Of a stretch of DNA of 64,000 bases, positions 1 to 64,000 are shown piece after piece. The notes under the pieces were generated by a model, which saw only the letters and a program-made list of their open reading frames with translations, had not been told where the DNA came from and did not search any database. Source of the stretch: Roseicyclus persicicus. GTDB lineage: Bacteria; Pseudomonadota; Alphaproteobacteria; Rhodobacterales; Rhodobacteraceae. Position 1 is the first letter of the stretch. Every line of letters begins with the position of its first letter. A program made the translations under genes and the position numbers. The stretch lies in contig NZ_JAAZQQ010000004.1 of assembly GCF_012395815.1 (NCBI RefSeq), positions 124,001 to 188,000 of the forward strand. The letters are read 5' to 3'.

Positions 1-1970
1 GGCCGCGGACCATCGTGACGCTGGAGGGGCTGGAAGGCTCGGGCCTCCTGTCGCCCGGCACGCTGTTCGACAGCCAGTATCGCCTTGCCCTGCCGCCCGG
101 TTCGGACCTTGGCGCGCTGGAGGCGGAGGCCCGCGCGCGCTTCGAGGACACCGGGCTGCGCTGGCGCGACAGCCGCAATGGCGCGCCGGGGGTGCAGGAG
201 TTCGTCGACCGCATCGGCGCCTTCCTGGTGCTGGTCGGCCTCGCCGGGCTGGCCGTGGGCGGCGTCGGCGTGTCGGCGGCGGTGCGCGCCTATCTCGACG
301 GCAAGGTCGAGACCATCGCCATCCTCAAGACGCTGGGCGCCGAGGGGCGCACGATCTTTGCCGCCTATTTCGCGCAGGTGGGCCTGCTGACGCTGGTGGG
401 CCTCGCCCTCGGCCTTACGCTCGGCGCGGCGATCCCCTTCGCCATCGCGCCGCTCCTGTCGGCGCAGCTGCCGGTGCCGCTGGCGATCTCGGTCTACCCC
501 GGGCCGCTGGCCGAGGCCGCGCTCTACGGCGCGCTGACGGCGCTGATCTTCACCCTCTGGCCACTGGCCCGCACCGAACAGGTTCGCGCCGCGGCGCTGT
601 TCCGCGACGCCTCGGGGCCGACCCGCGCCTGGCCGCGGCCGGTCTGGCTTGCGCTGACCGTCGCGTTGGCCGTCACGCTCGTGGGCCTTGCCACCTGGCT
701 CTCGGGGATCGAGCGCCTCGCGCTCGGCACGGCCGGCGGCATCCTCGGATCCCTCCTCCTCCTGGCACTCGCCGCCCGCGGCATCCGCGCGCTGACCCGG
801 CGCCTCGCCCGGTCCAGGGCGCTGCGCGGGCGCACCGCGCTCCGCACCGCGCTGGGGGCCGTCGGCGGGCCGGGGTCCGAGGCGACCAGCGTCGTCCTGT
901 CCCTCGGCCTCGGCCTCGCCGTGCTGGCCGCGGTGGGCCAGATCGACAGCAACCTGCGCGCCGCGATCCAGCGCGACCTGCCGACCGTGGCGCCGACCTA
1001 TTTCTTCGTCGACATCCAGCCCGACCAGCTGCAGCCCTTCCTTGATCGGGTGACGACCGACCCCGCCGTCAGCCGCGTCGACACCGCGCCGATGCTGCGG
1101 GGCGTCATCACCCGCATCAACGGCCAGCGTGCCGAGGACGTGGCGGGGGACCACTGGGTCATCCGCGGCGACCGCGGGCTGACCTACACCACCACCGCGC
1201 CGCCCGCCGAGGAGATCGTGGCGGGCAGCTGGTGGCCCGACGACTACGCCGGCCCGCCGCTGATCGCCTTCGCCGCCGAGGAGGCGGGCGAGATCGGCCT
1301 GACGCTGGGCGACCGGATCACGGTGAACGTCCTTGGCCGCGACATCGAGGCCGAGATCGCGGCACTGCGGGAGGTGAGCTTCGAGAATGCCGGGATCGGC
1401 TTCGTCGTGACCATGTCGCAGAACGCGCTGGCGGGGGCGCCGCACACCTACATCGCCACCGTCTATGCCGAGGAAGAGGCCGAGGCCGCGATCCTGCGCG
1501 ACGTGGCGGGCGCCGCGCCGAACATCACCGCGATCCGGGTGCGCGACGCGCTGGACCAGGTGGCCGATGCGCTGCGCAGCCTGGCCGCGGCGACCTCCTA
1601 CGGGGCGGCGGCGACGCTGGTGACGGGGTTCATCGTGCTGATCGGCGCGGCGGCCGCGGGGGAACGGGGGCGCGTGTTCGAGGCGGCGGTGATGAAGACG
1701 CTGGGCGCGGCGCGCGGGCGGATCCTGCTCAGCTTCGCGCTGCGGTCGGCGATCCTGGGCGCGGCGGCCGGGGCGGTGGCGATCCTCGCGGGCGCGCTGG
1801 GGGGCTGGGCGGTGATGACCTTCGTGATGGACACCAGCTATACCTTCGAGCCGGTCTCGGCCGTCGCCATCATCCTCGGCGGCGCGCTGGCCACGCTGCT
1901 GGCCGGCCTCGCCTTCGCGCTCCGCCCGCTGGCGGCGCGGCCCGCCCTCGTGTTGCGCGCGCGCGACTGA
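1..1970 (+). CDS. FtsX/YbbP-like ABC transporter permease, 5' end outside window
   Basis: The reading frame is open from the first bases, so this is the C-terminal part (about 655 residues) of a larger protein; the GTG at 15 is probably internal. Several hydrophobic blocks are visible: near visible residues 66-90, 112-145 and 165-185, then about 212-260, and a last group near 535-645. A long soluble stretch of about 240 residues sits between them. The motif around ETIAILKTLGAEG, repeated later as EAAVMKTLGAARG, is the typical cytoplasmic coupling segment of FtsX-fold permeases, occurring twice as in YbbP. Such proteins work with a YbbA/LolD-like ATPase in envelope or lipoprotein-related export. 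The ATPase gene is presumably upstream of the window. Family call is firm; substrate unknown. Confidence 0.85.
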   Translation, partial: PRTIVTLEGLEGSGLLSPGTLFDSQYRLALPPGSDLGALEAEARARFEDTGLRWRDSRNGAPGVQEFVDRIGAFLVLVGLAGLAVGGVGVSAAVRAYLDGKVETIAILKTLGAEGRTIFAAYFAQVGLLTLVGLALGLTLGAAIPFAIAPLLSAQLPVPLAISVYPGPLAEAALYGALTALIFTLWPLARTEQVRAAALFRDASGPTRAWPRPVWLALTVALAVTLVGLATWLSGIERLALGTAGGILGSLLLLALAARGIRALTRRLARSRALRGRTALRTALGAVGGPGSEATSVVLSLGLGLAVLAAVGQIDSNLRAAIQRDLPTVAPTYFFVDIQPDQLQPFLDRVTTDPAVSRVDTAPMLRGVITRINGQRAEDVAGDHWVIRGDRGLTYTTTAPPAEEIVAGSWWPDDYAGPPLIAFAAEEAGEIGLTLGDRITVNVLGRDIEAEIAALREVSFENAGIGFVVTMSQNALAGAPHTYIATVYAEEEAEAAILRDVAGAAPNITAIRVRDALDQVADALRSLAAATSYGAAATLVTGFIVLIGAAAAGERGRVFEAAVMKTLGAARGRILLSFALRSAILGAAAGAVAILAGALGGWAVMTFVMDTSYTFEPVSAVAIILGGALATLLAGLAFALRPLAARPALVLRARD

Positions 1971-2030
1971 GCCGCACCCGTCCGCCGGCCGGCCCTTGCC
2001 AAGCGCCCCCCGAAGACGCACCTCCCCCTC

Positions 2031-2828
2031 ATGCTGCGCCCGCTCCGTTCCCTCCTCGGCCGCCGAGGCCCCGAGACCCCGGCCGCCCCCGCCGCGCCGG
2101 ACCTGCCGCGGCCGGCCTCGACCACCTATGTGGTCGGCGACCTGCACGGGCGCGCGGACCTCCTGGAGCTGATGCTGGAGCTGATCGACGGGCATATCGG
2201 CGGCACCGGCAGTGCCGATCCGCAGCTGGTCTTCGTGGGCGACCTGGTGGACCACGGCCCCGACAGCGCGGGCGTCGTCGCGCGCCTGCAGGAGCTGACG
2301 CGGGATTTCCCGGACAACGTGACCTGCCTGATGGGCAACCACGAGCGCATGATGCTCGACGTGCTGAACGACCCCGTCGCCCGCGGGCCGCGCTGGCTGC
2401 GGGAGGGGGGTGGCGCGACGCTGGCGAGCTACGGCATCCCGACCGGGGCGCTGGAGGCCGCCGCCCCGGCGAGGGCCTGGCGCGAGATGGCCGCGGGGCT
2501 GGACGCGGCGCTTGGCCCCGACACCCGCGACTGGCTGGAATCGCGGCCGCTGAGCTGGCGCTCGGGCAACCTCTGGGCGGTCCATGCCGGCGCCGACCCG
2601 GCGCGGCCGATGGCGGAGCAGACCGCGCGGGTGCTGCTCTGGGGACATCCCGAGTTCGGCAGCGCGCCGCGCGGCGATGACGCCTGGGTCGCCCATGGCC
2701 ACGTGGTGCTGGAGGCGCCGGTCTTTGCCGAGGGGCGCATCGGGGTGGACACCGGGGCCTGGTCGACCGGGCGGCTGACCGCGGTGGCGATCCGGCCCGA
2801 CGGCGGCCACGCCTTCCTGCAGACCTGA
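2031..2828 (+). CDS. PPP-family metallophosphoesterase (Ser/Thr phosphatase / ApaH-like)
   Basis: 265-residue cytoplasmic calcineurin-like phosphoesterase. The metal-site motifs are in order: GDLHG at 36-40, GDLVDHG at 70-76, GNHE at 102-105, then the later histidine motifs VHAG (about 185) and AHGH (about 225). This is the bacterial PrpA/ApaH-type arrangement, which uses two metal ions to hydrolyse phosphoproteins or dinucleotide polyphosphates. The usual GDxVDRG motif reads DHG here, so the phosphate-contacting Arg is replaced by His. It starts at ATG 2031, 60 nt after the permease stop, with no strong Shine-Dalgarno sequence. It ends just before the palindrome array and is convergent with mnhG. 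Physiological substrate not deducible. Confidence 0.88.
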   Translation: MLRPLRSLLGRRGPETPAAPAAPDLPRPASTTYVVGDLHGRADLLELMLELIDGHIGGTGSADPQLVFVGDLVDHGPDSAGVVARLQELTRDFPDNVTCLMGNHERMMLDVLNDPVARGPRWLREGGGATLASYGIPTGALEAAAPARAWREMAAGLDAALGPDTRDWLESRPLSWRSGNLWAVHAGADPARPMAEQTARVLLWGHPEFGSAPRGDDAWVAHGHVVLEAPVFAEGRIGVDTGAWSTGRLTAVAIRPDGGHAFLQT

Positions 2829-2835
2829 CGCGGCG

Positions 2836-2946
2836 GCACGTCCTTGCAAGGACGTGCGCAGTCCCTTGCAAGGGACTGCCCGCGATTTTGCAAAATCGCG
2901 GGCGGCGCCTTGCAAGGCGCCGGCAAGGCTCTTGCAAGAGCCTTGC
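2836..2946. repeat. Five abutting perfect palindromes with TTGCAA cores
   Basis: Five perfect inverted repeats lie end to end between two convergent stop codons: 2836-2857 (arm GCACGTCCTTG), 2858-2879 (arm GCAGTCCCTTG), 2878-2903 (arm GCCCGCGATTTTG), 2903-2922 (arm CGGCGCCTTG) and 2923-2946 (arm GCAAGGCTCTTG). All are centred on TTGCAA; four share CTTGCAAG, while the flanking arms differ. Each would fold as a tight hairpin in RNA from either strand. The array begins 7 nt after the phosphatase stop and ends 2 nt before the mnhG stop. A bidirectional terminator or RNA-stability role is inferred. No T-run follows. Confidence 0.95.
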
Positions 2947-2948
2947 GC

Positions 2949-3278
2949 TCAGCGGTGGAGCTTTTCCTCCGCCCCCTCCTCGATCGTGGTGTTCCACAGG
3001 GGCACGCCCTGCCGGAACGCGGCGCGGCCGATCATGTGGGCGGCCACCGGCGCGGTCACCAGCAGGAACAGGATCGCCGCGACCGCCCGGGTGATCGTGG
3101 CGGTGTCGCCGAAATAGACCGCGCCCGCGGCGAGGATCAGCCCCGAGCCCAGCGTCCCCGCCTTGGTCGAGGCGTGCATCCGGATCAGCACGTCGGGAAG
3201 CCGCAGTATGCCCAGCCCCGCGACGAAGCAGAAGAAGCCGCCCAGCAGCACCAACGCCGCCATGATCCACTCAGCCAT
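2949..3278 (-). CDS. mnhG: Mrp-type Na+/H+ antiporter subunit G
   Basis: 109-residue integral membrane protein, the last gene of the seven-gene Mrp/Mnh cation:proton antiporter operon. The hydrophobic pattern (three helices, about 5-25, 40-62, 66-88) and the segment RLPDVLIRMHASTKAGTLG are typical of MnhG/PhaG. The start ATG at 3278 overlaps the end of mnhF by 8 nt, which implies translational coupling. MnhG is a small scaffold subunit of the hetero-oligomeric complex that exports Na+ or K+ in exchange for protons. The length matches the family (about 100-120). Its stop codon lies 2 nt from the palindrome array. Confidence 0.95.
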   Translation of the reverse strand: MAEWIMAALVLLGGFFCFVAGLGILRLPDVLIRMHASTKAGTLGSGLILAAGAVYFGDTATITRAVAAILFLLVTAPVAAHMIGRAAFRQGVPLWNTTIEEGAEEKLHR

Positions 3279-3597
3279 CGGTCTCGCCCTCCGCCACCGG
3301 GGTCTCGCGCTTGGTCCTGTCGGTCACCTGGCTGTTGCGGCGCTCGACGAAGCGGGCCAGCGCCACGGTGGCCAGAAAGCCCACCAGCGCCAGCACGATC
3401 GCCACGTCGATGAAGGCCGTATCCTCCGAGCGGATGGCGTAGAGGCCGCAGAAGCTGACGATCAGCACCGTCATCATGTCCAGCGCCACGATCCGGTCGG
3501 GCAGGCTCGGCCCCAGGATCAGCCGCACGAAGGCGAAGGCGACGCCCAGCATCACCAGCACGAAGGAGATGTCGATCGCCAGGTCCAGGATATCCAT
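3271..3597 (-). CDS. mnhF: Mrp-type Na+/H+ antiporter subunit F
   Basis: 108-residue membrane protein with three predicted helices (about 8-28, 38-58, 63-85) and the family segment LGPSLPDRIVALDMMTVL. The hydrophilic C-terminal tail of about 20 residues makes it somewhat longer than many MnhF proteins (about 90). It is separated from the mnhE stop by 3 nt and overlaps mnhG by 8 nt. Part of the MrpA-G complex; in Rhizobium this set is named pha, in Staphylococcus mnh. Confidence 0.94.
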   Translation of the reverse strand: MDILDLAIDISFVLVMLGVAFAFVRLILGPSLPDRIVALDMMTVLIVSFCGLYAIRSEDTAFIDVAIVLALVGFLATVALARFVERRNSQVTDRTKRETPVAEGETDG

Positions 3598-3600
3598 CGC

Positions 3601-4080
3601 CTACTCCGTCGCCTCGATCACCCAGCGCTCCATGCCGTCCTTGATCGACTGCCGGATTGCATCCGGGTCGTCGGCGAACATGGCATGGATGTAGAGCGTG
3701 TTGCAGTCGTCCGTCACGTCGAGGCTGAGCGTGCCGGGGGTGAGCGTGATCAGGTTGGTGACCAGGAGCACGTCCATCTCGCGCTTGACCGTCAGCGGCA
3801 CCGAGATGATGCCGGGCCGCGCCTTGTGCTCGGGCGTCAGCACGTCCCAGACCACCTGCAGCGACGACACCACCAGTTCGTAGAGGAACAGCACGATCAG
3901 CTTGAGCCACTTGCCGGTGCGGCGGAAGTAGCTCTCGCAGCCCGGGAACAGCGACCGCGTGAGATAGAGGCAGGCCGACCCCAGCGCGAAGCCGACGGCC
4001 AGGCCGGGCAGCGTGATGTTGCCGGTCAGGGCGGCCCAGGCGAAGGCCAGCGCGATGTTGAGGGCGAAGATGTTGATCAT
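3601..4080 (-). CDS. mnhE: Mrp-type Na+/H+ antiporter subunit E
   Basis: 159-residue MnhE with two or three N-terminal membrane segments (about 3-40 and 60-80) followed by a soluble domain. The family pattern is visible in LLVTNLITLTPGTLSLDV, near residues 105-122. The start ATG at 4080 overlaps the mnhD stop in an ATGA junction. Required for assembly and activity of the antiporter in studied systems; not itself the ion path. Length is normal for the family. Confidence 0.95.
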   Translation of the reverse strand: MINIFALNIALAFAWAALTGNITLPGLAVGFALGSACLYLTRSLFPGCESYFRRTGKWLKLIVLFLYELVVSSLQVVWDVLTPEHKARPGIISVPLTVKREMDVLLVTNLITLTPGTLSLDVTDDCNTLYIHAMFADDPDAIRQSIKDGMERWVIEATE

Positions 4081-5621
4081 TCCGTCGCCTCCAGCTGGGC
4101 CAGCCCCGTCGGCGCGGCGGGCACGGCCGCCTCGCCCAGCACCGCCACGATGTAGTCGGTCGGGTCAAGCAGCTGCGCCGCCGAGCGCTCGGCGAACTGC
4201 ACGAAGGGTTCGGGGAAGAAGCCGATGATGCAGGTCAGCACCGCCAGCGACGCGATCGGGGTCAGGAGGGCGGCGCGGTCCCGCGGGCTCAGCCGCGACA
4301 GCCGCGGCTCGACGCCTGCCGGGTGCGGCTTCCAGAAGGCGTAGCCCCAGATCTTCGTCATCGAGTAGATGGTCAGGAGGCCCACCACCAGCGCCGCGGC
4401 CGCGATGATATAGCTCTCGGCATCGAGCGATGCCTTGACCAGCACGTATTTCGCCCAGAACCCCGACAGGGGCGGAAAGCCCGCCAGCGAGAAGGCCGGG
4501 ATCAGGAACAGGAGCCCCAGGAACGGCGCGTAGCGGTAGAGACCGCCGATCCGGTCGAGGTCGGTCGACCCCGCGATCCGCTGCGCCACGCCCGCGACGA
4601 GGAACAGGTTCGCCTTCACGATGATGTGGTGCACGAGGTAGAACACGGCCCCCACGATGGCGAGCGGGGTATAGAGCGCAAGCCCGAGGATCATGTAGCC
4701 GATCTGGCTGACGATGTGGAACGACAGGATGCGCCGCATGTCGTTCATCGCCGCCGCGCCCAGAACCCCCGTCACCATGGTGAAGCCCGCGACCCACAGC
4801 AGGATCGTGTGGGTATAGGGCACGTCGGTGGTGAAGATCAGCGTGAAGGTGCGGATCAGGGCGTAGACGCCGACCTTGGTCAGCAGCCCCGCGAAGATCG
4901 CGGACACCGAGATCGCGGGCGTGTGGTAGGAGGCCGGCAGCCAGAAGAACAGCGGGAACACCGCCGCCTTCACCCCGAAGGCGATCATGAACATGACCGC
5001 GATGACGGTCAGCAGGCCCTGGTTCTCGACCTCGCGCACCGCGCCGTGCAGGTCGGCCATGTTGAGCGTGCCGGTCATGCCGTAGAGCAGGCCGACGCCC
5101 GACAGGAACAGGATCGTCGAGACCAGGTTCAGCGTCACGTACTTGATCCCGCCGTCGAGCTGGATCTTCTGCCCGCCGAGGATCAGCAGCCCGAAGGACG
5201 CGATCAGCATCACCTCGAACCAGACGTAGAGGTTGAAGATGTCGCCGGTCAGGAAGGCGCCGCAGACGCCCGCCAGCAGCACCTGGAACAGGGCGTGGTA
5301 GCCGAGCTTTTCCTTGCGGTCCTCGATGTCGGCCAGCGCGTAGACCGACACGGCCAGCCCGGTGATGCCGGTGATGACGACCATCACCGCCGACAGCAGG
5401 TCGGCCACCAGCGTGATGCCGAAGGGCGCGGCCCATTCGCCCATCTGCGCGGCGATCACGCCCTGGTCCAGCACCTCGACCATCAGGATGGCCGAGGCCG
5501 CCAGCAGCGCGGCGGACCCCAGCACCGAGATCCAGCGCCCCTCGGGCCCGGCGCGGAACAGGAAGGCCAGCACCGCGGTGGCGAAGGGGATGATGATGGG
5601 GCTTGCGAGAACCCAGCTCAT
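4077..5621 (-). CDS. mnhD: Mrp-type Na+/H+ antiporter subunit D (proton-pumping-like)
   Basis: 514-residue polytopic protein related to NuoM/NuoN of complex I, with about 14 hydrophobic segments. The quinone/Mrp family core is clear: a conserved membrane glutamate in NLYVWFEVMLIASF (about residue 136), a lysine in AFGVKAAVFPLFFWLP (about 219), and the HHIIVKANLFL segment (about 335). These charged residues form the proton half-channel in relatives. ATGA overlaps exist at both ends (mnhC stop 5618, mnhE start 4080). It works with MnhA as one of the two large proton-translocating subunits. Confidence 0.96.
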   Translation of the reverse strand: MSWVLASPIIIPFATAVLAFLFRAGPEGRWISVLGSAALLAASAILMVEVLDQGVIAAQMGEWAAPFGITLVADLLSAVMVVITGITGLAVSVYALADIEDRKEKLGYHALFQVLLAGVCGAFLTGDIFNLYVWFEVMLIASFGLLILGGQKIQLDGGIKYVTLNLVSTILFLSGVGLLYGMTGTLNMADLHGAVREVENQGLLTVIAVMFMIAFGVKAAVFPLFFWLPASYHTPAISVSAIFAGLLTKVGVYALIRTFTLIFTTDVPYTHTILLWVAGFTMVTGVLGAAAMNDMRRILSFHIVSQIGYMILGLALYTPLAIVGAVFYLVHHIIVKANLFLVAGVAQRIAGSTDLDRIGGLYRYAPFLGLLFLIPAFSLAGFPPLSGFWAKYVLVKASLDAESYIIAAAALVVGLLTIYSMTKIWGYAFWKPHPAGVEPRLSRLSPRDRAALLTPIASLAVLTCIIGFFPEPFVQFAERSAAQLLDPTDYIVAVLGEAAVPAAPTGLAQLEATE

Positions 5622-5980
5622 TTGCCGGTCTCCTCCGGTTCTGCCAGCCGCATCTCGTCGGAGTTCAGCGTGCCGAGGTTCTGGTAGGTCCGGTAGACCA
5701 GCGTCAGGGCGAAGGCGAACAGGCCGAACCCGATCACGATGGCGGTCAGCACCAGCGCCTGCGGCAGCGCGTTGGCCACCAGTTCGACCGGCGCGTCGGC
5801 GCCCGCGGGGATCAGCGGCGGCGACTCGGGCGTCAGCCGGCCCGAGGCGAAGATGATCAGGTTGGCCGCGTTCGAGATCAGGATCAGCCCGAACAGGAAG
5901 CGCAGCACGTTGCGCGCCAGCATCAGGTAGACCGAGGCCGCGACGAGGACGCCGACCATGATGGCGATGAGAAGCTCCAC
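5618..5980 (-). CDS. mnhC: Mrp-type Na+/H+ antiporter subunit C
   Basis: 120-residue NuoK-like subunit with three transmembrane helices (about 2-22, 28-48, 72-95). The segment LRFLFGLILISNAANLIIFASGR is characteristic, with the NuoK-type glutamate absent as usual for MnhC. A longer open frame extends upstream, but the correct start is the GTG at 5978-5980. It lies 2 nt after the mnhB stop and is preceded by a strong Shine-Dalgarno, GAGGAGGTCTGAGG. It overlaps mnhD by ATGA. Confidence 0.94.
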   Translation of the reverse strand: MELLIAIMVGVLVAASVYLMLARNVLRFLFGLILISNAANLIIFASGRLTPESPPLIPAGADAPVELVANALPQALVLTAIVIGFGLFAFALTLVYRTYQNLGTLNSDEMRLAEPEETGK

Positions 5981-5982
5981 CC

Positions 5983-6414
5983 TCAGACCTCCTCTTCCAG
6001 CGCGAGGACCAGGGTCAGGATCGACCCGAACACCACCAGGTAGACGCCGATGTCGAACACCAGCACGGAACTGATCGGCAGGCCCTTGTCGTCGGGGTCG
6101 GACGGGTCGGCGCCCGCGAACCACCACTGGCCGGTGAAGAAGGCGTCGCCGAAGAACGCGGCGAAGACGCCCGCGGCCAGCGCGATGCCGAGCCCGACCA
6201 TGGCGATGTTCTGCGGCTCGTAGCGCAGCGCGCGGCGGGTCGCCTCGGCACCCTGGGCGATGGCGTAGAGCACGTAGCCCGTGGCCCCGATCAGCCCGCC
6301 GATGAAGCCGCCGCCAGGCAGGTTGTGCCCGCGCAGCAGCATGAAGATCGAGAACAGCAGCAGGAGCGCGGTCAGCAGCCGGGTCGCCGCGACGAGGATG
6401 ATGGAGTTGATCAT
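5983..6414 (-). CDS. mnhB: Mrp-type Na+/H+ antiporter subunit B
   Basis: 143-residue membrane protein with four helices and the family motif [21 protein letters not shown] near residues 29-49. MnhB corresponds to the MbhH-like region found in larger MrpA/MrpB assemblies. Start ATG at 6414 overlaps the mnhA stop by 4 nt. Separate A and B subunits, with MbhE fused to the end of MnhA, is the standard seven-gene (group 1) layout. Confidence 0.95.
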
Positions 6415-8717
6415 GTCCGGTCCTCCTCCTTGTCGGCGGGGGCGCCGTAGCGGGTTCCGCGCAGGAGGGCGTAGGCGGCCAGCGCCGCGATCACCACCAC
6501 GGCGATCTCGCCGAAGGTGTCGATGGCGCGGAAGTCGACGAGGATCACGTTGACGATGTTGCGCCCGTAGGCCTCGGGCCAGCTGGCGACCTCGAAGTAG
6601 TCGGTGATGCGGCGGTCGATGTCACCTTGCAGCACCGCCACCATGACCAGCGTGACCAGCACGCCCACCGTGCCCGCCAGCGCCGCGTGCACCGGGCGGC
6701 GGCCGCGGTCCTTGGCGAGGCCGAGATGCGGCAGCTTGAGCATGGCCACGGCCACCAGCACGACGACCAGCGTTTCCACCAGCAGCTGGGTGATGGCCAC
6801 GTCGGGGGCCGAGAACATGATGAAGATCAGCGCCACGCCGATGCCCACCACGCCCAGCGCCGCGATGGCGGTCATCCGGCTGGAGGTCAGCGCGGTCAGG
6901 ATCGCGCCGGAGGTGATGAAGATCAGCACCGCCCAGTGCTTGAACAGGAGGCCGTCCAGATCCCCCGTCCAGTCGACGGAGAAGTTCAGCACGTCCCGCG
7001 CCCAGAGCGTCGCGCCGATGCCGACGGCGAGGGTGAGGAAGATGGTGAAGATGTAGCGTTGCAGCACGCCCGACTGCAGGATGTTCGTCTGCCACGCGGC
7101 CAGCGCCTTGAGCCCGTCCAGCACCCGGTCCCAGCCGGGGTCGAACTTGATCGGGTTGGCCTCGAACAGCCGGCCGAGGCGGTCGCGCATCGGCCGGTGC
7201 ACCGCGTAGAGCACCGCGCCGGTGGCGAAGGTGGCCAGCGACAGCAGGAAGGCGGCGTTCACCTCGCGGAACAGGTAGAGGTCGACGCTGTAGCCGTAGT
7301 CGCCGTAGACGGCCCAGGTGCCGGGCGCGACCAGCCACGCCTCGATGGTGTCCGGGAACAGGCCGAAGCCCAGCGAGAAGGCGCCCAGCAGCAGCGGCCC
7401 GATCCACATCGCCCAGGGGCCCTCGTGCGGGGCCTGCGGGGTGGGGGCGAGCTTGCCGGTGAAGGGGCGCAGCACCGAGATGCCGGCGGCCACGAACATC
7501 AGCGCCGAGGCGGCGAAGATGCAGCCCGTCACCCACAGCGACGCGGTGTCGAGGCCGAGGCCGGCCTTGTAGAGGAACTCCTTGCCGATGAAGCCCACCA
7601 GCGGCGGGATGCCGGCCATCGACAGCGCCGCGATGGCGCCGCCGAGGAAGGTCAGCGGCATCTTGCGCCCGAGCCCGCGGAGGGTGTCGACGTCGCGGGT
7701 GCCGGTCTCGTGGTCGACGATGCCGATCATCAGGAACAGCGCCGCCTTGTAGAGCGAATGGACCACGAGGAAGGTCATCATCCCCTTGATCGCGTCGGCC
7801 GTGCCCGCGCCGATGAACAGCGTCAGCGCGCCCAGCGCCATCAGCGTGGTATAGGCCAGCACCTGCTTGATGTCGGTCTGCCGCACGGCGAGGATCGAGG
7901 CGAAGACGGTGGTGAACCCGCCCGCGATCACCAGCGCCCAGAACCACAGGTCGGTCTCGCCCAGCGCGGGGTTCATCCGCGCCATCAGGTAGACGCCGCC
8001 CTTCACCATGGTGGCCGAATGCAGGTAGGCCGACACCGGCGTGGGCGCGGCCATGGCGTTGGGCAGCCAGAAGTGGAACGGGAACTGCGCCGACTTGGTG
8101 AAGGCGCCGGCGAGGAACAGGATCACGATGGGCACATACAGCGGGTGGGCCCGGATCGCGTCACCCTGCTGCAGGATGACCGACAGCTCGAAGCTGCCCG
8201 CGACGTTGCCGAGCAGGATCATGCCGGCCAGCAGCGCAAGCCCCCCGGTGCCGGTGACGAGCAGCGCCTGCAGCGCCGAGCGGCGCGATTTCGCCTCGTC
8301 CGACGAGAAACCGATCAGCAGGTAGGACGAGATCGTCGTGATCTCCCAGAACACGAACAGGGCGATCAGGTTGTCGGCCAGCACCAGCCCCAGCATCCCC
8401 ACCATGAACAGCATGAGGAACAGGACGAAGCGCGGGTATTCGGGGTGGGTGCCGAGGTATTTCGTGGAATAGAGCGTGACCAGCATGCCGATCCCCGAGA
8501 TCAGCAGCGCGAAGGTCAGGGACAGCCCGTCGATCAGCACCGACAGGCGGATGTCCATCGACGGCACCCAGTCGAGGCCCAGCAGCACCGGCTGCCCTGC
8601 CGCGACCGGGGCCACGAACTGCAGCATGAAGGCAAAGATCGCGGCGGGAATCGCCACCGAGATCCACCCCGCCGGGCCGCCGTAGACCCGCGGCACCTCT
8701 GCGCCCGTTTTCGCCAC
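6411..8717 (-). CDS. mnhA: Mrp-type Na+/H+ antiporter subunit A
   Basis: 768-residue large subunit related to NuoL. It carries the conserved membrane Glu in [16 protein letters not shown] (about 130), the Lys in [16 protein letters not shown] (about 210) and the [10 protein letters not shown] segment (about 320). The C-terminal part (about 600-768) carries a DUF4040-like domain and an MbhE-like domain, as in seven-subunit Mrp systems. It starts with GTG at 8717; no ATG in frame gives a better start, and GAGCAAGG upstream can serve as a weak ribosome site. First gene of the antiporter operon, probably important for pH and sodium homeostasis. The uspA-like gene lies 83 nt upstream on the same strand. 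Confidence 0.96.
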
Positions 8718-8763
8718 CCTTGCTCACCCCTCGCCTGCGCCACCCGCCCCGGGCGCGCCTGTC

Positions 8764-8792
8764 ACCGTTTACGGTCGTATTGACCCGTCAAT
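8764..8792. promoter_or_regulatory. Two short inverted repeats upstream of mnhA
   Basis: The 83-nt gap between the stress-protein gene and mnhA holds ACCGT-TT-ACGGT (8764-8775) and ATTGAC-CC-GTCAAT (8779-8792). They could be a weak terminator for the upstream gene, or operator sites for the antiporter operon. The bases alone do not tell which. No -10/-35 pair was recognised. Confidence 0.4.
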
Positions 8793-8800
8793 CTGGAGCG

Positions 8801-9766
8801 TCAACCGGCCCCGTCCAGCGTCACCGGAGACACGAACCCCTCGGGCTTCACCGCGATCACCGAGCAGCGGACGCGGCTCAGGATGGTCTCGGCGGTGTTG
8901 CCCATGATGAACCCGCTCAGCCCCGTGCGGCCGACCGTGCCCATCACGATGGCGTCCGCCCTGTCGGCCTCGGCGTAGTCCGCGATCACGTCGCCGGGGT
9001 GCCCCTTGGCCAGCACGATCCGCTCGGCCGGCACCTGCGGGTAGTCGGACATCAGCGCCGCGACGCGGGCCTGCGCGGCCTCCTGCTCGCGGGCGATCAG
9101 CGCGTCGACCTCGCCCTTGTAGGCCTTGGTGTAGCGGCCGTGGCGCAGCGCCTGTTCCTCCTGCAGGTACCAGGCGTGCAGCACCGTCAGCTCGGCCGCG
9201 TCCCGCACCGCGAGCGAGGTGGCGAGATCCAGCACAAGCCGGTCCAGCCGGTCGCGCGCCGGGTCGCCGGTGGGCTCGGGGTCGATCGCGGCGAGGATGC
9301 GGTCGAAATGGCCGTCGCCCGGCCCCGTCAGCATCCACACCGGGCAGGGACACTTGCGCAGCAGGTGCATGTCGAAGCCCTTGAGCACCCCGCGCCCGTG
9401 CGGCGCCGCGGTGGCGCCCTTGATCACGATGTCATGGCCTTCGCGCAGGACCATGCGGATCACCTCGACAAAGGGGCTGCCCTGCAGGATCGCCTCGCTG
9501 GCCTCGATGCCCTCGGCGCGCGCGCGCTCGACGAAGCCCGCCAGCCGGGTGCGGTGGTAGTCGAGCACGTCCTCCTCGATCTCGGCGCCGCGCTGGCCGG
9601 TCAGGGCCGCCATCAGCCGGCCGATCTCGCCGGGCGACTGGTCGATCACGTCGACCAGCGTCAGCGCCGCGCCGTTGACCCGCGCCAGATGGATGGCCCG
9701 GTCGAAGGCGACCTCGGCCAGGCTGTCCTCGGTCAGCACCGCCAGGATGGATTTGAATCGCTGCAT
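8801..9766 (-). CDS. Tandem-domain universal stress protein (UspA family)
   Basis: 321-residue cytoplasmic protein with two UspA folds, about residues 1-150 and 165-321. The second copy has the nucleotide-binding pattern DAIVMGTVGRTGLSGFIMGNTAETILSRV, i.e. the G-2X-G-9X-G(S/T) signature of ATP-binding Usp proteins. The first copy is more diverged there (HDIVIKGATAAPHGRGVLKG). The start chosen is ATG at 9764-9766 (MQRFKSIL), preceded by GGGGAGAGGACG; the frame stays open 54 nt further upstream without support. It is divergent from the first OxyR-like regulator, and the mnh operon follows downstream on the same strand. Confidence 0.9.
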   Translation of the reverse strand: MQRFKSILAVLTEDSLAEVAFDRAIHLARVNGAALTLVDVIDQSPGEIGRLMAALTGQRGAEIEEDVLDYHRTRLAGFVERARAEGIEASEAILQGSPFVEVIRMVLREGHDIVIKGATAAPHGRGVLKGFDMHLLRKCPCPVWMLTGPGDGHFDRILAAIDPEPTGDPARDRLDRLVLDLATSLAVRDAAELTVLHAWYLQEEQALRHGRYTKAYKGEVDALIAREQEAAQARVAALMSDYPQVPAERIVLAKGHPGDVIADYAEADRADAIVMGTVGRTGLSGFIMGNTAETILSRVRCSVIAVKPEGFVSPVTLDGAG

Positions 9767-9810
9767 CGTCCTCTCCCCGTGGTCCAGGGCGAGATAGGCG
9801 GCGCAAACAG

Positions 9811-9856
9811 ATAGGTCCAATCGAAAGGAAACTGGCTTTTGATAGAAGTGCTCTAT
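9811..9856. promoter_or_regulatory. Candidate OxyR/LysR-type operator between usp and oxyR-like gene 1
   Basis: The divergent 101-nt gap contains ATAG-N7-CTAT (9842-9856), which matches the outline of an OxyR half-site (ATAGntnnnanCTAT) and lies 12 nt before the regulator's start. A second ATAG (9811-9814) leads into TCCAATCGAAA (9816-9826). The same 11-mer is found inverted (TTTCGATTGGA, 11014-11024) before the second OxyR-like gene. Autoregulation, and perhaps control of the stress protein, is inferred. Confidence 0.55.
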
Positions 9857-9867
9857 AAGATGCCGCC

Positions 9868-10788
9868 ATGCCCACCCTGCAGCAGCTCCGCTACCTCGCG
9901 CTCCTCGACGAAACGCTGCATTTCCGCCGCGCGGCCGAGCGGGCGCATGTCACCCAGCCCACCCTGTCGGCGCAGCTGTCGGCGCTGGAGACCAAGCTGG
10001 GCCTGCAGCTGGTGGAACGGTCCCGCGCCCGCGTGGTGATGACGCCCGAGGGGCACGAGATCGCCGCCCGCGCCCGGCGCATCCTGCGCGAGGTCGACGA
10101 GATCACCGAGCTTGCCCACCGCGGCCGGCAGCCGCTGGGCGGCACCATCCGCGTCGGCGTGGTGGCCTCGCTCGGGTCGTATTTCCTGCCGCTGGTGATC
10201 CCCGACCTGCACGCGTCGCACCCCGACCTCAGGCTCTATGTGCGCGAAGGCACCGCCGCCGACCTGACGACGCGGCTGGACGACGGGGCGCTCGACCTGC
10301 TGTTCCTGCCGCTGCCCGCGCGCGGCCCGGACCTCGACACAGCCCGGCTGTTCCGCGAGCCGCTGCTGGCGGTCACGCCCAACGACCACCCGCTGGCGCA
10401 GCTGTCCGCCGTCCCGCGCGAGCGGCTCAAGGGCGAGACGATCCTGTCGCTCGAACCCGGCCACAAGCTGCACGAGCAGGTGCGCCAGATCTGCGAGGCG
10501 ACGGGCGCCGAGATCAGTCTCGACTACGGCGCCACCTCGCTCGACACGATCCGGCAGATGGTCGGCATGGGCCTTGGCCTGTCGCTCCTGCCGGCGCTCT
10601 ACGTCCGGTCCGAGGTGCAGCCGAACCGGCTGGTCACCGCCCGCCCGCTGGCCGGCCCGCAACCGTTCCGCACCGTCGGCATGGTCTGGCGCCGCCACGC
10701 CGCACGGGCCGGCGAATACGCGGAGCTGGCGCAGATCCTGCGCCGCATCCTGCGCCAGACGGCGCCCGAGGTGACGGTGATCGACTGA
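9868..10788 (+). CDS. OxyR-like LysR-family regulator lacking the peroxidatic cysteine (copy 1)
   Basis: 306 residues, the same length as E. coli OxyR (305). An N-terminal winged HTH (about 1-60; FRRAAERAHVTQPTLSAQLSALE) is followed by the periplasmic-binding-like sensor domain (about 90-300). Aligned by eye with E. coli OxyR through TILSLEPGHKLHEQVRQICEATGAEI, the position of peroxidatic Cys199 is Lys200, while the resolving Cys208 is kept as Cys209. It therefore should not form the classical C199-C208 disulfide. It has a paralogue 255 nt downstream on the same strand. Starts at ATG 9868. It is probably a regulator that responds to another signal, or a redox sensor using only one cysteine. 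Automated tools would call it a hydrogen-peroxide-inducible gene activator. Confidence 0.88.
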   Translation: MPTLQQLRYLALLDETLHFRRAAERAHVTQPTLSAQLSALETKLGLQLVERSRARVVMTPEGHEIAARARRILREVDEITELAHRGRQPLGGTIRVGVVASLGSYFLPLVIPDLHASHPDLRLYVREGTAADLTTRLDDGALDLLFLPLPARGPDLDTARLFREPLLAVTPNDHPLAQLSAVPRERLKGETILSLEPGHKLHEQVRQICEATGAEISLDYGATSLDTIRQMVGMGLGLSLLPALYVRSEVQPNRLVTARPLAGPQPFRTVGMVWRRHAARAGEYAELAQILRRILRQTAPEVTVID

Positions 10789-11043
10789 GGGGATCCAAGA
10801 CCCGGGTGCGCCGCGCCGGTTGACGGCAGGGACCGATGCGACGCACCCGGAAGGGAAGCCCGTCAGGTCCGTGAGCGCTGGAAGGGACAACCACCAGCTC
10901 GGACGAGCCTCCTGCACCGACCCGCGCGTGCCCACGGTCCGGTGCGCCCAATTGCTTGGATGAGCCGTAGATAGAGCGGGCTCGGCATAGGAAAAAGATG
11001 GAAGAGTATTGAGTTTCGATTGGAAAAACCTAATATTCCGTCC
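10789..11043 (+). promoter_or_regulatory. Intergenic region before OxyR-like copy 2, with inverted repeats
   Basis: A 9-bp inverted repeat, CCGGGTGCG (from about 10804) with CGCACCCGG (from about 10842), could be a long-loop hairpin after copy 1. Near the end, TTTCGATTGGA at 11014-11024 repeats, inverted, the 11-mer before copy 1 and is followed by an AT-rich stretch up to the start codon. This is a likely operator-promoter. No coding signal was seen. Confidence 0.45.
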
Positions 11044-11982
11044 ATGTCCATTTCCGTCCCCCCGATCACGCTGCGGCAGATGCGCTACCTCCTGGCGCTC
11101 GAGGAAACGCAGCATTTCCGCGAGGCGGCCGAGAGCTGCGGTATCTCGCAGCCGTCCCTGTCGGTGCAGATCAAGACGCTGGAGGAGGCACTGGGCCTCG
11201 TGCTGGTGGAACGCGGCCGCGGGCCGGTGCGCCTGACGCTGGCGGGGCGCGAGGTCGCCCGCCGCGCGCGCGAGATCCTCGACGCGACGCAAGGGATCCT
11301 CGACCTGTCGGTGACGCTGAAATCGGGGCTTGGCGGCACCATCCGGCTCGGCACCTCGGCCACGCTCGGCCCCTACCTGATGCCCCATGTCGTCGGCGAC
11401 CTGCGCGACACCCACCCCGACCTGCGGCTCTACATCCGCGAGGCCGCGCCGCGCGACCTGCTGCGCGAGCTGCACGATGGCGTGCACGACCTGATCCTGA
11501 CCCAGCTGCCGGTCTCGGGCGCGACCCTGTCCACCGCGCGGCTGTTCCGCGAGCCGCTGGCCGTGGCCCTGCCGCGGGGCCACGCCCTGACCGCGCACGA
11601 GACGCTCGACAACGAGCACCTCGTGGGCGCCACGATCCTGTCGCTGTCGCCGGCCTACGCGCTCTACGAGATGATCTCGGCGCTCTGCGTCGAGATCGGC
11701 GCCCACATGTCGCGCGATTACGAGGGCACCTCGCTCGACGCGCTGCGGCAGATGGTGGCGATGAACATGGGCGTCACCTTCCTGCCGGCGCTCTACGTCG
11801 AAAGCGAGATCCAGGGCCGTGCGCGCGACGTCGAGATCCGGCCCTTCCGCGGCCGGCGCTTCGCGCGGTCGATAGGGCTGGTGTGGCGCTCGGCCTCGGG
11901 CGCGGGGCCGGCCTACGAGCGGCTGGCGACCGCGATCCGCGACACCGCGCGCCGGTTTCCGCAGCTGGTGCTCGAAGGGTGA
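11044..11982 (+). CDS. OxyR-like LysR-family regulator lacking the peroxidatic cysteine (copy 2)
   Basis: 312-residue paralogue of the preceding regulator. The winged HTH (about 8-70) contains FREAAESCGISQPSLSVQIKTLEE; the sensor domain follows. In TILSLSPAYALYEMISALCVEIG, the E. coli Cys199 position is Ala206 and the Cys208 position is Cys215, with the same 9-residue spacing. So this protein also lacks the H2O2-reactive cysteine. A longer frame begins at TTG 11020, but ATG 11044 gives the normal family N-terminus and clears the operator-like 11-mer at 11014-11024. Targets unknown; the nearby short Ldh-like gene begins 45 nt downstream. Confidence 0.87.
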   Translation: MSISVPPITLRQMRYLLALEETQHFREAAESCGISQPSLSVQIKTLEEALGLVLVERGRGPVRLTLAGREVARRAREILDATQGILDLSVTLKSGLGGTIRLGTSATLGPYLMPHVVGDLRDTHPDLRLYIREAAPRDLLRELHDGVHDLILTQLPVSGATLSTARLFREPLAVALPRGHALTAHETLDNEHLVGATILSLSPAYALYEMISALCVEIGAHMSRDYEGTSLDALRQMVAMNMGVTFLPALYVESEIQGRARDVEIRPFRGRRFARSIGLVWRSASGAGPAYERLATAIRDTARRFPQLVLEG

Positions 11983-12027
11983 GGCTGCGGCATTGACCAT
12001 GGGCCGGGCGGGGGCAAGACTGCGGCC

Positions 12028-12663
12028 ATGACCGAGCTTCTCAGCCTCCCCGACCTGCATGCGCTGGCCCGCGATTGCCTGACCCGCGCCGGCGTGCCCG
12101 ACCGGGTGGCCGAGGCCGTCGCCGCCGAGACCGCCGCCGCCGAGGCCGCGGGCGCGCGCCGGCACGGGATGGAGGCGCTGCTGCGCGACATCCGCCTGCT
12201 GCGCTATGGCCGGATCGACGCCGCCGCGGCGCCCGCGATCACCCGGCCCCGCCCCGGGCTGCTGGAGGTTGACGCCCGCCACGGCTTTGCCGCCGCCGCG
12301 CTGGCCACGGCGCTGGACGAGTTCGCCGGCATGGCGCGCGACGCGGGCGTGGCGATGCTGCGGCTGGAGCGCGCCAGCGATCCCGGCGTGCTGGGCAGCG
12401 CGCTGGCGGCGCTGGCGGCCCACGGCCTCGCCGCGCGGCGCCTCGACCTCGCGGCCCCGGGGGCGCTGGCCTGCGCGGTGCGGCAGGCGCCGGCCGAGAC
12501 CGGCGCGCCGGACGACGACCCCCTCGGCCCGCCGGTCGCCCATGGCGCGACGCTGCTGGCGCTGCCGCCCTGGGAGGGCGCCGCCGCCGTCGCCAAGGCC
12601 CCGCCGCCCGTGGCGCGGATCGCCCTGCCCGCCGACCTGATCGCCCGGATCGTGACCGCCTGA
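12028..12663 (+). CDS. Shortened, probably degenerate Ldh_2-family (malate/L-lactate dehydrogenase-like) protein
   Basis: 211 residues, against about 330-360 for the Ldh_2/YlbC/ComC family. The first 120 residues still follow the family pattern: AxxxGVPxxxA, RHGMEALLRDIRLLRYGRIDAAAAPAI (the SHG histidine survives as His46), then VDARHGFAAAALATALDEFAGMARDAGVAML. The next block, where relatives carry the NSxHFG substrate/cofactor motif, reads ERASDPGVLGS. The remaining NADH-binding half is replaced by a short Ala/Pro-rich tail. It is probably not an active dehydrogenase. Its TGA stop overlaps the ATG of the next LysR gene by one base, so it may persist because of translational coupling. Confidence 0.6.
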   Translation: MTELLSLPDLHALARDCLTRAGVPDRVAEAVAAETAAAEAAGARRHGMEALLRDIRLLRYGRIDAAAAPAITRPRPGLLEVDARHGFAAAALATALDEFAGMARDAGVAMLRLERASDPGVLGSALAALAAHGLAARRLDLAAPGALACAVRQAPAETGAPDDDPLGPPVAHGATLLALPPWEGAAAVAKAPPPVARIALPADLIARIVTA

Positions 12664-13658
12664 TGCCCGACACGCTGCTCAGGGGGGTGACGCTGAAGGG
12701 CCTCGAGGTGTTCGAGACGCTCGCCGCCACCGGCTCGGTCGCGGCCACCGCCGACCGGCTGGGCATGAGCGCGCCCGCGGTGTCGCAGCAGCTGCGCAAC
12801 CTCAGTCAGGCGTTGGGGGCCGAGCTGGTCGACCACTCCCGCCGGCCGATGGTGCTGACCCCGGCGGGGCGGCTGTTCCTCGGCCGGGCCAAGGCGGCGC
12901 TGCAGGCACTGCGGGCCGGCCAGCGCGGCCTGTCGATGCTCGACCTCGCCGAGCTGTCGGCGCTGTCCATGGGCGTGATCGAGGATTTCGAGAACGAGGT
13001 GACGCCGCACCTGGCCACCGACCTCGCCGAGGCGATGACGCAATGCGCCTTTCGTCTCGTCACCGGGGCGAGCCATGCGCTGCACGCCCAGATCGGCCGC
13101 CGCGAGCTGGACATCGCGATCTGCGCCGCCGGCAGCCCCGACCCGGCCGGCACCCTGACGCACCCGCTGATCGACGACCCCTACATCCTGGCCGTGCCCA
13201 CCGGCACCGACGTGTCGGGCGGGCTGGCGGCGCTGGCGCGGCTCACCTTCCTGCGCCGCGACCCCGACCAGGTGATGGGCCAGCAGATCGAGCGCTACCT
13301 CGCCGGCGCGGGGCTGGCCCTGCCGAATCGGTTCGAGATGGACAGCAACCAGTCGATCAGCGCGCTGGTCGCCGGGGGCACCGGCTGGACCATCACCACC
13401 CCGCTGAGCCTGATCCGCGCCGGCCGTTTCGCCGGCGGCATCGACGCCCACCCCCTGCCGGGCGCGCCGATCTCGCGGCGGATCGTGCTCTATGCCACCG
13501 ACGACTGGACCGGCCCGATTCCCGCCCGCATCGCGGACCGCGCGCGCGATCTGATCGAGGATCACTTCGCCGCCCCCGGCCGCGCGCGGATGCCCTGGCT
13601 CGGCGACAGCTTCCGGGTGCGGCGCGACACCGTCGCCCCCGATTCCGCCGGGCCCTAG
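12663..13658 (+). CDS. LysR-family transcriptional regulator
   Basis: 331 residues with an N-terminal winged HTH at about 8-68 (LKGLEVFETLAATGSVAATADRLGMSAPAVSQQLRNLSQALG) and a C-terminal substrate-binding domain containing NRFEMDSNQSISALVAGGTGWTITTPLSL. It begins at ATG 12663 inside the TGATG junction with the short Ldh-like gene, so the pair is translationally coupled. The usual pattern would put a target near the coupled gene or the divergent/adjacent acsA region, but no direct evidence links it to a regulon. Ligand unknown. Confidence 0.85.
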   Translation: MPDTLLRGVTLKGLEVFETLAATGSVAATADRLGMSAPAVSQQLRNLSQALGAELVDHSRRPMVLTPAGRLFLGRAKAALQALRAGQRGLSMLDLAELSALSMGVIEDFENEVTPHLATDLAEAMTQCAFRLVTGASHALHAQIGRRELDIAICAAGSPDPAGTLTHPLIDDPYILAVPTGTDVSGGLAALARLTFLRRDPDQVMGQQIERYLAGAGLALPNRFEMDSNQSISALVAGGTGWTITTPLSLIRAGRFAGGIDAHPLPGAPISRRIVLYATDDWTGPIPARIADRARDLIEDHFAAPGRARMPWLGDSFRVRRDTVAPDSAGP

Positions 13659-14194
13659 GCGCACAACCCGGGGTTTCAAGGGGGATGGCGGCCTCTTGCG
13701 GGGGGCGATCGGCCCCGGGCCGGGCGCGCCAGCCTGTCACTCCCCGCGAACGGGTGCTGCCGGCCCCTTGAAAAGCCCGGGGAATCCGGTGTTTTGTAAA
13801 TCAATTTACAGTTTCTGCGCCGCAATGAGAAAACGCTTTACACAAAAGATCAACGGCCAGAGACAGATGTTCTGAATTGGCCTCCGACCTGTCATGTTCT
13901 GGGCACATTCCGTGGCGTCACACCAGGTGCGACCCGCGGGAGACGCGGACCGCGAGGGCCGCGCGCCCGGATCGGAGAAGGGACAACAGGACCGATCCAA
14001 GGCGCGCCCCACGGCACGGACCGCAGGTTAGGGGAGGCTGACCATCTTCACATCGCCCCGCGACGGGGCACCCGGCATCCGGGCCCGACGGCCCCGGTTG
14101 ACCCGGCAAGATCCGCGAACCGGTCACGTTTCGGGACCGCTCTTCGTGTGCCTGTCCTGCGCTTGTGTTGCGCAACCTAAGAGGGAGAGAGACC
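13659..14194 (+). promoter_or_regulatory. 536-nt non-coding region upstream of acsA with a TGTAAAT-N2-ATTTACA operator-like palindrome
   Basis: No convincing gene lies here; the small open frames lack ribosome sites and look like shadows. The AT-rich island near 13790-13850 is unusual in this very GC-rich DNA. It contains the inverted repeat TGTAAAT-CA-ATTTACA (13795-13810) and a second TTTACA at about 13837. A 10-bp palindrome GTTGCGCAAC lies at 14167-14176, just before the acsA ribosome site. These are candidate binding sites and promoter elements for acetate-responsive control; the regulator is not identifiable. Confidence 0.5.
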
Positions 14195-16138
<1,944 letters not shown>

Positions 16139-16146
16139 GCGCCGCC

Positions 16147-16836
16147 ATGACCGACGCCGCCGTGACCACCCGGCCCGTGAACCTGATCCTGCTCGGCCCC
16201 CCCGGGGCCGGCAAGGGCACCCAGGCCCGGATGCTGGAGGAGGCGTTCGGCCTCGTGCAGCTGTCGACCGGCGACCTGCTGCGCGGCGCCGTCGCGGCGG
16301 GGACCGAGGCCGGGCTGGCCGCCAAGGCGGTGATGGAGCGGGGCGAGCTGGTCTCGGACGCCATCGTGCTGGCCGTCCTGCAGGACCGGCTGTCGCAGCC
16401 CGACGTGGCCCGCGGCATCATCCTCGACGGCTTTCCCCGCACCGCGGGGCAGGCCGCCGCGCTCGACGACCTGCTGTCCGCCCGCGGGCAGCAGATCGAC
16501 GCCGTCATCAGCCTCGCCGTGCAGGACGAGGCGATGGTCGAGCGGGTGTCGGGCCGCTACACCTGCGCCGCCTGCGGCGAGGGCTACCACGACCTGTTCA
16601 AGCAACCCGCCACGGCGGGCACCTGCGACAAGTGCGGCGGCACCCAGATGAAGCGCCGCGCCGACGACAACGCCGAGACCGTGCGCACCCGGCTGAAGGC
16701 GTACCACGCCGACACCGCGCCGCTCATCGACTATTACGCCGCGCGCGGCGCCCTGACCGAGATCGACGCGATGGCCGAGATCGACGCGGTGCGCACGCAG
16801 ATGGCCGCGATCGTGGGGAAACTCACGGCCGCCTGA
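16147..16836 (+). CDS. adk: Adenylate kinase (zinc-LID type), acsA-linked paralogue
   Basis: 229 residues. P-loop GPPGAGKGTQ at about 16-25; STGDLLRG and LDGFPRT nucleotide-binding motifs; a LID domain with two CxxC pairs (CAACG about 141-145 and CDKCG about 161-165), typical of zinc-binding long-form adenylate kinases. It converts AMP + ATP to 2 ADP. The first ATG follows the acsA stop by 8 nt without a good ribosome site; an in-frame GTG at 16135 overlaps that stop and is an alternative start. Its position between acsA and the uptake genes suggests it recycles the AMP made by acetate activation. Rhodobacterales normally keep another adk in the ribosomal-protein operon, so this is likely an extra copy. 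Confidence 0.93.
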   Translation: MTDAAVTTRPVNLILLGPPGAGKGTQARMLEEAFGLVQLSTGDLLRGAVAAGTEAGLAAKAVMERGELVSDAIVLAVLQDRLSQPDVARGIILDGFPRTAGQAAALDDLLSARGQQIDAVISLAVQDEAMVERVSGRYTCAACGEGYHDLFKQPATAGTCDKCGGTQMKRRADDNAETVRTRLKAYHADTAPLIDYYAARGALTEIDAMAEIDAVRTQMAAIVGKLTAA

Positions 16837-16931
16837 CCCCATTCGCCGGCGGGAGGGGCTCCCGCCGGCGGACCAATGCCTGCCGGGCCACGGAGGGACC
16901 GACGGGCAGAAACCTTCGAAGGGAGTAAGCA

Positions 16932-17192
16932 ATGGCTCAAAAGCCTGACAACAACGCGTACTGGTCTGCGAACCTCCGCCTCGTCACGATCTGCCTCGTG
17001 ATCTGGGCGGTGGTCTCGTACGGCCTCGCGATCCTGCTGCGTCCGCTGATCAGCGGCATCGCGGTGGGCGGAACGGACCTGGGCTTCTGGTTTGCCCAGC
17101 AGGGATCCATCCTCGTCTTCCTTGTCCTGATCTTCTTCTACGCCTGGCGTATGAACAAGCTCGACAAGGAACATGGCGTGGACGAGCAGTAA
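16932..17192 (+). CDS. DUF4212 small subunit of sodium/solute symporter
   Basis: 86-residue membrane protein with two hydrophobic helices (about 17-40 and 48-70) and a charged C-terminus, matching DUF4212 (YjcH-like role). These small proteins are encoded just before VC2705-type sodium:solute symporters and are thought to be accessory subunits. ATG at 16932 is preceded by GAAGGGAG. The symporter starts 15 nt downstream. Confidence 0.92.
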   Translation: MAQKPDNNAYWSANLRLVTICLVIWAVVSYGLAILLRPLISGIAVGGTDLGFWFAQQGSILVFLVLIFFYAWRMNKLDKEHGVDEQ

Positions 17193-17207
17193 GGGACGGA
17201 CGGAACC

Positions 17208-18977
17208 ATGGATCAGTTTACCCTCAACGTGATCGTGGTGGGCTTGTCTTTCGCCCTCTACATCGGGATCGCGATCTGGGCCCGCGCGGGCTCCACCTCT
17301 GAATTCTACGCCGCCGGCCGCGGCGTGAACCCCGTGGTCAACGGGATGGCGACGGCGGCCGACTGGATGTCGGCGGCCTCGTTCATCTCGATGGCCGGCC
17401 TCATCGCCTTCGTCGGCTACAACAACTCCACCTACCTGATGGGCTGGACCGGCGGCTACGTTCTGATGGCGATGCTGCTTGCGCCCTACCTGCGCAAGTT
17501 CGGCAAGTACACGGTGCCGGAGTTCGTCGGCGACCGCTACTACAGCCAGACCGCGCGCGTCGTGGCCGTGATCTGCCTTCTCGTCATCTCGATCACCTAC
17601 GTGATCGGCCAGATGACGGGCGCCGGCGTGGCCTTCTCGCGCTTCCTCGAAGTGTCGTCGACCACGGGCCTGTTCATCGCCTCGGCGGTGGTGTTCGTCT
17701 ACGCCGTTCTCGGCGGCATGAAGGGCATCACCTACACGCAGGTGGCCCAGTACATCGTGCTGATCGTCGCCTACACTATCCCGGCGGTCTTCATCTCGCT
17801 GCAGCTGACCGGCAACCCGATCCCGGGTCTCGGCCTGTTCTCGACCCACACCGGGACGGGGGAGCCGCTGCTGGTGACGCTGAACGGCCTGCTGACGGAC
17901 CTCGGCTTCACCGAGTACACCACCGGCTCCTCGCCGTGGCTGATGGCGCTCTTCACCCTGTCGCTGATGATCGGCACCGCGGGCCTGCCCCACGTGATCA
18001 TCCGCTTCTTCACCGTGCCCAAGGTGGCCGACGCCCGCTGGTCCGCCGGCTGGGCGCTCGTGTTCATCGCGCTGCTGTACCTGACGGCCCCGGCCGTGGG
18101 CGCAATGGCCCGCCTGAACATCATGACCACCATGTGGCCCGAGGGCGTCGAGGGCGAAGCCGTGGCGACCGAGGACCTGCCGAACTGGTTCCAGACCTGG
18201 TCGGTCACCGGCCTGCTCGGCGTCGAGGACAAGAACGGCGACGGCCGCATCCAGTACTACAACGAAACCGGCCCGGGCATGGCCGAACTGGCCGCCGAGC
18301 GCGGCTGGGCCGGCAACGAGCTCGTCACCTTCAACCGTGACATCCTCGTGCTTGCCAACCCCGAGATCGCGCAGCTTCCGGGCTGGGTGATCGCGCTGAT
18401 CGCGGCAGGCGGCCTCGCGGCGGCCCTGTCGACGGCGGCGGGCCTGCTGCTGGCCATCTCCTCGGCCATCAGCCACGACCTCATCAAGTCGGTGTTCAAC
18501 CCGAACATCTCGGAAAAGGCCGAACTGATGTGGGCCCGTGTGTCGATGGCGGGCGCGATCGTGCTGGCCACCTACCTCGGCCTGAACCCGCCCGGCTTCG
18601 CGGCGCAGGTGGTGGCACTGGCCTTCGGCCTTGCCGCGGCCACGCTGTTCCCGACGCTGATGATGGGGATCTTCTCCAAGCGGATGAACTCCGCCGGGGC
18701 GATCTGGGGCATGATCGTGGGTCTCGTCGTGACCTCGGTCTACCTCTTCACCTACCTCGGCTGGTTCTTCATCCCCGGCACCAACATGCTGGAGAACACG
18801 GCCGCCAACTACCTGTTCGGCATCCCCCCGACCCACTTCGGGCCGATCGGGGCCGTGCTGAACTTCGCGGTCGCCTACTTCGTGTCGAAGGCCACCGCCG
18901 CACCGCCGAAGGAGATCCAGGACCTCGTCGAGAGCGTCCGTATCCCCCGCGGCGCCGGCGCTGCCCTGAGCAAGTAA
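17208..18977 (+). CDS. Sodium:solute symporter, VC2705/ActP-like (acetate or short-chain acid uptake)
   Basis: 589-residue SSS-family transporter with about 13 membrane helices. Family features include YAAGRGVNPVVNGMATAADWMSAASFISMAGL near 30-65 and GLPHVIIRFFTVPKVADAR near 258-276. It has an extended loop at about 300-380 containing a DKNGDGRI segment, which resembles an EF-hand-like calcium loop and is commonly seen in this subfamily. The neighbours acsA, adk and DUF4212 support acetate, propionate or a similar monocarboxylate as substrate, co-transported with Na+. Codon use is somewhat less extreme than in adjacent genes, consistent with high expression. An intrinsic terminator follows. 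Confidence 0.92.
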   Translation: MDQFTLNVIVVGLSFALYIGIAIWARAGSTSEFYAAGRGVNPVVNGMATAADWMSAASFISMAGLIAFVGYNNSTYLMGWTGGYVLMAMLLAPYLRKFGKYTVPEFVGDRYYSQTARVVAVICLLVISITYVIGQMTGAGVAFSRFLEVSSTTGLFIASAVVFVYAVLGGMKGITYTQVAQYIVLIVAYTIPAVFISLQLTGNPIPGLGLFSTHTGTGEPLLVTLNGLLTDLGFTEYTTGSSPWLMALFTLSLMIGTAGLPHVIIRFFTVPKVADARWSAGWALVFIALLYLTAPAVGAMARLNIMTTMWPEGVEGEAVATEDLPNWFQTWSVTGLLGVEDKNGDGRIQYYNETGPGMAELAAERGWAGNELVTFNRDILVLANPEIAQLPGWVIALIAAGGLAAALSTAAGLLLAISSAISHDLIKSVFNPNISEKAELMWARVSMAGAIVLATYLGLNPPGFAAQVVALAFGLAAATLFPTLMMGIFSKRMNSAGAIWGMIVGLVVTSVYLFTYLGWFFIPGTNMLENTAANYLFGIPPTHFGPIGAVLNFAVAYFVSKATAAPPKEIQDLVESVRIPRGAGAALSK

Positions 18978-19026
18978 GCCAGCCCATACCAGAGCCTGCG
19001 ACACCGCGGGCTCTGGCCAAACCCCC

Positions 19027-19065
19027 GGCGCACCCCGACCCTTCGGGGTGCGCCTTTTCCTTTCC
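19027..19065 (+). terminator. Intrinsic terminator after the symporter gene
   Basis: A 12-bp perfect stem (GGCGCACCCCGA / TCGGGGTGCGCC, loop CCCT) is followed by TTTTCCTTT. It is the clearest rho-independent terminator in the window. It lies only 25 nt before the next gene's start codon, so the cNMP/CBS gene either depends on read-through or has its promoter within the 100-nt gap. Confidence 0.88.
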
Positions 19066-19078
19066 CGAGACAGGTCCC

Positions 19079-20893
19079 ATGCCGACCGAGATCGCCGCCA
19101 TCCTCGCCCAGACCCACCCCTACGACGTGCTCCCCATGGAGGTGCGCGAGGCGCTGGTCGCCGAGGTGCGCGTGACCGAGGTCGCCGCCGGCACCAGCAT
19201 CTACCGGCTGGGCGAGCCGCTCGACGCGCTCTACCTGATCATCGCGGGCCGCATCGACATCACCGATGGCAGCGGCGAGACCCTGTCGATCCTCGGGCCC
19301 AGGAACTCCTTCGGCGAGCGCGGCCTGATGAAGGACGGCCGCGGCGCGGTGAACGCGACCGCCGCCGAGGACAGCCGCCTGCTGGTCATCCCCGCGCCCG
19401 TGTTCCACCGGCTGGTCAAGGACTACCCCCGCGTCCTGCGCTTCTTCGACCGGACCCGGCCCGCCAGCGCCCGCCGGCAGGACATCACCACCCTGCCGCT
19501 GTCGGAGCTGATGACGCCGAAGCCGCTGACCTGCACGCCCGACACGCCGCTGATCGAGGCGGCCCGCGCCATGCGCGGCCTCGGCGTGTCGTGCATCATC
19601 GCCGCCGAGGGCGACGCCGTCCGCGGCATCCTGACCTCGGGCGACATCACCGCCCGCGCCGTGGCCGAGGGCCGCCCGCCCGAGACGCCCGTGCGCGACG
19701 TGATGACCCCCGATCCGATCGCCCTGCCCCCAACGGCCCTGGTGGCCGACGTGCTGCACAAGATGGTGGAGCGCGGCATCACCCACATGCCCGTGGTCGA
19801 GGGCGGCCGCCTCGTCGGCATCCTGACCCAGACCGACCTGACGCGGTTCCAGGCCACCTCGTCGGCCGCGCTGATCCGCGACATCGCCGGCGCGCCCGAC
19901 AGCGCGGCGCTGGCCCGCATCGTCGGCCGCATTCCCGAACTGCTGGTGCAGCTCGTCGGCGCGCAGAACCCGCACCAGACGGTGACGCGGCTGATCACCG
20001 ACATCGCCGACGCCACCACCCGGCGCCTGATGGCGCTGGCCGAGGCGCGGCTGGGCCCGCCGCCCGTGCCCTACCTGTGGCTGGCCTGCGGGTCGCAGGG
20101 CCGGCAGGAACAGACCGGCGTCAGCGACCAGGACAACTGCCTGATCCTCGACGACGCCGCCACGCCCGAAGACGACGCCTATTTCGCCGAGCTGGCCCGG
20201 ATCGTGTCGGACGGGCTGAACGAGGCGGGCTATTTCTACTGCCCCGGCGACATGATGGCGACGAACCCCAAGTGGCGGCAGCCGCTGCGCGTGTGGCGGC
20301 AGTATTTCCGCGGCTGGATCGCCACGCCCGACCCCGAGGCGCAGATGCTGGCCTCGGTCATGTTCGACCTGCGCCCGATCGGCGGCACCGAAAGCCTGTT
20401 CGCCCACCTGCAGGAGGACACGCTGGCCGCGGCCGCGAAGAACTCGATCTTCGTCGCGCACATGGTGTCGAACTCGCTCAAGCATCACCCGCCGCTGGGC
20501 CTGTTCCGCGGCTTCGCCACCGTGCGCTCGGGCGAGCGGCGCAACGTCATCGACCTCAAGCACAACGGCGTCGTGCCGGTGGTGGACCTCGGCCGCATCT
20601 ACGCGCTGACCGGGCAGCTGACCGTCGCCAACACCCGCGCCCGCCTGCTGGGCGGGATCGACAAGGGCAGCGTGTCGGCCTCGGGCGGGCGCGACCTGCT
20701 GGATGCCTACGACATGATCGCCGACACCCGGCTGCAGCACCAGGCCGCGCAGATCAAGCGCGGCGAGAAACCCGACAACTTCATGGCCCCCGGCGACTTG
20801 AGCGATTTCGAGCGCAGCCACCTGCGCGACGCCTTCGTGGTGGTCAAGACCATGCAGAACGCCGCCACCTCCGGGCGCGGCTACCTGAGCTGA
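19079..20893 (+). CDS. cNMP-binding / CBS pair / DUF294 nucleotidyltransferase-like signalling protein
   Basis: 604-residue soluble protein with four modules: cyclic-nucleotide-binding-like domain (about 15-125), two CBS domains (about 140-260, sharing SELMTPKPL and RDVMTPDPI), a DUF294 nucleotidyltransferase-like domain with GSQGRQEQTGVSDQD at 338-352 (the GS-x-GR-x-E/SD-x-D metal site), and a DUF294 C-terminal domain (about 450-604). The architecture is that of a GlnD-related putative uridylyl- or adenylyltransferase controlled by nucleotides. ATG 19079 is the start; the frame upstream runs into the symporter gene. It is followed closely by an unknown membrane protein and the membrane exonuclease. 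The protein modified is unknown. Confidence 0.9.
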   Translation: MPTEIAAILAQTHPYDVLPMEVREALVAEVRVTEVAAGTSIYRLGEPLDALYLIIAGRIDITDGSGETLSILGPRNSFGERGLMKDGRGAVNATAAEDSRLLVIPAPVFHRLVKDYPRVLRFFDRTRPASARRQDITTLPLSELMTPKPLTCTPDTPLIEAARAMRGLGVSCIIAAEGDAVRGILTSGDITARAVAEGRPPETPVRDVMTPDPIALPPTALVADVLHKMVERGITHMPVVEGGRLVGILTQTDLTRFQATSSAALIRDIAGAPDSAALARIVGRIPELLVQLVGAQNPHQTVTRLITDIADATTRRLMALAEARLGPPPVPYLWLACGSQGRQEQTGVSDQDNCLILDDAATPEDDAYFAELARIVSDGLNEAGYFYCPGDMMATNPKWRQPLRVWRQYFRGWIATPDPEAQMLASVMFDLRPIGGTESLFAHLQEDTLAAAAKNSIFVAHMVSNSLKHHPPLGLFRGFATVRSGERRNVIDLKHNGVVPVVDLGRIYALTGQLTVANTRARLLGGIDKGSVSASGGRDLLDAYDMIADTRLQHQAAQIKRGEKPDNFMAPGDLSDFERSHLRDAFVVVKTMQNAATSGRGYLS

Positions 20894-20903
20894 AAGACCC
20901 CAC

Positions 20904-21437
20904 ATGTTCTGGACCCTCGTCACCGTCTTCATCGCAGGCTTCGCCGGCGCCGGCATCGGCCTCCTCCTGCGCAACATCACGCGCAAGCGGCTGCCCAAGG
21001 GGGTCGTCCCGATCTGCGCCGGCCTGACCATGATCGCGGCCACCATCGGCCAGGAATACGGCTGGGAACGCGGCGTGCGCGCGACCATGGCCGAGGACCT
21101 CGTGATCGTGTCCACCCGCGAGCAGCAGGCATGGTACCAGCCCTGGACCTTCATCCGCCCCTGGACCCGAGGCTTCATCGGCTACTCGCCGTCCGAGGCG
21201 GTGGAAACCGCGCCCGGCTCGGGCCTCCTGGCCGTGCAGCTGCGCATCCAGGAACGCTGGCAGCCCCAGATGGTGCGCCCCGCGTTGGTCGACTGCGCGA
21301 ATGCCCGCTGGACCGACATCACGCCGGAGCTGACCTTTGCCGAGGATGGCCAGCCGATCGACGTGCGCTGGCGCGAGACCGGCCCCGACGACCCGATCAT
21401 CACCGCCGTCTGCGGAGGGGAGACCGCCAGCGGCTGA
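20904..21437 (+). CDS. Hypothetical protein with N-terminal membrane helices
   Basis: 177 residues, not recognised. Residues 1-24 form a glycine-rich hydrophobic helix (FWTLVTVFIAGFAGAGIGLLL), and about 34-50 are moderately hydrophobic. The rest is soluble with two cysteines and aromatic clusters (WYQPWTFIRPWTRGFIGY). It begins 10 nt after the DUF294 stop and is followed 84 nt later by the PAS/exonuclease gene, so it is probably part of the same transcription unit. It could be an envelope partner of those two proteins. No catalytic motif was seen. Confidence 0.75.
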   Translation: MFWTLVTVFIAGFAGAGIGLLLRNITRKRLPKGVVPICAGLTMIAATIGQEYGWERGVRATMAEDLVIVSTREQQAWYQPWTFIRPWTRGFIGYSPSEAVETAPGSGLLAVQLRIQERWQPQMVRPALVDCANARWTDITPELTFAEDGQPIDVRWRETGPDDPIITAVCGGETASG

Positions 21438-21521
21438 CCGTCCACCCCCGTCCCCGGCGGCGTCGCGCGGACCGCCGCCCGGGGCATCACAGAAGAAGGG
21501 GCAAGGAGGAGGCCCCGGCCC

Positions 21522-23519
21522 ATGCTGACCCGTCTGTCCCTGCGTCTGCGCATCTTCCTGTTCTTCGCCCTGATCGCCTTCGGCGGCTCCGCCCTGGTGA
21601 TCGCGGGTCTCACCGTCGGCTACATCCGGCTGGGCGAGGCCCACGCCCTCAATTCCTTCGTCATCGCCGGCCTCGTCGCGGTGTTCGCCATCGGCGGGCT
21701 TACGGCCTGGATCTGGGTCCTGTTCGACGAGCACGTCGCCCGGCCCGTGGAACGGCTGGCCGCCGACCTGCGCGCACGCGCCCATTCCGACGTCGACCAG
21801 GGCATCGACCACCAGATCGCCCGCTACCTCGGCGACCTTGCGCCCGCCGCCGACGCGGTGGCCGCCAACCTGACCGAGACGCGCAACGCCATGGCGCTGG
21901 CCGTGGGCCGCGAGACCGCGCGGCTGGCGGCCGAGAAGACCCGGCTTGAGACCCTGCTAGCCGAGGTGCCCGACGGCGTCCTGTTCTGCACGCCCTCCCA
22001 TACCATCGCGCTCTACAACGGCCATTGCCGCGACATCCTTGGGGAAAGCGAGGCGCTCGGCCTCGGCCGGCCGGTCTCGGGGCTGCTGCGGATGGGTCCG
22101 ATCCGGCAGGCGTATGACCGCCTCGCCGCCCGCGACGCCGACGAGGGCACCGACATCCTCGTCACCACCCGCGCCGGCGCCCGCCTGCTCGAGGCGCGCC
22201 TGCGCCTCCTGCGCCTCGAGGGGCAGGAGACCGAGGGGCCGGGCTACGTGCTCACGCTCCGCGACGTCACCGCCGACCTCAAGGTGCAGGCCGAGCGCGC
22301 CCATCTGCTGAACCGCCTGTTCGACGGCGTCACCGCCGCCCTGCCCGACCTGCCCGCCGGCCACCCGCTCGCGGCGCTGGCGCAGGAGACCGCCGCCCGC
22401 AAGACCGCGACCGACACCGAGTGGTGGCCGATGGAGGCGCTGGCCGCCGAGGACCTGGGCGCCGGCCTCGCCGCCCGCCTCGATCGCAAGGGGGTGCCGC
22501 TCGGCGCCGACCTCGGCGACACGCGGCTGCGCTGCGACGGCTTCGCCATCACCCGGATGCTGGAGCGCCTCGCCCTCGACTGGGCCGGCGACGGCGCCAG
22601 CGGCCTGATCCTGACCATGGCCTCCGAGGGGGCAGAGGCCGCCGTCCTCAGCCTCGAGGCCGAGGGCAAGGCGCCCGCGGCCGACACCCTCGCCCACTGG
22701 CTCGACGCGCCCCTCTCGCCCGGCCTGTCCGGCTTCTCGGGCGCGGACGTGCTGCTCAGCCACGGCACCCGCCTCAGCCCGGAGCCCGCCGGCCCCGGCC
22801 GCCACGCCCTGCGCCTGTCGCTGCCGCTGGCCGAGCCCCACGCCGCCGGCCCCACCCGCGTGGTGATGTACGACTTCGACCTGCTCAACGCCGAGATCCC
22901 CGAGGATCTGGCCGCCGCCCGGCTGAAATCCCTCAGCTTCGTGATCTTCGACACCGAGACCACGGGCCTGAACCCGCAGGTCGACGAGGTCTGCCAGATC
23001 GCCGCCGTCCGCGTGGTGAACGGCCGCATCGTGGCGGGCGAGCGCTTCGACATGCTGGTGAACCCCGGCCGCAAGATCCCCGCCGCCTCCACCGCCGTGC
23101 ACCACATCACCAACGAGATGGTGGCCGGCGCCCCGCCCGTGACCGAGGCGCTGCGCCGCTTCCACGCCTTCGCCGAGGGTTCGGTGCTGGTCGCCCACAA
23201 CGCGCCCTTCGACATGAGCTTCCTGCGCCGCCGCGAGGCCGAGATCGGCAAGCGCTTCGACCAGCCGATCCTCGACACGGTGCTGTGCTCCGCGATCCTC
23301 TACGGCCAGTCCGCCGAACACACGCTCGACGCGCTCTGCGACCGGCTGCACATCCGCATCCCCGAGGAGGCCCGCCACACCGCCATCGGCGACGCCATCG
23401 GCACGGCCGAGGCGTTCCGCAAGATGATCCCGATGCTTGAGGCGGCGGAGCTGCCCAATCTGGGGGCACTTATCAAGGCCTTCGACCGCCACAGCCGCCT
23501 GATCGAGCATCTGAATTGA
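21522..23519 (+). CDS. Membrane-bound PAS/kinase-like protein fused to a DnaQ-type 3'-5' exonuclease
   Basis: 665 residues. Two membrane helices (about 10-34 and 44-67) are followed by a HAMP-like linker (about 68-145), a PAS-like domain (about 146-255), and a weakly kinase-like segment (about 300-440) without recognisable H, N or G boxes. The DEDDh exonuclease follows: Exo I DTE at 477-479, Exo II HNAPFD at 559-564, Exo III His619 and Asp624. All catalytic acids are present, so nuclease activity is expected, but on the inner face of the membrane. The layout resembles a sensor kinase whose output domain was replaced by an exonuclease. It is the last gene after the acsA/symporter/DUF294 set. 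ATG 21522 has AAGGAGGAGG 12 nt upstream. Confidence 0.88.
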   Translation: MLTRLSLRLRIFLFFALIAFGGSALVIAGLTVGYIRLGEAHALNSFVIAGLVAVFAIGGLTAWIWVLFDEHVARPVERLAADLRARAHSDVDQGIDHQIARYLGDLAPAADAVAANLTETRNAMALAVGRETARLAAEKTRLETLLAEVPDGVLFCTPSHTIALYNGHCRDILGESEALGLGRPVSGLLRMGPIRQAYDRLAARDADEGTDILVTTRAGARLLEARLRLLRLEGQETEGPGYVLTLRDVTADLKVQAERAHLLNRLFDGVTAALPDLPAGHPLAALAQETAARKTATDTEWWPMEALAAEDLGAGLAARLDRKGVPLGADLGDTRLRCDGFAITRMLERLALDWAGDGASGLILTMASEGAEAAVLSLEAEGKAPAADTLAHWLDAPLSPGLSGFSGADVLLSHGTRLSPEPAGPGRHALRLSLPLAEPHAAGPTRVVMYDFDLLNAEIPEDLAAARLKSLSFVIFDTETTGLNPQVDEVCQIAAVRVVNGRIVAGERFDMLVNPGRKIPAASTAVHHITNEMVAGAPPVTEALRRFHAFAEGSVLVAHNAPFDMSFLRRREAEIGKRFDQPILDTVLCSAILYGQSAEHTLDALCDRLHIRIPEEARHTAIGDAIGTAEAFRKMIPMLEAAELPNLGALIKAFDRHSRLIEHLN

Positions 23520-23570
23520 CCCCGGCGCCCGCATCCGCCATGGCTCCGGGCAAAGGAGACCGCTGACCGC

Positions 23571-24257
23571 ATGGCCCGCACGCCGCTCTACAAGGCCGCC
23601 GAGACGGAGATGATCCGCCGCATCCGCGATGGCGACTGGCCCGTGGGCCTGCGCCTGCCGAACGAGTTCGTGCTGGCCGCGGAATTCGGCATCAGCCAGG
23701 GCACCATGCGCCGCGCACTGATGACGCTCGAGGGCATGGGCCTGCTCAGCCGCAAGCCCGGCCGCGGCACGCTGGTTGCCGACCCCGGGGCCGCCCCCGC
23801 ACCCGCCGCGCCGCGCGCCGGTCGCCTCACCGGCCCCGACGGCGGGCCGCTGGCGCTCGAGGTCTACCGCAGCCGCGCCGGCCTGCGCGGGGCCACCCCG
23901 GCCGAGGCCGCCCTGTTCGGCACCGGGCGCCTGTCGTCGCTGGAGCGCACGCTGCGCCGCGCCGGCAGCCGCGTCGCGCTGGACGAGATCGTGGTTCCCG
24001 AGGCGCTGATCGACGCGCTCGACGAGGACGCCGCCGTCGACCTTGCCGACCTCCTGCAGGACGCGGGCCTCGCCCCGGCCGGGATGGACGACCGCATCGC
24101 CGCCGCGGTGACCAGCATGGGCGACTCCGTCGCCCTCGCCTGCGACCGCTACACCGCGCTGCTCATCCTCACCCGCACCGCCCGCGACGCCGAGGGCCGC
24201 CCCCTCGCCCGCCAGACCCTGCGCCTGGTCGCAGACGGCATCACCTACGACGCCTGA
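23571..24257 (+). CDS. GntR-family regulator (HutC/UTRA type)
   Basis: 228 residues: N-terminal GntR winged HTH (about 1-70, with LRLPNEFVLAAEFGISQGTMRRALMTLEGMGLLSRKPGRGT) and a C-terminal UTRA-like ligand domain (about 80-228). HutC-type GntR proteins bind small metabolites. ATG 23571 is preceded by AAAGGAG. It lies 51 nt after the exonuclease and is convergent with the dehydrogenase pair; its targets cannot be read from the sequence. Confidence 0.85.
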   Translation: MARTPLYKAAETEMIRRIRDGDWPVGLRLPNEFVLAAEFGISQGTMRRALMTLEGMGLLSRKPGRGTLVADPGAAPAPAAPRAGRLTGPDGGPLALEVYRSRAGLRGATPAEAALFGTGRLSSLERTLRRAGSRVALDEIVVPEALIDALDEDAAVDLADLLQDAGLAPAGMDDRIAAAVTSMGDSVALACDRYTALLILTRTARDAEGRPLARQTLRLVADGITYDA

Positions 24258-24298
24258 CCTCCGCCCTTAACCTTCCGTCAAGGTCAACGCGCGCCCGC

Positions 24299-24363
24299 CC
24301 CATCTTTGCTTTCCAAATACTCCCGCCGGAGGCGTCCGACGGTGCCCGCGGGCGCTCCGGCGG
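24299..24363 (-). repeat. Hairpin plus conserved 24-nt tail (copy 1), 3' of gabD
   Basis: Read on the minus strand, a GC-rich hairpin (CCGCCGGAG / CTCCGGCGG, 24355-24363 with 24323-24331) is directly followed by a tail beginning GAGTATTTGGAAAGCAAAGA (24322 down to 24299). The last 24 nt are identical to 38175-38198 on the plus strand, where a different hairpin precedes the tail. In both cases the element follows the 3' end of a gene on the same strand. A terminator or 3'-end processing role is inferred. Confidence 0.85.
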
Positions 24364-24407
24364 ACAGGGGCGCCCTGCCCGAAAAAGACGCCCCCCGGGA
24401 CGACCGC

Positions 24408-25856
24408 TCAGATCCCGTCGATGCAGACGTACTTGGTGTCGAGGTAGTCCTCGAGCCCCTGGCTCCCGCCCTCCTTGCCGAGACCGGATTCCTTGACCCC
24501 GCCAAAGGGCGCCTCGACCGTGGTGATCAGCCCCGAGTTGATGCCGATCATCCCGTACTGCAGCTTCTCGTTCAGCCGGAAGGCCCGCCCGAGGTCGCGG
24601 GTATAGACGTAGGACGCAAGCCCGAACACCGTGTCGTTCGCCATGGCGATGGCCTCCTCCTCGGTCTCGAACACGAAGACCGGCGCCAGCGGGCCGAAGA
24701 TCTCCTCCTTCGCGAAGGCCATCTCCTGCGTCGCCCCGGTCAGGACCGTCGGCTGGAAGAAGGTTCCACCCAGCTGGTGCCGCGAGCCGCCCAGCACCAC
24801 GGTCGCCCCTTTGCCCTTGGCGTCGTCGAGCAGTTCCTCGACCTTGGCCACCGCGGCGAGGTCGATCAGCGGCCCCTGCGCCACCCCCGCCTCGCGCCCG
24901 TCGCCCACCTTGAGCGCGCGGGTCTTCTCCACCAGCTTGGCGACGAAGGCGTCATGCACGCCCTTCTGCACGTAGATGCGGTTCGCGCAGACGCAGGTCT
25001 GGCCCGAGTTCCGGTATTTCGACACGATGGCCCCCTCGGCCGCGGCATCGAGGTCGGCATCGTCGAAGACGATGAAGGGCGCGTTGCCGCCCAGCTCCAT
25101 CGACACCTTCTTGACCGTGTCCGCGGACTGCCGGATCAGCTCCTTGCCCACCTCGGTCGAGCCGGTGAAGGTCACCTTGCGCACCTCGGGCCGCGCCATC
25201 AGCGCCCCCGCGATCTGGCGCGCCGAGCCCGTCACCACGTTGACCACGCCCGCGGGATAGCCCACCTCCTCGGCCAGCGCCGCCCAGGCGAGGCCGGAAT
25301 AGGGCGTCGCCGTCGCGGGCTTGGCCACGATGGGGCAGCCGACGGCCAGCGCCGGCGCCACCTTGCGCGCCAGCATCGAGGACGGGAAGTTCCACGGCGT
25401 GATCATGCCCACCACGCCCACCGGGTGCTTGGTGACGAGGATCCGCCGGCCGTTCACGCCCGCCGGCACGATCTCGCCCTTGGCGCGCCGCGCCTCCTCC
25501 GCGAACCAGCGCACGTACTGGGCACCGATGGCGATCTCGCCCTTGGCCTCGGCCAGCGGCTTGCCCATCTCGACGGTCAGCAGTTCCGCCAGCGCCGCCT
25601 GGTTGTCCATCAGCGCGTCGTGCAGCTTCCACAGCAGGTTCACGCGGGTCATCAGGTCCATCGCCGAGAAGGCCGGATAGGCCGCCGAGGCGGCGTCGAT
25701 GGCGCGCATCGTCTCGGCCTCGCCGCAGGCGGGCACGGTGCCGATCACCTCGCCCGTCGCCGGGTTGGTCACGTCGATGGTCTTGCCGCTGTCCGCCCCG
25801 ATCCACGCGCCGCCGACGTAGTTCGCCTGCCGCATCCAGCTCTGCCAATCGCTCAT
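24408..25856 (-). CDS. gabD: Succinate-semialdehyde dehydrogenase (NAD(P)+), aldehyde dehydrogenase family
   Basis: 482-residue cytoplasmic aldehyde dehydrogenase. MITPWNFPSSM and FTGSTEVGK form the cofactor site; catalytic Glu254 is in MELGGNAP, and nucleophile Cys288 is in NSGQTCVCANR, with a second cysteine at 290 (a CxC arrangement known as a redox switch in SSADH). Closest pattern is GabD, which oxidises succinate semialdehyde in 4-aminobutyrate breakdown; glutarate semialdehyde is an alternative. The start at ATG 25856 overlaps the upstream GAPDH-like stop by ATGA. The frame runs 54 nt further upstream, but only within the GAPDH gene. Confidence 0.88.
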   Translation of the reverse strand: MSDWQSWMRQANYVGGAWIGADSGKTIDVTNPATGEVIGTVPACGEAETMRAIDAASAAYPAFSAMDLMTRVNLLWKLHDALMDNQAALAELLTVEMGKPLAEAKGEIAIGAQYVRWFAEEARRAKGEIVPAGVNGRRILVTKHPVGVVGMITPWNFPSSMLARKVAPALAVGCPIVAKPATATPYSGLAWAALAEEVGYPAGVVNVVTGSARQIAGALMARPEVRKVTFTGSTEVGKELIRQSADTVKKVSMELGGNAPFIVFDDADLDAAAEGAIVSKYRNSGQTCVCANRIYVQKGVHDAFVAKLVEKTRALKVGDGREAGVAQGPLIDLAAVAKVEELLDDAKGKGATVVLGGSRHQLGGTFFQPTVLTGATQEMAFAKEEIFGPLAPVFVFETEEEAIAMANDTVFGLASYVYTRDLGRAFRLNEKLQYGMIGINSGLITTVEAPFGGVKESGLGKEGGSQGLEDYLDTKYVCIDGI

Positions 25857-26845
25857 GTCATCGCTCCCATTCTTTGGGCCAGGTCCAGCATCCGGCAGGA
25901 AAAGCCCCATTCATTGTCATACCAGCCAAAGACCCGCAGCATCCCGCCCTTGGCGCGCCGGATCTCGGGCCCCTGCAAGATCACCGACTCGGGCCGCGCC
26001 CGGAGGTCGGTGGAGACCAGCGGCCGGTCGGTGTAGCCGATCAGCCCGTCCGCCCGTCCGCGGAAATAGTCCTGCACCGCCTCGGCCTGCGGCTTGTCCC
26101 GCGTGATGACGGCCAGGTCCACGCAGGACACGGACGCCACCGGCACCCGCACCGCCGATCCGGTGATGCGGCCCGCGAGATGCGGCAGCACCACGTCGAC
26201 CAGCTTGGCCGCGCTCGTCGTCGTCGGCACCATGCTCAGGGCCGCCGCGCGGGACCGGGCGAAATCCTCGCCCATCGGCGCGTCGACCGTCGGCTGGCTG
26301 CCGGTGTAGCAGTGCACCGTCGTCATCAGCGCGCTTTCGAGCCCCCATTCCGCGTCGATCAGCGCGGCCAGCGGCGCCACCGCGTTGGTGGTGCACGACG
26401 CGTTCGACACGATCCGGTGGTCCGGCCGCAGCGCCGCGTCGTTCGCGCCCAGCACGATCGTCACGTCCGCCTCGGGCGAGGGCCCCGACACCAGCACGCG
26501 CCCCGCCCCGGCATCGAGCCCGGCCTCGGCAAAGCTCCGCGTCCGCGCGAGGCCCGTGCACTCCATCACCACGTCGATCCCCGACAGGTCCAGCAGCGCC
26601 AGGTCCGCCACCTGCGTGAAGGGCAGCACCCGCCCGCCCACGCGCAGCACGCCCTCGCCGGCCTCCACCTCCTCGGGCCAGGGGCCGAAGACGCTGTCGT
26701 ACTGGAACAGGTAGGCGCAGGTCTTGAGCGGCGCGATGTCGTTCAGCGCCACGATCTCGATCCCCGGCCAGCCGCCCTTGAGCCAGGCCCGGAGGACCGA
26801 CCGCCCGATGCGCCCGAAGCCGTTGATCGCCACCCTGATGGTCAT
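25853..26845 (-). CDS. Glyceraldehyde-3-phosphate dehydrogenase family protein (Gap/Epd-like)
   Basis: 330 residues. Rossmann motif NGFGRIGRSVLRA at 8-20; Asp36 in ALNDIA favours NAD; catalytic SNASCTTN with Cys151; then TVHCYTGSQPTVD. Overall this is type I GAPDH or erythrose-4-phosphate dehydrogenase. Some normally strict positions differ (TVHCYT for TVHAYT, STDLRARPESVIL for STDFxGxxxSSIFD), so it is probably not the housekeeping glycolytic enzyme. ATG 26845 has GGGGAGAGACGC upstream. It is coupled to gabD by a 4-nt overlap, which suggests two successive aldehyde oxidations, or a shared aldehyde-related pathway, rather than central glycolysis. Confidence 0.85.
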   Translation of the reverse strand: MTIRVAINGFGRIGRSVLRAWLKGGWPGIEIVALNDIAPLKTCAYLFQYDSVFGPWPEEVEAGEGVLRVGGRVLPFTQVADLALLDLSGIDVVMECTGLARTRSFAEAGLDAGAGRVLVSGPSPEADVTIVLGANDAALRPDHRIVSNASCTTNAVAPLAALIDAEWGLESALMTTVHCYTGSQPTVDAPMGEDFARSRAAALSMVPTTTSAAKLVDVVLPHLAGRITGSAVRVPVASVSCVDLAVITRDKPQAEAVQDYFRGRADGLIGYTDRPLVSTDLRARPESVILQGPEIRRAKGGMLRVFGWYDNEWGFSCRMLDLAQRMGAMT

Positions 26846-26963
26846 GCGTCTCTCCCCGCTCGACCCCAGTGATGCCCGCCCCCCGACGCCGGCGCAAGGC
26901 CCCCTTCCCCCCGCCAAGGCACTGGCGCTATGCAGGGCGCGGGACCAGGCGGAGAGACGGACC

Positions 26964-29210
26964 ATGGACGGCAGCACCCGGCAGACGCGCGTGACCTCCA
27001 GCCACTGGGGTGCCTTCGAGGTCGACACCGAGGGCGACCGCATCGTCGCGGCCCGCCCCTTCGCGCCCGACCCGCACCCGCCCGCGATCCCCGCGATCCT
27101 GCCCGCCGCGGTGCATCACCGCAGCCGCGTGGCCCGGCCCGCGATCCGCCGCGCATGGCTTGCCACCCGCGACCGCAGCGGCCGGGGCGACGGCGACTAT
27201 GTCGACCTGCCCTGGGACGAGGCGCTGGACATCGCCGCAGCGGAGATCGACCGCGTCCGCAAGACCCACGGCAACGGCGCGATCTACGGCGGCTCCTACG
27301 GCTGGGCGTCGGCGGGCCGGTTCCACCACGCGCAGGGGCAGATCCACCGCTTTCTCAACACCATCGGCGGCTACGTGGCGAGCTTCGGCAGCTATTCCAC
27401 CGGCTGCGCGCAGTCGATCATGCCCCATGTCTTCGGCGAGAATTTCCTGACGCTCACCTACGAGACGCAGGACAGTTACGCGACCATCGCCGACCACACC
27501 GAGACGCTGGTCATGTTCGGCGGGATCAACCCCAAGAATTCCCAGGTCTCCATGGGCGGCATCACCGAGCATGCGACGGCGGGATGGTTCGACCGCTTCG
27601 CCGAAAAGGGCATGGTGCGCATCAACATCGGCCCGCAGAGGGGCGACGCGCCCGAGGGCTGCGAGTGGCTCCCGTGCCGGCCGGGGTCGGACACCGCGCT
27701 GATGCTGGCACTCGCCTACACGCTGGAGGCGGAGGGGCTGGCCGACCACGCCTTCCTCGCCAGCCACTGCACGGGGTGGGACAGGTTCCGCCCCTACCTG
27801 ATGGGCGAGACGGACGGGCAACCGAAGTCGCCGGACTGGGCCGCGCCGCTGACGGGCGTCGGCCCGGACAAGGTGCGCGCCCTTGCACGCCGCATGGCCA
27901 CCACCCGCACCCTCATCACCGTCGCCTGGTCGCTGCAGCGGCAGGAACACGGCGAACAGCCCTACTGGATGTCGGCGGTGCTGGCCGCGATGCTGGGCCA
28001 GATCGGCCTGCCGGGCGGCGGCGTCGGCTACGGCTACGGTGCCATCGGCGGCATCGGCAAGGATTTCCGCCCCATCGGCGGCATGACCCTGCCGCAGGGG
28101 CGCAATGCCGTGCCCGACGTGATCCCCGTCGCCCGCGTGGCCGACATGCTCCTGCATCCCGGCCAACCCTACGACTTCAACGGCGAACGCCGCACCTACC
28201 CCGACATCCGCCTCGTCTACTGGGCGGGCGGCAACCCGTTCCACCACCACCAGGACCTGAGCCGCCTGCACGACGCCTGGACCCGGCCCGAAACCGTGAT
28301 CGTGCACGAACCCTGGTGGACCGCCACCGCCCAGCGTGCCGACATCGTGTTCCCCGCCACCACCCCCTACGAGCGCGAGGACATCGGCCGCAGCCCGCTC
28401 GACGACTACCTGTTCCACATGCCCGCGCTGATCCCGCCCGTGGGCGAGGCGCGGGATGACTACGCGATCTTCGCGGGGCTGGCCGGGCGCATGGGCCTCG
28501 GCCCGGCCTTCACCGAGGGGCGCAGCGCGGCGGACTGGATCGACCACCTCTACGCGGGCTTCCGCGACCGGGCCGGGGCGGCGGGCGTTGCGGTGCCGAC
28601 GCTGGACGAGCTGCGCGCGCGGAACTGGGTCAAGCTGGACATCGCCGCCGAGGAACAGCCCAAGCCCATCCTCCGCCGTTTCCGCGCCGATCCCGAGGGG
28701 GCGCCGCTGCGCACCCCGTCGGGCAGGATCGAGATCTTCTCCGAGACCATCGACGGCTTCGGCTACGACGATTGCCCCGGCCACCCGGTCTGGCTGCCCC
28801 CCGCCGAATGGCAGGGCGCGGCGACGGCCGAGGCGCCCCTGCACCTCGTCTCGCCGCAGCCGGGCGACAAGCTGCATTCCCAGCTCGAGGCCGCGCTGGC
28901 GGACGTGGAGGGCGCAAGGCCCGAGACCGTCCTTATACATGAAGAGGACGCGAAGCCCCGCGGCATCGCCACGGGCGACCTCGTGCGCGTGTTCAACCGG
29001 CGCGGGTCGGTGCGGGCGCGGGCGCGGGTGACGTCAGACATCCTGCCCGGCGTCGTGGCGCTGCCCACGGGCGCTTGGTTCGGGGCGGGCCGGGGCAACA
29101 TGGACCCCAACGGCAACCCCAACGTGCTGACGCGCGACGTGGGCACCTCGCGGCTTGGCCAGGGCACCAGCGCGCATTCGGCGCTGGTGGAGGTCGCCCG
29201 CCTCGACTGA
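26964..29210 (+). CDS. Molybdopterin-dependent S-/N-oxide reductase, BisC/TorA-like, cytoplasmic
   Basis: 748-residue bis-MGD molybdoenzyme of the DMSO reductase family. There is no N-terminal Fe-S CxxC motif and no twin-arginine signal, as in biotin/methionine sulfoxide reductase BisC. The Mo ligand is expected at Ser145 in GSYSTGCAQ (DorA Ser147 equivalent). The C-terminal molydopterin-dinucleotide domain includes LHLVSPQPGDKLHSQLE and TGAWFGAGRGNMDPNGNPNVLTRDVGTS. It would reduce biotin sulfoxide, methionine sulfoxide or a related S-oxide in the cytoplasm. It starts at ATG 26964 (GGAGAGACGG upstream); divergent from the GAPDH-like gene, whose ribosome site shares the same GGAGAGACG. Confidence 0.9.
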   Translation: MDGSTRQTRVTSSHWGAFEVDTEGDRIVAARPFAPDPHPPAIPAILPAAVHHRSRVARPAIRRAWLATRDRSGRGDGDYVDLPWDEALDIAAAEIDRVRKTHGNGAIYGGSYGWASAGRFHHAQGQIHRFLNTIGGYVASFGSYSTGCAQSIMPHVFGENFLTLTYETQDSYATIADHTETLVMFGGINPKNSQVSMGGITEHATAGWFDRFAEKGMVRINIGPQRGDAPEGCEWLPCRPGSDTALMLALAYTLEAEGLADHAFLASHCTGWDRFRPYLMGETDGQPKSPDWAAPLTGVGPDKVRALARRMATTRTLITVAWSLQRQEHGEQPYWMSAVLAAMLGQIGLPGGGVGYGYGAIGGIGKDFRPIGGMTLPQGRNAVPDVIPVARVADMLLHPGQPYDFNGERRTYPDIRLVYWAGGNPFHHHQDLSRLHDAWTRPETVIVHEPWWTATAQRADIVFPATTPYEREDIGRSPLDDYLFHMPALIPPVGEARDDYAIFAGLAGRMGLGPAFTEGRSAADWIDHLYAGFRDRAGAAGVAVPTLDELRARNWVKLDIAAEEQPKPILRRFRADPEGAPLRTPSGRIEIFSETIDGFGYDDCPGHPVWLPPAEWQGAATAEAPLHLVSPQPGDKLHSQLEAALADVEGARPETVLIHEEDAKPRGIATGDLVRVFNRRGSVRARARVTSDILPGVVALPTGAWFGAGRGNMDPNGNPNVLTRDVGTSRLGQGTSAHSALVEVARLD

Positions 29211-29228
29211 CGCGGCGGGCGGGCGGGG

Positions 29229-29564
29229 TCAGGGGGTGAGGATCCAGCCGGCCCCGAAGACCACGGCCATCGCCGCGAGAAAGACCAGCCAGTGCAGCAG
29301 CAGCGTCCGCGTCGGCGTGGCCTGCGCCGCGCGGGCCTGCACGCAGAAGCCGCACTCCGCCTCGCCGGCCGGGGCCTCGCCGCCGCAGGTGATGCAGGCC
29401 CCGCCCTCGCGGGCCGTCCCCGCCGCCCGTTCGAGCTTGGGCGGCGGCGGCGCCAGATCGCCGGTCAGGAACGGGACCGGCTGCGGCCAGGGCGCGCCGG
29501 CGGGCGCAGGGCCATCGGCGGCGCGGGGCGGGGTGGACCCGCCGGAGACGGGAACGGCAGTCAT
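29229..29564 (-). CDS. Small zinc-ribbon-like, C-terminally anchored membrane protein coupled to terC
   Basis: 111 residues, not a recognised family. The Pro/Ala-rich N-terminus (1-50) is followed by CITCGGEAPAGEAECGFC (about 59-76), i.e. CxxC-x10-CxxC, a compact zinc-ribbon pattern. A C-terminal transmembrane helix follows (about 90-109). The start ATG at 29564 overlaps the terC stop by ATGA, so expression should depend on terC translation. It is probably anchored in the membrane with the metal-binding domain in the cytoplasm. A link with TerC metal transport or metal loading of exported proteins is conjecture. Confidence 0.7.
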   Translation of the reverse strand: MTAVPVSGGSTPPRAADGPAPAGAPWPQPVPFLTGDLAPPPPKLERAAGTAREGGACITCGGEAPAGEAECGFCVQARAAQATPTRTLLLHWLVFLAAMAVVFGAGWILTP

Positions 29565-30565
29565 GACACACCTCCTTGTGCGGCCGGGTCGGGGTGCCGG
29601 GGACCACGGCCGGTTTTCCAGAGCGAAAAGGCGACGCCGGCGCCGAGGATCGCGAAGGTGATGCCCAGCGACCAGGCCGGGGGGAACTTCTCCCAACCCA
29701 TCAGGTCGGCCACGAAGATCTTGGAGCCGATGAACACCAGCAGCAGCGACAGCGCGTATTTCAGGTAGGCGAAGCGGTGCAGGATCGCGGCCAGCGCGAA
29801 GTAGAGCGCCCGCAGCCCGAGGATGGCGAAGATGTTCGAGGTGTAGACGATGTAGGGGTCGGTGGTGATCGTGAACACCGCCGGCACCGAGTCGACGGCA
29901 AAGACGAGGTCGGCGATCTCGATCAGCACCAGCGCCAGGAACAGCGGCGTGGCGAAGCGCGTCAGCAGGCCGGTCACCGGGTGCGGCTCGCGGACGAAGA
30001 AGGCGTGGCCCCGGATCTCGTCGGTGACGTGCATCCGCCGCTTGAGGAAGCCGAGGAGCCGGCTGTCGTGCAGGCTGTGGTCCTTTTCGGACACGACCAG
30101 CATCTTGATGCCGGTGAACACCAGGAAGGCGGCAAAGACGTAGAGGACCCAGTGATACTGGTCCACGATGGTGGCGCCGAGGCCGATCATGATGCCGCGC
30201 AGCACGATCACGCCGAGGATGCCCCAGAACAGCACCCGGTGCTGGTACTGACGCGGGATCGCGAAGAAGCCGAAGATCAGGGCGATGACGAAGATGTTGT
30301 CCATCGCCAGCGTCTTCTCGACGACGAAGGCGGTCAGGTACTGCGCCGTCGCCTCGCCGCCCATCTGCCACCAGATGAAGCCCGAAAAGGACAGGCCGAG
30401 GGCGATGTACATGGCCGAGAGCCGGAGGCTTTCGGCGACGCCGATCTCGTGGTCGTCGCGGTGCAGGACGCCGAGGTCGAACACCAGCAGGGCGATGACA
30501 AGGGTGAGGAACAGCAGCCACATCCAGAGCGGCTTGCCCAGGAACAGCAGGAGCAGAATGTCCAA
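29561..30565 (-). CDS. terC: TerC/Alx-family integral membrane protein
   Basis: 334 residues with about 9 membrane helices and the two signature acidic segments: VVEKTLAMDNIFVIALIF (about 80-97) and VLIEIADLVFAVDSVPAVF (about 213-231). The TerC family covers tellurite-resistance-linked proteins and Mn2+ exporters such as Alx/MeeF, which support metalation of secreted proteins. ATG 30565 is the start; a longer open frame upstream has no family residues. The coupled zinc-ribbon-like protein follows. No yybP-ykoY riboswitch could be recognised in the 290-nt upstream gap. Confidence 0.92.
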   Translation of the reverse strand: MDILLLLFLGKPLWMWLLFLTLVIALLVFDLGVLHRDDHEIGVAESLRLSAMYIALGLSFSGFIWWQMGGEATAQYLTAFVVEKTLAMDNIFVIALIFGFFAIPRQYQHRVLFWGILGVIVLRGIMIGLGATIVDQYHWVLYVFAAFLVFTGIKMLVVSEKDHSLHDSRLLGFLKRRMHVTDEIRGHAFFVREPHPVTGLLTRFATPLFLALVLIEIADLVFAVDSVPAVFTITTDPYIVYTSNIFAILGLRALYFALAAILHRFAYLKYALSLLLVFIGSKIFVADLMGWEKFPPAWSLGITFAILGAGVAFSLWKTGRGPRHPDPAAQGGVS

Positions 30566-30855
30566 GATGCGTGACCTTGCAGCACTTCACGCGCGGGAGG
30601 TCACGGACGCGGGATTGCGGACGCGACACCGGGCGGAGAGGTGCGGTCCGACATCACGAGGGGGTTCCGTCGTCAGAGGGGCCCGGGCCGCCCGCAGTAG
30701 ATCGGGAGGGCGGGTGCGCCTTCAAGGGCCCGCCGAAAATATTCCCGCGCGGGGCTGTCGGGCGGGCGTCGGCCTTCGCGGGACGGGGGCAGGACGGCGG
30801 TCCTGCGCACGCGGAAAACCCGGGTTTGCCGGGTGCGTTGTCCGCAATGACGCGC
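30566..30855 (-). other. Non-coding gap between the aminotransferase and terC, with short palindromes
   Basis: No gene is visible. AGGAC-GGCG-GTCCT (30791-30804) and a CGGxAAACCC/GGGTTTxCCG palindrome (30812-30831, one mismatch) lie just past the aminotransferase stop and are probably its 3'-end structures. The rest probably carries the terC promoter. Confidence 0.4.
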
Positions 30856-31782
30856 CTATCGCCGCGCCGCCACGTAGGCCGCCACCTCGGCCTTGTAGAG
30901 CTCCCGGATCCGCCGCGTCACGGGCCGCGACCCGTCGCCCACCGGCTTGCCGTCGATCGAGGCCACCGGCGTCTGCGCCCCGAAGGTGCCGGTCAGGAAC
31001 GCCTCCTCGGCGCCGTAGGTCTCGTAGAGGGAAAAGTTCTTCTCGAAGACCGGGATGCCGTCCCGGCGGCACAGCTCGATCACCTTGCCCCGCGTCACCC
31101 CGTTCATGCAGTAGTCGCCGGTCGAGGTCCAAACCTCGCCCCGCCGGACGATGAAGAAGTTGCAGGCGTTCGTCGTGTTCACGAAGCCATGCGGGTCGAG
31201 CATCAGCGCCTCGTCCGCGCCGGCCTGTTCGGCCTGCAGGCAGGCGATCACGCAGTTCAGCTTGGAGTGGCTGTTGTATTTCGGGTCCTGGCTCATCGGC
31301 AGGCCGCGCACCTGCGGCACGGTCGCCAGCTGGATGCCCGGGCCCGCCATCCGGTCGACCGGCTTGGAATGCTCCAGGATGATCACCAGCGTCGGTCCCG
31401 AGCGGCTGAGTGACGGGTGCTGGAACGGCCGCACCTTGACCCCGCGCGTCAGCATCAGCCGGCAATGCACGTCGGTCTGCATCCCGTTCGCGCGGCGGGT
31501 CATCTCCAGCGCCTCGAAGATCCCCGCACGGTCCAGCCCCACGTCCAGCGACACCGCCTTGCAGCTGTCGAAGAAGCGGTCCATGTGCTCGTCGAAAAAG
31601 GCCCAGACGCCATCGTAGAGCCGCAGCCCCTCCCACATGCCGTCGCCCAGCAGGAAGCCGCTGTCGTAGACCGACACCTTGGCCTCGTCGCGCGGCTTCA
31701 GCTCGCCGTTGACGTAGATCAGGATGTCCCGGTTGCGCGGGTCCTCCAGCGCGTCGTGGGTGGTCTGGTGGTCGGTCTGCAT
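30856..31782 (-). CDS. Class IV PLP-dependent aminotransferase (branched-chain or D-amino acid type)
   Basis: 308-residue fold-type IV aminotransferase. Start MQTDHQTT at ATG 31782, with AGAGGGAG upstream; the open frame extends 45 nt further without support. YDSGFLLGDGMWEGLRLYDG (39-58) is the family N-terminal motif. The PLP lysine is expected at Lys174 in SHSKLNCV, and the cofactor-phosphate loop includes NTTNACNFFIV and MNGVTRGKVIEL. IlvE, D-alanine aminotransferase and aminodeoxychorismate lyase share this fold. IlvE-like is favoured by length, but specificity cannot be fixed from sequence reading alone. Confidence 0.85.
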   Translation of the reverse strand: MQTDHQTTHDALEDPRNRDILIYVNGELKPRDEAKVSVYDSGFLLGDGMWEGLRLYDGVWAFFDEHMDRFFDSCKAVSLDVGLDRAGIFEALEMTRRANGMQTDVHCRLMLTRGVKVRPFQHPSLSRSGPTLVIILEHSKPVDRMAGPGIQLATVPQVRGLPMSQDPKYNSHSKLNCVIACLQAEQAGADEALMLDPHGFVNTTNACNFFIVRRGEVWTSTGDYCMNGVTRGKVIELCRRDGIPVFEKNFSLYETYGAEEAFLTGTFGAQTPVASIDGKPVGDGSRPVTRRIRELYKAEVAAYVAARR

Positions 31783-31907
31783 CGGCGGCGCTCCCTCTGG
31801 CTCCGCCCCTGCCTGCCCCCGCACCACGCGCCGGTCAAGCCGCCGCGCGACATGAAAACGCCGCGCAAGCCCGGGGGCGCGCGGCGGCCTGTCTGTCTGC
31901 GGGGAAG

Positions 31908-31984
31908 TGGTAGCGGAGGAGGGATTCGAACCCCCGACACAAGGATTATGATTCCTCTGCTCTAACCGACTGAGCTACTCCGCC
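31908..31984 (-). tRNA. tRNA-Met (CAU anticodon), elongator type
   Basis: Read on minus, a 77-nt cloverleaf begins GGCGGAGTAGCTCAG and ends CTCCGCTACCA, with CCA encoded. The D-arm is GCTC...GAGC, the anticodon stem GAGGA/TCCTT holds loop ATCATAA (anticodon CAT), and the T-arm contains GGTTCGAATCC. The 1-72 pair is G-U. Elongator Met is preferred because this sequence is the usual one in Rhodobacterales; tRNA-Ile with lysidine-modified CAU is the alternative. An initiator is excluded by the absence of the three anticodon-stem G-C pairs. Confidence 0.93.
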
Positions 31985-32041
31985 ACGGGGCGTGGAGGTA
32001 TGACAAGCGCCCTGCCCCGTCAACCGCAAAAAACGCGGGGC

Positions 32042-32458
32042 TCAGGCGGGCGGGAGGCGGGCCGCCGTGACCTCGACCTCGACCTTGAACTCGGGCCGGG
32101 TGAAGCCCGACACGATCACCAGCGTCGAGGCCGGCAGCCGCGCCAGGCCCGCGCACCAGGCGTCGCGCGCGGCCATGTAGCCGGCCATGTGCGCCCGGTC
32201 GGTGACGAAGGCGTTGATGCGCACCGTGTCGGCGCGGGTGAACCCCGCCTCGGCCAGGATCGCCTCGCAGGCGGCGAAGCAGAGCTCGGCCTGCGCACGG
32301 GCGTCGCCGGGGATGGCATCGTCGGTCGTGATGCCCAGCTGGCCCGAGGTGAACACCCATTCGGCCCCCGCCGGCACATGGGTGCCGTGGGCATAGGCGG
32401 CAAAGGGCGGGCGGATCGTGGCGGGCACGAGGGCGGCAAGCGACGGGCGGTCGGGCAT
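32042..32458 (-). CDS. RidA/YjgF-family protein without the deaminase arginine
   Basis: 138-residue RidA-fold protein (trimeric chorismate-mutase-like barrel), with VFTSGQLGI and QAELCFAACEAILAEAGFTRADTVRINAFVTD typical of the family. In enamine-deaminating RidA the segment PARS carries the catalytic Arg; here the aligned stretch reads PAST (LPASTLVIVSGF), so classic 2-aminoacrylate deaminase activity is doubtful. Start ATG 32458 (MPDRPSLA); the frame extends upstream without support. Divergent from the ABC transporter operon that begins at 32698. Confidence 0.85.
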   Translation of the reverse strand: MPDRPSLAALVPATIRPPFAAYAHGTHVPAGAEWVFTSGQLGITTDDAIPGDARAQAELCFAACEAILAEAGFTRADTVRINAFVTDRAHMAGYMAARDAWCAGLARLPASTLVIVSGFTRPEFKVEVEVTAARLPPA

Positions 32459-32697
32459 GGCGGGCTCCCTGAGTCTCGGCCGCCAGACAAGCGGCAGGCG
32501 GCCCCGCCTGTCCAGCCCGACGGCACCCCGCCGATGCGGGCGCTGCGCAAACTCCGGGCAGATCCGTCGCGCCTGCCGCGAATCTGGGCGCCCGCGCTGC
32601 ATCTGGCGGCCGGCAGGTGGCGCGCCGCTTTCCCGCCGCATGGGGCCCCCTAGGCTGCCGTCAATCGAACAAGCACCACAGCGGGGAGTTTCCAGGG

Positions 32698-33696
32698 ATG
32701 CGTCGCACCTCCACACTTGCACTGATCGCGGGCCTTGCCGCCGCCGGCACCGCCGGTGCGCAGGATCTGACGCCCGTCACCTTCGGCACCAACTGGCTGG
32801 CCCAGGCCGAGCATGGCGGTTTCTACCAGGCCGTCGCCGACGGCACCTACGCGGCCTGCGGCCTCGACGTCGACATCATCTCGGGCGGCCCGCAGGTGAA
32901 CAACCGCGCGCTGATGCTGGCCGGCCGGATCCAGTTCCACATGGGCGGCGACATGCTGCAGGCCTTCAACGCCGTCGCCGAGGGCATCCCGGTCGTGGCC
33001 GTGGCCGCCATCTTCCAGAAGCACCCGCAGGTGATCCTGGCCCACCCCGGCGTTGCCGACACCTGGGACGAGCTGCGCGACCTGACGCTGCTGATCGGCG
33101 ACAACGGCTTCACCTCCTATTACCAGTGGATGATCGCCGCGCACGGCTTCACCGTGGAACAGCGCCAGCCCTACACCTTCAACCCCGCGCCCTTCCTCGC
33201 CGACACGCAGGTGGGGATGCAGGGCTACCTGTCCTCCGAGCCCTACCTGGTCGAGCGCGAGGGCGGCTTCGTCCCGAACGTGTTCCTGATCGCGGACAAC
33301 GGCTTTGCCTCCTACGCGACCACGATCGAGACCATGCAGCAGACCATCGACGAAAGCCCCGAGGTGGTCGAGTGCTTCGTCAACGGCTCGATCCTCGGAT
33401 GGTACAACTACCTCTACGGCGACAACGCGGCCGCGAACGCGATGATCCTCGAAGCCAACCCCGACATGACCCAGGACAAGATCGACTACGCGATCTCCAA
33501 GATGCTGGAATGGGGCATCGTCGACTCGGGCGACGCGCTGACGCTGGGCATCGGCGCGATGACCGACGAGGTGATCGGCGGCTTCTACGAGGACATGGTC
33601 GCGGCCGGCGTGGTCGAGGCGGGCCTCGACTGGCAGGCCTCCTACACCACGCAGTTCGTGAACCAGGGCCTCGGCCTGGACCTCCGCCCGCAGTGA
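32698..33696 (+). CDS. ABC transporter substrate-binding protein, NMT1/THI5 (SsuA/ThiY) type
   Basis: 332-residue periplasmic binding protein. Signal peptide about 1-22 (MRRTSTLALIAGLAAAGTAGAQ, cleavage after AGA). The mature part opens with the NMT1-like pattern VTFGTNWLAQAEHGGFYQAVADGTYAACGLDVDIISGGPQ. Relatives bind alkanesulfonates, taurine, riboflavin precursors or formylaminopyrimidine. ATG 32698 has GGGGAG about 10 nt upstream; the longer frame includes no plausible signal. First gene of a seven- to eight-gene catabolic operon. Confidence 0.9.
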   Translation: MRRTSTLALIAGLAAAGTAGAQDLTPVTFGTNWLAQAEHGGFYQAVADGTYAACGLDVDIISGGPQVNNRALMLAGRIQFHMGGDMLQAFNAVAEGIPVVAVAAIFQKHPQVILAHPGVADTWDELRDLTLLIGDNGFTSYYQWMIAAHGFTVEQRQPYTFNPAPFLADTQVGMQGYLSSEPYLVEREGGFVPNVFLIADNGFASYATTIETMQQTIDESPEVVECFVNGSILGWYNYLYGDNAAANAMILEANPDMTQDKIDYAISKMLEWGIVDSGDALTLGIGAMTDEVIGGFYEDMVAAGVVEAGLDWQASYTTQFVNQGLGLDLRPQ

Positions 33697-33712
33697 TTTG
33701 AGCAGCGGCTCC

Positions 33713-33740
33713 GGGCGGTCCGTCTTGCGGCGGGCCGCCC
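33713..33740 (+). terminator. Intra-operon hairpin between binding-protein and ATPase genes
   Basis: A 10-bp stem with one G-U pair (GGGCGGTCCG / CGGGCCGCCC, loop TCTTGCGG) lies 17 nt after the stop and is followed by AATTTCCC rather than a true T-run. Such hairpins usually protect the binding-protein mRNA, giving it a higher level than the rest of the operon, or cause partial termination. Confidence 0.6.
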
Positions 33741-33764
33741 AATTTCCCTACCCTCCGAGGCATC

Positions 33765-34559
33765 ATGGCCGTCCGCCACCACGATACCCTGCCGCTCGGG
33801 CAGCGCCCGCCGCTGTTGAGGCTGTCCCACGTGGACAAGGTCTTCGGCGGTGACGTGGTCGCGCTGCGTGACATGACCCTGCAGGTGAACCAGGGCGATT
33901 TCATCTCGCTGCTCGGCCCTTCGGGCTGCGGCAAGTCCACCGCGCTCAGGATCATCTCGGACCTGATGCACCCCACCCGCGGCCGCGTGGAGTGGGAGGG
34001 CGGCCAGGGCCAGGGCGACCTGGGCGTCGTGTTCCAGGAACCGACCCTGATGCCCTGGGCCACGGTGGCGCAGAACGTCTGGCTGCCGTTCCGGCTGGCC
34101 GGCAAGAGCTATGCCGAGGTCAAGGACGACGTGCTGGAGGTGCTCCGCCTCGTCGGCCTCGAAAAATTCCTCAACGCCTACCCGCGCGAGCTGTCGGGGG
34201 GCATGAAGATGCGCGTGTCGATCGCGCGGGCCATCGTGACCAACCCGCGCCTGATCCTAATGGACGAGCCCTTTGCCGCGCTGGACGAGATCACGCGGCA
34301 CAAGCTGAACAACGACCTGCTGCAGCTCAAGGCCAAGATCGGCTGCACCGTGATCTTCGTCACCCATTCGGTCTTTGAATCGGTGTTCCTGTCGGACAGG
34401 ATCGTGGTGATGGCGGCGCGGCCCGGCAGGGTGCTGACCGAGTTGCAGGTCGATACCCCCTATCCGCGCGGCGAGGCGTTCCGCACCTCGGCCGACTACG
34501 CCGCCCATGCGCGGCGCGCCTCCGAGGCGCTGAGGGAAGCGATGGGAGAACCGGCATGA
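33765..34559 (+). CDS. ABC transporter ATP-binding protein (SsuB/TauB/ThiZ type)
   Basis: 264 residues. Walker [10 protein letters not shown] (about 51-59), Q-loop VFQEPTLMPW, ABC signature LSGGMKMR (about 144), Walker B LILMDEPFAALD (about 164-175), H-loop VTHS. It belongs to the nitrate/sulfonate/pyrimidine subgroup of ABC importers and energises uptake with the adjacent permease and binding protein. Stop overlaps the permease ATG by 4 nt. Confidence 0.93.
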   Translation: MAVRHHDTLPLGQRPPLLRLSHVDKVFGGDVVALRDMTLQVNQGDFISLLGPSGCGKSTALRIISDLMHPTRGRVEWEGGQGQGDLGVVFQEPTLMPWATVAQNVWLPFRLAGKSYAEVKDDVLEVLRLVGLEKFLNAYPRELSGGMKMRVSIARAIVTNPRLILMDEPFAALDEITRHKLNNDLLQLKAKIGCTVIFVTHSVFESVFLSDRIVVMAARPGRVLTELQVDTPYPRGEAFRTSADYAAHARRASEALREAMGEPA

Positions 34560-35419
34560 GCCTGGCAGACGACCGCGGCCTCGCCCTCGGCGGCACCCGC
34601 GACGAGGACGAGATCCGCCGCGCCCGCGCCGCCCGCGTCGAGAGGACGGCGAAATGGGCGCTGCCCCTCGTCATCATGGTGCTGGCGATCCTCGGCTGGG
34701 GCTGGATCGTCACCGCCAACGAGATCCCGCACTACATCCTGCCCGGGCCCGACCGGGTCTGGGACAGCCTCGTCACCGACTGGGGCATCCTGCTCGAGGC
34801 CGCCTACCTGACCGGCTGGATCACGCTGGTCGCGCTGGTGCTGGCCGTGGTCGGCGGCGCGGGCCTTGCGATCCTGTTCAACCAGTCGCGGATGCTGGAG
34901 CTGTCCTTCTACCCCTACGCGGTGATCCTGCAGGTGACGCCCGTCGTGTCCATCGCGCCGCTGATCTTCATCTACGTCGACAGCAAGATCGCGGGGATGC
35001 TGCTCTGCGCGTGGCTGGTGGCCTTCTTCCCGGTGCTGTCCTCGACCACCCTCGGCCTGAACTCGGTCGACCACAACCTGCGCGACCTGTTCCGCATCTA
35101 CGGCGCCAACCGCTGGCAGCGGCTGCGCTACCTGCAGCTGCCCTCGGCGCTGCCCTATTTCCTCGGCGGCCTGCGCATCGCCGGCGGCCTGTCGCTGATC
35201 GGGGCGGTGGTGGCCGAGCTGGTGGCGGGCACGGGCGGCATCGGCACCGGCCTTGCCTTCCGCATCCAGGAGGCGGGCTATAGGCTCAACATCGCGCGCA
35301 TGTTCGCGGCGCTGGCGCTGGTGGCGGCGATGGGCGTGTTCATCTTCGCGGCCCTCAGCCTGCTGTCGCACCTGCTGCTGCGCAAGTGGCACGAAAGCGC
35401 CCTGAGCCGGGAGGGATGA
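34556..35419 (+). CDS. ABC transporter permease (SsuC/TauC/ThiX type)
   Basis: 287-residue inner-membrane permease with six to seven helices beginning at about residue 38. The EAA-type cytoplasmic loop is [44 protein letters not shown]-like (about 165-207). Joined by ATGA overlaps to the ATPase upstream and the deaminase downstream, so substrate entry and first catabolic step are co-translated. Confidence 0.93.
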   Translation: [287 protein letters not shown]

Positions 35420-36696
35420 TGGACTTCACCCATCTGCCCCACGGCGACGTGACGCTGGCCAACGTCACCGTGCCCGCCTGCCTGCTGGGGCAGGACGGCG
35501 ACCTTGTCCGCACCGACATCTCGATCACCGGCGGCCGGATCGGGCCGCCGCAGGCCATCGCGGTGGACATGCAGGGCGCGATGGTGTTCCCGGCCTTCGT
35601 CGACATGCACACGCATCTGGACAAGGGCCACATCTGGCCGCGCAGCCCCAACCCCGACGGCAGCTTCATGGGCGCCCTGACCACCGTGCGCGCCGACAGT
35701 TCAGCCCGCTGGAGCGCCGCCGACCTGCGCCCGCGCATGTCGTTCTCGCTGCGCTGCGCCTATGCCCACGGCACGCGGGCGATCCGCACACACCTGGATA
35801 GCATCGCGCCGCAGGACGACATCACCTGGCCGGTGTTCCGCGAGCTGCAGGCCGACTGGGCGGGGCGGATCGACCTGCAGGCGGCCTGCCTGATCGGCTG
35901 CGACAAGTGGACGGACGACAGCGGCGCCTTCGGCCATACCGCCGATCTGGTGGCCGCCACGAAGGGCGGCGTGCTGGGGATGGTGACCTACCCCATGGCC
36001 GACCTGCGCGACCGCATCCGGGGCTTCTTTGCGCAGGCCGAGGCGCGGGGCCTGAACGCGGATTTCCACGTCGACGAGACGATGGACGCCAGCGTCGAGA
36101 CGCTGCGCGACATCGCGGAATTGAAGATGGAAACGGGGTTCTCGGGCCGCGTCGTCGTCGGCCATTGCTGCTCGCTGTCGGCGCAGGACGAGGACCGCGC
36201 GATGGACACGCTCGACCTGGTGGCCAGGGCCGGGATCGACGTGGTCAGCCTGCCGATGTGCAACCTCTACCTGCAGGACCGCACGCCGCAGGGCACCGCC
36301 CGGACCCCGCGCCGCCGGGGCATCACGCTGGTGCACGAGATGCGGGCGCGCGGCATCCGCGTGAGCTTTGCCTCCGACAACACGCGCGATCCGTTCTACG
36401 CCTATGGCGACATGGACATGCTGGAGGTGATGCGCGAGGCGACGCGGATCGGGCACCTCGACCATTCGCGGGCCGACTGGACCACCAGCTTCCTGACCGA
36501 CCCTGCCGCCACCTGCGGCTTCGACGCGCCGTCGCTGGCGGAGGGTGCGCCCGCGGACCTCGTGATCGTGAAGGCGCGGAGCTGGACCGAGCTGTTCGCC
36601 CGCCCGCAGGCCGACCGGATCGTGCTGCGCGGCGGCCGCCAGATCGACCGGACGCTGCCCGACTATGCCGAACTCGACGAGCTGATGAGGACCTGA
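35416..36696 (+). CDS. CodA-like amidohydrolase (cytosine-deaminase family)
   Basis: 426-residue metal-dependent amidohydrolase. Metal ligands are visible: HTHLDK (HxH, about 62), FHVDE (about 215), GHCCSL (about 247), and SDNTRDPFYAYGDMDMLEVM (about 332-351), which is the CodA-type Asp motif. It would deaminate an amino-pyrimidine or a related N-heterocycle in the cytoplasm. Two adjacent ATGs are possible (35416, 35419); the first gives the ATGA overlap, while the second is better spaced from GGGAGG. The FAD oxidase begins at the next base after its stop. Coupled to the ABC importer, it is probably the first enzyme for the imported compound. Exact substrate unknown. Confidence 0.87.
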   Translation: MMDFTHLPHGDVTLANVTVPACLLGQDGDLVRTDISITGGRIGPPQAIAVDMQGAMVFPAFVDMHTHLDKGHIWPRSPNPDGSFMGALTTVRADSSARWSAADLRPRMSFSLRCAYAHGTRAIRTHLDSIAPQDDITWPVFRELQADWAGRIDLQAACLIGCDKWTDDSGAFGHTADLVAATKGGVLGMVTYPMADLRDRIRGFFAQAEARGLNADFHVDETMDASVETLRDIAELKMETGFSGRVVVGHCCSLSAQDEDRAMDTLDLVARAGIDVVSLPMCNLYLQDRTPQGTARTPRRRGITLVHEMRARGIRVSFASDNTRDPFYAYGDMDMLEVMREATRIGHLDHSRADWTTSFLTDPAATCGFDAPSLAEGAPADLVIVKARSWTELFARPQADRIVLRGGRQIDRTLPDYAELDELMRT

Positions 36697-38109
36697 ATGC
36701 AACCCAACGTCGCCGCGGCCAAGGCCGCCCTCGCCCATATCGAGCAGGACGAGAACCCGGCCACGATCCGCGCCAAGAGCCGCGATTTCTTCTGGTATTC
36801 GCCGGTGCTCAAGGAGGCGATGGACCACCTCGAGGCGGATTTCGTGGTGAACCCGAAATCCGAGGCCGAGGTGATCGAGGTGCTGCGCGTCTGCTACGCC
36901 CATGACGTGCCGGTCACGACGCGGGGCGCGGGCACCGGCAACTACGGGCAGGCCATGCCGATGCGCGGCGGCTGCGTCATGCACTTGCGCCACATGGCGG
37001 CGGTGAAGGAGGTGCATCCGGGGCGCGTGATCTGCGAGCCGGGCATTCTTCTGAAAGATCTGGATGCCTACTGCAAGGAACACTCGGGCCAGGAGATCCG
37101 GATGTTCAGCAGCACCTGGGCGACGGCCACGATCGGCGGCTTCATCGCCGGCGGCTCGGGCGGCGTCGGGTCGGTGCACTGGGGCAGCTTGCGCGACCTC
37201 GGCAACATCATCCGGCTGCGCGTGGTGACCATGGAAGCCGAACCGCGGGTGCTGGAATTCCGCGGCGAGGAACTGGCGCGGGTGTCCCACGCCTACGGCA
37301 CCAACGGGATCATCACCGAGCTGGAGATGCCGCTGGCCCCGGCCTACGACTGGGTCGAGATCTTCGTCGCCATGAAGGACTTCATGGCCGCCACGCGGTT
37401 CACCGACGCGCTGGCGAACCAGGACGGCATCCTGCTGAAGCTGGCGAGCGTCTACGAGGCGCCGGCGCCCTACGACTACTTCACCCGGGTGAAGCCGCAT
37501 ATCGAGGCCGACGACACGCTGATCGGCCTGATGGTGGCGCCGCATTCGATGGACGGGTTCCTGACCTTCCTCGGGCGGCACCCCGACGCGCGGATGATCT
37601 ACCGGTCGGACGCGAACGACTGGCCGCGGACGCCGGGGCCGGTGTTCGAGTACGGCTGGAACCACACCACGCTGCGCGCGCTGAAGGTCGACCCGTCGAT
37701 CACCTACCTGCAGGTGCGCTACGGCTTTCCCGAGCACCTGGCCCTGATCGAGAAGATGCGCGACGCGCTGAGCCCCGAGGTGCTGCAGCACCTCGAGGCG
37801 ATCCGGATGGAGGGCAAGATCGCCTTTGCCGGCCTCAGCCTCGTGAAGTTCACCACCAAGGAGCGGCTGGACGAGATCGTGCGGATGCACGAGGAGGCGG
37901 GCGCGCTGATCTTCAACCCGCACCGCTACACGCTGGAGGAAGGCGGGCGGCAGTCGGCGGACCAGCGGCAACTGGATTTCAAGCGCGAGGCGGACCCCAA
38001 GGGCCTGCTGAACCCCGGCAAGATGGTGAGCTGGGACACGCCCGATTTCGATTATTCGGAGATGTACCGATACCCCGCGATGACGCCGAAACCGGAGGCT
38101 GCCGAGTGA
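36697..38109 (+). CDS. FAD-linked oxidase, VAO/DLD (FAD_binding_4) family
   Basis: 470 residues. N-terminal FAD-binding (PCMH) domain about 50-220, with TTRGAGTGNYGQAMPMRGG and the GGFIAGGSGGVGSVHWGSLRDLGN loop. The C-terminal substrate domain ends RQLDFKREADPKGLLNPGKM, the typical DLD-type ending. No covalent-FAD histidine or cysteine motif was recognised, and there is no signal peptide. It likely oxidises a hydroxylated or alcohol intermediate. It starts directly after the deaminase stop (TGA/ATG abutting). The element at 38140-38198 separates it from the next gene. Confidence 0.87.
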   Translation: MQPNVAAAKAALAHIEQDENPATIRAKSRDFFWYSPVLKEAMDHLEADFVVNPKSEAEVIEVLRVCYAHDVPVTTRGAGTGNYGQAMPMRGGCVMHLRHMAAVKEVHPGRVICEPGILLKDLDAYCKEHSGQEIRMFSSTWATATIGGFIAGGSGGVGSVHWGSLRDLGNIIRLRVVTMEAEPRVLEFRGEELARVSHAYGTNGIITELEMPLAPAYDWVEIFVAMKDFMAATRFTDALANQDGILLKLASVYEAPAPYDYFTRVKPHIEADDTLIGLMVAPHSMDGFLTFLGRHPDARMIYRSDANDWPRTPGPVFEYGWNHTTLRALKVDPSITYLQVRYGFPEHLALIEKMRDALSPEVLQHLEAIRMEGKIAFAGLSLVKFTTKERLDEIVRMHEEAGALIFNPHRYTLEEGGRQSADQRQLDFKREADPKGLLNPGKMVSWDTPDFDYSEMYRYPAMTPKPEAAE

Positions 38110-38139
38110 GGGATTTCGCCGCCTTCGGCGTCGACCCGT

Positions 38140-38198
38140 GCGAGGGGGCTGTCTGCCCCCTCGCGCTCCCCCGAGAGTATTTGGAAAGCAAAGATGGG
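38140..38198 (+). repeat. Hairpin plus conserved 24-nt tail (copy 2), inside the catabolic operon
   Basis: A perfect 10-bp hairpin (GCGAGGGGGC, loop TGTCT, GCCCCCTCGC; 38140-38164) is followed after 10 nt by the tail GAGTATTTGGAAAGCAAAGA + TGGG (38175-38198), identical to 24299-24322 on the opposite strand. The final GGGAGGGG just past the tail lies 6 nt before the next ATG and appears to serve as its ribosome site. It follows the FAD-oxidase stop by 30 nt. Confidence 0.85.
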
Positions 38199-38206
38199 AG
38201 GGGCGC

Positions 38207-38788
38207 ATGAGCCGGGCGCTGGTGCTGTTCGCCCATCCCTGCCCAGAGAGCTTTTCGGCGGCGCTGCACAAGCGCGTGGTGGAGCGGCTGCGGACGTCGG
38301 GCTGGGAGGTCGATGACTGCGACCTGAACGCCGAGGGGTTCAGCCCGGTGCTGACCGAGGCGGAGCGGCGGGGGTATCACGAGGTCGGGCCGAACATCGC
38401 GCCGGTGGCCGGCTATGTCGAGCGACTGCGCGCGGCGGATGCGCTGGTGATGGTGTTCCCGGTCTGGAACTTCGGCTACCCGGCGATCCTGAAGGGGTTT
38501 CTCGACCGGGTGTTCCTGCCCGGCGTGTCGTTCCGGCTGGAGAACGGGCGCGTGAAGCCGAACCTGACCCATATCCGCAAGCTCGCCGCCGTGACCACCT
38601 ATGGCGGCACGCGGATGCGGGCGCTGCTGGTGGGCGACCCGCCGCGAAAATGCGTGACGCGGGCGGTGTGGCATGTCTGCCGGCCCGAGAAGATGCGCTA
38701 CCTCGCGCTCTACGACATGAACCGGGCGACGGAGGACCGGCGGCACGCGTTCCTCGACCGGGTCGACCGCGAGATGGCGGCGTTCTGA
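38207..38788 (+). CDS. NAD(P)H-dependent flavodoxin-fold oxidoreductase (quinone reductase type), copy 1
   Basis: 193 residues, Flavodoxin_2/NQO1-like: LVLFAHPCPESFSAALHKRVVERL at the FMN phosphate site (4-27), FPVWNFGYPAILKGFLDRVFLPGVSF (about 84-109), and TTYGGTRM (about 129). Such enzymes reduce quinones, or flavin for partner enzymes, with NAD(P)H. Start ATG 38207, preceded by GGGAGGGG derived from the repeat. TGATG junction with copy 2. Perhaps supplies or removes electrons for the FAD oxidase or dioxygenase. Confidence 0.88.
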   Translation: MSRALVLFAHPCPESFSAALHKRVVERLRTSGWEVDDCDLNAEGFSPVLTEAERRGYHEVGPNIAPVAGYVERLRAADALVMVFPVWNFGYPAILKGFLDRVFLPGVSFRLENGRVKPNLTHIRKLAAVTTYGGTRMRALLVGDPPRKCVTRAVWHVCRPEKMRYLALYDMNRATEDRRHAFLDRVDREMAAF

Positions 38789-39414
38789 TGCGGGCGCTGG
38801 TCGTCTACTGCCACCCGCGCACCGGCAGCTTCACCGAGGCCGTGCGCGACGTGGTGCTGGCGCGGCTGGCGGCCGCCGGGGCCGAGGTGCGGCTGCGCGA
38901 TCTCTACGCCGAGGGGTTCGACCCGGTGCTGTCGGCGCCCGAGCACGAGGGCTACGAGGCGGAGCCCGCCAACCGGCTGCCGGTGGAGGGGCATGTCGCC
39001 GACCTGATGTGGTGCGACACGCTGATCTTCGTCTACCCGACCTGGTGGTACGGGCTGCCGGCGATGATCAAGGGCTGGCTCGACCGGGTGATGCTGCCGG
39101 GCGTCGCGTTCCTGATGCCGGACGCGGTGAACGCGAACATCCGGCCGGGGCTGACGAACGTGACGCGGCTGGGCGTGTTCACGACCTGCGGGGCAAGCTG
39201 GTGGCTGACGCGGATCGTGGGGGCGCCGGGGCGGCGGACCCTGCTGCGCGGGGTGCGGCTGATGTGCGCCAAGGGGTGCCGGACGGCCTTTGCGGCGCAT
39301 TACCTGATGGACAGCTCGACGCCGGAGAGCCGGGCGCGGCACCTCGACCGCGTGGCGGCGAAGATGGACCGGTTCCTGGGCGGGCAGGTCCGCGCGAAGG
39401 AGGCGGTGGCATGA
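38788..39414 (+). CDS. NAD(P)H-dependent flavodoxin-fold oxidoreductase (quinone reductase type), copy 2
   Basis: 208-residue paralogue of copy 1, sharing ALVVYCHPRTGSFTEAVRD (3-21) and YPTWWYGLPAMIKGWLDRVMLPGVAF. The two copies are clearly diverged, so a heterodimer or two specificities are possible. It starts at ATG 38788, one base within the previous stop, and overlaps the dioxygenase ATG by 4 nt. Confidence 0.88.
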   Translation: MRALVVYCHPRTGSFTEAVRDVVLARLAAAGAEVRLRDLYAEGFDPVLSAPEHEGYEAEPANRLPVEGHVADLMWCDTLIFVYPTWWYGLPAMIKGWLDRVMLPGVAFLMPDAVNANIRPGLTNVTRLGVFTTCGASWWLTRIVGAPGRRTLLRGVRLMCAKGCRTAFAAHYLMDSSTPESRARHLDRVAAKMDRFLGGQVRAKEAVA

Positions 39415-40334
39415 TCCCGGTGCTGGATTTCCGGCGCTTTGCCGAAGCGACCGACCGCGACGGTTTCGTCGCCGACCTCGGCGCTGCGGCGCGGGGGCCG
39501 GGGTTCTTCCTGCTGACGGGCCACGGGGTCGACCCGGGGCTGCAGGCGGCGGTCTTCGCGCAGGCGGACGCGTTCTTCGGGCTGCCGGGGACGGAGAAGG
39601 AGAAGGTCTCGATCCTGAAGACGCCGCATTACCGGGGCTGGGCGCATGACGGGCTGGAGAGCCTCGATGAGACGAGCGGGCAGAAGGACCGGAAGGAAAG
39701 CTTCAACATCGGCTTCGACATGGACCCCGCCGACCCGCGCGTCGTGGCGGGCGAGCCGTTCCGGGGCGTGAACCAGTGGCCGGACCTGCCGGGCTTCCGC
39801 GAGACGATGCTGGCCTATTACGACGCGGCTCTGGAGCTGGGCGTGCGGCTGAGCCGCGCCATCGCGCTGGACCTCGGGCTGCCCGAGGATCATTTCGACA
39901 GCGCCTTTCACGAGCCGCTGGCGGCGCTGCGCGTGCTGCACTACCCGCCCGGCACCGGCGCGGCCGGCGAGATCGGGGCGGGGGCGCATTCGGATTACGG
40001 GGTGGTGACGCTGCTGATGACCGACGGCGAGCCGGGGCTGCAGGTGAAACCGCGCGGCGGGGACTGGACGGACGTGCCCCATGTCGCGGGGGCCTACGTG
40101 GTCAACATCGGCGACTGCCTGATGCGCTGGACCAACGACATCTACGTGTCGACCCCGCACCGGGTGCTGCCGCCGAAACGGCAGCGGCGGTCGGTGGCGA
40201 TGTTCGTGGAGGCGAACCCGGACGTGGTGGTCGAGGCGCTACCGGGGACCGGCGCGCCGAAATATGCGCCGATCCGGGCCGCCGACTACCTGCAGTCGCG
40301 GCTGGATGCGACCTACAACGAGAAGGTCCGGTAG
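39411..40334 (+). CDS. 2-oxoglutarate/Fe(II)-type dioxygenase, isopenicillin N synthase family
   Basis: 307 residues. DIOX_N-like start (IPVLDFRRFAEATDRDGFVADLGAAARGPGFFLLTGHGV), then the double-stranded beta-helix with iron ligands HSD (AGAHSDYG, about 186-188) and His in STPHRVLPP (about 250), and the Arg in RRSVAMFVEANPD (about 261) that binds the 2-oxoglutarate carboxylate. The family includes thymine 7-hydroxylase, ethylene-forming enzymes and gibberellin oxidases. In this operon a hydroxylation of a heterocycle or its side chain is inferred. ATGA overlap with the preceding reductase. Confidence 0.9.
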   Translation: MIPVLDFRRFAEATDRDGFVADLGAAARGPGFFLLTGHGVDPGLQAAVFAQADAFFGLPGTEKEKVSILKTPHYRGWAHDGLESLDETSGQKDRKESFNIGFDMDPADPRVVAGEPFRGVNQWPDLPGFRETMLAYYDAALELGVRLSRAIALDLGLPEDHFDSAFHEPLAALRVLHYPPGTGAAGEIGAGAHSDYGVVTLLMTDGEPGLQVKPRGGDWTDVPHVAGAYVVNIGDCLMRWTNDIYVSTPHRVLPPKRQRRSVAMFVEANPDVVVEALPGTGAPKYAPIRAADYLQSRLDATYNEKVR

Positions 40335-40369
40335 GGCGGGACTTGTCCCGCCAAAATTCTTGTAGAAGA
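40335..40369. terminator. Two small palindromes between convergent genes
   Basis: GGCGGGAC-TT-GTCCCGCC (40335-40352) is followed by AAAATTCTTGTAGAAG, which holds a second short inverted repeat (CTT-GTAG-AAG, 40359-40368). They fill the 35-nt gap between the dioxygenase and beta-galactosidase stops and could end transcription from both sides. The second motif resembles that after the sugar-binding gene at 48727. Confidence 0.65.
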
Positions 40370-42325
40370 TCACGCGGAGGCGGACAGGGGCGCGAGGCGG
40401 GAGACGTCCCGCCCCACGGCCACCCCGGCAGGTGGCAGGGTGATCCCCTCGAAGGGTACCGCCTCGGGGCCGTGGTTGAACACGAAGCGCGTGGCGCCCG
40501 CCTGGCGGATGCGGATGTCGGGGGGCAGGTCCAGCGTGTCGACCCCGGCCTCGGCCGAGGCGCGCAGCAAGAGGTGGCGCAGGAAATCGGGGTCGGGCCA
40601 GCCGCCGAGATAGGTGAGGTTGCCCGCGCGCATGGTGACGGGGCGGCCCTGATGGTCGCGGTCGAGCACCTCGGCGGTGCCGTCCAGTTCCTCTCGCCAA
40701 AGGGTGACATGGCCGGTGCCGTGCAGGGGCAAGGGCATGTCGGGGCGCAGCGTCTCGACCCGCGCGACGGTCACGTCGAGGCCGGGGATCGCGGGCGGCA
40801 GCGGCACCGGGATCGACAGCGCGGCGGTCTTGGCGTTGGTGCGGGGGCCGAGGAGAACCTGCGCCCCGGCGGTTTGCAGCGCCTGCTTCAGCGGCTCGGA
40901 CAGGGTGACGAGGCCGGGGACGAGAACGAGGCGATACCCCGCGAGCGAGGCGGTGTCGGGGGGCAGGATGTCGACCGAAAGGCCCAGCTTGCGCAGGCCG
41001 CGATACATCTCGAACACCAGCCGGAAATAGTCGCAGCCGCGGCCCTGCGGCTGCACCGCCCAGGCCCAGGCGGAGGCGTAGTCGAACACCAGCGCGACGG
41101 GGGCCTGCGCCACCTCGACCCGGGGCGCGGCGGCCAGTTCGGCGGCCACCTGCGCCGCCTCGTGGAAACCCGGGGCGGCCACGCTGTCGGGGCGCAGAAG
41201 GCCCGCGTGATACTGTTCCTGCGCAAAGGGCGCCTGCCGCCAGCGGAAGTAGCTCACGCATTCGGCGCCGTGGGCAAAGGCCTCCCAGGTCCAGAAGCGG
41301 ACCATGCCGGGCAGCGGCGCGGGGTTGTGGGGGGCCCAGTTCACCGGGCCGGGCTGCTGTTCCATCACCCACCAGCGCGGCGTCTCTGCCTCGGGGAACT
41401 GTGCCGCGACGGCGCGGTAGAGGTCGTGGTGGAAGGCCTGGAAATCGGGGTCGCCCTGGCGGGCATGGCGGCGCTTGTGCTCGGCGCTGTCCTCCAGCCG
41501 GTCCTCGAGAAAGCCGAGCGGGTAGCTGTCCCAGGTGGCGATCTCCATCTGCCGGCCCAGCGCGAAATGGTCGAACTCGACGATCCGGCCCATGTAGTTG
41601 TGGCTGATGGGCGCGTCGGAATGCTGGCGGATCGCGGCGACCTGCGCCGCGTTGAAGCGCGCCACCTGGTCCGAGGAGAAGCGGCGGAAGTCGAGGGCGT
41701 GGGACGGGTTCGGTTCCGTCACGGTCAGGTTCGGCAGGTCGATCTCGTCGAAGGCCGTGTAGTCCATCGACCAGAACACGTTGCCCCAGGCGCGGTTCAG
41801 CGCGTCCGTCGACTGGTAGCGCTGCGCCAGCCAGTCGCGGAAGGCGCGGCGGGCGGCGTCGGAGTAGCTGTAGATCGTGTCGTGGCAGCCGTATTCGTTG
41901 TCGGTCTGCCAGGCCTCGACCTTGCGGCCGAAGCGCTTGGCCAGGATCGTGGCGATCCGCACCGCCTCGGCCCGGTAGCCGTCATGGGAAAAGCAGTAAT
42001 GCCGGCGCGAGCCGAAACCGCGGGGGCGGCCCTCGGCGTCGACGGCCAACATGTCGGGGTGGCGGTCAAGCATCCAGCGCGGCGGCGTGGCGGTGGGGGT
42101 GCCGAGCACGACCTTGAGGCCCGCGCCGTGCAGCGTGTCGATGGCGCGCTCCAGCCAGTCGAGGCGGAGGTCGCCGGGGGCGGGTTCCAGCTTCGACCAG
42201 GCGAATTCGCCGATGCGGACCCAGGTCAGGCCGAGGCCGGCCATGCGGGCGGCGTCCTCGGCCCAGATCTCTTCGGGCCAGTGCTCGGGGTAGTAGCAGG
42301 TGCCGAGGGTGCGCTTGAGGGTCAC
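40370..42325 (-). CDS. Beta-galactosidase, glycoside hydrolase family 42
   Basis: 651-residue cytoplasmic GH42 enzyme (no signal peptide). N-terminal TIM barrel with GTCYYPEHWPEEIW (8-21); acid/base Glu144 in QTDNEYG; nucleophile Glu322 in VMEQQPGPVNW; then the trimerisation and C-terminal beta domains. Start is GTG 42325, within the GTGA overlap with the lactonase stop; no internal ATG fits the family N-terminus. It releases galactose from beta-galactosides for the pathway encoded upstream in the same operon. Last gene of the operon. Confidence 0.93.
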   Translation of the reverse strand: MTLKRTLGTCYYPEHWPEEIWAEDAARMAGLGLTWVRIGEFAWSKLEPAPGDLRLDWLERAIDTLHGAGLKVVLGTPTATPPRWMLDRHPDMLAVDAEGRPRGFGSRRHYCFSHDGYRAEAVRIATILAKRFGRKVEAWQTDNEYGCHDTIYSYSDAARRAFRDWLAQRYQSTDALNRAWGNVFWSMDYTAFDEIDLPNLTVTEPNPSHALDFRRFSSDQVARFNAAQVAAIRQHSDAPISHNYMGRIVEFDHFALGRQMEIATWDSYPLGFLEDRLEDSAEHKRRHARQGDPDFQAFHHDLYRAVAAQFPEAETPRWWVMEQQPGPVNWAPHNPAPLPGMVRFWTWEAFAHGAECVSYFRWRQAPFAQEQYHAGLLRPDSVAAPGFHEAAQVAAELAAAPRVEVAQAPVALVFDYASAWAWAVQPQGRGCDYFRLVFEMYRGLRKLGLSVDILPPDTASLAGYRLVLVPGLVTLSEPLKQALQTAGAQVLLGPRTNAKTAALSIPVPLPPAIPGLDVTVARVETLRPDMPLPLHGTGHVTLWREELDGTAEVLDRDHQGRPVTMRAGNLTYLGGWPDPDFLRHLLLRASAEAGVDTLDLPPDIRIRQAGATRFVFNHGPEAVPFEGITLPPAGVAVGRDVSRLAPLSASA

Positions 42326-43182
42326 AGGATCACGCGATGTTCGGGTTGGCCGGTGAGGGCGGTTTGCAGTGACAGAGTCTGCCCGGAGAGCGGCGCGGCG
42401 TCCATCGCATCGTTCGGCAGGCCCTGGCGGGCGGAGGTGACGTACAGCGTCGAGAGGTCGGCCCCGCCGAAGGCCGGACAGGTGGGTTGCGGAACGGGGA
42501 GCGGGAATTCTTGTGCAAGGTTTCCATCGGGGGTGTAGCGGGCGAGGCGCGAGGCGCCCCATTCGGCGACGACGAGGTGGCCGTCGGCGTCCACCACGGC
42601 GCCGTCGGGGTTGAGGCCGGTTTCCCGGTGGTCGAGGAACACGGTCCAGTCTCCCTGCGGCCAGCCCTCGGCGTCGAGCGCGATGCGCCAGACGAGGTGC
42701 TGCGCGGTGTCGGCGAAATAGGCGGTGCGGCCGTCGGGCGCGAAGCTGGTGGCGTTGGGGATGGTGATGCCATCGCGCAGGCGGCGCAGCTCGCCGCGGT
42801 GGTATCGGTAGAGCGCGCCGGCGCCGGGCTCGGCGTGCTTGCCCATGGTGCCGATCCAGAAGCCCCCCTGCGGGTCGGCCCGGCCGTCGTTGGAGCGGGT
42901 GACAGGGTTGTCGGCCTCCAGCGGCACGAGGCGCTCGGAGCTGCCGTCCGCCAGGGAAAACCGGACAAGGTCGGTTTCCGTGGCGACGAGCAGGGTCGCG
43001 TCGTCCACCCAGCCCGCGGCCGAGACGTGGCGGTCGAACCGCCACTCCCGCGGGCCGTCGGCATCGCGGGTCATCAGGCGCTTGCCCATGATGTCGAACC
43101 AGAACAGCTGCCGCCGGGCCGGGTGCCAGAGCGGCCCCTCGCCGAGGATGCAGGCGCGCGCGTCGAAGACGGCGACACTCAT
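42322..43182 (-). CDS. SMP-30/gluconolactonase-family sugar lactonase
   Basis: 286-residue six-bladed beta-propeller. [18 protein letters not shown] (14-31) carries the first metal ligand Glu, [16 protein letters not shown] the Asn/Asp pair, and [19 protein letters not shown] the distal Asp. In this operon it most likely opens galactono-1,4/1,5-lactone to galactonate, between the sugar dehydrogenase and the missing dehydratase. ATGA overlap with dgoA and GTGA overlap with the beta-galactosidase. Confidence 0.92.
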
Positions 43183-43799
43183 ACGGCGACGCCCTTGGTC
43201 GCGTCGTCCCAGGCGGCGACCATGCGGGCGGCGCGGCGGGCGACCTCGGCGGCCTCCAGGCCCGGACGGTAGAGCGAGGTGCCGAGGCCGAAGCCGTTGG
43301 CGCCCGCCGCCAGCCAGTCGGCGAAACTCTCAGGCCCGACGCCGCCCACCATGTAGAGCTGCGCGCCGCGCGGCAGGACGGCGCGGACGGCCTTGAGCCC
43401 CTCGACCCCCATCTGGAAGGCCGGGAAGATCTTGAGCCCGTCGGCGCGGGCCTTGAGCGCGGCGAAGCATTCGCTGGGCGTCAGCACGCCGGGAAAGCTG
43501 AGGAGGCCCATGCGCCTGGTCTCGGCCACCACCTCGGCGTCGAAGTTGGGTGACACGATCAGGCGACCGCCCGCATCGGCGACCTCGCGCACCTCGTCGG
43601 GGGCAAGGACCGTGCCGGCCCCGATCAGGGCGTGGTCGCCGAGACGCTCCGCCAGGATGGCGATGCTGTGCAGCGGCCGGGGAGAGTTCAGCGGCACCTC
43701 GATGCGGGTGATGCCGGCGGCCAGCAGCGCCTCGCCCACGGGCAGCGCCTCCTCGGGGGTGAGGCCGCGCAGGATGGCGATGAGGTTGCGGTCGGTCAT
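43179..43799 (-). CDS. dgoA: 2-dehydro-3-deoxy-6-phosphogalactonate aldolase
   Basis: 206-residue class I aldolase of the KDPG/KDPGal family. Glu in IEVPLNSP (about 34), GAGTVL, and Schiff-base Lys in [13 protein letters not shown] (about 123), followed by the phosphate-binding [24 protein letters not shown]. The IEVPLNS form (rather than IEVTLRT of Eda) is the DgoA version. It splits KDPGal to pyruvate and glyceraldehyde 3-phosphate. Start ATG 43799 overlaps the dgoK stop; no sign of fusion. Confidence 0.93.
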
Positions 43800-44719
43800 G
43801 GCAGGGACGGCTCGGTCTGGGCGGCGCGGATGCGGGCGAGGCCCGCGAGCGTCAGGGGGCCGGCGTCGAGGCTGCGGGCGGGAACGCCCTGGGCCTGCAG
43901 CGCGCGGGCGTAGAGATCGGCAAGCGCCGGGGCGGCGGCGACAGCGACCTGCTGGCCCAGCCAGTAGGGGCGCGTCGCGGCCAGTTCCGCGCCGATGAGC
44001 GTGCCCGACAGCCGCGCGCGGGAGACCGTGGCGCCGGTGCCGTTCAGCGTGGCGTCGGCGCGGACCGCGAAGAGGCGCTGGGCAAGGCGCTCGGGGCGCG
44101 ACAGGGTGTCGGCCAACGCCTCTAGGAAGGCCGCGGGGTCGAGCGCGGGGGCGTCGACGGAATGGCGCAGGACGGAGTGATGCGACAGGAGGTCGAACAG
44201 CTCGCCCGTCATGCAGGTCTGGAAGCTGACCACCTCGCCGGCGCTGAGCTGTACCCATTTCGTGTGGGTGCCGGGCAGGCAGAGCACGCCGTCGAAGCCG
44301 GGTTCGCGCGCGAGGAAACCCGCGACCTGGGTCTCCTCGCCGCGCATGACGTCGGGCGGCGCCGCCTGGCTGAGGCCGGGAACGATGGACAGGCGCAGGC
44401 GCGGGTCGCGGGGGGCGGTGGCGCGCATGGGCGCGAGTTCCGCGGGCTTGGCGGGGACGCGGACATAGGGCGCCTCCTGCCAGCCCTGCTTGGCGCCGAC
44501 CATGCCGCAGGCGAGGATGGGCGTGGGACCGGCGCCGAGCCAATCCTGTATCAGATCGAGGAGCGCCGGCTCGAACCCGTCGCGCGCGAGGCGTCCCATC
44601 CCGTCCTCGGACTGCGCCGAGGCGCGCACCGTGCCGTCCGGGCCCATCGCCCAGGCCCGCAGATGGGTGGTGCCCCAGTCGACGGCGATCCAGTCGGCGT
44701 ATGCGGCCTGCCCGCTCAT
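43796..44719 (-). CDS. dgoK: 2-dehydro-3-deoxygalactonokinase
   Basis: 307 residues. ASKHA-type start [18 protein letters not shown] (12-29), [18 protein letters not shown] (about 69-86), and [31 protein letters not shown], all hallmarks of DgoK. It phosphorylates 2-dehydro-3-deoxygalactonate with ATP, just before DgoA. ATG 44719 (MSGQAAYAD) overlaps the SDR stop; the open frame upstream is not supported. Confidence 0.93.
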
Positions 44720-45480
44720 CCCGTGACCACCACGCCCCCGTCGATGACCAGCGCCTGCCCGGTCATCGCCTTCGAGGCCGCGGACGCGAGGAACAGCATC
44801 CCGCCCACGATGTCCTCGGGTTTCAGGTGTTCCTTCAGGCACATGCGCTCCATGTGCGCGGCGAGGTCCTCGGGCTTGGCCCAGAGCTTCAGCTGTTTCT
44901 CGGTCAGCACCCAGCCCGGCATCAGCGTATTCACCCGGATCCGGTCGGGCCCGAATTCACGGGCAAGGCTGCGGGTCATCGCCGTGATGCCGCCGTTCGC
45001 GGTGGTGTAGGCCGGGTAGCCCGCGTTGCCCATCATGTAGGAGATCGACGAGACGTTGATGATCGACCCGCCGCCGGCGCGGCGCATGCCGTCGACGACC
45101 GCCTGACAGGCGAAGAAGTAGCACTTGAGGTTGATCGCCTGCGACCAGTCCCAGAACTCCTCGGTCACCTCTGCGGTGGTGTGGCGCTGGTCGTTGGCGG
45201 CGTTGTTGACCAGCACGGTGACGGGGCCGTTCACCTCGGCCGCCTCGGCGATGGCCGCCTTCAGCGCCGGGATGTCGGTGATGTCGCAGCGCATGGCGTG
45301 CGGGCGGTGGCCGGTCTTGCCCTCCATCTCGTCGCAGAAGGGCGTGGCGTCGGAGCGCTGCACGAAGGCGACGCGGGCGCCTTGCCGCAGGAACCCTTCG
45401 GTCAGCGCGGCGCCGATGCCGGAGCCGCCGCCGGTGATGAAGACGGACTGGCCTTCGAGGTCGGGGAAGGAGGGGATCAT
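44716..45480 (-). CDS. Short-chain dehydrogenase, presumed galactose 1-dehydrogenase, with Lys-to-Asn change in the catalytic motif
   Basis: 254-residue classical [11 protein letters not shown] at 16-23 binds NAD(P); NNAAN at 92-96; Ser145 and Tyr158 are the catalytic pair. The YxxxK motif reads Y158-T-T-A-N162 (codon AAC), so the active-site Lys is absent; relatives in the sugar dehydrogenase group read YTTAK. By position (between alpha-galactosidase and dgoK) it should oxidise galactose to galactonolactone. The substitution implies either an altered mechanism, reduced activity or another role. ATGA overlaps on both sides. Confidence 0.85.
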
Positions 45481-46820
45481 GCGGCTTTCCTCACCCGCGC
45501 GAAGGCCGGCAGCATGTCGCCATGCGCGGCCAGTAGGTCGGTGACCAGCGACCGGATCTGGCGCAGGTCGAGCTCGGCGGCGGTGTGCGGGTCCATGTAG
45601 GCGGCGTGGTAGACGTGATCGACGTTCTCCTCGACCAGAGCGCGGACGACAAGCTCCTGCACGTTGATCTGCGTCCGCATCAGCGCCACCAGTTGCGGCG
45701 GGATGTCGGAGACGGTGGTCGGCTGCACCCCGTTCGCGTCGACCAGCGCCGGCGCCTCGACGGCGGCACCCATCGGCAGCTGCGGGATCTGGCCGCGGTT
45801 CGGCAGGTTGGCGTAGGCGACGTAAGGGGCATCGGTGACGATGGCGTTCATCATCTCGGCGGCGAATTCGTGGGACTTCTTCACCTCGATCCCGGCGGCG
45901 GCCTTGAGCGCCTTGGCCTGCGCGGCCCAGCCCTCGGCCTGTTCGACGCAGCGCAGGGGGTATTCGTCGAGGGGGATCCTGAATTCTTCTATCAGATCAT
46001 CGCGCCCGTCCTTGACGAACCACGGGACATACTCGGCCAGGTGCTCGGAGCTTTCGGTGCAGAAATAGCCGAGGTGATCCATCACCTCGTAGCGGACCTT
46101 GTTCCAGCAGCGCGGCATCAGGAGCGGCGGCTTCGGCAGGCGCCCGGCCCGGTAGCCGTCGCGCAGCGCGGGGTAGAGGTCGCGGCCCCTGTGCTCCAGT
46201 TTTAAGAAGAAGGCGACGTGGTTCACGCCTGCGACGCGGTAGCGGATCTCGTCGGCGGGCAGGTCGAGATCATGGGCGATTTCCTCGACGGTGTTCTGGA
46301 CGGAATGGCAGAGCCCGGCCTGTTTCAGCCGCGGGAACCGCTCGGCGAGCGCCCAGGTGTTGATCGCCATCGGGTTGACGTATTGCAGCAGCGTCGCGTC
46401 CGGGCAGAGCCGCGCCATGTCCGCCGCCACGGCCCAGAGATGCGGGACGGTGCGCAGGCCCCGCATGATGCCGCCCACGCCCAGCGTGTCGGCGATGGTC
46501 TGGCGCAGGCCGTATTGTTTGGGAATGTCGAAGTCGATCACGGTCGACGGGCGATAGCCGCCGATCTGGAAGGCGGTCACCACGAAATCCGCGCCGTCCA
46601 GCGCGCGGGCGCGGTCGGTGGTGGCCTCGACCGTGGCGCCGGTGCCCATGGTGGCGATCATCTTCTCGGCCACCATGCGGCTTTCCTCCAGCCGCTGCGG
46701 GTCGATGTCCATGAGGGCGATCCGCGCGTCGCGGAGCGCGGGGAAATGCAGCATGTCGCCCACGATGTTCTTCATGAAGATCGTGGATCCTGCGCCGATG
46801 AAGGCAAGCTTGACGGTCAC
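45477..46820 (-). CDS. Alpha-galactosidase, glycoside hydrolase family 4 (MelA-like)
   Basis: 447-residue GH4 enzyme, E. coli MelA being 451. N-terminal NAD-binding KLAFIGAGSTIF (4-15), DID at the ribose site, the Mn2+ cysteine in GLCHSVQN (about 172-179) and the GVNHVAFF histidine (about 200-207). GH4 enzymes use NAD+ and Mn2+ in a redox-elimination mechanism and require reduced conditions in the cytoplasm. Start GTG 46820 sits in the GTGA overlap with the permease stop. It supplies galactose from alpha-galactosides such as melibiose or galactosylglycerol. 6-Phospho-glycosidase specificity is less likely because no PTS is present. Confidence 0.9.
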   Translation of the reverse strand: MTVKLAFIGAGSTIFMKNIVGDMLHFPALRDARIALMDIDPQRLEESRMVAEKMIATMGTGATVEATTDRARALDGADFVVTAFQIGGYRPSTVIDFDIPKQYGLRQTIADTLGVGGIMRGLRTVPHLWAVAADMARLCPDATLLQYVNPMAINTWALAERFPRLKQAGLCHSVQNTVEEIAHDLDLPADEIRYRVAGVNHVAFFLKLEHRGRDLYPALRDGYRAGRLPKPPLLMPRCWNKVRYEVMDHLGYFCTESSEHLAEYVPWFVKDGRDDLIEEFRIPLDEYPLRCVEQAEGWAAQAKALKAAAGIEVKKSHEFAAEMMNAIVTDAPYVAYANLPNRGQIPQLPMGAAVEAPALVDANGVQPTTVSDIPPQLVALMRTQINVQELVVRALVEENVDHVYHAAYMDPHTAAELDLRQIRSLVTDLLAAHGDMLPAFARVRKAA

Positions 46821-47665
46821 TTGACGGCTCCGAGGGTAAGGCCCGCGATGAAGTGGCGCTGCATCAGGAAGAAGATCACCACGGGCGGGATGGCAGCCAC
46901 GATGCTGCCCGCGCTCATCAGGTGAAACTGCGCCACGAACTGCGAGTTGAACGAGGTGATGCCCGCCGTCACCGGCTGGGCGCCCGGGCCCTGCGTCAGC
47001 ACGACGGCCCAGAAATAGTCGTTCCAGATGAAGGTGAAGATCAGCACCGACAGCGCCGCGATGGCGGGACGCATCAGAGGCAGGACGACGAACCAGAAGA
47101 TGCGCCATTCCGCGACGCCCTCGACACGGGCCGCCTCGATCAGCTCGTAGGGCAGCGCGCGGATGAAGTTGCGCATGAACAGCGTGCAGAACCCGGTCTG
47201 GAACGCGATGTGGAACAGCACGAGCCCGAGCTTCGTGTTGTAGAGGCCGAGGTCCACGGTCAGGTCGCGGACCGGCACCATCAGGATCTGGAACGGCACG
47301 AAGTTGCCCGCGATGAACATGAAGAAGATCAACAGGTTGCCGCGGAACCGGTAGATGCCCAGCGCAAAGCCGGTCATGCAGGACAGGGCCACCGCACCGA
47401 TCACCGTGGGCACGGTGATGAACACGGAGTTCAGCAGGTAGCGGGGCATGTCGCTCTCGAAGAAGACGCGACCGTAGTTGGTGAAGAACTCGAAGCTCGA
47501 CGGCATGCCCCAGTAGTTGCCCTGCCCGAAATCGGAGAAGGGCCGGATCGAGAACAGCATCACCGCGATCAGCGGCAGGAGCCAGAGGATCAGCACGAGC
47601 GGCAGCAGCGACTGGTAGGTGATCTGCGCCGCGCGGGACCGGTTCTGGATCGGGGTCGGGAACAT
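46817..47665 (-). CDS. Sugar ABC transporter permease, MalG/UgpE type
   Basis: 282-residue six-helix permease with the EAA loop YELIEAARVEGVAEWRIFWFVVLPLMRPAIA (about 185-215). Second inner-membrane subunit of the galactoside importer; it begins 10 nt after the first permease and overlaps the GH4 start. Confidence 0.94.
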   Translation of the reverse strand: MFPTPIQNRSRAAQITYQSLLPLVLILWLLPLIAVMLFSIRPFSDFGQGNYWGMPSSFEFFTNYGRVFFESDMPRYLLNSVFITVPTVIGAVALSCMTGFALGIYRFRGNLLIFFMFIAGNFVPFQILMVPVRDLTVDLGLYNTKLGLVLFHIAFQTGFCTLFMRNFIRALPYELIEAARVEGVAEWRIFWFVVLPLMRPAIAALSVLIFTFIWNDYFWAVVLTQGPGAQPVTAGITSFNSQFVAQFHLMSAGSIVAAIPPVVIFFLMQRHFIAGLTLGAVK

Positions 47666-47675
47666 CGGCGCCTCC

Positions 47676-48620
47676 CTACCCGTGCCGGGCCGTGCGCTCG
47701 TCGCGCCACATCTGCCACAGGAAATAGGCGATGAAGACGAGCATGATGAGGAAGAGGACCACCGCGATGGCCGAGCCGTAGCCCATGCGGAACCCGAACT
47801 CGCCCAGCGCCTTCTCGAACATGTAGAAGGACAGGACGCGGGTGGAGCCGAAGGGGCCGCCGTTGGTCATCACCGAGATCAGGTCGAAGCTGCGCAGCGC
47901 GCCGATGATCGTCACGACGAAGGCGATGAAGGTGGCGGGCTTGAGCTGGGGCAGGATGACGTACCACAGCATCTTCCAGCCCTTGGCGCCGTCGAGCCGC
48001 CCGGCCTCGACCTGCTCGGGGTCCACGGCGTTGAGGCCGGTGAGATAGAGGATCATGCAATAGGCCGTCTGCGGCCAGAGGCCCGCGGCGATGATCCCGT
48101 AGGTGGCGAGATCGGGGTCGCCCAGGATGTTGACGGGGCCGAGGCCGAACACCGCAAGGGTCGCGTTCAGCAGCCCCTCGCGCGGCAGGTAGAACCAGCT
48201 GAACACCAGGCCCACGACGACCTGAGACAGGACGAAGGGAAAGAAGAACAGCGACTTGTAGAGCCGGATGCCGGTGACCGTCTGGTTCAGGAACAGCGCG
48301 ATGAACAGGCCCGCGGGGATGGCGAGCAGGTAGAGCGCCAGCCACTTCACGTTGTTCCAGAGCGACACCTCGAAGTTGCGGTCGTCCAGAAGCTCCTCGT
48401 AGTTCGCCAGCCCGACGTAGCGCGCCTCGCCCAGCCCGTCCCAGTCGTAGAGCGAGATGTGGAAGCTCTGGAAGATCGGCGCGATGACGTAGACGAGGAA
48501 GAACAGCAAGCCCGGCAGCAGGAACAGGATCGGCGTCACCGTCATGCGGTTGCGCTGCAGCCAGGTGGCTTCGGCGCGGGCCTCGCGTTGGGCCATGGCG
48601 GGCGTGGCGGTGGAACTCAT
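47676..48620 (-). CDS. Sugar ABC transporter permease, MalF/UgpA type
   Basis: 314 residues; a hydrophilic N-terminus of about 28 residues, then six helices. The EAA-type loop is QVEAGRLDGAKGWKMLWYVILPQLKPATF (about 200-228). Start ATG 48620 (MSSTATPAM); the frame extends upstream into the intergenic region without support. Pairs with the MalG-like protein and the ATPase encoded divergently at 50965. Confidence 0.93.
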   Translation of the reverse strand: MSSTATPAMAQREARAEATWLQRNRMTVTPILFLLPGLLFFLVYVIAPIFQSFHISLYDWDGLGEARYVGLANYEELLDDRNFEVSLWNNVKWLALYLLAIPAGLFIALFLNQTVTGIRLYKSLFFFPFVLSQVVVGLVFSWFYLPREGLLNATLAVFGLGPVNILGDPDLATYGIIAAGLWPQTAYCMILYLTGLNAVDPEQVEAGRLDGAKGWKMLWYVILPQLKPATFIAFVVTIIGALRSFDLISVMTNGGPFGSTRVLSFYMFEKALGEFGFRMGYGSAIAVVLFLIMLVFIAYFLWQMWRDERTARHG

Positions 48621-48726
48621 GTCCGGCGCGTCCTTGGCTCGGGTCTGGGTCTGGCCCCTGCGGAAACCGGGGGCGCGGCCCCGGCTTGCGGAGGGGCGCC
48701 CGCGCCCCGGAAGGGACGCGAGCATG

Positions 48727-48738
48727 TCTTCTACAAGA
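48727..48738. repeat. Short palindrome directly after the sugar-binding protein stop
   Basis: TCTT-CTAC-AAGA abuts the stop codon of the binding-protein gene (minus strand). Together with the stop it reads CTTCTACAAGATCA on plus; the beta-galactosidase 3' end reads CTTGTAGAAGATCA (40359-40372). The same arms surround an inverted centre. Possibly a small mRNA-end hairpin; no T-run. Confidence 0.55.
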
Positions 48739-49992
48739 TCAGTAGATCCGCTGGCGGGCGGCCTCGAGGCGCTCGAGGATGTCGTCGAGGTTGTCGGGGA
48801 AGACCATGAATTCCTGCAGGCCTTCCATGCCGATCGCCGCCATCTCGGCCGGCCAGTCGCGGTCGAAGAACTGGGCGATGCCGCCCGGCGCGTTCTGGCT
48901 CAGCATGGCAAAGCCCTGCTGGATGAACTCGTCGTCCGCGACCGAGGCGTTGGCGTTGACCGGCAGCTGGCCCAGCCCCTCGGGGCCGTTGATGCGGGTC
49001 TGCACCTCGGCCGAGGTGACGAACTGCAGGAAGGCGCGGGCCGCGTCCACGTTCTGCGCGCCGGCGGCGACGTGGAAGGTGTCGGTCGGCGCGTCCTCGC
49101 CCTGCGGCAGGCCGGGGGTGATGATCGGGAACTGGTAGAAATCGAGCTGGTCGTCGGTCAGCCCGCCGCTGCGCATCAGGTCGACGGCGAAGTTGCCCAT
49201 CAGGTAGCCCGTGGCCTCGCCGCTGACCATCAGGGGCAGCGCCTCCTGCCAGTCGTAGGTCTGGTGGTCGGGGATGAAGGCGCCCATGTCGATCAGCTGC
49301 CGCCAGTTGGCGAAGGTCGCGCGCACCCGGTCATCGGTCCAGGCGATCTCGCCGCGGGCCAGCGCCATGTGGAAGTCGAAGCCGTTCGTGCGCATGTTCA
49401 GGTAGTCGAACCAGCCGCCCGCGGGCCACAGGAACCGGCTGCCGATGGCGTAGCAATGGCGGCCCGAATCGACGATCACCTGGCAGTTTGCGAGCTCCTG
49501 TTCCCAGGTCTCGGGCTCGGACAGGCCAAGCTCGGCAAAGATGTCCTCGCGGTAGTAGATGCCCCACTGGTAGTAGGTGTAGGGCACGCCCCAGACCCGG
49601 TCATCCTGGGTCAGCGCGCCGCGCACGGATTCCAGCCCCGCGAAATCGCCGGCGTCCCACCACTCGGTGATGTCCATGAACAGCCCGGCGTTCACGAACG
49701 GTGCCATGCGGTTGGCGGCATACCAGTTCACGACGTCGGGCGGGTTCGCCGACAGCGCGTTGCGGATCTGGGTCTTCCACGCCTCGCGGTCCACCACGGT
49801 CAGCTCGACCGACAGGTTCGGGTGCAGCGCGTCGAATTCGGAGGCGAGACCCTCCATCACCGCGCGGGGCGCGGGGTCCGACATGTCCGAGATGATGCGC
49901 AGAACGCCCGACAGCTCCTGCGCGGCGGCGGCGCCGGCCAGGAGCGTGGTGGCGGCCAGCGCCGCGGCGCCGGTCTTGAAGATGGATCGCAT
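48739..49992 (-). CDS. Sugar ABC transporter substrate-binding protein
   Basis: 417-residue family 1 extracellular solute-binding protein with a signal peptide of about 24 residues (MRSIFKTGAAALAATTLLAGAAAA-Q). GVLRIISDMSDPAPRAVMEGLASEFDALHPNLSVEL opens the mature domain, and TDDRVRATFANWRQLIDMG is typical of MalE/UgpB relatives. Start ATG 49992 with GGGAGGACACC upstream; the in-frame ATG 42 nt earlier lies in the operator region. First gene of the minus-strand operon and presumably the most abundant product. Ligand inferred as an alpha- or beta-galactoside. Confidence 0.92.
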   Translation of the reverse strand: MRSIFKTGAAALAATTLLAGAAAAQELSGVLRIISDMSDPAPRAVMEGLASEFDALHPNLSVELTVVDREAWKTQIRNALSANPPDVVNWYAANRMAPFVNAGLFMDITEWWDAGDFAGLESVRGALTQDDRVWGVPYTYYQWGIYYREDIFAELGLSEPETWEQELANCQVIVDSGRHCYAIGSRFLWPAGGWFDYLNMRTNGFDFHMALARGEIAWTDDRVRATFANWRQLIDMGAFIPDHQTYDWQEALPLMVSGEATGYLMGNFAVDLMRSGGLTDDQLDFYQFPIITPGLPQGEDAPTDTFHVAAGAQNVDAARAFLQFVTSAEVQTRINGPEGLGQLPVNANASVADDEFIQQGFAMLSQNAPGGIAQFFDRDWPAEMAAIGMEGLQEFMVFPDNLDDILERLEAARQRIY

Positions 49993-50027
49993 GGTGTCCT
50001 CCCGACTGATCCAGATCACGATGTGCA

Positions 50028-50066
50028 GTTTCATTATTTGAAACTTGGTTTCTTATGTTGAAATCC
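50028..50066. promoter_or_regulatory. Double IclR-type operator between divergent galactoside operons
   Basis: Two adjacent inverted repeats of similar sequence: GTTTCA-TTATT-TGAAAC (50028-50044) and GGTTTC-TTATGTT-GAAATCC (50047-50066). Their TGAAAC/GTTTCA arms match the kind of site bound by KdgR/IclR-family proteins. They lie 36 nt from the binding-protein start and 74 nt from the iclR start, so one regulator could control both directions. Confidence 0.75.
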
Positions 50067-50139
50067 TAGCGCGAGTCAGCCTAGGTTTGTCAACAGCAAA
50101 CCCGTGACCTGTCGCGCGGGTGCGGGGAGGACGTGAGGC

Positions 50140-50928
50140 ATGGCCGAGCACGGCAGCGGCGACGGCACCGTCGCCAAGGCGCTGGCGGTGATGGACGAGG
50201 TGGCGGCATTCGGCCGCCCGGTGCGGTTTTCCGAGATCCTCGACCGCTCGCCCTTCCCCAAGGCGACGCTCTACCGCTTCATGCAGGTGCTGACCAAGCA
50301 GGGGATGCTGCACTACGACCCCGACCGCCAGACCTACGCGCCGGGGCTGCGGCTGGTGCGGCTGGCGCACGCGGCCTGGCAGACCTCGTCGCTCGCGCCG
50401 ATCGCACGGCCCCATGTCGACGCGCTGTCGCAGGCGGTGGGCGAGACGGTGCACCTCGCGCAGCTGGACGGCGCGCAGGTGCTCTACGTCGACAAGCGCA
50501 ACGCGCGCCAGCCGGTCGAGATGTATTCGGCCGCGGGCAAGGTGGGGCCGGCCTATTGCACCGGGGTGGGCAAGGCGATGCTCGCCTTCCTGCCCGAGCC
50601 GCAGCTGGCCGGCGCCATCGCGCAGCAGAGTTTCCACCGCTTCACCGGCCACACCTACACCGACGAGACGGCGCTCAGAGCCGAGCTGGCCGCGATCCGG
50701 GCGCGGGGACATGCCTATGACCGCGAGGAGCACGAGCCGGGCATCATCTGCGTCGCCGTCCCGATCCTGACCCGCGCGGGGCGGGTTCTGGGGGCGATGT
50801 CGGTGACGTCCACCACGGCGCGCGAGACGCTGGTGGGGCTCGAGCGACACCTGCCGCGCATCCGCGCCGCGGCCGAGGCCATCGCGGCGGAGGCGCAGGA
50901 CTGGCGCTTTCCGGACGCGGCGGAATAG
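50140..50928 (+). CDS. IclR-family regulator of the galactoside operon
   Basis: 262 residues: winged HTH about 8-75 (FSEILDRSPFPKATLYRFMQVLTKQGMLHYDPDRQTYAPGLRLVRLA) and the IclR effector domain (about 85-255) with AYCTGVGKAMLAFLPEP and EHEPGIICVAVPILTRAGRVLGAMSVTS. Probable repressor whose effector is a pathway intermediate such as galactonate or KDGal. ATG 50140; the double operator lies upstream, and the ATPase follows 36 nt downstream in the same direction. Confidence 0.92.
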   Translation: MAEHGSGDGTVAKALAVMDEVAAFGRPVRFSEILDRSPFPKATLYRFMQVLTKQGMLHYDPDRQTYAPGLRLVRLAHAAWQTSSLAPIARPHVDALSQAVGETVHLAQLDGAQVLYVDKRNARQPVEMYSAAGKVGPAYCTGVGKAMLAFLPEPQLAGAIAQQSFHRFTGHTYTDETALRAELAAIRARGHAYDREEHEPGIICVAVPILTRAGRVLGAMSVTSTTARETLVGLERHLPRIRAAAEAIAAEAQDWRFPDAAE

Positions 50929-50964
50929 CCGGGACAACCGGCAACACAGGGGAGGAACGGGCCG

Positions 50965-52014
50965 ATGTCGGGTCTGCAACTGGACGGGGTGATCAAGCGC
51001 TACGGCGCGACGCAGGTGATCCACGGGGTCGACCTGACCATCGAGGACGGGGAGTTCTGCGTCTTCGTCGGACCCTCGGGCTGCGGGAAATCCACGCTCC
51101 TGCGCATGGTCGCGGGGCTGGAGGAAACCAGCGCGGGGCGCATCGCCATCGGCGGGCGCGACGTGACGCGGCTGGACCCGGCGGAACGTGGCGTGGCGAT
51201 GGTGTTCCAGACCTACGCGCTCTACCCGCACATGACGGTGGCCGAGAACATGGGCTTCGGCCTCAAGATGACGGGCCATCCCAAGGCCGAGATCAAGGCC
51301 AAGGTGGACGAAGCCGCGCGGGTGCTGAAGCTGGGCGACTACCTCGACCGCAAGCCCAAGGCGCTGTCGGGCGGGCAACGGCAGCGGGTCGCCATCGGGC
51401 GGGCCATCGTGCGCGGGCCCGAGGTGTTCCTGTTCGACGAACCGCTGTCGAACCTCGACGCAGAGCTGCGTGTCGAGATGCGGGTGGAGATCGCCCGGCT
51501 GCACCAGGAGATCGGGGCGACGATGATCTACGTCACCCACGACCAGGTCGAGGCGATGACGCTGGCCGACAAGATCGTGGTGCTGCGTGCGGGGCGGATC
51601 GAGCAGGTGGGCGCGCCGCTCGACCTCTACAACGACCCCGACAACCAGTTCGTGGCGGGCTTCATCGGCTCGCCGGCGATGAATTTCTTCGCCGGCGAGC
51701 CGGCCGAGGGCGGGGTGCGGGTACCGGGGCTGGGCGACGTGACCGTGCCGGCGCCACGGACGGCCACCGGCACCGTGACGGTGGGCGTGCGGCCGAACCA
51801 CCTGGAGCTGACCGAGGGCGCGACCCACATGGTCGAGCTGTCGGAGCAGCTGGGCGGGGTCAGCTACCACTACCTGACCGGCCCGGACGGCGCGAAGATC
51901 ATCGTCGAGGCGCATGACCAGCGCGCGCCGAAGCCCGGCAGCCGGGTGGGGCTGCGCTTCAACCCGGCGCGGGCGTTCTTCTTCGATGGCGGCAGCGGGC
52001 TGCGGCTGAGGTAG
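50965..52014 (+). CDS. Sugar ABC transporter ATPase (MsiK/UgpC/MalK type)
   Basis: 349 residues. Walker [10 protein letters not shown] (about 37-45), signature LSGGQRQRV (about 134-142), Walker [13 protein letters not shown] (about 154-165), VTHDQ H-loop, then a C-terminal TOBE regulatory domain (about 240-349). It energises the galactoside importer, whose membrane and binding subunits are on the divergent strand. It ends directly before the second palindrome array. Confidence 0.95.
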
Positions 52015-52122
52015 GCGTTTTCCTCGAGGAAAACGCGCGGGAAACCTCGAGGTTTCCCGCGCGGAAAACGGCTGTTTTCCGTCACGCGAAACTGCAGTTT
52101 CGCGCTCCGGGCCAAGGCCCGG
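52015..52122. repeat. Second array of five abutting palindromes
   Basis: It starts on the first base after the ATPase stop and ends one base before the Lrp-gene stop. Units: 52015-52036 (perfect, arm GCGTTTTCCTC), 52035-52062 (perfect, arm GCGCGGGAAACCTC), 52062-52081 (8-bp arms CGGAAAAC, loop GGCT), 52085-52104 (perfect, arm CGCGAAACTG), 52107-52122 (arms CCGGGCC, centre AA). Two share a CCTCGAGG centre. The first two overlap by two bases. Bidirectional terminator or RNA-stability function is inferred. Confidence 0.93.
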
Positions 52123-52123
52123 T

Positions 52124-52603
52124 CTACAGCGGCAGCGCGGTCGTCTTGAACACCGTCTTGAGGGCGAAGCTCGACTGCATCTGCGCCACGCCGGGCAGGC
52201 GCGCGAGATGTTGGCGGTGGATGCGCGCGAAATCCTCGCTGTCGCGGGCCACGACCTTCAGCAGGTAATCCGCCGTCCCCGCCATCAGGTGGCATTCCAG
52301 CACGTCCGGCACGCGGGCCACCGCCTTTTCGAAGGCGTCGAGGATCTCGTCGGACTGCCCCGACAGCCGGATCTCGACGAAGACCGTCGTCACCCGCTCC
52401 ACCGCCCGCGGGTTCAGGAGCGCGACGTAGTCCCGGATCACCCCCGCCTGTTCCAGCCGCTGCACCCGGCGGTGGCAGGCCGACGGCGACAGGTGGACGC
52501 GCTCGGACAGCTCGGCATGGGTCATGCGGCCGTGGCGCTGCAGCACCCGCAGGATGGCGCGGTCCATGTCGTCGAGGACCGCATCGGCGGCAGAGTCTTT
52601 CAT
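52124..52603 (-). CDS. Lrp/AsnC-family regulator, probably of alanine dehydrogenase
   Basis: 159 residues: N-terminal HTH about 10-60 (LDDMDRAILRVLQRHGRMTHAELSERVHLSPSACHRRVQRLEQAGVI) and RAM ligand domain (about 75-150; DVLECHLMAGTADYLLKVVARD). Divergent from ald, 116 nt apart, as for AldR-type activators that respond to alanine or leucine. Start ATG 52603. Confidence 0.92.
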   Translation of the reverse strand: MKDSAADAVLDDMDRAILRVLQRHGRMTHAELSERVHLSPSACHRRVQRLEQAGVIRDYVALLNPRAVERVTTVFVEIRLSGQSDEILDAFEKAVARVPDVLECHLMAGTADYLLKVVARDSEDFARIHRQHLARLPGVAQMQSSFALKTVFKTTALPL

Positions 52604-52612
52604 GGAAACGCC

Positions 52613-52663
52613 TGATCTTCGGAAATCCTTGCACGGATATGCGGAACCCCGCCCGAAAGATCA
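52613..52663. promoter_or_regulatory. Inverted repeat in the lrp-ald divergent promoter region
   Basis: TGATCTTCGG (52613-52622) and CCGAAAGATCA (52653-52663) are inverted with one extra base, and enclose AATCCTTGCACGGATAT. This spacing and near-symmetry fit a wrapped Lrp/AldR site, but no consensus match can be claimed. Confidence 0.45.
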
Positions 52664-52719
52664 AAGCAATTTCGCGCCGCCGGCCGCATCATGGGGCCAA
52701 GGAAACGGAGGAGACCCCG

Positions 52720-53838
<1,119 letters not shown>

Positions 53839-53844
53839 CGGGCG

Positions 53845-53867
53845 GCCCCGGCCCTGTGGGCCGGGGC
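53845..53867. terminator. Hairpin between convergent ald and mscL
   Basis: Perfect 10-bp stem GCCCCGGCCC / GGGCCGGGGC with loop TGT. It lies midway in the 38-nt convergent gap and, being symmetric, could act for both genes. No T-run on either side. Confidence 0.7.
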
Positions 53868-53876
53868 GCCGCAGTC

Positions 53877-54302
53877 TCAGCCCTTCTTCAGGGCGTCGCG
53901 GATCTCGATCAGGATCTCCAGCTCGGTCGGCCCGGCGGGGGCGGCCGGCGCCGCCTCCTCCTTCTTGATGGCGGCTTCCTTGATCCGGTTCACCATCTTG
54001 ACCAGCATGAACACGACGAAGGCGATGATCAGGAAGTTGATCACCGCCATCACGAAGTTGCCGATGGCGAAAACCGGCGCGCCGGCCTCGGTGGCGGCCG
54101 TCAGCGAGGGGTAGCTTTCGCCGTTCAGGGCGTAGAACCAGCCGGAAAAGTCGATGCCGCCGGTCAGCAGCGCGATGATCGGGTTGATCAGGTCGCCCAC
54201 CATCGAGCTGACGATGGCGGTGAAGGCCGCGCCGATGATGATGCCCACGGCCATGTCCACCACATTGCCGCGCGCGATGAAGCTTTTGAATTCGTTTATC
54301 AT
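53877..54302 (-). CDS. mscL: Large-conductance mechanosensitive channel
   Basis: 141 residues. N-terminal [46 protein letters not shown] (4-48) includes the pore helix; a periplasmic loop follows, then TM2 (about 80-102) and a C-terminal charged bundle with [10 protein letters not shown]. Homopentamer that opens on membrane tension and releases osmolytes on osmotic downshock. ATG 54302; the C-terminal helix is slightly extended but ordinary. Confidence 0.97.
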
Positions 54303-54393
54303 TTTGTCGTCCCACCCATGCTTGGTGCCTGCGCCCCGCTTGCGTCCCTGCCGCGCCGCGCAACCATAGGGTGACGACAGAGGCGGGACGGTT

Positions 54394-56004
54394 TCAAGCG
54401 AAAACGGCGGACCGGATGGCGGCGGCGATCTTCTCGCCGATCATGATGGTGGGGGCGTTGGTGTTGCCGCCCACCAGCCGCGGCATCAGCGAGGCGTCGG
54501 CCACGCGGAGGCCGTCGATGCCATGCACGCGGCCCTGCGGGTCGGTCACGGCCATGTCGTCGGTTCCCATGCGGCAGGTGCCGACGGGGTGGTAGATGGT
54601 GTCGGCCCGCGCGCGGATGTCGGCCTCGAGCGCGGCGTCGCTGCCGTCATGGGGGTAGAGGCGACGGCCCCGCCACGGGGCAAGCGGCGGGGCGTCGAGG
54701 ATCTGCTGCATGATCCGGGCGCCCGCCATCAGGGGGGGCAAGTCGCGCGGGTCGGACAGGTAGGCGGGGTCGATGCGGGGCGGCTGCAGCGGGTCGGCCG
54801 AGGTCAGACCGACATGGCCGGTGGAATGCGGGCGCAGCAGGCAGACGTGGCAGGAATAGCCGTCGGTGAAGTGCAGCTTGCGCATGTGCTGGTCGACGAT
54901 GCCGACGACGAAGTGCAGCTGCAGGTCGGGCCGGTCGAGGCCGGGGCGCGAGGACAGGAAGGCGCCCGCCTCGGCCATGGGCGACGCGAAGAGGCCCGCG
55001 CCCGTCTTGCGCCAGTGCAGCCCCGCGCGCAGCAGGCGCGCAAGGCCCGCGGGCCCGAGGCCCACCACGTCAGGCCGCAGCGAGCGGTAGGACACGGTGT
55101 AGTCGAGGTGGTCCTGCAGGTTGCGGCCCACCCCGGGCAGGACATGGACCGGCGCGATGCGGTGGGCGCGCAGCTCATCCTCCGGGCCGATGCCGGACAG
55201 CAGCAGCAACTGCGGTGAGCCGAAGGCGCCGGCCGACAGGATCACCTCGCGCCGCGCGCGGGCCTCGAAGGTCTCGCCGCGGCGGCGGAAGCGGAGGCCG
55301 GTGGCGCGGCCGTCCTCGACCAGCACGCGCTCGGCCAGCGCGCGGGTCAGGACGCGCAGGTTCGGGCGGGCCATCACCGGGTGCAGGTAGGCCGCTGCGG
55401 CGGAGCAGCGTTCGCCGGCGCGGGGCCCGTCGAAATGCTGGGTGACGTGGAACAGGCCCGCGCCCTCCATCCGGTCGCCGTTGAAGTCGTCGGTGCGGGG
55501 GATCTGGGCGTCCGCGCAGGCGTCGAGGAACGCGTGGGTGATTGGCCGCGGCTCGGATTGCGCGCGCACCTGAAGCGGGCCGCCGCCGCCGTGGTGGGGG
55601 CCCTCGCCGTTCTGGAACCGTTCGGCGGCGTGGAAAAACGGGCGCACGCCGGCCCAGTCCCAGCCCTCGGCACCGAGGTCCGCCCACTCGTCGTAGTCCT
55701 TCGGGTGGCCGCGGACGTAGAGCATGGCGTTGATCGCCGAGGACCCGCCCAGCGCCTTGCCTCGCGGCTGGAACCCCTGGCGCCCGTTCAGCCCCGGCTG
55801 CGGCACCGTGTGGAAGGCCCAGTTGTTGATCGGCGGCCGGCCGGACACCATGGCGGCGACCAACGCGGGCGCGCGGATCAGGAGGTCGCGGCCGGGCCCG
55901 CCGGCCTCCACCAGCAGGACCGAGGTGCCCGGGTCCTCGGACAGGCGGGCGGCCAGCACCGCGCCCGCGGAGCCGCCGCCGACGATGATGTAATCGGCCT
56001 CCAT
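54394..56004 (-). CDS. GMC-family FAD oxidoreductase (choline dehydrogenase-like)
   Basis: 536 residues. FAD site [17 protein letters not shown] (8-24); [20 protein letters not shown] (GMC signature 1, about 80-99); [17 protein letters not shown] (signature 2); C-terminal HPVGTCRMG with the catalytic His, and [14 protein letters not shown] with the usual Asn. It oxidises an alcohol such as choline or an alkan-1-ol, passing electrons to quinone or O2. No bet genes are adjacent, so choline is not assured. Start ATG 56004. Confidence 0.9.
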
Positions 56005-56053
56005 GGGCGGAGCCTAGCTTGGGCGGGGGGCAGGCGGGAAGAGGGACGCGGCG

Positions 56054-56836
56054 TCAGGGCACGGGCGGGCCGGGGCGACGCGCCGCAAGGTCGCCGTAGG
56101 CCCGGGCGACGACCGCCTGCAGCGCGTCGGCGACGTCGCGGGCGTCGGCCTCGGCGCAGCCGGCGGTCGGCACCGGCGGGCAGAACCGGACGCGGATTTC
56201 GCCCGGCCGGGCGCGCATGGTGCCAAGGGGCAACGCCCGGTGACCACCGTGGATCGCCACCGGGACCAGAGGCGCCTGCGCCCGGATGGCGATCAGGCTG
56301 CTGCCGAGCTTGAAGCGGCCGACGCCGTCGGTCCCCACGAGCCGCCCCTCGCCGCCCCAGCCCACCCTTTCCCCGTCCTGCACGGCGGCGACCATGCGGT
56401 CGAGCAACAGCGTCGTGGCGCCCCGGTTGCCGCGCGCCACCATCTCGATGTCGACCTTGCGGCAGGCGCTGCGGGCAAAGGGGATGTAGCCGTAGAGGTC
56501 GGCCCCGGCGAGCCGGTCGACATGGGGCCAGACCGCCATGAAATAGGCCGCGACATCGGCGAAGGACGTCTCGTTGTGGCAGATGACGCAGCCCGTGCCG
56601 GGCGCGGGGGGATCGCCCTCGACGGTGACGGTCATCCCGCAGGCGTCGAGAAAGCGGGAGAACAGGCCGGTGACCGGCACCCGGGCCGCCACGCCGCGCT
56701 CCGACCCCGCGGCGGTGCGGCCGAAGGCCAGCGGCGCCCCGAGGAGAAAGGCCAGCGACGCCCGTCCGCCGCGCCAGGTGTCTGTGATCGCGCTCAAGGG
56801 CCGTGCCGTCCCGTCCTGTGGGGTCAGGTCGGCCAT
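56054..56836 (-). CDS. PlsC-like acyltransferase with the NHxSxxD histidine replaced
   Basis: 260 residues. Lysophosphatidate/lyso-ornithine acyltransferase fold: motif I in relatives is N-H-T-S-F-A-D, here H87-N88-E89-T-S-F-A-D94 (codons CAC AAC GAG), so the catalytic His is Glu, while a His lies two residues before. Motif III, GEGRLVGTDGVGRFKLGSSLIA, is normal, and VPVAIHGG (motif IV) is present. It may be inactive, or the shifted His may substitute. The start chosen is ATG 56836 (MADLTPQ); longer frames read into the transglutaminase gene. It follows that gene by 50 nt and could be in its operon. Confidence 0.82.
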   Translation of the reverse strand: MADLTPQDGTARPLSAITDTWRGGRASLAFLLGAPLAFGRTAAGSERGVAARVPVTGLFSRFLDACGMTVTVEGDPPAPGTGCVICHNETSFADVAAYFMAVWPHVDRLAGADLYGYIPFARSACRKVDIEMVARGNRGATTLLLDRMVAAVQDGERVGWGGEGRLVGTDGVGRFKLGSSLIAIRAQAPLVPVAIHGGHRALPLGTMRARPGEIRVRFCPPVPTAGCAEADARDVADALQAVVARAYGDLAARRPGPPVP

Positions 56837-56886
56837 CCTGACCGCATCGGGGGGAATTGCAACAGGCTGCACCGGCCCCGGCCCGG

Positions 56887-57762
56887 TCAGATCGGCACCA
56901 CGTCGACGCTCTGGTGGCTGGTCTGGGCGCCGGAGGTCCGCAGCACCCCCTTGACCGGGACAATATCGGCGTAGTCGCGGCCATGGGCGACCGCGATGTG
57001 GTCCGTGCCGACGACGCAGGCGTTGGTCGGGTCGACCTCGATCCAGCCCGCCTCGGACCCGCACCAGGCCGACACCCAGGCATGCATGGCGTCGGCGCCC
57101 TCAAGGCGGGGCTGGCCCGGCGGCGGGATGGTGCGCAGGAAGCCCGACACGTAGCCCGCCGGGATGCCCAGCGCCCGCAGCGCGGCGATGGCCACGTGCG
57201 AGAAATCCTGGCAGACGCCGTGGCGGTTGGCGAAGGCCTCGGCGGGGGGCGTGTCGACGGTCGTGGCGGTCGGGTCGAAGCGCATCTCGTCATGGATGGC
57301 CGTGGCGATGGCCTCGACCGTCTGCCGCACCGTGAGCCGCGGGTCGGCCAGCGCCGTGGCGAAGGCCGTGATGGCGGGGTCGCGCCCCACGCGCCGGGAC
57401 GCGCCCAGGAAGTGATGCGGCGAGGCCGGGTCGAGGCCGCGATAGTCCGACAGCTCGGCGGCCAGCGCGCCGAGGCAGGGCGACAGGTCGAGGCTGTCGG
57501 CGGCGGCAAGCCGTTCGACCCGGGCCTGCAGCGTGAACTCGATGCGGTCGATCGGGTCGTCGAAGGTCAGCACGCTCATGGTGTTGCCGAAGAAATCCGT
57601 CGTGTCGCGGCGGGCCGCCGGCACCGGGTCGACCGCGAGATGGCGCGAGGTCACGACCTGGCGCCCGGGCAGGTCCGAGGGCAGGAGCCGCGCCACCGTC
57701 CGGGCGTGGTCGGACGGCGCGCCGTAGCGGTAGCCGATGGACAGGCGGATGTCGTAGCGCAT
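56887..57762 (-). CDS. Transglutaminase-like protein with N-terminal Bact_transglu_N domain
   Basis: 291 residues. Beta-rich N-terminal domain 1-140; transglutaminase-like core with Cys184 in HGVCQDFSH, His227 in AMHAWVSAW and Asp244 in EVDPTN, the complete catalytic triad. No signal peptide. Likely a cytoplasmic peptidase or amide-bond-processing enzyme. Third gene of the ATP-grasp cluster, 11 nt after the ATP-grasp/alpha-E gene. Starts at ATG 57762. Confidence 0.9.
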   Translation of the reverse strand: MRYDIRLSIGYRYGAPSDHARTVARLLPSDLPGRQVVTSRHLAVDPVPAARRDTTDFFGNTMSVLTFDDPIDRIEFTLQARVERLAAADSLDLSPCLGALAAELSDYRGLDPASPHHFLGASRRVGRDPAITAFATALADPRLTVRQTVEAIATAIHDEMRFDPTATTVDTPPAEAFANRHGVCQDFSHVAIAALRALGIPAGYVSGFLRTIPPPGQPRLEGADAMHAWVSAWCGSEAGWIEVDPTNACVVGTDHIAVAHGRDYADIVPVKGVLRTSGAQTSHQSVDVVPI

Positions 57763-57773
57763 CGTCCGCCTCC

Positions 57774-60167
57774 TCAGGCCAGGTAGGCCGCGGACAGCGC
57801 CGTCGACACCCCGGCCAGCGCCGCGCGCACCGCGCGCAACCGCTCGGGGGTGACGTCGCCCGGCCGGGACACGACGAGGTCGGTTTCGAGACGCAGGAGC
57901 GCGCCGAGCAGGTCCGACACGCGGCCCTGCACCCGGGCGCGGGGCAGGTCTTCGGCGATGCGCCGCATCGACGTGACCTGGAACAGGATCGAGCGCGGGT
58001 TGTGGGAATCGAGGGCCAGCAGGTCGGCCACGGTCTCGCGCGTGGGGTCGATGCGGTAGCGGCGCTGGTGGGTGACGCGGCTGTCCCCGTATTCGAGCGC
58101 CATGTCGAGCAGGCCGGTGGCCGCCCCGTTGCCCTCCATGCAGGCGGCGACCGCCGCGGCCGCAGCATCGGCGCGTTCGATCGCGCGCCCGAAGGTCAGG
58201 AACCGCCACCCGGAGGTGCGGTGCATGTTCTCGTGCACGAGGCCGTTGAACCCCGTGATCTTGCGCAGCAGCACGCTGAGCTGCCGGGCGCTCTCGTCGC
58301 CGGGCTGGAAGGTGCCAGACATCGCCTCGAGGCTGTTGACCAGGTCGTTGAGCGCGGCCCAGCCGTCGACCGAGAACCGGTCGCGCACCCGGCCGGCGCA
58401 GACGCGCGCGGCGCCAAGCGCGGGGGCGATGGCGGCAGGGGCGGGCTGGCCCACGTCGAGGAACAGCGCCGCAAGCAGGTCGGCGACCTCGCGCAGGCTG
58501 CCGTCGAAGGGATCGCCGGTCTCGGCCAGCCGCAGGTGATAGCCGCGCAGCAGCCGGATCGCGCCCTCGGTGCGCTCGACGTAGCGGCCGAGCCAGTAGA
58601 GGTTGTCGGCGGTCCGGCTGGGCAGGGCGCCGGTGTCCTCGCGGCGGAAGCTCTCGCGGTCCAGCAACGTGTCCGGCGCCGCCGGCCCGTCGCACATGAT
58701 CCAGACATCTGCGACCGAGCCACCCTGCTGCATCGACAGCGCGGCGGCGTCGCCGGTCCGGCCGACGCGGGCATAGCCGCCGGGCAGGAAGGACCAGCCC
58801 TGCGGCGTCCGGGCGGCAAAGACGCGCACGCTCATCGGGCGGGGCATCAGCCGGTCCTCGACCCAGCATGGCGTCGTGGACAGCGTCACGGCCTCCTGCC
58901 CCACGAGGTTCGGCGCGTTCGCGTCGATCCAGTCGGACAGGGCGTCGCCGGACAGGGTGCGGGCCGCCTCGGCCAGCGGCCCGGCGCTGCCGATGTCGAA
59001 GGGCAGCGCCCGGCTGAGCGCGTCGCCGATGAACATGCCCTCGGCGTTGGCCTTGACCACCTCGCGCTCGGAGGGCTGGCCGCACCACCATGTCGCGATG
59101 TTGGGGATGCGCAGCGGTTCGCCCAGCAGCACCTCGGCGATCTTCGGCAGGAAGGCCAGCAAGGCGCGCGTCTCGAGGATGCCCGAGCCCAGCGCGTTGA
59201 CGATGTTGACGTTCGACTGGCGCACGGCGTCGACGAGGCCGGGGGTGCCGATGTGCGAGCTCTCGTCCAGCTCCAGCGGATCGGCATAGGCGGTGTCGAG
59301 CCGGCGCCAGAGCACGCCCACGGGTTGCGGCCCCGAGACGGTGCGCACCCGCACCTCGCCGTTCTGGACGATCAGGTCGTCGCCCTCCAGCAGCGGCAGG
59401 CCGAGGTAGCGTGCGATGTAGCTGTGCTCGAAATAGGTGTCGTTGCCGGGGCCGGGCGAGAGCACGGCGGCCCGGCGCCCGTGCGCCCCGGGCAGGGCGT
59501 CCATGGCGCCGCGGAAGGCGCGGAAGAACCCCGCCAGGCGGCGGACGTTGGCGCGCGGGAACGGGTCGGGAAAGATGCGCGCCGTCGCCATCCGGTTTTC
59601 CAGCGCGAAGCCCGCGCCCGAGGGCGATTGCGTCCGGTCGCCCAGCACCAGCCACGAGCCGTCCGGGCTCCGGCCGATCTCGAAGGCGATGAGGTGCAGG
59701 AAATGGCCCGAGGCCGGCGCGATCCCGACCAGCGGGCGGTGCCATTCGGGGTTCTGCGCCACCAGGATGGCGGGCAGGTGCCCGTCGCGGACAAGCTGCG
59801 CCTCGCCGTAGAGATCGGCCACCACCCGTTCCAGCAGCTCGGCCCGCTGCGCGAGGCCCGCGCAGATCTCGTCCCAGTCGCGCTCGTGCAGGATCACGGG
59901 CACATGGCTGAGGGGCCATTCGCGCTCCTGCAGGGGGTCGGCGCTGTATTGGCGGTAGAAGACGCCGACGTCGCGCAGGTACTGGTTGCCGCGCGCGAAC
60001 CGCTCGGCGACCTGCTCGGGCGACAGCCGGGCGAACTGCTCCATGAAGGACGCCCAGACCGGGCGCATGACGCCCTGCCCGTCGAACAGCTCGTCGGCGA
60101 CGCCCGGCTTGACGGCGTAGTCCGCCAGGACGGAGGCAGGCCGCATCGGGTCCGCCTGTCCGGTCAT
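57774..60167 (-). CDS. Fusion of circularly permuted ATP-grasp (type 2) and alpha-E domains
   Basis: 797 residues. Residues about 70-480 form a circularly permuted ATP-grasp fold ([81 protein letters not shown]). Residues about 490-797 are the helical alpha-E domain (DUF403; [56 protein letters not shown]). Many bacteria encode these as two genes. Joined to transglutaminase genes, it is assigned by published comparative genomics (amidoligase surveys) to a predicted peptide or tag ligation system. ATG 60167 overlaps the upstream stop. Products unknown. Confidence 0.9.
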
Positions 60168-63100
60168 CCCAGCCCCGGCGCCCGCCGCAGGTCGAGCGTC
60201 ATCGGGAACTCGGGATGCGGGGTTTCCATAACCGGCGTGTAGCCGCCGGTCGTGTGGCCGTGCGGCTCGAACCGGGCGAGGCGCCGCGCCTCGGCCTCGT
60301 TGCCGTTCACCGGGAAGGTGTCGTAGTTGCGCCCGCCCGGGTGCGCGACGTGGTAGACGCAGCCGCCGATCGGCCGCCCGGCCCAGGTGTCGTAGATGTC
60401 GAAGGTCAGCGGTGCGTTCACCGGCAGAACCGGGTGCAGCGCCTCTGCGGGCTGCCACGCCTTGAACCGGACGGCGCCGACCTGCGCGCCCGAGGTGCCG
60501 CTGTCGGCAAGGGGCACGGGGCGGCGGTTGCACATCACGCGATATCGACCGGCGGCGGCGGTCGTCATCTTGACCTGCAGGCGCTCCACCGAGCTGTCGG
60601 TGTAGCGGACGGTGCCGCCGATGGCGCCGGTTTCGCCCAGCACGTGCCAGGGTTCCAGCGCCTGCCGCAGCTCCAGGTGGACGCCCTCGACCTCGATCTC
60701 GCCGCAGAACGGAAAGCGGAACTCGGCCTGCGCCTCGTACCACACCGGGTCCAGCTCGAAACCGTGGTCGCGCAGGTCGCGCAGGACGGTCAGGAAATCC
60801 TGCCACAGGAAATGGGGCAGCATGTAGCGGTCGTGCAGCACGGTGCCCCAGCGCACCGGCCGGCCCTCGACCGGGTCGGCCCAGGCCCGCGCGACGATCG
60901 CCCTGAGCAGCAGCTGCTGGGCAAGGTTCATGCGCGGGTGCGGCGGCATCTCGAAGCCGCGGAACTCGACGAGGCCCAGCCGCCCGGTCGGCCCGTCCGG
61001 CGAGTAGAGCTTGTCGATGCAGATCTCGGCGCGGTGGGTGTTGCCGGTGACATCCGTCAGCATGTTGCGCAGCAGCCGGTCGACCAGCCACGGCGCGGGC
61101 GCGTCGCCCGCCCCGGGCCGCGGGATCTGCGCCAGCGCGATCTCGAGCTCATAGAGGGTGTCGTGGCGGGCCTCGTCGATGCGCGGCGCCTGGCTGGTCG
61201 GGCCGATGAACAGGCCCGAGAACAGGTAGCTGAGCGACGGGTGCCGCTGCCACAGCAGGATCAGCGATTTCAGCAGATCGGGGCGGCGCAGGAACGGGCT
61301 GTCGTTGGTCGTCGCCCCGCCGACGACGACGTGGTTGCCGCCGCCGGTGCCGGTGTGGCGGCCGTCGATCATGAACTTGTCGGCGCCGAGGCGGCACAGC
61401 CGGGCCTCCTCGTAGATCGCCTCGGTGGTGGCGACGCAATCCTCCCAGCTGTGGGCGGGGTGGATGTTGACCTCGATCACGCCCGGGTCCGGCGCCACGC
61501 GGATCACGTTGAGGCGCGGGTCGGGGGGCGGGCCGTAGCCCTCGATGTGGACGGGCAGGCCGATGTCGCAGGCGGCTTCCTCGGCGGCGGCGACAAGCTC
61601 GAGGTAGTCCTCGAGGCTTTCGGTCGGCGGCATGAACACGCAGAGCCGCCCGTCGCGCGGTTCGACCGAGATCGCCGTGCGGACCACGCCGCCCACGGTG
61701 TCGAGATCCTGTTCCACGATCTCCTGCCCGGGCTCTGCCGACTGCGCCTCGGTCACGGGCTGGGTCCGGCCCGGCGTCTGCGCCGGCAGCCGCGCGGCGA
61801 TCTCGGCGTGGAAGTCGGGCAGGTCGCCCCGGTCGATCGTCGGGTCGGTGACGTAGTGGTAGGGGTACTGCGCCGGCGGCACATGCGGGAGCGCGCCCAG
61901 CGGCAGTCGGAAGCCCGCGGGGCTGTCGCCGGGGATCAGGAACAGCCGGCCGCGCCGGGTCCGCCAGCGCTCGGAGCGCCAGCGGCGCCCACTTGCGGCG
62001 GCCTGCCAGCGCTGGATCGGCAGCACGTAGCCCACCGGCTTGTCCAGCCCGCGCTCGAAGACGCGGGTGAAGCGGTGGCGTTCCTCGGGGTCCTTGAGCT
62101 TGCTGTCCTCGGGCGTGACGTTGGGCGGCAGGCGGCCCTCCTTCAGCATCCACTCGGCCGGGTCCTCGTAGACCGGCGCGGCGAAATCGGCCTCGAGCCC
62201 CAGCCGGTCGGCCATGCCGCGCATCATCGCCTCGGCCGCCTCGGGCCCGGCGCCGGTGTCGGCGCGCTCTTCGGCGATCAGGTCGGGGTCCTTCCAGATC
62301 GGCTTGCCGTCGCGCCGCCAGTAGAGCGAGAAGGTCCAGCGCGGCAGGCTCTCGCCCGGATACCACTTGCCCTGCCCGTAATGCAAGAAGCCACCCGGCG
62401 CGAAGCGGTCGCGCAGCCGCCGGATCAGCGTGTCGGCGAGGCCGCGCTTGGTCGGCCCGACGGCGGCGGTGTTCCACTCGGCGCTCTCGAAATCGTCGAT
62501 CGAGACGAAGGTCGGCTCGCCGCCCATGGTCAGCCGCACGTCGCCTGCCCGCAGCGCCGCGTCGACGGTGCGGCCGGTCTGGTTCAGCTTGTCCCAGGCT
62601 TCGTCCGAGAAGGGCCTGGTGATGCGGGGATGTTCCGACACGCGGTCGACGCGCATGTCGAAGGTGAACTCGGTCTCGGCGAAGGTCGCCGTGCCGCTGA
62701 TCGGCGCGGCGTTGCGGTAATGCGGCGTCGCGGCCAGCGGGATGTGGCTCTCGCCGGTCAGCAGGCCCGAGGTGGGATCGAGGCCGATCCACCCGGCGCC
62801 CGGAACATAGACCTCGACCCAGGCATGGAGGTCGGTGAAGTCGTGGTCGGTGCCGCTGGGCCCGTCGAGCGCCTGCACGTCCGGCTTGAGCTGGATCAGG
62901 TAGCCCGACACGAAGCGCGCCGCAAAGCCGAGGTGGCGCAGCACCTGCACCAGCAGCCAGCTCGAATCCCGGCACGAGCCGGAGCGCTTTTCCAGGGTTT
63001 CCTCGGGGCTCTGCACGCCCGGCTCCATGCGGATCGTGTAGCCGATCTCCTGCGCGACGCGGGCGTTCAGGGCGACGAGGAAATCCACCGTCCGGGTGCG

Positions 63101-63511
63101 GTCGAAGCCGATCCCGCCGATGAACTGGGCCAGCCGCGGCCCCTCGGCCTCGGGCGTGCGGTAGATGACGAGGTCTTCGCGCAGCTCGGCGGGATAGTCG
63201 AAGGGCCAGTGCTCGGCGCTGTCCTCGACGAAGAAGTCGAAGGGGTTGTAGACCGTCATGTCGGCCACGAGGTCGACCTCGATGCGGAATTCCCGCACCG
63301 GCTCGGGGAACACGAAGCGCGCCATCCAGTTCCCGTAGGGGTCCTGCTGGTGGTTCACGAAATGCCCGCCGGGCGACACCTTGAGGCTGTGGGAGATGAT
63401 CCGCGTCCGGCTGTGCGGCGCGGGCCTGAGCCTGACGATCTGCGGCGAGAGCGAGACCGGTCGGTCGTAGCGGTACTGGGTGAGGTGGTGCAGGCTGGCG
63501 TAGATCGACAT
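60164..63511 (-). CDS. Large transglutaminase-like protein with DUF2126 domain
   Basis: 1115 residues. Bact_transglu_N about 1-150; transglutaminase core with Cys180 in GSCRDSSW, His229 in [10 protein letters not shown] and Asp245 in GLDPTS; then a long DUF2126 region (about 300-1110) containing [33 protein letters not shown] and [19 protein letters not shown], probably a glutamine-synthetase/COOH-NH2-ligase-like domain. First gene of the three-gene cluster. ATG 63511; no signal peptide. Confidence 0.92.
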
Positions 63512-63647
63512 GTGGTCCGGGCGGCTCCGTGGTCAGTCCGGCCCGTTATTGCAGGTTTCCGCCGCCGCGCCCAGCACGGCAGGTTCACCGACGAAAGAAA
63601 GTCGATCCCGAGGCTTACGAGGCGTGCACCGGGGGCGCCGCCGCCCC
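63512..63647 (-). other. Intergenic region before the transglutaminase cluster, with a short hairpin
   Basis: 136 nt without a gene. GGGGGCG-CCGC-CGCCCCC (63631-63648) overlaps the YtoQ-family stop codon and may be its 3' structure. The rest probably holds the promoter of the transglutaminase cluster. No recognisable motif was seen. Confidence 0.4.
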
Positions 63648-64000
63648 CTAAACCGGCAGCTTGCCGGTCAGCACGTAGCGCAGGATCTGCGCCACCTGCC
63701 CGGGCTGGTCGCAGACGGCAAGTGCTGCGGCGTGCACCTCCTTCAGCGCGTGCTGGTGCTCGGGCAGGCTGACCACGATCAGGGGCTTGCCCAGCGCCGC
63801 GGCATAGCCCGCGTCGAAGGCGGCGTTCCACTGGCGGTACTTCTCGCCGAAGCGCACGACGACGATGTCGGCGGTCTCGATCCCGTGGCGGGTGCGGATG
63901 GCGTTCAGCTTGGCGCCCTTGTGGTCGTGCCAGAACTTGTCCGGCTCGGCCCCGAGGATCGCGACGCCGCAATCGTCGCTGGCTTCGTGGTCGGTCACCG
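63648..64000 (-). CDS. ytoQ: YtoQ-family protein, 5' end outside window
   Basis: About 117 C-terminal residues of a protein related to B. subtilis YtoQ (about 148 aa, nucleoside 2-deoxyribosyltransferase-like fold). Family segments: VTDHEASDD, GAEPDKFWHDHKGAKLNAIRTRHGIETADIVVVRFGEKYRQWNAAFDAGYAAALGKP. A GTG at 63998 is read as an internal Val, because the VTDHxASD motif is internal in relatives. Function unestablished; sits upstream of the transglutaminase cluster on the same strand. Confidence 0.85.
   Translation of the reverse strand, partial: VTDHEASDDCGVAILGAEPDKFWHDHKGAKLNAIRTRHGIETADIVVVRFGEKYRQWNAAFDAGYAAALGKPLIVVSLPEHQHALKEVHAAALAVCDQPGQVAQILRYVLTGKLPV

Follow-up and report, generated by a model that had tools for sequence, protein, structure and literature searches.

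A palindrome array between convergent genes

The gap between two convergent genes at 2829-2948 of the window (the whole stretch analysed, 64,000 nucleotides, C5:124001-188000 of the 3.71-Mb, 10-contig Roseicyclus persicicus genome) raises the question of what a run of abutting palindromes with one common centre does behind two genes that face each other. An earlier note on this DNA had described five perfect palindromes of 20-26 nt, all centred on TTGCAA, at 2836-2946, and a palindrome scan confirms them at exactly these positions: unit 1 (2836-2857, arms GGACGT, 22 bp), unit 2 (2858-2879, arms GGGACT, 22 bp), unit 3 (2878-2903, arms AATCGC, 26 bp), unit 4 (2903-2922, arms GGCGCC, 20 bp) and unit 5 (2923-2946, arms GAGCCT, 24 bp), none of them assigned to a strand. 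To this description we add that the cores start at 2844, 2866, 2888, 2910 and 2932, an exact 22-bp period. The array had been said to fill the whole space between the two stop codons; it does nearly fill the 120-bp gap, but 7 nt (2829-2835) separate it from the stop codon of the left gene and 2 nt (2947-2948) from that of the right gene. Both genes are calls of our own purpose-written codon-usage script. The left one (2031-2828, forward strand) we take to encode a metallophosphatase-like protein, and the right one (2949-3278, reverse strand), for which relatives were found by search, presumably encodes an MnhG-like cation antiporter subunit.

The array stands out from its surroundings. TTGCAA occurs six times in the whole window, and five of these occurrences are the array cores. 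Palindromes of 20 bp or longer number nine in the window, whereas 60 third-order Markov copies averaged 0.5 and never exceeded 2, and two palindromes of at least 16 bp lay within 12 bp of each other in only 3 of the 60 copies, even with no shared centre required. Folded as RNA, the array gives five hairpins, each with a UGCA tip on a stem of 8-10 pairs (folding z = -8.6), and none of 200 shuffles was as stable.

Arrays behind genes throughout the genome

The window array is one of many. Two TTGCAA cores stand 6-36 nt apart 87 times in the R. persicicus genome (86 in a second count) and never in the reversed control, with at least one of the first 50 of the 87 pairs (C1:511801) unlike a hairpin pair. 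In 864 kb of unselected sequence (C1 1-400 kb, C3 400-800 kb and the window), 40 of the 56 TTGCAA occurrences are flanked by arms that pair at five positions or more, and none of these 40 hairpins is solitary, each lying at most 26 bp from another. We read 31 arrays of two to five units, 111 units in all, without an arm filter; 11 came from the unselected sequence and 20 from stretches picked for sequence or pattern matches, and the array places C1:568618 and C1:919680 were left out. Nineteen arrays are convergent and 12 tandem, none is divergent or intragenic, and all 31 lie 3′ of a gene. Among gaps of at least 60 bp in the unselected sequence, a TTGCAA array is present in 9 of the 65 between convergent genes, in 1 of the 264 between tandem genes and in none of the 125 between divergent genes (p = 1.4e-7); the earlier note had allowed that such arrays might be no commoner than expected, and this strong enrichment in convergent gaps answers it.

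The same regularities hold for 92 arrays from five genomes, none of them divergent. Of 337 units, 329 have TTGCAA as their core, and the eight with a variant core were accepted only where none of the six arm pairs was broken. The first palindrome base follows the stop codon at a median distance of 7 nt and a mode of 5, figures that come from the 139 of 148 measured gene ends falling between -10 and 60 nt. Neighbouring cores (n = 245) are spaced by 22 bp in 156 cases, 23 in 70, 21 in 9 and 24 in 6, so that the idea of a core repeated at fixed spacing is borne out, with a spacing that is only loosely fixed. Three of the 92 arrays overlap a called frame at its 3′ end, all at one orthologous junction (L241:6109, L315:2650 and L327:2623, in G295, G300 and G303), where the reading frame looks as if it runs into the hairpins.

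Selection on hairpin pairing

Pairing within the units is close to perfect. All 666 of the inner arm pairs (six per unit) in the 111 R. persicicus units are Watson-Crick, and mismatches start only at positions 7 and 8. Across 90 distinct units from filtered arrays, 530 of 540 arm cells are paired, whereas shuffles gave 234 on average and 276 at most. Orthologous arrays allow changes to be followed. They form 25 groups with matching flanks, 18 of which include R. persicicus; one matching flank could suffice, the groups with G309 being the weakest, and the array filter used (two units with 5 of 6 pairs) drops at least one array (G295, L238:2182). Units were paired by similarity, and junctions of unequal length were excluded from the letter counts. 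Between R. persicicus and G295, 245 of 300 orthologous arm pairs are the same, 52 have changed on both sides and are still paired, none has changed on both sides and become unpaired, and three have changed on one side. The junction letters between units are 45% different, and 11 orthologous junctions differ in length. The 52 double-sided against 3 one-sided changes constitute unusually clean evidence for selection on 3′-end hairpins.

Closer comparisons add the time course. G295 and G303 differ by four one-sided and no double-sided arm changes, and G295 and G300 by six one-sided and eight double-sided ones; a change in one arm thus seems either to be lost or to be answered later in the opposite arm. 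Between close species the arms changed at 4 of 456 sites and the junctions at 17 of 123 (p = 4e-9), and two further close pairs gave 3/336 against 15/80 (p = 3e-9) and 22/636 against 39/158 (p = 4e-15). These sequence comparisons show that the hairpins are under strong purifying selection, with changes in the arms being compensated. Two of the options that the earlier note had left side by side are thereby separated: selection on hairpins is borne out, since conservation covers the loop and the arms, changes in the arms are compensatory and the junctions drift, and a process that generates palindromes without selection is contradicted by the arm and junction rates of the first close pair.

Origin of the window array

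At the junction orthologous to the window array, ten relatives (G303, G295, G300, G297, G296, G298, G299, L028, L036 and L044) have an array-free gap of 4-21 bp, compared with 120 bp in the window; of the remaining genus genomes, four were unreadable there and one gave no match. Occupied and empty versions of the site, which are looked for in a mobile element, are thus both present. In a three-protein tree R. persicicus is nested among branches that do not have this copy, and one gain is therefore the simplest account. The window array is, to judge from these junctions, a recent gain.

Its best match elsewhere is another array of the same genome, C7:228420-228513 (86% over 93 nt). Orthologues of this C7 array exist in G295 and G303. 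Its four units correspond in the alignment to window units 2-5, the last of them being identical to unit 5, and this suggests that an older array may have been copied into a short gap to give the window array. The arms had been called unrelated and the array not copy-based; this is not supported, since arms recur between arrays as well. The 111 R. persicicus units carry 52 distinct arms, GGCTCT appearing 14 times, and combinations of neighbouring arms recur between arrays 23 times, compared with 7.4 on average and at most 28 under the null (p about 0.001), which suggests copying. We infer that the array has spread by the copying of an existing one. Unit 3 is one base longer on each arm than its C7 counterpart, a symmetric change of length. 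In G295, two hybrid units (L238:2182, with two mismatches, and L239:6673) combine left and right arms of different unit types and look like deletions between recombined cores.

Other sites were less readily compared. At the array C1:121447, five genus members (G297, G299, G301, G304 and G306) match unbroken but 36-43 bp shorter and are probably without the array as far as the alignments go, the other genomes being rearranged there; at C1:317940 only one flank is common in the genus. Of the 92 arrays, 72 fall into orthologue groups. The other 20 cannot be taken as absent from the relatives, in which the sequence read lay mainly around arrays. As to a mobiliser, the Y1/RAYT transposase domain (PF01797) was found in none of 13 genus genomes and in 5 of 14 control genomes, so a Y1 transposase is rejected in this role. 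No target duplication was visible by eye at the window insertion, the one site inspected.

Distribution in relatives and arrays with other centres

Within the genus, core pairs number 86 in R. persicicus, 64 in G295, 60 in G300 and 65 in G303, and 1-5 in nine other genomes, so in these nine the function of the arrays would be dispensable or met otherwise. One or two loci were read in each of these nine array-poor genomes; eight had no array there, and G306, with only five core pairs, had a complete four-unit TTGCAA array at L185:1490-1590. By a stricter pattern, Roseibacterium sp. SDUM158016 (G309) has 12 pairs. Across the Rhodobacteraceae, sampled at one genome per genus, TTGCAA pairs occur in 212 of 295 genomes, and counts outside R. 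persicicus range from 0 to 18, often above the reversed control (0-4); these are matches, not confirmed arrays. The stricter pattern matched in three of nine family members, and all five loci read were true palindrome pairs or quartets. True pairs or quartets in other genera, some mixing TTCGAA and TTGCAA centres, were found in G025, G035, G186 and Rhodosalinus. G025 has three four-unit arrays with the centre order TTCGAA, TTGCAA, TTGCAA, TTCGAA (L192:1468-1564 and L198:1469-1564 among them) and a fourth with the order TTCGAA, TTCGAA, TTGCAA, TTCGAA.

Several searches came back empty. The mnhG-relative loci of 80 records had no TTGCAA pair in the stretch covered, and the stretches read in G269, G187, G200 and G093, where our script called no genes in the first three and few in the last, had no palindrome cluster; G269 has a palindrome pair at another place (L206). 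None of the 80 matches listed from viral contigs had palindromic arms on both cores, and plasmid and phage records gave no match.

A second array type, which we call dialect B, has GGAAAAC-type arms and the centres CTGCAG, CTCGAG, CCCGGG, CGCGCG or CGTACG, and it too lies behind genes. The window holds one such array at 52015-52104, without strand assignment, in the convergent gap 52015-52123 (centres CTCGAG, CTCGAG and CTGCAG). The motif GGAAAACNNNNGTTTTCC has 55 copies in the R. persicicus genome and is present in 17 of the 295 genomes, R. persicicus included. When clusters of at least two palindromes of at least 16 bp are counted in the unselected 864 kb regardless of centre, 24 are found, 16 of them convergent, 7 tandem, none divergent and one intragenic, the last being GC-rich and overlapping. 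The 160 kb of G298 contain two dialect B arrays, and both have orthologous places in R. persicicus that also hold dialect B arrays, so dialect B is the older in the genus. The Roseobacter-labelled L043 (HKCCD6576-2) has a dialect B pair at L043:4335-4378, at the very gene junction where the window has its TTGCAA array; this dialect B pair seems to have been acquired independently. At C1 79026-79077, a convergent gap contains a pair of palindromes that are centred on TCTAGA and have AT-rich arms; seen once, this pair is possibly a further dialect.

Function and alternative explanations

How would such an array act? Given its anatomy, its placement 3′ of genes at many genomic places with enrichment in convergent gaps, the purifying selection and compensatory change, and the recent gain, we give about an even chance to the reading that the window array is a single copy from a dispersed, clade-specific family whose hairpin arrays act in both directions at 3′ ends, terminating transcription or protecting mRNA. 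The placement behind stop codons, the absence from divergent gaps, the preference for convergent gaps and the selection on pairing together point to transcript 3′ ends as the target, and we count the dialect B pair at the orthologous gene junction of L043 toward this reading. Each unit, as a short perfect palindrome with a UGCA tip, would fold alike in RNA from either strand; because the tip is self-complementary and the arms are perfect, the hairpin is identical on both strands, as two converging transcripts need. Two to five units would be packed behind a stop codon at about 22-nt spacing, and in a convergent gap one array could serve both transcripts, ending or protecting both mRNA 3′ ends. 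The hairpin cluster may act by termination without a U-tract, or as a barrier to 3′ exonucleases. RNA as the working form, and termination or 3′-end protection as the outcome, are what we infer from this arrangement.

In tandem gaps the array would act on the upstream message only. The next start codon follows 10-31 nt after the array in 4 of the 12 tandem arrays of R. persicicus, which leaves little room for a promoter, and these arrays are therefore probably inside operons. Full termination would be impossible there, so partial termination or protection of the upstream message is more likely. Among 768 arm pairs of tandem arrays there are three mismatches, only one of them G-U. The near-absence of G-U pairs, which a single RNA strand would tolerate in such arrays, hints at a constraint at the level of DNA or of both strands: a one-strand RNA role does not explain it, and there may be a DNA-level role, or template-switch correction in addition to selection on RNA.

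Could the arrays instead be mobile? We consider it unlikely that they are a non-autonomous palindromic element that inserts just behind stop codons, with the hairpins serving for enzyme recognition and any host use secondary. Such an element would account for the empty junctions in ten relatives with one gain on the tree, for the alignment of window units with a C7 array that has G295 and G303 orthologues, for hairpins that occur only in arrays and for the single four-unit array of array-poor G306, and the accessible parts of PMC2670323 and PMC2800124 regard the short palindromes of organelles as selfish. It would have to do so with no Y1/RAYT enzyme in the 13 genus genomes, no target duplication by eye at the one insertion and no match in plasmid or phage records, and with 72 of 92 arrays in orthologue groups, albeit among relatives read mainly at array places; moreover, the strong purifying selection would be needless for selfish copies. 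We would also entertain, as a tentative and rather doubtful proposal, a structure-inherited spreading element, in which whole arrays would copy themselves, with no RAYT enzyme, into gaps that immediately follow stop codons; the host would then retain them as 3′-end elements working in both directions, their sequence would drift by paired changes only, and lineages would have dialects of their own. In the Rhodobacterales these dialects would be TTGCAA, TTCGAA mixed with TTGCAA, and GGAAAAC..GTTTTCC.

A site read at the level of DNA is quite unlikely. Here a protein such as a nucleoid protein or topoisomerase would bind CTTGCAAG every two helical turns or so between convergent genes, or the palindromes would be extruded as cruciforms. 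The core spacing of 22-23 bp in 226 of 245 cases, the self-complementarity of the conserved core, the perfect pairing, from which G-U is nearly absent in tandem arrays as well, and the preference for convergent gaps are all consistent with this. A binding site, however, needs no complementarity between arms of free sequence; the spacing is sometimes 22 and sometimes 23, and R. persicicus and G295 have orthologous junctions of unequal length; and the placement follows stop codons rather than convergence only, 12 of the 31 arrays being tandem.

We think it very improbable that template switching during replication, that is, quasipalindrome correction, keeps the palindromes perfect while they have no function. 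Correction of this kind would explain the scarcity of G-U and the double-sided changes, as well as the symmetric one-base extension of unit 3 and the hybrid units that resemble deletions between cores. Without selection, however, the arms should diverge like the junctions, and they do so far less (4/456 against 17/123); the placement 3′ of genes is left unexplained; and the four one-sided changes between G295 and G303, with no double-sided ones, mean that correction is not instant. As the sole cause, template switching is largely refuted by the arm and junction rates.

Finally, a convergent gap with strong hairpins might suggest two ordinary intrinsic terminators facing each other, but this is hardly credible, since no terminator-like site with a U-tract was found on either strand at 2600-3200 and the feature consists of five units of the same geometry with one common core, belonging to a dispersed family. 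Nor are there T runs longer than 3 downstream of 33 tandem arrays and L241, and canonical face-to-face intrinsic terminators are ruled out by the missing U-tract.

On the preferred reading, as bidirectional 3′-end hairpin arrays, these elements amount to a natural experiment in many replicates, with the same tip on different stems, at known gene junctions and with an empty site in relatives. They allow one to test how face-to-face transcripts end without U-tracts, and whether a hairpin array spreads without a known transposase.

Comparison with known systems

REP, BIME and REPIN elements are short, dispersed palindromes that occur in clusters, for the most part downstream of genes and between convergent ones. 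REP elements conserve the sequence of the stem and travel with RAYT (Y1 transposase) enzymes. The extragenic, mostly-behind-gene placement is seen in all 31 R. persicicus arrays read, but the TTGCAA arrays fix the centre and vary the stems by paired changes, with 52 distinct arms in 111 units, and no Y1 transposase accompanies them in the 13 genus genomes. PMC1525189 deals with elements of this class.

Other systems share one trait or another. As described in the portion available of PMC2670323, the organellar repeats of Volvox are dispersed intergenic short hairpins with a common loop sequence, like the TTGCAA arrays, but they belong to an organelle genome and their units are nested into one another. 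The sponge elements of PMC2800124, again from the part accessible, are dispersed organellar hairpins that keep their stems and vary their loops, opposite to the arrays described here. Those parts of the two papers describe no fixed period or placement behind stop codons for these repeats; related organellar work, as cited there, concerns the double-hairpin or palindromic repeats of Allomyces. A CRISPR array would consist of identical direct repeats separated by unrelated, non-palindromic spacers; it is rejected, as the units all share nothing but the six bases of the core and are palindromic in their remaining sequence too. In Rfam 15 at E up to 10, 13 weak matches were obtained, all below the gathering threshold, and the open-licence papers searched describe no repeat family that covers the TTGCAA arrays; a described family of this kind, which the earlier note had named as a check on its reading, was therefore found in neither source.

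Intrinsic (Rho-independent) terminators, too, place stable hairpins directly behind genes. The TTGCAA arrays differ from them in having no U-tract, in having two to five units and in lying, in some cases, probably inside operons. Nearest are the cluster-hairpin terminators of Gupta and Pal 2021 (PMC8355165), where, in the portion of that paper available, clusters without U-tracts are reported to be effective in 13 genomes. That class comprises several short hairpins (stems of 2-10 bp, less than 15 nt apart) near a stop codon with no need of a U-tract, and the TTGCAA arrays likewise have at least two hairpins with stems of 2-10 bp within 15 nt of each other near a stop. As described in that portion, the class is defined by position and folding, and a shared core, perfect palindromy, a 22-nt period and a dispersed family are not part of it. 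The shared-core, dispersed form was thus not found described, and the TTGCAA arrays belong with the known 3′-end hairpin clusters.
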